Source: Leptolyngbyaceae cyanobacterium SL_7_1 (GTDB lineage Bacteria > Cyanobacteriota > Cyanobacteriia > Elainellales > Elainellaceae). From it: a stretch of 33,688 bases of DNA. The translations under genes were made by a program, and so were the position numbers. Below the pieces are notes generated by a model. That model had not been told where the DNA came from. It did not search any database and saw nothing but the letters and a program-made list of their open reading frames with translations. The stretch covers positions 1-33,688 of the forward strand of contig JAAUSV010000005.1 of assembly GCA_012032525.1 (NCBI GenBank). The letters are read 5' to 3'. Position 1 is the first letter of the stretch. Each line of letters opens with the position of its first letter. Shown here one piece after another: positions 1 through 33,688 of this stretch.

Positions 1-366
1 TACCCTGCCTGTTCTGACGTTGAAGCGGAAACTCCGCACCTTGCCCAGGAGTTCACCCGTCTCCGTGATCACTTCACTGTTGACCAGTTTGCTGTAGGTT
101 TCTGTGGCAATGTCGTCTTCAAGAGCACTGTCGTCGTCTACCAGCACCACGTCCCCCACCTGGCGAATGTTGCTCAACAGCATCGACTGCTGCACACCAG
201 AGACGACGCCAGAAAAAATATTTTCTCGAATACCCAGGGCAACGACTTCGCGGCGATCGACATCCACCCAAAGCTGGCTGACCACGCCTAAGCGTTTGCC
301 ATCGTCACGGGTGATGACTTGAGTTCCTAAAAAGTCTGAGCGTTGGCGATATTGTTCAGAGGTCAT
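1..366 (-). CDS. PRC-barrel domain protein (C-terminus beyond window)
   Basis: Reading the minus strand from an ATG at 366-364 gives an open frame of 122 codons that runs off the window at base 1. It begins MTSEQYRQRSDFLGTQVITR and contains the pattern 'GKRLGVVSQLWVDVDRREVVALGI', which matches a PRC-barrel fold (short beta-barrel first described in photosynthetic reaction centre H subunits and RimM). A second similar segment begins near residue 100 ('TETGELLGKVRSFRFNV'), suggesting two tandem PRC barrels. The gene lies 79 bp downstream of smc on the same strand, so it may be co-transcribed with it. Its exact role is not known from the sequence; PRC barrels usually bind protein or RNA partners. 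Confidence 0.8.
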   Translation of the reverse strand, partial: MTSEQYRQRSDFLGTQVITRDDGKRLGVVSQLWVDVDRREVVALGIRENIFSGVVSGVQQSMLLSNIRQVGDVVLVDDDSALEDDIATETYSKLVNSEVITETGELLGKVRSFRFNVRTGRV

Positions 367-445
367 TATCGAGTCCTATCTCGAAGCGATCTAATCCTAC
401 CGATATGAATAAATAAATCCCGTATCGATACAAATATAAATAATC

Positions 446-3400
446 CTATAAAGAAGCGCTTTGGGGTTGGAGATTTAATCCAAGCACTTGTGTATAGGCT
501 CCACGGGCTTGCGTCACGCCGATCGTGCGTTCTGCTGATTCGATCATCGGGCGGCGGAGACTGACAACGATAAATTGAGCCTGCTGCGCCTGATGTTTAA
601 TCATTTTAGCTAATCGCTCCACGTTTGCCCCGTCTAAAAACATATCGACCTCGTCAAAGGCGTAGAAGGGCGAAGGACGGTAGCGCTGTAGGGCAAAGAT
701 GAAACTCAATGCCGTCAGCGATTTCTCACCCCCCGACATGGAGGCAAGGCGGCGGACGGGTTTGCCCTTGGGATGGGCGACTAAATTTAAACCGCTATCA
801 AAGGGGCTATTGGGATCGTCCAATTGCAAATATCCATCGCCATCCGACAACTCAGCAAAAATCGTCTGAAAGTTTTTATTCACGGCGTCAAAGGCTTCCT
901 TGAAGGCACGTTGCCGCAGGGTGGTGAAGTTTTCAATCCGCAATAGCAGTTCTGTACGCTCCTCCTCCAGAGTGGTTAGCTTCTGGCTGAGTTCTTCTAA
1001 CCGGGCTTGGGTGCGATCGTACTCCTCCAATGCCAGCATGTTCACAGGCTCCATCGATTGCAGCCGTTTCTGGAGCGATCGCAGTTCATGCTGCAATACC
1101 GCTAGATCGGTGACCTCCTCTGGTATGTCTAGGGAGTCGGCAACTCGGCTTGCTGCGTTGCCAATTGTTCCTGGAGTGCTGCTAACTCTTGCTGGCGTTG
1201 CTGTTGGGTTTCGCCCAATTTTTGTAGTTGCCATTCCCACTGCTGTTGTTGGGTGTGGCGATCGCGTAATTGCCGCTCCGCCCGATCGCGGGCTTGTTTT
1301 TCAGCCGCCAGGGTGTGTTCTAGCTCTCCCAGTGCAGTGCGGGTGTGCTCAATCTGCTCCAGCAAAGCAGCCGATTGGGCGCTGAGGCTCGATCGCTGTT
1401 GAATGTGGGTTGCCTGTTGGCTGCGATAATCCTGTAGCCGCTGTCGCAGTTGGGCAATGCGCTCTTGCAGGCGTTGGCGGTTGACCTCCAAATCCTGGAG
1501 ACGCTGTTCTGCGGTGCGCAGGGCAAGTTGGCGATCGCCCAATTCCGTTTCCTGGGTGCGAATCACGGCTTGAATCTGTTGCCACTCCCGATGGGTTTGG
1601 GACTGTTCCAACTCTGCCAAAATTTGGCGCTGCTCAGCTACGGCGGCTTCCTGCACTGGTACGTCCTGGTCTAACTGCTGCAACTGGGCTTGGGCAGTGG
1701 CGAGATCCTGGGTATTTTGCGACAGTTGGGTGCGGACGTGGGCTTCTTGAGTCACCAAAGCCGCAATTTGCTGCTGCAACTGCTCTGTTTGTAGCTGTGC
1801 CTCGCGTTGACGCTGATGGGCGTTGCTCAAAGACTGGGAGTGCTGCTTTACCTGGGTGACTGCCTGGGCGATCGCCTCCTGACAGCGACTCAGTACCTGC
1901 TCGATCACCGCCAACCGTTCCCGCAACCCTACCGCTTCGGACGATTCCCCTGGTTGCACCGTGCCAAATCGCAAGCCACCCTGCCGCGTCGAGACACTAC
2001 CCCCCGTCATTGCCCCACTACTTTCCAGCAGTTCACCATCCAGGGTGACAATGCGGTATTGCCCCATGTGTCGCCGAGCCTCTGCCAGGGTTTTAAAGAC
2101 CACTGTGTTGCCAAACACGTAGGCAAAAACGATCTGGTAGCGATCGTCGCAATCAATCAGGTTAACGGCATAGTCAATGAAGCCTGTCGGGCGATTCCAG
2201 GCAGGCAGGGTGTTCAGTTGCGGTGCTTTGATCTTATTTAGAGGTAAAAACGTTGCCCGTCCAGCCCGACGCTGTTTTAATAGCTCAATCCCCGCCGCCG
2301 CCACCTGGTCATCCTCAACCACCAACTGGCTTAACCGCCCCCCCGCTGCAATTTCCAACGCCAGTTGATACTGGGGATCGACCCGTCCCAACTGCGCCAC
2401 CAGCCCGCACACGCCTTTTAGTCCTGCATTTAGCAACATCTGGGTGGCTCCGGTGCCCTGGGCCTCCTGCATGGCTTGAGTTTGGGCTTCCAGTTTGTCG
2501 AGTTGGCGCTGTTTGTCGCGTTGCTCATTTAGCAGCCGCGTTTGGGTGTCCTGTTGGGTTTGCAGTTCTTGCTCCGCTTGGGCAAGCAGGTTCTGTACGG
2601 TTTCCAGGTGAATGGTTTCCACCTTGAGGGCGTTTTGTGCCTCCACCGATCGCTCACGGGTGGTTGCCAGCGATCGCTCGGTTTCCTCCAAGACGGTGTG
2701 GTGTTCTTGGATTTTGTCTTGCAATTGGCTCAACCGTTCCTGCAAGCGTGCCTGTTGGGTGCGCTGCGGTTCTAGAGTTTTTAGAAGAGATTCAATCTGA
2801 TGCCGCAATGTAGTTTGTTCCTGCACCCAGGCTTCTGAGGCGGCTGCCACTTGGTTTGCCTGTTCGCGGCTCTGTTCTAGGGCTTGGCTGGCGCGATCGC
2901 ATTCCAGTTGCAGCGTGGGTAAGACCTGCGTTTTGACGTGAGTATGTTCCTCCGAAGACTGTTCCAAGGAACTGAGTTGTTCCTGCAAGTCGGCTTGGGT
3001 GCGTTCGATCTGAGCCGTCACCTCTTGACTAGCCGCGACTAATGCTTCTTCCTGGCGTTGCCACTGCCGCAGTTCTGCCTCACGGGTTGCCAGGGTCGAT
3101 TGCAACGCCAATTGTTCATCTTCCCCCAGGGCTTTCACCCGCTGATTTAGGCGTTCCAGTTCGACGGTGGCAGTGGCGATCTGCTGACGCAGCCCGTCGA
3201 GTTGGGCAGTAAGGTCGATGGCGGTCTGCTGGTCAGTTTGGATTTGGGCTTGCAGTTGCTCGACCTGTCGGGCTTGCGATCGCCAGATCAGCACCACTTC
3301 CCACTGGGTTTTTTGTTGAAATTCGCCCTTGAGTCGTTGATATTTTTCGGCTTTGAGACGGTCTTGGGCAAGGCGATCGCGCTGGGTAGTCAATTCGCGC

Positions 3401-4119
3401 TCAACGATGTGAAACCGTTCTTCGTGCTCCTTGACTTCGTTGAGTTTGTCCTTTGCCTGATTGATTTTGCGATCGAACGCCGCCACCCCTGCCAGTTCAT
3501 CGATAATCTCTCGCCGCTCCCGTGGGTTCATCGAGATAATGCTGGTGACATCCCCCTGCAACACAACATTGTAGCCCTCTGGATAAATCCGCAGGCGGTG
3601 CAGTTGTTCGTGCAACTCGTTGAGGGTGCAGGGTTGCCCATTGATGGCGTAGGTGGAGGTGTAGGTGCCCTGCTGGGTGACACGCAACTTGCGGGTAACC
3701 GTCCACTCGTTGAAGGGAACTAATTGGGGAGCGATCGCCAGTTGGGTATCGGCTTTATGTCCATTACCGTTGCCATTGCTGTCACCGTTAGTCGAATGCT
3801 CAGCAGCATTGCCATTGCTGGAATTCAGCTCCTCCGGTTCGTCGCCATCACCGTCCTCCAGGGCAAAGGTGACTGTGACACTGGCTTCGATGGTCGATCG
3901 CCCTCGACTGGCTACATTTTGATTGACTAGATCGGGCAAGCGTTCTGCCCGCATCCCTTTGGAACCCGCCAACCCCAGCGCAAATAGCAAGCCATCTAGG
4001 ATATTGGATTTCCCCGATCCATTCGGTCCCGAAATCACAGTAAACCCTGGCAGCAAGGGAACTTGAGTCGTGCCGCCAAAGGATTTGAAATGGGAGAGTT
4101 CAACGCGCTTAATATACAC
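446..4119 (-). CDS. smc: Chromosome segregation protein SMC, with an apparent frameshift
   Basis: SMC is the ATPase core of the bacterial condensin that organises and segregates the chromosome. It begins at GTG 4119 ([16 protein letters not shown]) and has a Walker A motif GPNGSGKSN at residues 31-39, a long coiled coil, a hinge near residues 560-690 (around '[13 protein letters not shown]') and a second coiled coil. The C-terminal head carries the ABC signature SGGEKS and a Walker B region ending FDEVD. The first frame stops at TAG 1131-1129 after 'QQAELPTP'. The missing tail (from '[14 protein letters not shown]') is in the next frame and ends at 446. One extra C in the minus-strand CCC at 1134-1132 joins both into about 1224 residues, a normal SMC length. 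An Asn/Gly-rich stretch lies at residues 88-124. A base-calling error is more likely than gene loss. Confidence 0.93.
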
Positions 4120-4451
4120 AGACTCTCAGCCAGGAGCGCTAAAGGATTGTTTGAATAGAGGCAAGGACGATGTGCGATCGCACAGCGATACCTTAGAAGA
4201 GTAGTTTTAAAGCATTACACCAAGGCGGGTTACCAACCGGATCAATGTTTCAGTACAAATATACTAACCAATCTACCGTCTATCCAATACTTTGTAACCC
4301 GTAAGCCAGTAATTTTCCATAACTTTATTAAGCTTTCCCTCCTACCACAATTTCGCTCAGGTGAGAAACGAAAATATTATGACAAAACCTTAATTACGGA
4401 AAAGGGATAGCTCTGCCCTATCCCTTGTCATTCACTCTCGATATTAATCCG
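4120..4451. other. Gene-free gap between smc and clpP
   Basis: About 330 bases without a convincing reading frame. It holds the hairpin described at 4402-4426 just after clpP and presumably the promoter of smc, which is transcribed away from here on the minus strand. I see no RNA gene or repeat in it. Confidence 0.5.
4402..4426 (-). terminator. Hairpin terminator downstream of clpP
   Basis: AAGGGATAG (4402-4410) and CTATCCCTT (4418-4426) form a perfect 9-bp stem with a 7-base loop, starting 25 bases beyond the clpP stop on the minus strand. The T-tract after it is weak on the minus strand (TTCCGTAATTAAGGTTTT), so it may work as a terminator or as an mRNA 3'-end stabiliser. It separates clpP from smc. 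Confidence 0.65.
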
Positions 4452-5060
4452 CTATTTAACGACCGCTGCCGGACGATTTACCAATGCTTTACGATCGATC
4501 ACCTGATCGATCAAGCCATACTCCGCCGCCTCCTGCGCCGACATAAAGAAGTCGCGATCGGTGTCCCGTTCGATCTTTTCTAGAGGCTGCCCGGTATGGC
4601 TTGCCAGCAACTCGTTCAGCTTTTGCTTGTGGTAGAGAATCTCCTTGGCTTGAATTTCGATGTCAGCCGCTTGCCCTTGGGCACCCCCTAGGGGTTGGTG
4701 AATCATGATGCGGGAGTGGGGAAGGCTCATGCGCTTACCTTTTGCTCCGGCACTCAGCAGAAACGCGCCCATACTGGCAGCTAAGCCTAAACAGATCGTA
4801 CAAACATCTGGACGCACGTGGTTGATCGCATCGTAAATCCCCATGCCTGCGGAGACCGAACCGCCTGGAGAGTTAATGTATAGGTAGACATCTTTCTCAG
4901 GATCTTCAGCTTCTAAAAACAGCAATTGAGCCACAATCAAGTTGGCAACGTCGGCATCAACCTGTTGTCCCAGAAAAATGATGCGCTCTCGTAACAATCG
5001 GGAGTAGATATCAAAGGCGCGTTCGCCGCGACCAGACTGTTCAATAACGGTGGGAATCAT
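4452..5060 (-). CDS. clpP: ATP-dependent Clp protease proteolytic subunit ClpP
   Basis: ClpP forms the barrel-shaped serine peptidase that degrades proteins fed to it by ClpC/ClpX ATPases in the cytosol. The 202-residue product has normal length. The catalytic triad is visible: Ser96 in 'GLAASMGAF', His121 in 'IMIHQPLGG' and Asp170 in '[10 protein letters not shown]'. The oxyanion glycines '[10 protein letters not shown]' are at 63-72. The start [20 protein letters not shown] matches the family start, and an AGGA element lies about 10 bases upstream. Cyanobacteria usually carry several clpP paralogues plus the inactive ClpR; this one keeps the full triad, so it is an active ClpP, but I cannot say which paralogue. 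A small unnamed gene ends 60 bp upstream, and a hairpin follows the stop. Confidence 0.96.
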
Positions 5061-5120
5061 GAAGCTTTTGTCCTAATGCCATTGATTTCTTTCATTTTAC
5101 CGATTTCCCCCGAAGGTCGT

Positions 5121-5573
5121 TTAGATTAGGTCGGCGATCGGTTGGTACGGGAATCTGCTATTTCCTATCGTTGATGTCCGTGTACTCGGCTTCGTCATCC
5201 TGTTGCCGATCTGAATGGTCCTGAAAAAGCTTTCACTATGGGACAAGGTTTCACTATGGGATAAGGTTGTGGCTAGATTCGTCAACAGCGATTGCAACCT
5301 CATTCGATGAATATAGGGCCATCCCCCATCTGCCTCAATGTCTTTTAGCAAAGCATACAGGGCTTGGCGACTCTCCGGCAGAGACGCTTGAAACACGGTG
5401 TCGCGGATCTCACGATGCAATTCTTCTAGCAATCGCAGTAGTGCTAGGAGTTGCTGACTGTTTCCAACTCGTTTCTCAGCGATCGATCGCACTCGATAGG
5501 CAATTTCAGTCAAATCGTCTTCGCCATCGTTGGGTTGCTCGATGCGATCGTCCTGTGGTCTAGTCATGCCCAT
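5121..5573 (-). CDS. Unnamed small protein upstream of clpP
   Basis: A 150-residue product starting MGMTRPQDDRIEQPNDGEDD; the ATG six bases downstream (MTRP) is an equally possible start. Residues about 20-95 look like a real folded, mostly helical domain ('YRVRSIAEKRVGNSQQLLALLRLLEELHREIRD', 'ADGGWPYIHRMRLQSLL'). The tail after residue 100 looks unstructured and contains a duplicated hexapeptide LSHSET/LSHSES from an 18-bp tandem repeat. No transmembrane segment or known catalytic motif is visible. It precedes clpP by 60 bp on the same strand and may be co-transcribed. I do not recognise a named family. The odd tail may reflect the repeat expansion or an unseen frameshift. Confidence 0.6.
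   Translation of the reverse strand: MGMTRPQDDRIEQPNDGEDDLTEIAYRVRSIAEKRVGNSQQLLALLRLLEELHREIRDTVFQASLPESRQALYALLKDIEADGGWPYIHRMRLQSLLTNLATTLSHSETLSHSESFFRTIQIGNRMTKPSTRTSTIGNSRFPYQPIADLI
5231..5266. repeat. 18-bp tandem duplication
   Basis: TTTCACTATGGGACAAGG (5231-5248) is followed immediately by TTTCACTATGGGATAAGG (5249-5266), one mismatch in 18. The unit length keeps the reading frame of the overlapping minus-strand gene and encodes LSHSET then LSHSES. Confidence 0.9.
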
Positions 5574-5993
5574 CCCTATGCCCCTTCAAGAAAAAGTCTA
5601 CTGTAAAACTTGGTAGTCCTATTGTCGTGATTTCTGTTAACACAGACGCAACCTACACTACCAAAATCATTCTGCCCCTGCTGCCAGCTTGGGATAATTG
5701 CGACACAACGAATGAATATTCAAAACAAGCGCACAAGGTCTTGTAAAATGCTGATGTGTCCTTCGCTCGGCTATTGCAGGCTTCCAATTTTAATAACTTT
5801 GACTTTTTTTCAAGGCGTCTTTCCGAGATAGGTTGAGCTTCCTCTCCGATCGAGAGAACGACGATCTGAAGCAAACCCATAACACTTACCCTCTAATGGA
5901 AGCCTAAGATTTTTAAGGTTGCACTGATTTTTAATGTTGCACTAAATACGGGTAGGGCTACTTATCGTTTCCACATCAGCACTGAGGTTGACC
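5574..5993. other. Gene-free gap upstream of psbO
   Basis: About 420 bases between the divergent small minus-strand gene and psbO. A minus-strand frame at 5653-5880 exists but resembles no protein family and has no supporting signals. The right end holds the likely psbO promoter. Nothing else is evident. Confidence 0.5.
5919..5948 (+). promoter_or_regulatory. Candidate psbO promoter
   Basis: TTGCAC (5919-5924) and TAAATA (5943-5948) are spaced by 18 bp, a sigma-70-like arrangement located about 45 bp before the psbO start. A second copy of TTGCAC occurs 18 bp downstream at 5937-5942. This is pattern matching only; no start-site data support it. Confidence 0.35.
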
Positions 5994-6824
5994 ATGAGGT
6001 ATCGCTCGCTTATCGTTGCATTTTTGGCAATTTGTTTAGGGTTTTTGACTGCCTGTAGTGACGCTTCGACCACGGCAAATGCTCCCCTGACCTATGAGCA
6101 GATCCGGGGAACTGGGCTAGCCAACTCCTGCCCCCAGTTAAATGAAACCAGTCGCGGTTCGATCGCCATTAATTCCGATGACTCTTACGCACTCGTTGAT
6201 TTGTGTCTAGAGCCAACCAGTTTCTTTGTCAAAGAGGAGCCAACTAACAAGCGCCAAGACGCGCTGTTTATTGCTGGCAAGCCCCTGACCCGTTACACCA
6301 CAACGATCGACCAAGTCCGGGGCACCCTAAAAACTACTCCGGGTGGCGCTCTCACCTTCATCGAAGAAGATGGGTTCGATTTTCAAGCGGTGACTGTACA
6401 ACTCCCTGGTGGCGAACGGGTTCCGTTCCTATTCAGCCTCAAAGGGTTGGTTGCCAGCACTCAAACCCCGGTTGACAGCATCAACACCTCCACCGATTTT
6501 GAGGGCAAATTTAAGGTTCCCTCCTACCGCACCTCTAACTTCCTCGATCCCAAGGGCAGAGGGTTAGCAACAGGCTATGACAACGCCGTTGCCCTACCTG
6601 CGCAAGCAGATAGCGAAGAGTTATCCAAGGAAAATGTCAAGATTTTTGACGTTGGAACTGGCAAAATTTCCCTACAGGTCGCTAAGGTCAATAGCAACAC
6701 AGGAGAAATTGCAGGCACATTTGAAAGCATCCAACCCTCCGATACAGACATGGGGGGCAAGGAGCCATTGGACGTGAAGGTGCGTGGCTTATTCTACGCG
6801 CGAGTCGAGCCAGCGGCTGCCTAA
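5994..6824 (+). CDS. psbO: Photosystem II manganese-stabilising protein PsbO
   Basis: PsbO is the 33-kDa extrinsic subunit on the lumenal face of photosystem II that stabilises the Mn4CaO5 cluster. The start ATG at 5994 is chosen over the in-frame TTG at 5988 because a GAGG element (5984-5987) is correctly spaced for the ATG and the mature family begins MRYR. The product has 276 residues. An N-terminal signal ending in the lipobox-like 'FLTACSDA' fits export to the thylakoid lumen. The hallmark 'LTYEQIRGTGLANSCPQL' follows, with a conserved Cys pair at the N-terminal side of the barrel ('NSCPQL', 'LVDLCLEP'). The C-terminal 'VRGLFYARVEP' is typical of the family. The gene stands alone, with its own promoter and terminator. 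Confidence 0.97.
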   Translation: MRYRSLIVAFLAICLGFLTACSDASTTANAPLTYEQIRGTGLANSCPQLNETSRGSIAINSDDSYALVDLCLEPTSFFVKEEPTNKRQDALFIAGKPLTRYTTTIDQVRGTLKTTPGGALTFIEEDGFDFQAVTVQLPGGERVPFLFSLKGLVASTQTPVDSINTSTDFEGKFKVPSYRTSNFLDPKGRGLATGYDNAVALPAQADSEELSKENVKIFDVGTGKISLQVAKVNSNTGEIAGTFESIQPSDTDMGGKEPLDVKVRGLFYARVEPAAA

Positions 6825-7203
6825 GTGTGCCTGTCCCTGAGGATTGGCAATCAGTCAAGTCCGACCTGTTCAATTCATTGTATGAAAGGGGCGTATGCCC
6901 CTTTTTATTTTTTGTTTAATTAATTTTTGGGAGTATCTCTCTAATATTTTAAGATTTGATGAATTTTTCAATAAAGTGGGTTGGCAAACCAGCAAGCGCC
7001 ATCACAGCCTGTTACAAAGAGAACAATTTCGGTGTATGATATCGGCTTCATTCGTTGTAGTAATTTGTAGTTTCAGTAAAAGTGCGATTGCAATGATTGA
7101 CCTGGGGGAATAAGGTAAATGGGCAAATAAGAGAAGGCATCCAACCACCCTCTGCATTTGCGTCTTTGCCAGCTTACGTGCTGTAATCTACCTGAATTTC
7201 GTC
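6825..7203 (+). other. Gene-free gap between psbO and sigF
   Basis: It contains the psbO terminator at its left and presumably the sigF promoter at its right. A 72-codon frame starting within the terminator (6895-7113) has no convincing product. I see nothing else. Confidence 0.45.
6885..6914 (+). terminator. Rho-independent terminator of psbO
   Basis: AAAGGGGC (6885-6892), loop GTAT, then GCCCCTTT (6897-6904) form a perfect 8-bp GC-rich stem followed by TTATTTTTTG. It begins 60 bases after the psbO stop. This is a textbook intrinsic terminator. Confidence 0.92.
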
Positions 7204-7973
7204 ATGCGTACCCTAGTTGCCAATGAACTGAAGAGAGAAAGCTTGCAGCTTTTGAGGGAGTATCAAAAAAGCGATCGCCCCATCTGCGAAATCAATTAGT
7301 TCAACTCAATTTAGGCTTGGTGAGGAAAGAAGCTCATCATTGGATTAATCAATGTACCGAAAGCTACGAAGACCTGTTGCAAGTGGGCAGTTTGGGGTTA
7401 ATTCGGGCGATCGAACGGTTCGATATGTCCAAGGGGCACGCTTTTAGCTCCTTTGCCATTCCCTACATTCGCGGGGAAATTCAGCATTACCTCAGAGATA
7501 AGGGAGCACCTATTCGGATTCCTCGCCGCTGGCAAGCCCTCCAACACCAAGCAACAGGAGTTATCCGAGACCTACAGACTCAGCTAAACCGCCAACCCAC
7601 TGATGCGGAAATCGCCGAGAGTCTGTCGATTCCCTTACCTGAGTGGCAGGAAATTAAATTGGCATGCCGCAATCGCTCTCCTTTGAGCCTGGATGCTCCC
7701 ATGCGAGATGAAGAGGAAGGATCAACGTCATTGGGTGAACTACTCCCCGATAGCCAATATCGTAGTTTTCAACTTGCTCAGGAAGATCAGATTCGCCTCC
7801 AACAAGCTCTTGTTCAGCTTGAAAAGCGCACTCGTGATGTCCTAGAGTTTGTTTTCCTCTACGACTTGACTCAAAAGGAAACGGCTGAGCGACTGGGGAT
7901 TAGTGCGGTTACGGTTTCTCGGCGAGTGAAGAAGGGACTCGAACTCCTGCGAAAAACGATGCTGGGAAGCTAA
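7204..7973 (+). CDS. sigF: Group 3 RNA polymerase sigma factor SigF, with an apparent frameshift
   Basis: The product is a sigma-70-family factor that directs RNA polymerase to a specialised set of promoters. In Synechocystis, SigF controls pilin genes and motility. The main frame (from 7317) has region 2 ('GLIRAIERFD', 'FSSFAIPYIRGEIQHYLRD'), region 3 ('IPRRWQALQHQ') and region 4 with a helix-turn-helix ('TQKETAERLGISAVTVSRRVKKGLELL'). It lacks the family N-terminus. That is found in another frame from ATG 7204 (MRTLVANELKRESLQLLREY), which runs into a stop at 7297-7299. Adding one base in AAAAAA (7265-7270) or CCCC (7278-7281) joins it as '...LREYQKSDRPHLRNQLVQLNLGLVRK' and gives 256 residues, the usual SigF length. 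No strong ribosome site is visible before 7204. Confidence 0.88.
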
Positions 7974-8091
7974 ACCCACCGCACCTCTGCATGATCAAAG
8001 GAAGTTCCTTGTCTAGAGACTAGAGAGAATTTGAGCCAAAACAAGCCATGTGAATGACGAGATCGAACTGTTTTTTAAGCGATCGGTTGTG

Positions 8092-9738
8092 TTAGTGCTT
8101 GTTTTGCCTGTTTTGTCGAAGCAAGCCAAATTCCAAGCCTTCCACCACGGCTTGGTAGGATGCTTCGATGATGTTGGTAGACACTCCAACTGTTGTCCAG
8201 CGCTGATGACCGTTGCTGGATTCGATTAACACTCGCGTTTTGGCGGATGTTCCTGCGGCACTGTCCAAGATCCGCACCTTGTAATCAGTCAGGTGGAAGG
8301 AAGCAATCTCTGGGTAAAAGTTCATCAATGCTTTACGCAGGGCAGCATCGAGAGCCGACACCGGACCATTGCCCTCACCAGCTTCCAGAATATCTCGACC
8401 ATCCACTGTAATTTTGATAGTGGCGATCGAGTTAGTTCGCCAGACATTTTGCTCTGGCAACATGTGACAGTCTACCTGAAATCCTTTAACTTCAAACCAC
8501 TGGGGACGCTGACCCAACGCCTCACGCATCAACAATTCAAAACTAGCTTCGGCAGCTTCAAACTGATAGCCCTGGTTTTCTAGTAGCTTGAGGCGCTGCA
8601 AAATTTGCCGACAGGTGGGGTCGTCCTTATCGAGATCAATGCTGAAGGTGCGGGCTTTTGCCAGAACATTGCTCAGTCCGGCTTGGTCGGAGATGACAAT
8701 CCGCCGAAGATTGCCAACGGCTTCGGGTTGAATGTGCTCATAGGTGAGGGGGTTGCGTTCCACCGCGCTGACGTGAATCCCGCCTTTGTGGGCAAAGGCA
8801 GACAATCCCACAAAAGGGGCGTGATCATCGGGGGCGAGGTTGACCATTTCGCTGACCAGACGGCTAAAGTCGCTTAACTGCTCTAATTGCTGCTCACGCA
8901 CACAGGGGTATCCCAGCTTTAGTTGCAGATTGGGGATGAGGGTGCAGAGGTTGGCGTTGCCGCAGCGCTCCCCATAGCCGTTGATCGTGCCCTGCACCAT
9001 CGTGGCTCCTTCCAGGACTGCGGCGATCGCATTTGCTACGGCGGTTCCAGAATCGTTGTGGGTGTGGATGCCAAGGGAAGGGGATGGGTAGGGGATGGGG
9101 GGTAGGGGAGAAGGAGGTGGGTCAAGGTTGAGGTGGATACTCTGGGCAATATCGCGGACAATCTGGGTGACTTCGTGGGGGAGAGTGCCGCCGTTGGTGT
9201 CGCAAAGGACGAGCCATTCTGCACCGCCTGCGATCGCCGCCTTGAGCGTTGCCAAGGCATAATCGGAATTTTGTTTGTAGCCGTCAAACCAGTGTTCGGC
9301 ATCGTAGATGACGCGGCGATCTTGGCTACGGAGAAAGGCGATCGTATCTTCGATCATCGCCAGGTTTTCCTCCAGGGTGGTCTTGAGTCCTTCGGTGACA
9401 TGCAGATCCCAAGATTTACCAAACACCGTTACCCAGCGGGTGCCTGCGGCGAGGACGGGTTGCAATAGGGGATCGGTGGCGGCGGTTTTTCCTGGGCGGC
9501 GGGTTGAGCAGAAGGCTACCACTTCGGCTTGGGTGAGGGGTTCTTCTTTAATTTGCCAGAAGAACTGCCCATCCTTAGGATTGGCACCGGGCCAGCCCCC
9601 TTCGATGAAGGGAATCCCCATGCGATCGAGTTCACGGGCAATCCGCACCTTGTCATCAATGGATAATGCCATGCCCTCTCGTTGGGCACCGTCTCGTAGG
9701 GTGGTGTCGTAGATCCAAAGAAAGGGCTTGGCAGTCAT
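8092..9738 (-). CDS. cimA: Citramalate synthase
   Basis: The enzyme condenses pyruvate with acetyl-CoA to (R)-citramalate, the first step of the threonine-independent route to isoleucine used by several cyanobacteria. It belongs to the isopropylmalate synthase/DRE-TIM metallolyase family. I chose ATG 9738 (MTAKPFLWIYDTTLRDGAQR), which puts the catalytic 'DTTLRDGAQREG' at the expected N-terminal place; an upstream GTG at 9813 would add 25 non-conserved residues. The metal-binding 'HTHNDSG' and 'GTINGYGERCGNANL' are present, and a C-terminal LeuA-type regulatory domain follows (about residues 410-540). Length is 548 residues. A low-complexity proline-rich insertion (PPPSPLPPIPYPSPS) sits immediately before the HTHND strand. 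CimA is favoured over LeuA because of the 'FIEGGWPGANPKD' region. Confidence 0.92.
   Translation of the reverse strand: MTAKPFLWIYDTTLRDGAQREGMALSIDDKVRIARELDRMGIPFIEGGWPGANPKDGQFFWQIKEEPLTQAEVVAFCSTRRPGKTAATDPLLQPVLAAGTRWVTVFGKSWDLHVTEGLKTTLEENLAMIEDTIAFLRSQDRRVIYDAEHWFDGYKQNSDYALATLKAAIAGGAEWLVLCDTNGGTLPHEVTQIVRDIAQSIHLNLDPPPSPLPPIPYPSPSLGIHTHNDSGTAVANAIAAVLEGATMVQGTINGYGERCGNANLCTLIPNLQLKLGYPCVREQQLEQLSDFSRLVSEMVNLAPDDHAPFVGLSAFAHKGGIHVSAVERNPLTYEHIQPEAVGNLRRIVISDQAGLSNVLAKARTFSIDLDKDDPTCRQILQRLKLLENQGYQFEAAEASFELLMREALGQRPQWFEVKGFQVDCHMLPEQNVWRTNSIATIKITVDGRDILEAGEGNGPVSALDAALRKALMNFYPEIASFHLTDYKVRILDSAAGTSAKTRVLIESSNGHQRWTTVGVSTNIIEASYQAVVEGLEFGLLRQNRQNKH
9075..9108 (+). repeat. G-rich minisatellite / G-quadruplex motif inside cimA
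   Basis: Six runs of three to six Gs (9075-9077, 9080-9083, 9086-9088, 9091-9094, 9097-9102, 9105-9108) are separated by two-base loops AA, AT, TA, AT and TA. The near-repeated unit is GGGGATGGGTA. The G-rich strand is the template strand of cimA. The region encodes the proline-rich insertion in that enzyme. Confidence 0.85.
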
Positions 9739-9858
9739 GGGTTGGCTAGATGGGATGAGAGGGACAAGCGAAAACTGGGTTGGACTAGATTTGGGTAAAA
9801 CCAAGGAAGGCACCTAGAGTAGAGGTAGAACCCGCTGACTCTTCTGTAATTTTGTATT

Positions 9859-10197
9859 ATGCCGACTGTACTTGCTCAAGGAAAGACGATCGAGTGTCCC
9901 CAGGGGGCAAATCTGCGCCAGGTTTTGCTGCAACACGGGGTAGAACTGTACAACGATGGGGCTAGTGTGATCAATTGTCACGGCATTGGCACCTGTGGTA
10001 CGTGTGCGGTGCAGATTGAGGGCGAGATATCTGCCTCTAACTGGCGAGAAACAACCCGGCGATCGCTGCCTCCCCATTCTCCCACGAGCGATCGTCGTCT
10101 GGCATGTCAGACCCAAGTACTAGGGGAGGTCAAAGTGACGAAATATGATGGCTTTTGGGGACAAGGGGACACGATCGTCTGGACGCCAGAAGGTTAG
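9859..10197 (+). CDS. 2Fe-2S ferredoxin
   Basis: A 112-residue small soluble electron carrier of the 2Fe-2S ferredoxin fold. The cluster ligands are Cys40, Cys46 and Cys49 in 'NCHGIGTCGTCAV' and Cys83 in 'RRLACQTQVLGEVKV'. The spacing is CX5CX2C, one residue longer than the CX4CX2C of the main photosynthetic ferredoxin PetF. It is therefore a distinct cyanobacterial ferredoxin class whose partner I cannot infer. It is transcribed divergently from cimA with about 120 bp between the starts, and the next gene begins 28 bp after its stop on the same strand, suggesting co-transcription. Confidence 0.9.
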   Translation: MPTVLAQGKTIECPQGANLRQVLLQHGVELYNDGASVINCHGIGTCGTCAVQIEGEISASNWRETTRRSLPPHSPTSDRRLACQTQVLGEVKVTKYDGFWGQGDTIVWTPEG

Positions 10198-10225
10198 GAT
10201 TGAAGTAGCGTTCGGAGTTGTGGCA

Positions 10226-10642
10226 ATGGAACTAATCGGATTGTTATTAGTATTCTCATTCCTCTCAATGGTAATTGGCACCGTTGCTAAGGGAGTGATT
10301 CGACTGGTTGGGTTTGGAGTGTTGGCAGCATTGCTGCTGATGGCGGTAGGTTCGCTGGATTCAAACGTTTTGCCCAATATGATTAATTCTGCCAGAGACT
10401 TTGTTGCCCGTGTGCAACAGGAGATTGCAGGGGGTGGCGGTGGCGGTCAACAAGACCCCTACAATTCCACCCAGGCAGACCCTTTCTATTTTGAAAACAC
10501 TCCCCCCGGACAATCCCCCGCCATTCCCAACCAACCATTTTCCAATCCGCAGTCGCCTAACCAGCCCTTCAACGACCCCAACGCTCCCTTAAATCGACCC
10601 GCCCAGCCCAACGATCGCCGTCCGATTACGGCACTGTGGTAG
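10226..10642 (+). CDS. Small membrane protein with proline/asparagine-rich tail
   Basis: A 138-residue product starting MELIGLLLVFSFLSMV. The frame stays open further upstream, but those codons overlap the ferredoxin gene; ATG 10226 removes the overlap and starts directly with a hydrophobic helix. Two transmembrane segments are likely (about residues 2-20 and 26-43). A glycine run (GGGGGG) near residue 70 follows, then a long disordered tail rich in Pro, Asn, Gln and Phe with near repeats 'NQPFSNPQSP' and 'NQPFNDPNAP'. I do not recognise a named family. It lies between the ferredoxin and thiO/thiG genes, 28 bp and 68 bp away, on the same strand. Confidence 0.65.
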   Translation: MELIGLLLVFSFLSMVIGTVAKGVIRLVGFGVLAALLLMAVGSLDSNVLPNMINSARDFVARVQQEIAGGGGGGQQDPYNSTQADPFYFENTPPGQSPAIPNQPFSNPQSPNQPFNDPNAPLNRPAQPNDRRPITALW

Positions 10643-10710
10643 ACAAGTCAGTGTTGCTTATTGCTGGTATGCGATTCCGTTGACGATTTCACTTTTGATG
10701 TTTCCAACTC

Positions 10711-12699
10711 ATGAGCACGGGTACTGACATCTGTATTATTGGCGGCGGCGTAATTGGTCTAGCGATCGCTCTAGAACTGCGGCTACGGGGGCTGAGCGTC
10801 ACCCTCCTCAGCCGCGAATTTCAGCAAGCGGCTACCCACGCGGCGGCAGGCATGCTGGCTCCGGCAGCGGAGGCGATCGAGTCTAGTCCTTTCTTAGAAC
10901 TGTGTCTGAGGAGTCGTCGGCTCTATCCCGATTGGGTCAGCAAAATTGAGGACTTGAGTGGGTTGGAAACAGAGTATTGGGCGTGTGGCATCTTGGCTCC
11001 GGTGTATCAAGAACCTCCAGTGGCCCTACCCAACGCTCAGTGGTTTGATCGAGCGATGATTCACCATGTCCAACCGGGATTGGGTGAGGAAGTGGTGGGT
11101 GGATGGTGGTTTGCCGACGATGGGCAGGTGAATAACCGGGCACTGGCGATCGCCCTGCAAGCCGCCGCCCAAGCCGTGGGTGTGGAAATCCGGGCTGGGG
11201 TCGCAGTGGAGGCGATCGAACAGCAGCAGGGGCATGTAATAGGGCTACAAACCTCAGTAGGCATGGTGTATGGCGATCGCTATATCTTGGCAACGGGGGC
11301 GTGGTCGGGGGATTTGTTGCCGATTCCTGTCCAGCCTACAAAAAGGACAAATGCTTGCCCTGTCAGTGCCAACCGGATATCCCAGCCCCGACCCTTGCAG
11401 CGAGTGCTCTATGGTGAAGAGATCTATATTGTGCCGCGACGCAACGGACAAATCCTTTTGGGAGCCACGGTGGAAGCGGTGGGCTTTACGGCTGGAAATA
11501 CGGCGGGCGGCATTCAGTCTCTACTGCGATCGGCTTTACGCCTGTATCCAGCGCTAGAAAGTTTCCCGATTGCAGACTGTTGGTGGGGATTTCGTCCTGC
11601 TACGCCAGATGAATTGCCCATCCTGGGTGCGAGTCCCTGTGACAATTTGACCTTGGCGATCGGGCATCACCGCAATGGAATTTTGCTTGCCCCGATTACC
11701 GCCAAGCTGATTGCTGATGTGTGTCAGCAGCAGCCTGATCCACTCTTAGACTGCTTTTCTTGGCAGCGGTGGGGGGCGGCTCCGTCCTTGGGTGGGGCGA
11801 TCGTCTCTAGCCAATCTGCCAAGATAGAAGAAACACCCCGTTCCCCGATAACTACTGTGCAAACCCTCGATCGCCTTCCTTCCCCAACCGTTGATACTGT
11901 CATCCCCGATTCACCCTTAGTGATTGCCGGGCGCTCTTTTCAGTCTCGCCTGATGACGGGCACGGGCAAATATCGCACAATGGACGACATGCGCCAGAGC
12001 ATCACGGACAGTGGCAGTCAGATTGTCACCGTTGCGGTGCGACGAGTTCAAACCAATGCCCCCGGACACGAAGGCTTAGCCGAAGCACTGGACTGGACAA
12101 CGGTATGGATGTTGCCCAACACCGCAGGCTGTCAAACGGCGGAAGATGCTATTCGGGTGGCGCGGTTGGGGCGAGAAATGGCAAAGTTATTGGGACAGGA
12201 AGACAACAACTTCGTCAAGCTAGAAGTAATTCCCGATGCCAAATATCTCCTGCCCGACCCGATCGGCACATTGCAGGCTGCGGAACAATTGGTGAAGGAA
12301 GGCTTTGCGGTCCTGCCCTACATCAATGCCGATCCGCTGTTGGCAAAACGGTTAGAAGAAATCGGCTGTGCCACGGTCATGCCCTTGGGATCGCCGATCG
12401 GCTCCGGGCAGGGCATTAAAAACGCTGCCAATATTCAAATCATCATCGAAAATGCCAATGTGCCCGTCGTCGTGGATGCTGGCATTGGCACACCTAGCGA
12501 GGCAGCCCAAGCAATGGAGATGGGAGCCGATGCGCTGTTGATCAATACGGCGATCGCTCAAGCCAAAGTCCCTGCTGCCATGGGGCAGGCAATGGGCATG
12601 GCAACGATCGCCGGACGACTCGCCTATCTAGCAGGCAGAATTCCAGTTAAAGCCTTTGCCAGTGCCAGTTCACCCTTAACAGGGACGATCACCAGTTAG
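10711..12699 (+). CDS. thiO/thiG: Bifunctional glycine oxidase ThiO / thiazole synthase ThiG
   Basis: A 662-residue fusion for the thiazole half of thiamine. The N-terminal part (residues 1-365) is an FAD-dependent glycine oxidase: dinucleotide motif '[19 protein letters not shown]', then '[10 protein letters not shown]', '[19 protein letters not shown]' and C-terminal '[19 protein letters not shown]'. It makes dehydroglycine for ThiG. The C-terminal part (about 407-655) is ThiG: '[15 protein letters not shown]', the Schiff-base lysine region '[16 protein letters not shown]', and phosphate-binding '[20 protein letters not shown]'. Such fusions are known in cyanobacteria. Residues about 210-228 ([19 protein letters not shown]) do not look like ThiO. 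The +1 frame there reads '[18 protein letters not shown]', which fits the family. Two compensating one-base indels are therefore likely, at A5 11340-11344 and at a C run near 11386-11394. Confidence 0.95.
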
Positions 12700-12771
12700 C
12701 GCGATCGGCAACTGCGATCCCCCTTGTTGCTTCGATCCTTGGCTAAGCTGGAGAAGCTGAGAATCTGGGTT

Positions 12772-13792
12772 TTAGGCTGGTGTGGTGGCTTTTTCAGGGA
12801 GCTTGACTTCGTTCTGCAGGACATTGCCCCGTTCAAAATCTGTGATGCTGGCGATCGTCGTCGTGGAGATATCCCGTAGGGCATTCTCAGTGAAAAAGGC
12901 TTGGTGGGCGGTGATCACCACATTGGGGAAGGACTGTAATAGTTGAAATGTGTCGTCTTGAATAATTGTATTTGAGAGGTCGCGGAAGAACAGATTTTGC
13001 TCATCTTCGTAGACATCGATTCCCAGGGAACCGATCGCTCCAGATTTGATGCCCTCAATTACAGCTTTGGTGTTAATTAATTTACCGCGACTGGTGTTGA
13101 TGATCATGACTCCCGGCTTCATCTGGGCGATCGTCTCTGCGTTGATTAAATGGTGGTTTTCAGCCGTTAGGGGACAGTGCAGCGAAATGATATCGGATTG
13201 GGCAAAGAGGTCTGGCAATTCGACATAGCGGGCATCCCCGATCGCCTCAAATTTGGGACTGGGGTAGAGGTCGTAGCCCAACAGGTGGCAGCCAAAACCG
13301 TGCATAATTTGAGCCAGGATGATGCCGATTTTGCCTGTACCGATAATACCAATGGTGCGATCGTGTAGATCAAACCCCAACAAGCCGTTAAGGGAAAAGT
13401 TATCTTCACGCACCCGGTTGTAAGCTTTATGTAGCTTGCGGTTGAGCATCTGCACCAATCCCACCACATGCTCTGCGACGGAATAGGGCGAGTAGACCGT
13501 AACCCGCACTACTTTGACTCCCAATTCGGCGGCAACGTCTAGATCAACATTGTTGTAGCCTGTGCAGCGCAATGCTACTAGGCGGGTGCCATTTGCCGCG
13601 AGCATGGTAAGGGTCTCGGCGTTGATGTCGTCATTCACGAAGACGCAAACGGCTGCGAACCCAGAGGCGAGGGAGGCAGTTTTGGCTTCCAGTCGGGGTA
13701 TCAAAATACACGAGCTCGTGCTGGTCTGTGAAATTGGCGCTATCAAGAAATTGGCGATCGTAGGGTTCGGTACTAAAAACAGCGACTTTCAT
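12772..13792 (-). CDS. ldhA: D-lactate dehydrogenase (D-2-hydroxyacid dehydrogenase), with an apparent frameshift
   Basis: The product is an NAD-dependent enzyme reducing pyruvate to D-lactate in fermentation. Visible motifs are the dinucleotide-binding 'GIIGTGKIGIILAQ', catalytic Arg in 'NTSRGKLINT', Glu in 'DVYEDEQ' and the acid-base His in 'ITAHQAFFTENA'. The long frame begins at 13746 with non-homologous residues. The true N-terminus is in another frame from ATG 13792 (MKVAVFSTEPYDRQFLDSAN) and runs to 'LVYFDT'. Removing one base from the G4 run at 13695-13698 (CCCC on the coding strand) joins it to 'RLEAKTASLASGF' and gives 339 residues, the usual length. It is convergent with thiO/thiG. 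A general 2-hydroxyacid dehydrogenase is the alternative, but the overall pattern fits D-LDH. Confidence 0.9.
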
Positions 13793-14037
13793 AGGTCGTC
13801 TCCTAGTCAGAAAAAGCAGTTAAGAATTTCCCTGTAGTAGTGCCAATTAGTAACGACAATAGAGGACTCTGGGGGTGAAAAGATATCTCCTAGGCTACAA
13901 GTCGCCTAATCAAGCTTTTTGCCAGAGAGTTTGGTGGGTATCGTTATGTACTTTGAGAATTGGTTGGACTTGGGTACTCTAGGCTAGAAGAGTGACAGAT
14001 AATGCCATTCATCCCGATTGCAAGGAGTAACCCACCT

Positions 14038-15011
14038 GTGAGCCAACCGACGTGTTCCCTGTCCATCATGGTGGCACGGACTGATATTCCCTTCATGATG
14101 CACACCATTCCCCATCTGGTAAGAATGTGTAATTTTCCATTTGCCCAACGTTTGTTAGCGATCGACACGGCTCCACTCACAGGGATAAGGTAAACCGTCC
14201 TGGTATTGGCACAATGGAGCAGTTGCGCGACCGCTGCGATCAGCTACTGGCGGCTGGAGTGGTGGATACATTGCGCGATATTGATTACTCCGACGACTAC
14301 CGCGAGCGAGTGTATCGAAAACATCTGGGTAGTGCTCAGATCCGTCAAACCCATAACTACAAGGGTTATCCGATTCTAGGGACAATCTTTTCATTGGAGG
14401 AAACGGTTGGGGATTACATCCTGCACTTCGATAGCGATATGTTGCTCTACCAGCAACCGGGCGAATGCTGGATTGAGAGGGCGATCGACCTGCTGCGGAC
14501 TCACCCCAAAATTGCCGCCATCCGTCCTCTGGCAGGACCTCCCCACCCGAACGGACCACAACAGGAAAGTCGCTACGAGTATGATGCCGACGGGTTCTAC
14601 CGTTTTACTACGTTTGGTAGTCGGGCTTACTTGATCGATCGCCATCGGTTTGAGAACTTGTTGCCCCTACCCATTCTCTGGCGATCCTACCGCAACAAAT
14701 TTCTCAATCATCTCCCTGCTCCCATTCAGACCTCGCTGAATTACTTCACAGGCAAGGGCAGCCTGGATTCTTGGGAAATCATGGTGACGAATGCCTTGAG
14801 GCGATCGTCCTCCATCCGCGCTAACCTCGCCTCCCCTGCCGCATGGACATTGCATCCCAAGGATCGAGGGGACTTGTTCATTCAAGCCTTGCCCCCCATG
14901 ATTGAAAAGATTGAATCGGGGTGGTATCCACCGGAGCAAGCGGGGTACTACGACGTTCGGTTGGACCCGTGGTTGGCAGCGCTGCGATCGGAATCTCCAT
15001 TTACCAGTTGA
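14038..15011 (+). CDS. Glycosyltransferase (GT-A fold), with an apparent frameshift
   Basis: A probable sugar transferase starting at GTG 14038, preceded by AAGGAG (14022-14027). The N-terminus 'SQPTCSLSIMVARTDIPFMM' and 'PFAQRLLAIDTAPLTG' resembles the first strand-helix-strand of a GT-A nucleotide-binding domain. The frame stops at TAA 14191-14193. The downstream frame continues as 'DKVNRPGIGTMEQLRDRCDQ' and carries the metal/nucleotide DxD motif in 'HFDSDMLLYQ'. One extra G in GGG (14182-14184) makes a single protein of 324 residues. No membrane segments are seen. The next glycosyltransferase starts 17 bp later. Donor and acceptor are unknown. Confidence 0.75.
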
Positions 15012-15028
15012 ATAGCGATACAGAATTT

Positions 15029-16152
15029 ATGGACGTTAAATCAAAGCGACCCATTGCCATCTTCTATCCTGCCTTTATGGGGGGGGGTGCAGAAGCAGTG
15101 GGGTTGTGGATCGTGGAGGCACTGAAGGACGAGTATGCGTTGACCCTCGTGACAGTGGCAGATATTGATCTTGACAAACTCAATGCTATGTACGGGACAA
15201 ATCTATCTTGTTCTTCCGTCCAAATTAAAGCATTGTTCCCCTCTTTCCTAAGACCCATTTGCTATTTCTTTATTGCCAACAATCCCAGTCTGAGAATAGT
15301 GTTTTTCATGCATTGCTGCGCTCTTTAAAGACCCAAAGCTATCACTACGATCTAATTTTCTCTGCATACAATGCTGCCGATTTAGGAAAGCCTGGAATTC
15401 AATACATTCATTGGATTAATGTGCTAGAAGGCAAGGGATTCCATCAACGCATTTCTGGTTTCCGCAAGGAAAACTTGCAGAAGAATTATTCGATCACAAA
15501 TTCCCAATATGTTGCCGATCGAGTTCAACAGTTCTACGGTATTTCCTCCAAAGTCGTCTTTCCGCCAGTCGTGATGCGAGCGTGTGATATCCCCTGGGAT
15601 CAAAAAGAGAATGCCTTCATTTGTAGTGGTCGGCTCACGGTTGCCAAGCAACCCCACAAAATCATTCAAATTCTTAAAAAAGTTCGAGAACAAGGGTTTG
15701 ACTTGAAGCTCTATTTAACGGGGGGCGGGGGTGGGATGTATGCTTGGAAATATCAGCGATTTCTCAAGCAAATGGTCAAGGACAATGCTGATTGGGTCAC
15801 ACTCTACGAGAATTTAAAATACAAAGACTACATAGATGTTGTATCCCGTTGCAAGTATGGAATTCACTACAAGGAAGAACCTTTTGGTATTTCGATTGCG
15901 GAGATGGTGAAAGCAGGCGCGATTCCATTTGTTCGCCATCGGGGCGGTCAGGTGGAAATCGTGGGCGATCGCCCTGAACTATTTTTTAGCAATGATCAAG
16001 AGGCGATCGATCGAATTGTTGATCTACTGACTTATCCTGAACGAGAAGTTGAACTTCGTCGAGCATTACAGACTCAAAAGGAACTATTTTCAACCGATCA
16101 ATTCATGCAATCCATTCGAGCGATTGTGTCACAGCAACTCCATCAGTTCTAA
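15029..16152 (+). CDS. Glycosyltransferase family 4 protein, with an apparent frameshift
   Basis: A GT-B fold glycosyltransferase. ATG 15029 opens 'MDVKSKRPIAIFYPAFMGGG' with the glycine-rich acceptor-side loop typical of GT4. That frame fails near 15250-15270, and the rest of the protein is in another frame from about 15259 ('LYCQQSQSENSVFHALLRSL'). Donor-side features follow: 'FICSGRLTVAKQPHKIIQIL', 'LYLTGGGGG' and 'YKEEPFGISIAEMVKAGAIP', the last being the EX7E motif region. One added base in CCC (15254-15256) or TTT (15269-15271) gives 374 residues, normal for the family. It lies 17 bp after another glycosyltransferase gene and ends facing the pyruvyl-transferase-like gene. Confidence 0.82.
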
Positions 16153-16181
16153 TCATAACAACTAGTTTACAATAGTCCCAA

Positions 16182-16222
16182 TTGAGTTGTGAGAGATGGG
16201 GTAGCAGAACTTCATAACTCAA
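16182..16222. terminator. Possible bidirectional hairpin between convergent genes
   Basis: TTGAGTTGTG (16182-16191) and CATAACTCAA (16213-16222) can pair over 10 positions with one G-T or A-C imperfection and a 21-base loop. It lies in the 96-bp gap between two convergent genes. The long loop and low GC content make it a weak candidate. Confidence 0.25.
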
Positions 16223-16248
16223 ATAGGATGACTGTAAATGGATGTTTG

Positions 16249-17124
16249 CTAACAGGATTCGCTAAGACATTGCATGACTTTTGTGTGAAATAAACGATTT
16301 TGGGTTCTACATTCCTCTAGACTGTCTGGATAGAGTTGGCAGTGTTGCACATACTCCCGCCAGTTGTGAATTCTACACGTATATTGATTCTTGTCGCGAA
16401 GCTCGTAGAAAACGTGATTGAACAGTTTCAATTGGAATTTAGTTTGTGTCCATTTTTCAACTGGATATAGCCCTGGGGAGTGCTTAAATGTGAGGAATTT
16501 ACTACTAAAGGGAAACGCTAATACTTTTCGTCCTAACAGTGTCCCCCAGTAAGCTCCGTGATAGGAACTAGTGAGAATTGTTTCCCCAGAGCCTAAGAAA
16601 TCCAAGACCTCTTCAATCCCCTGAGTTTCATTTGTCATGCGAGGGAAAGCGCCAATCTTCAGTTGAAATTTTTTGTGGGAAAACACAACAAATTCGTGTT
16701 TGATGTCTCGTTTGCGATCGAACGCTGAATGCATACAACTGACACAGGGAACCCAGGGATAGCCTGAATTAAAATCCCGAATCCCAACCAAATCAAAGTC
16801 GTTTAGATAGTTGGAATAATCAAACGGTTGGGGGTTGGCAGAAAGCGCATGATAGTCCTGCTGACCGATGCCCCAAGCTATTAAACAACCCCGATTTGAT
16901 GCTTTTTTCAGTGTGGTGATGCTGTCTAAAAATCTAGAGTAGAGTAGCCCACCACCGCCGATCAGACTGTGTTCTCCCTTCAACAAATTTGGGTTGAGGT
17001 CTCGAATATCGTGCTGAGCAATCGAATAACCGGGAAAGCTGAAGTAGTTGGCAGGAGAAGACAACAAATCCCCCACATTTGTCGGATCGATAACGTGATA
17101 GTTGACGATCGCATTCATCGCCAT
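16249..17124 (-). CDS. Polysaccharide pyruvyl transferase family protein
   Basis: A 291-residue product starting MAMNAIVNYHVIDPTNVGDL; a GAGGAA element stands about 5 bases before the ATG. Family features are an N-terminal 'NVGDLLSSPANYF', glycine-rich 'SLIGGGGLLYSRF', and C-terminal 'ILTSSYHGAYWGTLLGRKVLAFP', which is the conserved SxxHG core of CsaB-type enzymes. Such enzymes add ketal pyruvate from phosphoenolpyruvate to sugars of surface polysaccharides. Some family members have other transfer activities, so the pyruvyl role is an inference. It faces the glycosyltransferase genes on its left and lies about 100 bp downstream of aspA on the same strand. Confidence 0.75.
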   Translation of the reverse strand: MAMNAIVNYHVIDPTNVGDLLSSPANYFSFPGYSIAQHDIRDLNPNLLKGEHSLIGGGGLLYSRFLDSITTLKKASNRGCLIAWGIGQQDYHALSANPQPFDYSNYLNDFDLVGIRDFNSGYPWVPCVSCMHSAFDRKRDIKHEFVVFSHKKFQLKIGAFPRMTNETQGIEEVLDFLGSGETILTSSYHGAYWGTLLGRKVLAFPFSSKFLTFKHSPGLYPVEKWTQTKFQLKLFNHVFYELRDKNQYTCRIHNWREYVQHCQLYPDSLEECRTQNRLFHTKVMQCLSESC

Positions 17125-17225
17125 AGCGTTCCTCTGAGACTTTGCATAGGAAAAACGTCTTAAGGTTATCCCACAGATTGTAGAGTGGCGTGCGCGAGAA
17201 TACGGGTTTTGCCGAGGGCAACGGG

Positions 17226-18641
17226 CTAACCTGCTGAGCGGCGATCGGGCATCAAACTCATTTGCTCTAGATCCAACACCTGCGCCAATTCAGCTTCATC
17301 CATCAATCCCTTTTCTAGCACCAATTGCCGGAGCGATTTGCCAGTTTCCAGTGATTCCTTGGCGATCGCCGCTGCATTGAGATAGCCAATGTGGGTGTTT
17401 AGCGCCGTCACCAACGCTAGACTGCCTTCTGCATAAAACTGACAGCGCTCCGCGCTGACAGTAATGCCTGCTAGACAACGGGTGGTGAGAACGTCAACCG
17501 TATTCCCCAGGATTTCGATGCTATGAATCAGGTCGTAGGCAATCAGGGGCATCATCACGTTTAATTCCAACTGTCCGGCTTGGGCGGCGAAGGCGATCGC
17601 TGTATCGTAGCCCATCACCTGAAAGCAAACCATCGAAGTCATTTCTGCGATCACAGGGTTATACTTTCCGGGCATGATTGAGGAGCCAGGCTGAACCGGG
17701 GGCAGTTGGATTTCCTTCAATCCAGTTTTAGGACCCGAATCCATCAGCCGCAGATCATGGGAAATTTTGGCGAGATCTTGGGCAAGGTTGCGGAGCGTGC
17801 CCGATACCGCCACGAAGGGCGCCATACTCTGCATCGCTGCCATCAAATGGGGAGCAGGTTTCACAGGGTGTCCAATCAAATCAGATAAGACTTCTGCAAC
17901 GCGATCGGCATAGTCTGGGTGGGTATTCAATCCCGTTCCCACTGCACTTCCCCCTAACCCCAATGGAGTCAAATCGGCTGAGGCAGTTTTGATGCGGGTG
18001 AGGTGGTCAGAGAGGATTTGTGCCCACGCCCGGAAGGTTTCTCCCATCCGCACGGGAACGGCATCTTGCAAGTGGGTTCTACCGGATTTGACGATGGCGT
18101 GAAACTCCTCACCTTTGGTGGTGAGGGTGGCGATCGCCCGTGGCAGAGCAGGCAAGAGGGAATGTTCTAACGCCAACAGTGCCCCAATCCGAATTGCCGT
18201 GGGGATGACATCGTTGGTAGATTGCCCATAGTTTACATGGTCATTGGGGCTGACCCGCTGGTAATTGCCTTTTTCGTCGCCCAAGATCTCCAATGCCCGG
18301 TTCGCCAAGACCTCATTCACATTCATATGGTGGGATGTACCTGCACCCGCTTGGTAAATATCCACCACAAACTGATCCCGCAAGTTGCCGCTGAGAATTT
18401 CGTCCGCTGCTTGGACGATCGCTTGGCTGATATCCCCCGGAATGCAGGAAAGCTCTCTGTTGGCGATCGCCGTGGCTTTCTTAATCAATAGGCAAGCATC
18501 GACAAAGGTGGGGAGCGGTTTAATGCCACTGATGGGGAAATTTTCGGTGGCGCGGAGGGTTTGAATGCCGTAGTAGATCTGGGTGGGGAGCGATCGTTCT
18601 CCCATGGAATCTTTTTCGATGCGGTAGGTTGGTTCAGTCAT
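17226..18641 (-). CDS. aspA: Aspartate ammonia-lyase (aspartase)
   Basis: The enzyme reversibly converts L-aspartate to fumarate and ammonia. The 471-residue product belongs to the aspartase/class II fumarase superfamily. It has 'AGAGTSHHMNVNEV' (98-111), 'HVNYGQSTND' (135-144), 'SGRTHLQDAVPVRMGE' (186-201) and the flexible catalytic 'GSSIMPGKYNPV' loop (319-330, nucleophile region Ser-Ser). The N-terminal 'LPTQIYYGIQTLRATENFPI' is aspartase-like rather than fumarase-like. The loop has KYNP where most relatives have KVNP. The upstream GT2 gene ends 2 bp before this start, so the two are almost certainly co-transcribed. A class II fumarase is the alternative, but aspartase is favoured. Confidence 0.88.
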   Translation of the reverse strand: MTEPTYRIEKDSMGERSLPTQIYYGIQTLRATENFPISGIKPLPTFVDACLLIKKATAIANRELSCIPGDISQAIVQAADEILSGNLRDQFVVDIYQAGAGTSHHMNVNEVLANRALEILGDEKGNYQRVSPNDHVNYGQSTNDVIPTAIRIGALLALEHSLLPALPRAIATLTTKGEEFHAIVKSGRTHLQDAVPVRMGETFRAWAQILSDHLTRIKTASADLTPLGLGGSAVGTGLNTHPDYADRVAEVLSDLIGHPVKPAPHLMAAMQSMAPFVAVSGTLRNLAQDLAKISHDLRLMDSGPKTGLKEIQLPPVQPGSSIMPGKYNPVIAEMTSMVCFQVMGYDTAIAFAAQAGQLELNVMMPLIAYDLIHSIEILGNTVDVLTTRCLAGITVSAERCQFYAEGSLALVTALNTHIGYLNAAAIAKESLETGKSLRQLVLEKGLMDEAELAQVLDLEQMSLMPDRRSAG

Positions 18642-18643
18642 AG

Positions 18644-19372
18644 CTAAGATTCCATCAAGGGTGGTTTATATCGATACTTGGGTTTGAAAAATAGATTGTA
18701 TTTCAAGATACAGTAGATTGCTTTGAAGCCGTCCTTCCAGCCAATCTTTTTGCCTTCCTCGTAGGTGCGTCCATAGTAAGAAATACCAACTTCATAAATC
18801 CGGCAACCCATTTTTGCTACTTTAGCTGTGATTTCCGGCTCAAATCCAAAACGATTTTCTTCAACATGTATAGATTGAACGACCTCTCGACGAAATGCCT
18901 TGTAGCAAGTCTCCATATCAGTGAGGTTGATATTAGTAAACATGTTGGAAAGCGTCGTAAGAAATTGGTTTCCAACCATGTGCCAGTAGTAAACTACACG
19001 GTGGGGGCGACCTCCTAAAAATCTGGAACCATATACTACATCAGCTTTACCACTCAAAATTGGTTCAATCAAGAGTGGATATTCTTGAGGATCGTACTCT
19101 AGATCAGCATCCTGAATAATCACAATATCTCCTGTAGCAAATTTAAACCCTGTTCGGAGAGCAGCCCCTTTTCCACAATTTTTTTGATGATAAATAATTT
19201 GATCAACCTCTACTTCAATGTTCGACTGTAATAGTTCCCTTGTGCCATCAATAGAGAAATCATCCACAATGATGATTTCTAAGTTATGAATAGGCGAGTT
19301 TTTGACTGCCTGAACGACCTTAGAAATGGTTGATAGTTCGTTATAACAAGGAATAACAATAGATAATTTCAT
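18644..19372 (-). CDS. GT2 glycosyltransferase, polyprenyl-phosphate sugar synthase type
   Basis: A 242-residue GT-A fold enzyme resembling dolichyl/undecaprenyl-phosphate mannose or glucose synthases, which load one sugar onto the lipid carrier at the inner face of the membrane. Motifs are '[15 protein letters not shown]', '[13 protein letters not shown]', '[16 protein letters not shown]', the DxD-type 'QDADLEYDP', and '[14 protein letters not shown]' with '[12 protein letters not shown]'. It has no C-terminal transmembrane pair, so it is the short soluble or peripheral type. It is the first gene of a minus-strand unit with aspA, which begins 2 bp downstream. It faces away from the plus-strand glycan genes across a gap of about 530 bp. 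Confidence 0.88.
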
Positions 19373-19901
19373 AAATTTAGTATTGGCGACGATACCTTGA
19401 AAGTTAGTATTGATAGGTTTGATCAGAAGAGCTTATGTACCCATTGAAATACGGGAGTGATCCACTGAATTCTTTAAATTTTGTCCTGTAGAGTATCCCT
19501 TGCCAGATAGGAGCACGATCAGAGATTTTTGTCAATCAGCCGCCTTGAACCTAGAATCTCCGCATCAAGCGAAAATGCAGCTTTTGAAGAGTTTTGTCGA
19601 AGACTTCCTATGGAGGATTATTCAGGAATGACGATAAACCTTTCTTGATAGACAAACCATTTAGTGCTAATTTTCTTAATGAGCTTGAGCCTGTAGTAGT
19701 GTACTACTCTCATTGAAAAATGCAAGCCATTGCACGGGTGTTAGTACTTAACTTAGTGATAGTTTAAAGGACAGCTTAAATGATTTAACCTAGGTTAAGC
19801 AAATTCTTGGAAGTAGGTAAAGTTGGATTTTCAGTGAATAACTAGTCTTACTTGGTTGAGTCGTTAGTTAAAACATTCTATTGATTCGGAATAACGGTCA
19901 G
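19373..19901. other. Long gene-free divergent promoter region
   Basis: About 530 AT-rich bases between a minus-strand GT2 gene and the plus-strand glycan genes. I find no convincing reading frame. It must hold promoters for both directions and contains the palindrome listed at 19785-19798. No tRNA or clear terminator is visible. Confidence 0.55.
19785..19798. promoter_or_regulatory. Perfect 14-bp palindrome, possible operator
   Basis: TTAACCTAGGTTAA is an exact inverted repeat. An outer pair GCTTAA (19774-19779) and TTAAGC (19795-19800) partly overlaps it. It lies about 100 bp before the first plus-strand glycan gene. It may bind a dimeric regulator; no regulator is identified. Confidence 0.4.
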
Positions 19902-21218
19902 ATGAAAGTGATTTTGATAAGCACTTATGATGTTGAAGGAGGGGCAGCAAGAGCCGCCCATCGGCTACATCAAGGATTAAGACAGATAGGTCAAGATGTC
20001 CTCATGTTGTCAAGATACAAAGTGTCATCTGACGATACTATCGGAAGAATCAACCCCCTACTAGGGGTAGGAATTGATCGATTAGAGCAGTTACAAGCTA
20101 TTCAAGATGAGTATATTAATGCAAATCGAACTAATCTTTCAAACACCCTCTTTTCCTTACCTTATCCAGGTTTTGATCTCAGTCAGCTTGCCTGTGTTCA
20201 GGAGGCAGACATAATCAATCTTCACTGGGTCGCCTATTTCCAATCTCCACATACGATAAAAAAATTACTTGATTTAGGTAAGCCAATCGTTTGGACATTA
20301 CACGATATGTGGGCATTCACTGGGGGATGTCACTACTCATCGGGGTGTACAAAGTACAAGGATGACTGTGGGTCGTGTCCTCAACTGTTAAGTGATCCAT
20401 TTAACATTGCAGCACTCGTGCTTAAGGATAAGATTGAATCTATATTAGGGGAGAATCTAACGATCGTTACTCCTAGCCGATGGTTGGCTGATTGTGCTAG
20501 GGAAAGTCGATTGTTTAAGCACAATTCAATCCATGTGATTCCCTATGGCATAGAAGCGGATGTTTTTACTCCACTGCCTAAACCAGATGCAAAGCAGCAA
20601 CTTGGAATTGATTCAAACAAAATAACATTGCTATTTGGTGCAGGTACAGGGGTTGAGTTGAGAAAAGGATTTGCTGAGCTGGTAGAAGCAGTGCAGTATT
20701 GCCTAGAAAACCTTAAATTTCAACAATTGGTTGTAGATGGGTTGATTGAAATTCTCTGTTTTGGATATCCTAGTCAATTATTAGACTTGTTAGCTATTCC
20801 TGTGCGATCGCTTGGAGTAGTCACTTCCGATCATCAACTGAGAACAATCTATTCTGCGGCAGATTACTTTATTCTTCCGTCTTTGGAGGATAATCTGCCA
20901 AATACAATGATGGAGGCAATGAGCTGCGGGACACCTGTAATTGCCTTTGACTCTGGAGGAATCCCTGATATGGTTGAAAATGGTATTACTGGACGACTCG
21001 TACCCACCAAAGATACGCGAAAGTTAGCACATGCTATTCTTGATTGCGTATTTGATTTAACGGATCGTCAACGTATGAGCATTGCTTGCCGTGAAGTGAT
21101 AGGGAATAAATATAGTATTTCTGTCCAAGCGGAACGTTATGTATCACTTTTTCAGAAGCTTTTAGAGCCTCGCACTGAAACTAGCACTCCATTGATGCCC
21201 AACATTTCTACCAATTGA
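19902..21218 (+). CDS. Glycosyltransferase family 4 protein with cysteine-rich motif
   Basis: A 438-residue GT-B enzyme. ATG 19902 (MKVILISTYDVEGGAARAAH) is preferred over the in-frame TTG at 19881 because the conserved first strand begins there. The N-terminal half has the acceptor-side loop 'EGGAARAAHRL' and 'WTLHDMWAFTGGCHYSSGC', followed by a Cys cluster (GC-x5-C-x6-C-x2-C) that is common in one GT4 subfamily. The donor half has 'VTPSRWLADCA', 'HVIPYGIEADVF' and the EX7E region 'PSLEDNLPNTMMEAMSCGTP'. It is the first gene of a plus-strand run, with the next start 21 bp after its stop. Confidence 0.88.
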   Translation: MKVILISTYDVEGGAARAAHRLHQGLRQIGQDVLMLSRYKVSSDDTIGRINPLLGVGIDRLEQLQAIQDEYINANRTNLSNTLFSLPYPGFDLSQLACVQEADIINLHWVAYFQSPHTIKKLLDLGKPIVWTLHDMWAFTGGCHYSSGCTKYKDDCGSCPQLLSDPFNIAALVLKDKIESILGENLTIVTPSRWLADCARESRLFKHNSIHVIPYGIEADVFTPLPKPDAKQQLGIDSNKITLLFGAGTGVELRKGFAELVEAVQYCLENLKFQQLVVDGLIEILCFGYPSQLLDLLAIPVRSLGVVTSDHQLRTIYSAADYFILPSLEDNLPNTMMEAMSCGTPVIAFDSGGIPDMVENGITGRLVPTKDTRKLAHAILDCVFDLTDRQRMSIACREVIGNKYSISVQAERYVSLFQKLLEPRTETSTPLMPNISTN

Positions 21219-21239
21219 ACAATTTAGGGAGGAGCACCT

Positions 21240-23429
21240 GTGTCAAACTCAGCATCCAACATTCCCTCTGGAGATGTTATTTCCACTTCGGTAGATCCTA
21301 CTGTTGGCTCAGCGTTTGCTCAAGCATTTGATTCAATTGCTCTTAAGTCAGTCACTTCCAAATTGAAGAAGGCTCAAGAAGAATTGGAGTTACAAAAGCA
21401 GGCATCTCAACAATCTAGCAACTATATACAACAACTGTTGTGTGAGAAGCAGGAGTTGCAAAACCAAGTTGTAGAGCTTGAGCAATGTAATCTGGCTCTA
21501 ACTGAGCAATTAACAACTAAGAACACCGTTCTTACCAAGCTTCGTAGTCAACTCAACTCAATTAATCTGAATCGCGCCCGATTGATCAATGAGCTGCATC
21601 AGTCAAAAGAAAACTTAAGACAGCAGCTTCATAATAAACATCTTGAACTAAGCCAGCTTAGTCGTCAGCACAAGCGAGATTATAATCAGCTCAAACGACA
21701 AAATAATGAGTTGTCTCGATCGCTCAATCACTTGACTGAGGAGATACAGTACCTATCAACTGGTAAAGCTGCGATTCGAGGAATTATCAAAGCCATCCTT
21801 AGAAAGATTGGTATTTACAATTTCGTCTATCGGCGTTACCAGGTATTTGTTCCAGCTTACAATCTGTTGCTGCGCGATCGCTGGCAGCCCGCCACCATTG
21901 CAAAAAATGGCTTAAACTCTAAAATCCTTGAACCAGATGTCCTCAATCCAAATCAGGCTAGTAAGCAGAATAAACAGGCACTCAAGGTGCCTGTTAAAGT
22001 AGCAAGCGCTGAGGCTGTTGAAGAATTCTCAGAACAGATGATTCTCAACCCCACTATGGATTCCTCCTGGATTGAAGCGGTTGTTGTTGCGCGTGGATTG
22101 GGTTTAGAGCCGACTTTAGACCTAAAAAATCAGCAATTGACCCACCTGAGCGATTTAGTGGATAACCCTCAAACTGTTCTTTGCATTAATCCACCATGCC
22201 ATCTTCTGCCGTTACTACAGATCTGGAGAAAAAGAGGCACAGCAGTGACAGTGGTTGCCTGCACAAAACCCATCCAGGAACAACTCCGCTCATGGGAAAT
22301 TGAGGCTTTTACACGGAACCTGGGTCGGTGGATGATCGATTTCAGCAAAGCTGATCTCGTGGAATATGACGTTGTGTGTGTAGGAGAGCCGTTATTAGAA
22401 GATGTTACGACTCTATTTCAAGGGCGGCTATCAGCAAAGACTAGTGTGATACTTACACATGGTGGCGAGAGCGATCGTCAAAGCGATCGTCAATCGGAAC
22501 AAGCGCTATCCCAGTTACTGCAAGACCAGCCAGTACATGTTCGCGCTACCAACTTTTCCCTATACTCATCTCCACCCACGCTATGGGTAGCACCATTGCT
22601 CCAATCCCTTGTGGTTGAGGTGGATTTGCAATGGCCCTGGAATTATCCAGTTGTTAAGGCAACAGCCACACTACCCTCTGGCAACCCGTGGCCCAAGATT
22701 TCGATTGTAACTGTGACGCTTAACCAAGGACGGTATTTGGAGGAAACGTTGCGATCGGTCTTGATGCAAGGGTATCCAAATCTGGAATATATCATTCTTG
22801 ATGGCGGTTCTAAAGACGAAACCATCTCCATTTTGGAGCGGTATAGTAGCCAATTGGCTTACTGGGTCAGTGAGCCAGATAATGGTCAATCGAATGCATT
22901 AAACAAGGGTTTTGGCAAGGCAACGGGAGATATTTTGGCATGGCTCAATAGTGATGATTGCTATCCACCCCTGGCACTTCACCGAGTAGCGATCGCCTTT
23001 GATGCCTACCAAAGCGACATGGTAGTGGGAGGCTGTCAGCTCAGGAAAGGGAATTGCCCTGTCCCATTTACAACCCATCGCAGCGCCATTCCCGTTGGCA
23101 AGGTTGTTCCCCTCCCCCTCAATCGGTTGCTCGACTTGGAGGGGTGTTGGCAAACGGGCGAATTCTTTTATCAGCCTGAGGTATTTTGGACACGGGAATT
23201 GTGGCAGCGAGTTGGAGCAAGCCTAAATGAGGACATGTTTTACAGCATGGACTATGAATTGTGGCTACGTATGGCTCAGGCACAGGCAACAATGGTTCAC
23301 GTTCCGGATGTACTCGCTCTATATCGAGTCCATGAGCAGCAAAAAACCTATGGAGATGACTTACCTTTTCTGAAAGAATTGAGACAAATTAATAAACAGT
23401 TTCGGGAGCGGATTGTTAGTTCTAAATAG
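21240..23429 (+). CDS. Coiled-coil protein with C-terminal GT2 glycosyltransferase domain
   Basis: A 729-residue multidomain protein starting at GTG 21240 behind a strong GGGAGGAG (21227-21234). Residues about 36-175 are a long coiled coil. Residues 175-215 form a basic, partly hydrophobic segment ('GIIKAILRKIGIYNFVYRRY') that could lie on the membrane. Residues about 275-465 form an unassigned alpha/beta domain ('VLCINPPCHLLPLLQIW', 'VVCVGEPLLEDV') that may be a degenerate GT-B-like half. Residues 486-725 are a GT2 domain: 'KISIVTVTLNQGRYLEETL', 'YIILDGGSKDET', 'WVSEPDNGQSNALNKG' and DxD-equivalent 'LNSDD'. The C-terminal domain is confidently a transferase; the middle domain is not. It follows the GT4 gene by 21 bp. 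Confidence 0.85.
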   Translation: MSNSASNIPSGDVISTSVDPTVGSAFAQAFDSIALKSVTSKLKKAQEELELQKQASQQSSNYIQQLLCEKQELQNQVVELEQCNLALTEQLTTKNTVLTKLRSQLNSINLNRARLINELHQSKENLRQQLHNKHLELSQLSRQHKRDYNQLKRQNNELSRSLNHLTEEIQYLSTGKAAIRGIIKAILRKIGIYNFVYRRYQVFVPAYNLLLRDRWQPATIAKNGLNSKILEPDVLNPNQASKQNKQALKVPVKVASAEAVEEFSEQMILNPTMDSSWIEAVVVARGLGLEPTLDLKNQQLTHLSDLVDNPQTVLCINPPCHLLPLLQIWRKRGTAVTVVACTKPIQEQLRSWEIEAFTRNLGRWMIDFSKADLVEYDVVCVGEPLLEDVTTLFQGRLSAKTSVILTHGGESDRQSDRQSEQALSQLLQDQPVHVRATNFSLYSSPPTLWVAPLLQSLVVEVDLQWPWNYPVVKATATLPSGNPWPKISIVTVTLNQGRYLEETLRSVLMQGYPNLEYIILDGGSKDETISILERYSSQLAYWVSEPDNGQSNALNKGFGKATGDILAWLNSDDCYPPLALHRVAIAFDAYQSDMVVGGCQLRKGNCPVPFTTHRSAIPVGKVVPLPLNRLLDLEGCWQTGEFFYQPEVFWTRELWQRVGASLNEDMFYSMDYELWLRMAQAQATMVHVPDVLALYRVHEQQKTYGDDLPFLKELRQINKQFRERIVSSK

Positions 23430-23560
23430 AACATAACCTGTTGAAACCACATACCCATTGTGATTTTAGTTTTCTTGATCAATTGCTGACTAATAATTTG
23501 ATTGTTTTTAGTCCGAGGGGGTATTGTTCACTGTGGCATACATGATCACAAAGTAAAATC

Positions 23561-24754
23561 ATGATTGAAACTGTTTCCAATCCATTGACATCAGTAGAGT
23601 TATCCGATCGACCTCTAGTTTCTGTAGTAATGCCTTGTCTAAATGAGGAAGAGGCGCTCAGTAGTTGTATTGAAAAGATTCAATCCACCTTTGCTGCCGC
23701 ACACATCAACGGTGAAATTGTTGTTTGTGATAATGGATCGACAGATAACTCGGTGGCGATCGCAGAAAGCATGGGTGTCAGAGTTGTTCATCAACCCCTG
23801 CGGGGATACGGTAATGCTTACAGTAAAGGCTTTGCCAATGCCCACGGAACTTTTCTTATTATGGGGGACGCAGATGACACCTATGACTTCAGAATGATTC
23901 CACAGTTTCTTGATTACCTCTGCAACAAGAACTACGAGTTTGTTACCGGCAGTCGATACCTTCACGGTGGTCAAACAGCAATTCCTTTCTTGCACCGGCT
24001 TTTTGGCAATCCTGCTTTAACAGCACTTTTAAATTTTCTATTTGGAACTCGTTACACAGATGTTTATTGTGGCTTTCGAGGATTTTCTCGTGCCGCCTAT
24101 GAAGCGATTTGTCCTGTCAGTCCAGGCATGGAATTCAATTTGGAATTGGCAATCAACGCAGGATTAGCCAATTTAAGAATTGCTGAAATTCCTATTCAAC
24201 TTCATCCTCGCAAAGGTGAATCGAAACTAAGAACGATGCGAGATGGATGGCGTAGCTTAAGAATGATGTTATTGTACTGCCCCAATAAAATTTTTCTGTA
24301 TCCTGGTCTAGCGATTTTGCTGCTAGGGGTTTGTACACACATTACTGTTTTGTTAAATCTAGTTCACTATCAAGGGCGTTCCTTAGGAGCGGTAACAGGA
24401 ATATTTGCAACAATCTTTAGTGTCGTAGGATTTGAAATCCTTAATTTGGGATTACATGCTAAGACCTATTCATGGAGCCGACGATTTGATAGAAATAATC
24501 TGTTTTTAAGACAATTCTACAAGCGCTTCAACTTAGAATCTGGTCTTTTGTTAGGGTTAAGCATGATGTTAGGTGGCAGTTTGATTCTAGTAAATCTAGT
24601 AGTTAGTTGGATTGATTCAAATTTCATGCCATTGGAACAGCCTGGCTGGGCTTCCCTTGCTGCTACTCTCATCATCATTGGGTGTGGAATCGTGTTTTCC
24701 TCATTGTTTATTTCATCCATGTCAATGAAGAAATTGGAGGTTTATGAGCAGTAG
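23561..24754 (+). CDS. Membrane-anchored GT2 glycosyltransferase
   Basis: A 397-residue protein with an N-terminal GT2 domain and a C-terminal membrane part. Motifs are 'PLVSVVMPCLNEEEAL', 'EIVVCDNGSTDNS', 'LRGYGNAYSKGFANAHG' and the metal-binding 'MGDADDTYDF' (DADD at 103-106), followed by 'DVYCGFRGFSR'. Four transmembrane helices are likely at about 244-266, 276-298, 326-349 and 363-386. This layout resembles polyprenyl-phosphate sugar synthases with a membrane tail, which supply lipid-linked sugar to GT-C enzymes. The methyltransferase gene starts inside its last codons (11-bp overlap), indicating coupled translation. Confidence 0.88.
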   Translation: MIETVSNPLTSVELSDRPLVSVVMPCLNEEEALSSCIEKIQSTFAAAHINGEIVVCDNGSTDNSVAIAESMGVRVVHQPLRGYGNAYSKGFANAHGTFLIMGDADDTYDFRMIPQFLDYLCNKNYEFVTGSRYLHGGQTAIPFLHRLFGNPALTALLNFLFGTRYTDVYCGFRGFSRAAYEAICPVSPGMEFNLELAINAGLANLRIAEIPIQLHPRKGESKLRTMRDGWRSLRMMLLYCPNKIFLYPGLAILLLGVCTHITVLLNLVHYQGRSLGAVTGIFATIFSVVGFEILNLGLHAKTYSWSRRFDRNNLFLRQFYKRFNLESGLLLGLSMMLGGSLILVNLVVSWIDSNFMPLEQPGWASLAATLIIIGCGIVFSSLFISSMSMKKLEVYEQ

Positions 24755-25457
24755 GAAACATAGTTATGATCAGTTGCCGGATTTAGGTAGAACCGGACGT
24801 AGTCCATATGTTCAACCCAACTTAGCAGGAATAGTTAGCAAAATTTCTTGGCAAGCTCGTAGAAAAATGTTTGTGGTTCTGATGGAAATGATTCAACCCA
24901 CAGCTACAACAACCGTCATTGATGTGGGAGTAACGTCGGATCAGCGAGAGGACTCAAATTTCTTTGAGAAGCTCTATCCTTACCCTGAGAAGGTTATTGC
25001 AACCGGATTGGAGGATGCAAGCTTTTTGGAAAAAGACCTTCCAGGATTAACCTACATTCAGACAGATGGTTTAAGTTTGCCGTTTGCCGATCAAAGTTTT
25101 GATCTGGCAGTAAGCTTTGCTGTGATTGAGCACGTTGGCGATCGAGAGAAGCAGAAAGCATTTTTGCACGAGCTTTGTCGCGTTGGGCGAGTTTGTTGTA
25201 TTACAACTCCAAACCGGTGGTATCCAATCGAGTTTCATACCATGATGCCCCTTTTGCATTGGTTACCGTTGCCGTGGTTTCGTAGAATTTTGAAGTTGAT
25301 AGGAAAGAGCTTTTGGGCTGAGGAAAACCATTTAAACCCGTTATCAGAAAAGGAGATTTTGCAAATTCTTCCTGCAAACGTCAGGTTTAGGACTAGGCAT
25401 CATAAGTTGCTAGGGCTGGTCTCTAACCTGCTATTCATTGTTGAAAATGATGTGTAA
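24744..25457 (+). CDS. Class I SAM-dependent methyltransferase
   Basis: A 237-residue methyltransferase of the type 11-like group. Motif I is unusual: 'TTVIDVGVTSDQREDSNFFE' replaces the classic DxGxGxG. The rest of the fold is recognisable: 'GLEDASFLEKDLPGL', 'IQTDGLSLPFADQSFDLAVS' and 'AVIEHVGDREKQKAFLHEL', then 'VCCITTPNRWYP'. The ATG at 24744 overlaps the end of the preceding GT2 gene by 11 bp, and GGAG lies just upstream. It probably methylates a sugar or lipid intermediate made by neighbouring enzymes; the substrate is an inference from context. Confidence 0.82.
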   Translation: MSSRKHSYDQLPDLGRTGRSPYVQPNLAGIVSKISWQARRKMFVVLMEMIQPTATTTVIDVGVTSDQREDSNFFEKLYPYPEKVIATGLEDASFLEKDLPGLTYIQTDGLSLPFADQSFDLAVSFAVIEHVGDREKQKAFLHELCRVGRVCCITTPNRWYPIEFHTMMPLLHWLPLPWFRRILKLIGKSFWAEENHLNPLSEKEILQILPANVRFRTRHHKLLGLVSNLLFIVENDV

Positions 25458-25535
25458 TGGGATTTCTTAGTCAAGGCTGTTGAGTGTAGTAGTAACTGTT
25501 GAAAACGGTGTGTACATAACTCATTATTTCCAAGG

Positions 25536-27344
25536 ATGCAACTATTCAACTCCAGATTGCGCAAAGCACTGCCTTACTGTTTATCTTTTAGTGTCATCAC
25601 AGGTTGCTTTCTCCTGTGTCTAGCATTTCCCTACTCGATTAGAACCGACGCAGCTCATCAAATCAAGACGGTTCAACAATGGCTAAGTGGAGAATCAAGT
25701 GTATTTAATACCTTGATTGTGCCCGATCCCAACGATATGTCTCAAGATTCCCAAATATGGGTTGCTTGGTGGTCGCCTGGAATTGCCCTAGCCTATCTCC
25801 CAGCACTTTCGTCGGGCTTATCAATGGGAACTGCCGCAAGAATTACTTCCTATGTCCTGACAATCGCTGGTAGCTGGGGTTGGTTAACTGTGGCTGATCT
25901 TCTACAAGCCAATCTGTTAACTAAACTTTCTATTGGTTTGATATTGTCGCTATATGCTATTGGTAATTCACTATTATCGGCGGCACTGTTAGAAGGAGGA
26001 GACATCCTACCCTTTGCCGTTGTTCCATGGCTAATTAGTTACACTATTTGTTTAGTCACGCTATTGGAACACTCAGACAAGCAGTTTTACCTCAAACTAC
26101 TTCACTCTCTATTGCTTGGGTTACTACTTGGGGCAGTTTATTGGTTGAAGTACTCTGCATTCTTAGTTTCGATTGGATTATTTGTTTACCTGTGTATTAA
26201 TTTTCTTCGGGTTTCAAAAACCTCATTCCAACAAAAGGGATTTTTAAGCATAGGCTGCGGATTATTATTTGTGGTTCCCCCTCTCAGCCTAACCGCACTT
26301 AATCGATTGTTATCAGGAAGTACAACGGCGATCGACCAATTTACAACATTTGATTTTAATTCTTTCGGTGTGGAAGGTTGGCAAATATTGGTAACAGCTT
26401 TTGGAGCCTTTGGGTTAGCTTTGTTCCAAACGTCTGATTGGTTTAGAGCGATTGCCGAATCCTCATCTATTAGCTCCCTGGATATATTACGATCCCTCGA
26501 TCCAACCCAAAAACGAGAGGCAGTCTGTTTGTTCTTAGGAATTCCATCGACAGCGATCGCCGTAGGATTACTAGTTTATTTTAAGAACTTCTATACAAAA
26601 CAAGTGATGTTATTGGGATTCTGCATTACGGTAATTCCACTCACCCTGATGCTGTATTTAAGCATTACTGTGGGATTTAATTTCTTGGTAGATCCGATCG
26701 CAAGATATGCAGCACCATTTATTGGTTTTGTGCAAATTTTGCTCCTCTATGGCTACTTTCAATTTGTTCGCCCAACCTCCCAAATTTCGATAAATCAAAC
26801 CTATCCAGTGAGGTTTAAGCCTAAACTTTTGGCATCCATCGCCGTGCTTATTATTTGTGTACTTCCAAGTGGTTTCATTGCCCAAAGGTTTTGGACGCAA
26901 TACAATGTTTGGCGACAAGTTGGCACGACTTATATAACTACTCGAAATCAGTTGTATGAGCCTGCTTTGTCCTATCAAAATGTTCAACGAGTTGTACGAC
27001 AGATCGATTCCTTAATCAGTTCTCCGTTAGATGTTGTGGCATTGTATATGCCACAACATCCCTATTATGCTGGAGCGTGGCTTGAGTTAAGAAAAAACCG
27101 AGTCTTGCCACTAGATGCATTTGGTTCAGTCGGCGCATTCTATAATCAATTTGACAAATTTCATACCTCGCAAGATCTACAAGTTGTTTTAGTTGCATCG
27201 ACTGCTAGTGTAAGTGGCGAAGCGGATTTTTCAAAGCTGGCTAAACAGTTTCCTCAAGCGATCAGTTGGGAGGCAATCAAGCCTGTTAAACAGAGCAATG
27301 TTTTTATCTGGCTGGGTCAGTTGGATGGAACAATTGATGGATGA
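25536..27344 (+). CDS. Large multi-pass membrane protein, possible GT-C glycosyltransferase
   Basis: A 602-residue protein with about eleven to thirteen hydrophobic segments between residues 11 and 448, then a soluble C-terminal domain of about 150 residues. The first loop after helix one has an acidic 'SIRTDAAHQIKTVQQWL', the position where GT-C enzymes (ArnT/PMT-like) keep their catalytic Asp. That suggests a polyprenyl-phosphate-sugar-dependent transferase acting on the outer face of the membrane. No family signature is decisive, and a polymerase-type (Wzy-like) role cannot be excluded. It sits after the membrane GT2 and methyltransferase genes. The next gene overlaps its end or starts within a few bases. 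Confidence 0.6.
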   Translation: MQLFNSRLRKALPYCLSFSVITGCFLLCLAFPYSIRTDAAHQIKTVQQWLSGESSVFNTLIVPDPNDMSQDSQIWVAWWSPGIALAYLPALSSGLSMGTAARITSYVLTIAGSWGWLTVADLLQANLLTKLSIGLILSLYAIGNSLLSAALLEGGDILPFAVVPWLISYTICLVTLLEHSDKQFYLKLLHSLLLGLLLGAVYWLKYSAFLVSIGLFVYLCINFLRVSKTSFQQKGFLSIGCGLLFVVPPLSLTALNRLLSGSTTAIDQFTTFDFNSFGVEGWQILVTAFGAFGLALFQTSDWFRAIAESSSISSLDILRSLDPTQKREAVCLFLGIPSTAIAVGLLVYFKNFYTKQVMLLGFCITVIPLTLMLYLSITVGFNFLVDPIARYAAPFIGFVQILLLYGYFQFVRPTSQISINQTYPVRFKPKLLASIAVLIICVLPSGFIAQRFWTQYNVWRQVGTTYITTRNQLYEPALSYQNVQRVVRQIDSLISSPLDVVALYMPQHPYYAGAWLELRKNRVLPLDAFGSVGAFYNQFDKFHTSQDLQVVLVASTASVSGEADFSKLAKQFPQAISWEAIKPVKQSNVFIWLGQLDGTIDG

Positions 27345-28662
27345 AGGATGGCATAATTCTGGCAAACAGCTTATGAATACTCTTAAAAGCAAAACTCTAG
27401 CTATCAGAACCGATCAAACGTTGCGCATCCTATTTATCAATGACATAGGGTTCCAATTTGGAGCAGGAATTGCACTTTTGCGACAGATACAATCATTCCT
27501 GGTTATGGGGCACACTGTAGGGGGTATTTGTTGGAAACAGGGTGATATTGAAGGTACAATTCCTTCCGTTCCGGTTGGTGCTACTGGTCAATGGTTAGGA
27601 ATGAAATCTCTTCCCTACCTCCATGTTGACCAAGGAATCAGCCAGGACTGTATCATTCAAACTCTCGTATTAGAAACAGAACTTTTCAACCCAGATGCGA
27701 TTATTATCGGCAATCTACATGGGGCAAAGTGGTCACTAAACCTGCTATCTGCTTTGAGAGCCTTGAATTACCCAATTATTGCATTTATGCACGATTGCTA
27801 TCTAATTAGTGGGCGTTGTGCCTACACCGGGCAATGCACCCTCTATCAAACCGGGTGTAATCACACCTGCCCAACTTGGGAACAGTACCCTTCTCTTCAG
27901 CCTGACAAGATTTTTGACGAATGGGTGTTACGAAGACAGCTTTTTTGCGGTGCAACAGGCATTCCCCTAGCTGCCAATAGTCAGTGGACATTGGGCATGG
28001 CTCACAAAGCCTTTCCTGGTCTAACCCATGCAGCCTGTCTTTACTATGGGTTGGACGAACACCTGTTCAAGAAGATTGACAAGACGTTAGCTCGTCATCT
28101 GTTGGGTGTGCCAGAGGATGCCTTTGTGATTTTGGGTGGAGCTGTCAATGTGAGTGATTATCGCAAAGGGGGTCACATTTTCAACGAAGTGGTAGCGAAA
28201 CTCCAGGGGGATGCCCATTTTCTAGTATTTGGGGAGCGATCGCAAACCTGGAGTAATATTCAAGGAACAGGCTTGCTGCGAGACTATCGAAAAATGCCCC
28301 TGGTTTATAGTGCGGCGGACGTGTTTGTTGGGACTTCCCTGGAAGAAGCCTTTGGGCAAACGTTTTGTGAGGCGGCGGCTTGCTCGGTGCCTGTTGTTGC
28401 TTTTAATGTGGACGGGATTCCTGAGATCGCCCGGCACGACGTCAATGCTCGCTTAGCTTACACGATCGATCCAGAGGCTCTTTTAAAAGAAATTCGGTTT
28501 TTGATGAAAAATCCAGCGCGACGCCACGAACTGGGAGAAGCGGGGCGGGCGTTGGTCGAAGCTGAATTTACCCTTAAACGCCAGGGCGATCGGTGGATCA
28601 ATTATTTACAATCTCTGGCAACATTAGAGAGCAGTGAAAGTTTGGCGAGCTACGTTAACTGA
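27337..28662 (+). CDS. Glycosyltransferase family 4 protein with cysteine-rich motif
   Basis: A GT-B enzyme of 441 residues from ATG 27337, which overlaps the previous stop by 8 bp. Other in-frame starts exist: 27325, 27373 and a much longer version from 27214. The long version would add 41 non-conserved residues inside the previous gene. The first conserved strand is 'LRILFINDIGFQFGAGIALLR'. The Cys cluster 'GRCAYTGQC' ... 'GCNHTCP' follows 'IAFMHDCYLISG', as in the other GT4 at 19.9 kb. Donor-side elements are 'LYYGLDEHLFKK', 'GGAVNVSDYRKGG' and the EX7E region 'SLEEAFGQTFCEAAACSVP'. Donor and acceptor are unknown. Confidence 0.85.
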   Translation: MDEGWHNSGKQLMNTLKSKTLAIRTDQTLRILFINDIGFQFGAGIALLRQIQSFLVMGHTVGGICWKQGDIEGTIPSVPVGATGQWLGMKSLPYLHVDQGISQDCIIQTLVLETELFNPDAIIIGNLHGAKWSLNLLSALRALNYPIIAFMHDCYLISGRCAYTGQCTLYQTGCNHTCPTWEQYPSLQPDKIFDEWVLRRQLFCGATGIPLAANSQWTLGMAHKAFPGLTHAACLYYGLDEHLFKKIDKTLARHLLGVPEDAFVILGGAVNVSDYRKGGHIFNEVVAKLQGDAHFLVFGERSQTWSNIQGTGLLRDYRKMPLVYSAADVFVGTSLEEAFGQTFCEAAACSVPVVAFNVDGIPEIARHDVNARLAYTIDPEALLKEIRFLMKNPARRHELGEAGRALVEAEFTLKRQGDRWINYLQSLATLESSESLASYVN

Positions 28663-28703
28663 ATCCTGAAGTATCCCCTTAGCAAGCAAAGAGGAAAATT
28701 ATC

Positions 28704-29624
28704 GTGTCTGTGACTCAAACGTTTGTCAACTCAGAACACACCTCCATTTTTGAGCGCACAAAACACCTACCAGGGTGGCAAGAACCGGGAGATTCCTTCA
28801 AGCTCTATGAGATGGGGTATCAAGCGGGGGATGTGATTTTGGAGATCGGCACGTTTGGCGGACGATCGGCAGTCGTAGAACTGCGTGGGGCATTGGCAAA
28901 TCTCGATCGCACCCACCCCCAGTTTTATGGAATTGACGTTGATATTCAAAGTATTCAGCGTACGGCTAATACCCTAAGGGAAGCAAAGCTCGATGAATAT
29001 GCCCTGCTCCACTACGGCACATTAGAAACCTTTCTTCAAGAATTTTCGATTCAACCCACCATGGTGTTTGTGGATGGCGATCATCGCTATGGGGGTGTCA
29101 AGCGGGACTTGGAACTGTTGACCAATGTCCTTACCCCTGGAACGCCGATGCTCTGTCATGACTACATGAATCCCGAAAACGACACAGGAGAAATGGGGGT
29201 GCGTCAGGCGGTCCTGGAATTTGTTGAAGCTGGTTATGCCGAGCTGATTGGTACATTTGGCTGCTCAGCCTTTTTGATTACGTCGGCTCGTTGTCAAGGT
29301 ATCCCGAAAGCAAAGCCTGCTGCAACCGACTTTACCCAGCAGAAGCAGCGATCGCTCGAAGCAGTGAACACATGGTTGTATCGCACATGGCAGGAGTGTG
29401 AATCTGATCGGGCAGCGCGGCTCGATGCCATTCACCAGTTGCAACAGCAGTTGCATCAAGCATTTTCCGAGTTAGATAAGGCGCAACGCCAGTTACAAGG
29501 GACGCAGGCAAAAGTAGCCGCTCGTGAAGCGAGAATTGCAGCCATGGAAAGTAGTAAGTTTTGGCAACTGCGATCGACTTGGTTTAAGATAAAGCGTGTT
29601 GTCGGGCTGGGTCAAAACGAATGA
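28704..29624 (+). CDS. Class I methyltransferase with coiled-coil and SSKFWQLR tail
   Basis: A 306-residue protein starting at GTG 28704, with GAGG (28691-28694) nine bases upstream. Residues about 30-200 form a SAM methyltransferase of the methyltransferase-24/CmcI-like type: 'VILEIGTFGGRSAVVELRG', 'FYGIDVDIQSI', 'MVFVDGDHRYGGVKRDLELL' and 'MLCHDYMNPEND'. Residues about 235-280 are a coiled coil, and the last 26 residues carry 'MESSKFWQLRSTWFKIKR'. The same tail ends the next gene's product. The tail may tether the enzyme to a membrane or partner; this is inference. The context suggests sugar O-methylation. Confidence 0.82.
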   Translation: MSVTQTFVNSEHTSIFERTKHLPGWQEPGDSFKLYEMGYQAGDVILEIGTFGGRSAVVELRGALANLDRTHPQFYGIDVDIQSIQRTANTLREAKLDEYALLHYGTLETFLQEFSIQPTMVFVDGDHRYGGVKRDLELLTNVLTPGTPMLCHDYMNPENDTGEMGVRQAVLEFVEAGYAELIGTFGCSAFLITSARCQGIPKAKPAATDFTQQKQRSLEAVNTWLYRTWQECESDRAARLDAIHQLQQQLHQAFSELDKAQRQLQGTQAKVAAREARIAAMESSKFWQLRSTWFKIKRVVGLGQNE

Positions 29625-29651
29625 TTGATTGACAACAATTGATTGACAACA
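29624..29651. repeat. 14-bp perfect tandem duplication
   Basis: ATTGATTGACAACA occurs twice in direct succession (29624-29637 and 29638-29651), beginning on the last base of the methyltransferase stop and ending just before the ribosome site of the next gene. It lengthens the intergenic spacer. Confidence 0.9.
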
Positions 29652-29666
29652 AGAGGCATTTTTAAT

Positions 29667-30614
29667 GTGAAAGTTTCAGTCATTACGGTTTGCAAAAACT
29701 CAGAGAAAACCCTTGAACGTACAATTCGAGGGGTAGTTCAACAAACCTATACTGACTTGGAATATATCATTATTGATGGGGCATCAGAAGACAATACCAA
29801 CGCCATTATTTCCCAATATCGAGCACACATTCAGGATTGGGTGAGTGAGCCTGATGGTGGCATTTATCAAGCCATGAATAAAGGAATTCAACGAGCCACG
29901 GGTTGCTTTATTTATTTCTCCAATTCAGATGACTATTTATTTGATGAACGAGTGATTCAAGATTTAGTTGAGTTTGCCACAACTCACAGAGACTGCGATC
30001 TAATCTATGGAGATCACGAAGCCCGATTTCTAGATAATAATGCTTCGATCCATCAACCTATGCCGCCAGAGTTGCTCTTAGGCGAAATGGTGGAGTTGGG
30101 CGATCGCCGCATTCATCAACCTGCTAGTTTTTTTCGGAAAGAGTTGTTCGATCGCCTGGGCTTGTTTGACGAAACCTACCGCATTGCCTCTGACTATAAA
30201 TGGTTTCTTCGCGCCCTCCAAGACTCCACCGTGAAAGTTTGCTACTACCCTCGAACGATCGTTTCCTATGCCCATGGTGGCGCATCCGCTAATATCCGGC
30301 AGTTATTTGATGAAGTCTTTGAGATCCAGAGTCAATGTGCTGCGCTGCAAGAAATCGCCTGGTTACAAAAAAGAATCACTCGATTTCAACACCTCTATAT
30401 CCAGCAGCTTGAGACAATTCAAAAACAGCAACAGGCGATCGCCAAACGTCGCGATCGCATTCGGACATTGGAGACCCAACTGGCAAATTCCGATGCCATG
30501 ATTCTGGATCTACACCAAAAAATTGAACTGATGCGATCGAGCAAATTTTGGCAATTGCGGACGGCTTGGGTTGAGATCAAACAAACCCTAAAGTCGATCG
30601 CACAAAATCGTTAG
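29667..30614 (+). CDS. GT2 glycosyltransferase with coiled-coil and SSKFWQLR tail
   Basis: A 315-residue product from GTG 29667 (MKVSVITVCKNSEKTLERTI), with GAGG at 29653-29656. An upstream TTG at 29643 lies inside the tandem repeat and is less likely. The GT2 domain covers about residues 1-215: 'YIIIDGASEDNTNAI', 'WVSEPDGGIYQAMNKGIQRA' and DxD-equivalent 'FSNSDD', with 'RIHQPASFFRKELFDRLGLF' as in WcaA/SpsA-like transferases. Residues about 225-288 are a coiled coil. The protein ends 'MRSSKFWQLRTAWVEIKQ', matching the end of the preceding methyltransferase. The two genes are 42 bp apart and probably co-transcribed. Confidence 0.88.
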   Translation: MKVSVITVCKNSEKTLERTIRGVVQQTYTDLEYIIIDGASEDNTNAIISQYRAHIQDWVSEPDGGIYQAMNKGIQRATGCFIYFSNSDDYLFDERVIQDLVEFATTHRDCDLIYGDHEARFLDNNASIHQPMPPELLLGEMVELGDRRIHQPASFFRKELFDRLGLFDETYRIASDYKWFLRALQDSTVKVCYYPRTIVSYAHGGASANIRQLFDEVFEIQSQCAALQEIAWLQKRITRFQHLYIQQLETIQKQQQAIAKRRDRIRTLETQLANSDAMILDLHQKIELMRSSKFWQLRTAWVEIKQTLKSIAQNR

Positions 30615-30703
30615 TCAAACGATTTTACGGTTTCAATGTCACTTCAGCTTTAAGATAAAGCCTGAGACCAAGGTTTAGTCACGTTATCTACTCCATCGCC
30701 CCA

Positions 30704-33182
30704 ATGCCATCCCTCCTCAACGACCCTCAGTGGGTAGAAATTCGCTCATTCCTGACGCACCACACCCAGTCATCAAGCGCCATTCTGGCGCCCAACGAAT
30801 TACTAGCGATCTTTCCAGGAGTCTATCCCTACAACGTCACCTACACCCTCCCCGCCCAGCAGTTTGATGTTGTAGTGTTCCACAAAGCCATGCTAGGGGA
30901 AGTCGATCGCGCCTTTGGTCAGGCAGTATTGCGGCAATTTCGTCCTGCCTTTAGCAACGACGTGTTTGTGGTGTTTGCCAAAACCCCGCCTCCCCGGTTG
31001 ATTCCGCCAGAGTTGCCCCTCATCCAACTAGTGCGCGATCGCTTCTTAGAAGGGGAATCTCGCCCCCCAGCCACCAATACCCCGTGGGGTATTGTCATTG
31101 TTACCCGCAACTCTCCAACAAGCTTGGCGCGATCGCTCCCTGGGATTGCCGCGTTAGGAGCGGACATGGTTGTGGTAGACACCGGGTCAGCAGCGGCGAC
31201 CCACCAGGAAAATCGGGCATTGGCGAGTCAGTACAATGCCACAGTGTTACATCTGCCAGACGATCGCGGCAATCCCTATGCGCTCACGGTGGGGGTGGGG
31301 TATTGGTTGTCTAGAGCCGAGGTCGGCTGGATTTCCTGCTTTCGGGACGATGTGGAGGTGCATCCTGAGTTGCTGACGGTGTTTGAGTCAATTCAGCAGG
31401 CTGAGCAGCGTCCCCTGCTCACCGGGTATGATGCCAAGGAGCATCCAGTGGTTGCTTCCCAGTCGATCGCGGGCTTCACCGTGTTGACCAAGCGATCGAC
31501 CTCTGGAGTGCATCTACATGCCCACCGGGATTATTGGGCGGGGGTGCTTCCCATTCCCACCCCCACCCTCAGTGCCGAGCAACGCGCCACCGGACGGGGA
31601 ACCGAGGAGGATTGGTGGATCACAGCATGGTCGCCCCGATCGATTACAAAACGAGGGGGATATGTGATTTGCCTTCCCCACCTAGTGCGTCCATGGGGGG
31701 AGGCAACGCCGTCGTGGGGTGCGTCGCGCCAGCCCCCAACCGCCCCAACGCCGTCCGCGATGGCAGAATCGGTCGTAATGCCTGCTGGTGTCAGCCAACC
31801 CGCGATCGCCCCTCCCGCGATCGCCCCTCCCATGGTGCCCGATGCAGGGCTGTCTAACGCGCCAAAGCAAGCAGCGGCGCCCCCCCCGCCTAGCTCCGGT
31901 CAAAATTTTGGTGGACGGCTACAATCTGCAACTGACATCGGGGACGGGCATCAAAACCTACAGCACGAGCTTGATCAAAGCCTTGAACCGACTGGGTGCT
32001 CACGTGGACGTATTACTGAGCCGCAATGCCTCCAAGGTCAATGATGTCTTGGATGAAGTGCTATTTTTTGATAATCAGGAGCGCGATCGCAATCTTCTCC
32101 TGGATGTATTGGATGTCTCTAAAGGGTTAATTAAAACCTCCCTGGGACCACTCTACCAAGCTAAGCGGCGAAGAAAACCAGGCAACTTTGTCGTGAAACA
32201 GGGCAAATTTAGCGATGAATTTCTCAAATATGCAGAATCATTCAACCTGCCCCGTTGCTACGATACCGCCAATATCTTGTATAAAAAGCTGCGCTACACC
32301 TCCCACCTCTACACATCCGAAAAGATCGATATTTGGCACGCTACCTATCCCCTACCCATCCACATCCGGGGAGCGAAAAAAATTACCACCGTACACGATC
32401 TGATTCCCCTGCGATTGCCCTATGCCACGCTAGATAACAAAGAAGATTTCTACTTCAAAGTCCGAGATGCCCTAGAGCAATCGGATTTAGTCATCACCGT
32501 TTCAGAACACTCCAAGCAAGATTTGCTGGAGTATTTTGACGCCGATCCCGACAAAATTGCCGTCACCTACCAGCCGATCGCCCTCGATCAGGAATTGGCG
32601 GATGCTGGGGAATTGCAGAAGTTTCTCAAGCAATACAACTTGAACGCGCAGCAATATTGGTTGTTTGTGGGGGCGATCGAGCCTAAAAAGAATGTGGGTC
32701 GCCTGCTCGACGCCTACGCCCGTTTGGATACGGAATTTCCACTGGTGATTGTTGGCAAAAAAGGCTGGCTCTGGCAAGAGGAACTGAGCAAAATTGGCTA
32801 TCTCAGCGAAACTAGCTCCAAAAAACGGGTCAAGCTGCTCGAATACGTCCCTGCCCTCAGCTTGCAGTATCTCTACCAAGGTGCCTATGCATTGGTGTTT
32901 CCCTCGCTATACGAGGGATTTGGCTTGCCTCCCCTAGAAGCCATGACCTTTGGCTGTCCAGTAATTACCTCACAAATTTCCAGTTTGCCGGAGGTCTGCG
33001 GTAGCGCTGCCCTCTACGTTGATCCCTACGATGTTGACCACATCAAACAACAACTGGAAGCCCTGCTGAGTAGCCCAGAATTACGCAATCAATTGGCGAT
33101 CGACGGCAAAGTTAATGCGGCATTTTTTAGCATGGAAAACTACATGCAGCGACTTCACGCCGCCTATGAGAAAGTGTTGTAG
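30704..33182 (+). CDS. Probable GT2-GT4 fusion glycosyltransferase, frame broken at a C8 tract
   Basis: The first frame (30704-32044) encodes a GT-A/GT2-like domain: '[20 protein letters not shown]', '[20 protein letters not shown]', DxD-type '[10 protein letters not shown]' and '[10 protein letters not shown]'. It is followed by a Pro/Ala-rich linker with a duplicated PAIAP. It then loses sense after 'APPPPSS'. A second frame, open from 31788 to 33182, carries a complete GT4: '[22 protein letters not shown]', '[16 protein letters not shown]', '[18 protein letters not shown]' and EX7E region '[19 protein letters not shown]'. Its first conserved residue has no start codon or ribosome site. Removing one C from the C8 run at 31880-31887 yields one protein of 825 residues. 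If the genes are truly separate, ATG 31842 is the best start for the second. Confidence 0.8.
31801..31830. repeat. 15-bp tandem repeat carrying HIP1
   Basis: CGCGATCGCCCCTCC occurs twice in tandem. Each unit contains the HIP1 octamer GCGATCGC. In the first frame it encodes PAIAP twice, in the linker between the two transferase domains. Confidence 0.9.
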
Positions 33183-33253
33183 TAGAATTCAAGGATCGCC
33201 AGCTTCTCCAAAAAGCCGGGGGTCTGAGCCTAGCACTACGGACAACAGAACTC

Positions 33254-33688
33254 ATGGGGCATCGCTTACAAAACTATATCAATGGGGCATGGTGCGATTC
33301 AACGGCATCAGACTATCTAAACGTGATCAACCCAGCCACGGGCGAGGTGTTGGCAGAAGTGCCCCTGTCGCCCGCCAGTGACATCGATCAAGCTGCTGTC
33401 GCCGCCGCCGCTGCCTTTCCCCAATGGCGACGGACACCCGCCACGGAGCGAGTGCAGTACCTATTTCAACTCAGATTGTTCTTGCGAGAACAGTTTGAAG
33501 ATCTGGCACGCACCATTACCCTGGAGTGCGGCAAGACCTTGGCAGAATCCAAAGGGGAGTTGCAACGGGCGATCGAGAACGTAGAGGTTGCCTGTGGCAT
33601 TCCCATCCTGATGCAGGGCTACAACTCAGAAGACATTGCCCGTGGGATTGACGAATTCATGATTCGCCAGCCGATTGGGGTTGCCGCC
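33254..33688 (+). CDS. Aldehyde dehydrogenase, methylmalonate-semialdehyde dehydrogenase type (partial)
   Basis: An ATG at 33254 opens 145 codons that run off the window end. The start [20 protein letters not shown] and '[17 protein letters not shown]' are typical of the aldehyde dehydrogenase superfamily. The later '[20 protein letters not shown]' and '[11 protein letters not shown]' match the CoA-acylating methylmalonate/malonate-semialdehyde dehydrogenase subgroup (MmsA/IolA). That enzyme oxidises methylmalonate semialdehyde to propionyl-CoA using NAD and CoA. The cofactor-binding and catalytic Cys regions lie outside the window, so the subgroup is likely but not proven. It begins 71 bp after the glycosyltransferase gene and appears unrelated to glycan assembly. 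Confidence 0.85.

Follow-up and report, generated by a model that had tools for sequence, protein, structure and literature searches.

A conserved tail behind a coiled coil on cyanobacterial glycan enzymes of several folds, and its possible role as a docking foot

A methyltransferase (P0001) and a GT2 glycosyltransferase (P0002), encoded by neighbouring genes in a 33,688-nucleotide stretch of cyanobacterial DNA (the whole of which is called the window here), end in the same short motif behind a coiled coil. That motif, the SSKFW tail, is apparently a widespread, strongly conserved and so far unnamed docking module. The reading favoured here, to which we give a probability of about 0.55, is that the tail forms the membrane-proximal docking foot of a coiled-coil stalk on surface-glycan enzymes. 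To the tail itself, which a first-pass annotation of this DNA had noticed, the present analysis adds a link to Wzt-type ABC exporters, an architecture like that of WbdD and WbbB, a counterpart in other phyla, and stand-alone proteins made of coil and tail.

What is known of the gathering of soluble glycan enzymes at the membrane, and of the measuring of chain length, comes chiefly from a small number of enterobacterial O-antigens. A conserved tail with a counterpart in other phyla lets terminators and assembly complexes be sought by sequence, and it makes the scaffold idea directly testable for cyanobacterial surface polysaccharides, the late assembly steps of which are poorly known.

The two tailed enzymes of the window

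Domain models assign the catalytic part of P0001 to Methyltransf_24 (8e-17) and that of P0002 to Glycos_transf_2 (8e-24), in keeping with the first-pass annotation, which had described the two as enzymes without a common fold; the top Foldseek match of P0002 is the WrtF fucosyltransferase, a GT2-like structure. For the catalytic domain of P0001 (28704-29300), 292 cyanobacterial genomes yielded no homologue at E <= 1e-15, and the sequence suggests a near-consensus tail joined to an unusual enzyme. P0001 ends in ...AAMESSKFWQLRSTWFKIKRVVGLGQNE and P0002, up to its stop at 30614, in ...ELMRSSKFWQLRTAWVEIKQTLKSIAQNR; the pattern M-x-SSKFWQLR-x2-W-x2-IK, which had been read after a coil at the end of both proteins, is matched exactly in each. 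Within their own genome the two window tails are found by the tail profile at E = 3.9e-16 and 5.2e-14, so that their likeness lies far above chance. The pair fits the definition of an SSKFW[KQ]LR module (Table 1): each tail matches the profile, follows a coil and lies close to the end of its protein or to a module boundary. A known domain is ruled out, since no model in Pfam or NCBIfam covers the tail of P0001 or P0002 and the tail profile has no match among PDB chains.

Table 1. Genes of the two tailed enzymes and their coil and tail parts (positions in the window)
Feature	Position	Strand	Remarks
P0001, methyltransferase, Methyltransf_24-type, C-terminal coil and tail	28704..29624	+	306 aa
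Predicted coiled-coil helix of P0001, residues 210-283	29331..29552	+	AlphaFold2, heptad register
P0001 tail, MESSKFWQLRSTWFKIKRVVGLGQNE	29544..29621	+	break at second Ser, then helix 285-299
P0002, GT2 glycosyltransferase, C-terminal coil and tail	29643..30614	+	start TTG 29643 or GTG 29667
Predicted coiled-coil helix of P0002, residues 230-291	30354..30539	+	AlphaFold2, pLDDT about 81-98
P0002 tail, MRSSKFWQLRTAWVEIKQTLKSIAQNR	30531..30611	+	break at second Ser (residue 292), then helix 293-314

A similar plan had also been seen in the protein at 21240. That likeness did not survive: the SSKFW motif is absent from this protein, and none of the 292 cyanobacterial genomes holds a relative of its basic segment at E <= 0.01, which excludes it as a third case of the module.

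Distribution and position of the tail

When the 28-residue tail served as query, 65 of 292 cyanobacterial genomes (43 of 116 genera) proved to carry it, and with a profile 46 of 189 (36 of 94 genera), the genomes sampled being related by descent. By profile, 117 tail proteins were collected from 80 genomic stretches, here called loci; 23 of the 46 positive genomes have a single tail match each. The enzymes that bear the tail comprise GT2 and GT4/GT1 glycosyltransferases, many families of methyltransferase including FkbM, and Sulfotransfer_3. The belief that similar tails occur on other cyanobacterial glycan enzymes was thus well founded, and the motif search that had been proposed across the phylum, with fused domains and gene neighbourhoods, revealed a widespread tail on several folds with Wzt_C genes among its neighbours.

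In 93 of the 117 proteins no more than 20 residues follow the tail. Its consensus reads IxAMESSKFWKLRxxWFxLKxxLGL, and in the C-terminal set the Ser, Lys, Phe, Arg, Trp and Lys positions are at least 90% conserved. A third tail protein of the window's own genome is a methyltransferase at G000:C282:4523-4597 (L110:4517-5629), surrounded by genes that do not resemble a glycan locus. Near the C-terminus of one protein of 1042 residues (L053:7547-10672) stand two complete tails, separated by about 50 residues. A viral origin of the tail is without support, as a profile search of viral contigs (IMG/VR) gave no confirmed match; the tail strings led to no relevant paper in the open-access literature searched.

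Besides C-termini, the tail is found between enzyme modules, at N-termini and on small proteins that otherwise contain only a coil. Internal tails stand after a methyltransferase or sulfotransferase and its coil, and before GT2 or GT4 modules, in L072, L075, L084, L090, L098 and L099; the internal-tail proteins of L085 and L100 have a GT on each side, only downstream GTs are visible in that of L082, and in L082 and L056 the tail lies close to the N-terminus. The nearest relatives of the window glycosyltransferase (49% identical; L083 and L089) keep the coil and lack the tail. Small proteins of coil and tail, with no recognisable catalytic domain, are encoded at L083:12568-13185 (206 aa), L089:8695-9093 (133 aa) and L044:9623-10174 (184 aa), and their similar N-termini give them the look of genuine genes, not of fragments. 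The start of the one in L089 overlaps the end of a weakly sulfotransferase-like gene.

Anatomy of coil and tail

Hydrophobic positions recur upstream of the tail tryptophan (W0) at -6, -9, -13, -16, -20 and -23 and onward to about -58. In 112 proteins this a/d heptad keeps a fixed register relative to W0 (R = 0.88, Rayleigh about 1e-38), while the coils of tail proteins are only 12% identical in pairwise comparison, a combination that argues for constraint and against recent copying. At Ser-Ser the register skips one residue, passing from -6 to -1 instead of -2 and going on in a new frame of -1, 2, 6, 9 and 13; proline is nearly absent from -22 to +11, which points to a single helix that is almost continuous apart from the skipped residue at SSK. 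When P0001 and P0002 were modelled separately with AlphaFold2, the two helices of P0002 were predicted with a pLDDT of 94 and those of P0001 with local values of about 77-90, the latter in a model with an overall pLDDT of 60 that is poor outside coil and tail. In both proteins the predicted helix break falls on the second Ser of SSK, the very point of the register skip, and heptad register and modelled helices together predict an extended coiled coil in each.

The aromatic or aliphatic positions of the tail are F-1, W0, L+2, W+6, F+7, L+9 and L+13, flanked by Lys and Arg, and the mean net charge of tail 18-mers is +5.4. A HeliQuest-style threshold for lipid-binding helices is passed by 114 of 116 tail 18-mers and by 2.4% of background stretches. 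The helical hydrophobic moment is 0.36, against 0.275 for shuffles, with no tail below p = 0.05; this is a modest excess, so that the case for lipid binding rests mainly on charge and aromatics.

Neighbourhood of Wzt-type exporters

Wzt_C is the carbohydrate-binding end of polysaccharide ABC exporters, which recognise the completed glycan. A strong Wzt_C gene lies within 5 kb of 30 of the 80 tail loci, where random placement would give about 0.33; loci truncated at the end of a contig escape this count. A tail is nearby for 30 of 61 strong Wzt_C genes; at the level of genomes the co-occurrence of the two has an odds ratio of 21, uncorrected for relatedness. ABC2_membrane and Wzt_C are frequent near tails and are not among the top families in random stretches of the same genomes. 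When ten tail proteins were sampled from Wzt_C loci, nine proved to have methyltransferase and/or sulfotransferase domains and one was a GT2.

Fifty of the 80 loci, the window included, have no strong Wzt_C nearby, and a transporter-linked role can therefore not be claimed for all tails. No exporter gene was seen on the 33.7 kb contig of the window, and the sole Wzt_C match in its genome is weak and on another contig. Two or more tails occur in 28 of the 80 loci, which together hold 65 of the 117 tails; in several loci they sit on three or four different enzymes, not all of which can be terminators.

Comparison with known chain terminators

According to the parts of PMC11231755 and PMC3482155 on which this comparison draws, WbdD of E. 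coli O9a and Klebsiella O3 has a methyltransferase head, a C-terminal coiled coil and, at its C-terminal end, a membrane-associated amphipathic helix, and its pathway includes a Wzt with a carbohydrate-binding domain; the C-terminal region of WbdD recruits WbdA (PMC3482155). P0001 resembles it in its methyltransferase head and C-terminal coil and differs in having no kinase domain, a coil of about 74 residues and no Wzt seen on its contig. In the same parts of PMC11231755, ORF6 of Klebsiella O7 has a head fused via a coil to GT modules, and cyanobacterial orthologues of its N-terminal part. The cyanobacterial proteins with internal tails are like WbbB (Klebsiella O12) and ORF6, both of them fusions of terminator, coil and polymerase, in their order of methyltransferase or sulfotransferase, coil, tail and GT; the SSKFW tail, however, is not described in those parts of PMC11231755, and several tail loci spread the tail over many separate enzymes.

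In order and neighbourhood, then, the cyanobacterial module matches the WbdD/ORF6 plan, and the tail is for that reason read as the membrane-proximal foot of a stalk. Membership of the WbdD/WbbB type is not claimed for the window pair, since its contig has no exporter and its terminating activity is putative. The GT2 enzymes TarP and TarS likewise have a catalytic domain followed by a C-terminal region, with a role in trimers, but that region is not a coil with a basic Trp tail.

A counterpart in other phyla

Similar enzymes of Proteobacteria carry, at their end or internally, a tail of the form SxSWRLTAPLR, which is also present in records labelled Actinobacteria, Terriglobia and Treponema. 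Like the SSKFW tail it follows a coil, keeps the frame W, L+2, L+6/W+6, L+9 and L+13, is carried by similar enzyme folds and has ABC2_membrane and Wzt_C among its neighbours; it differs by Thr-Ala-Pro after Trp-Arg-Leu and by a lower charge. The heptad phase of the coil relative to the Trp is the same in both sets (-121 versus -127 degrees); the way in which the SxSWRLTAPLR set was found biases its signature columns, and those of the coil much less. A comparison of the two tail profiles gave an ungapped match of 26 columns with a probability of only 53.6%.

The two versions hardly overlap between phyla. The cyanobacterial tail was found in 0 of 20 genomes that carry the SxSWRLTAPLR version. 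Among 146 cyanobacterial genomes a single one matches the SxSWRLTAPLR profile, and only weakly; in one proteobacterial phylum 29 of 150 genomes match it at E <= 0.01, some with weak scores. A tblastn search of plasmids with SWRLTAPLR at E <= 1 gave no match. The signature S-x-S-W-R-L-T-x-P-L-R is absent from the window tails, which, to judge by their sequences, may work like SxSWRLTAPLR tails and are not filed as members of that family. GT2 relatives from another class of the same phylum (L231, L232, L235, L238 and L242) end roughly in IFSIKN..HKIITILGIHIKIK, which may be a third lineage-specific type of tail.

Possible function of the tail

The docking foot is supported by the conservation of the tail, the lock of the register, the predicted helix break, the spread over folds, the linkage to Wzt and the order of domains. 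On this reading we infer that tail proteins oligomerise, dock at the membrane and act as rulers. Enzymes that build or cap surface polysaccharides would oligomerise via the coiled-coil stalk; at the conserved Ser-Ser, where the hydrophobic register skips a residue, a separate short helix would begin, and this foot would dock at the inner membrane or assembly site, on lipid, protein or both, so holding the catalytic heads at a set distance. In many loci the head is a methyltransferase or sulfotransferase that has as its neighbour a Wzt bearing a carbohydrate-binding domain at the C-terminus, or that coil and tail join to GT polymerase modules. In these loci it most likely acts as a coiled-coil chain terminator and ruler of the WbdD/WbbB type, for ABC-transporter-dependent glycans; since many loci have several tailed enzymes, docking and scaffolding are probably the wider role, with a ruler function in a subset. 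The window pair would likely dock together, as a capping methyltransferase and a GT belonging to the same glycan locus.

The earlier suggestion that the tail docks on a membrane or holds a complex together stands insofar as docking or scaffolding is the best reading; its membrane part is qualified by the unexceptional hydrophobic moment, and strict conservation suggests a specific receptor. As far as sequence can indicate that receptor, charge favours lipid, and strict conservation together with phylum-specific versions favours protein. Tentatively, and with some doubt, the module may be seen as a phylum-specific address label, a coil of fixed register with a Trp/basic foot on any fold or on in-trans adaptors, that would recruit a whole assembly line to one membrane receptor; its versions would be SSKFWxLR in cyanobacteria and SWRLTAPLR elsewhere, with the stand-alone coil and tail proteins as the adaptors.

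A serious though unlikely alternative to the docking foot is that the tail is a sequence-specific peptide which binds one lineage-wide protein receptor (an exporter subunit, a polymerase or a priming enzyme), membrane contact being incidental. The recruitment of WbdA by WbdD (PMC3482155) would agree with it. A generic membrane helix would not need as many as the seven or so near-invariant residues of the tail. Across unrelated enzymes K, F, W, R, W and K are conserved at about 90% or more, and the small overlap of the SSKFW and SWRLTAPLR versions by phylum is expected if each fits its own receptor. However, tails occur both with and without Wzt nearby, so that no single partner is evident, and their strong positive charge with exposed aromatics, a combination typical of membrane-interface helices, points to the membrane.

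The docking foot is also to be weighed against an oligomerisation cap, in which like or unlike tails would pack as a short helical bundle, seal the coil and hold the enzymes of a pathway together. Heptad-like spacing within the tail and the loci with two or more tails would suit such a cap, which is nevertheless improbable: the genomes with a single match (23 of 46) indicate that a different tail enzyme is not required, and tails in several separate loci of one genome speak against pathway specificity.

There is next to no chance that the shared tail is merely a local gene duplication or gene conversion of the 3' end, the outcome named in the first-pass annotation as fatal to its proposal and one that the adjacency of the two genes on the same strand might invite, because the tail is present across the phylum (65 of 292 genomes, 43 of 116 genera) and, of the 13 residues common to both window tails, ten have alternative codons and seven of these ten differ in codon (including a Ser encoded by AGT in one and TCG in the other), a divergence that fits long purifying selection and not a recent copy.

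Beyond the pair, the ORFs at 30704-32044 (a weak GT2) and 31788-33182 (GT-like) overlap by about 250 bases via a proline-rich stretch, possibly through a wrong boundary or a frameshift.
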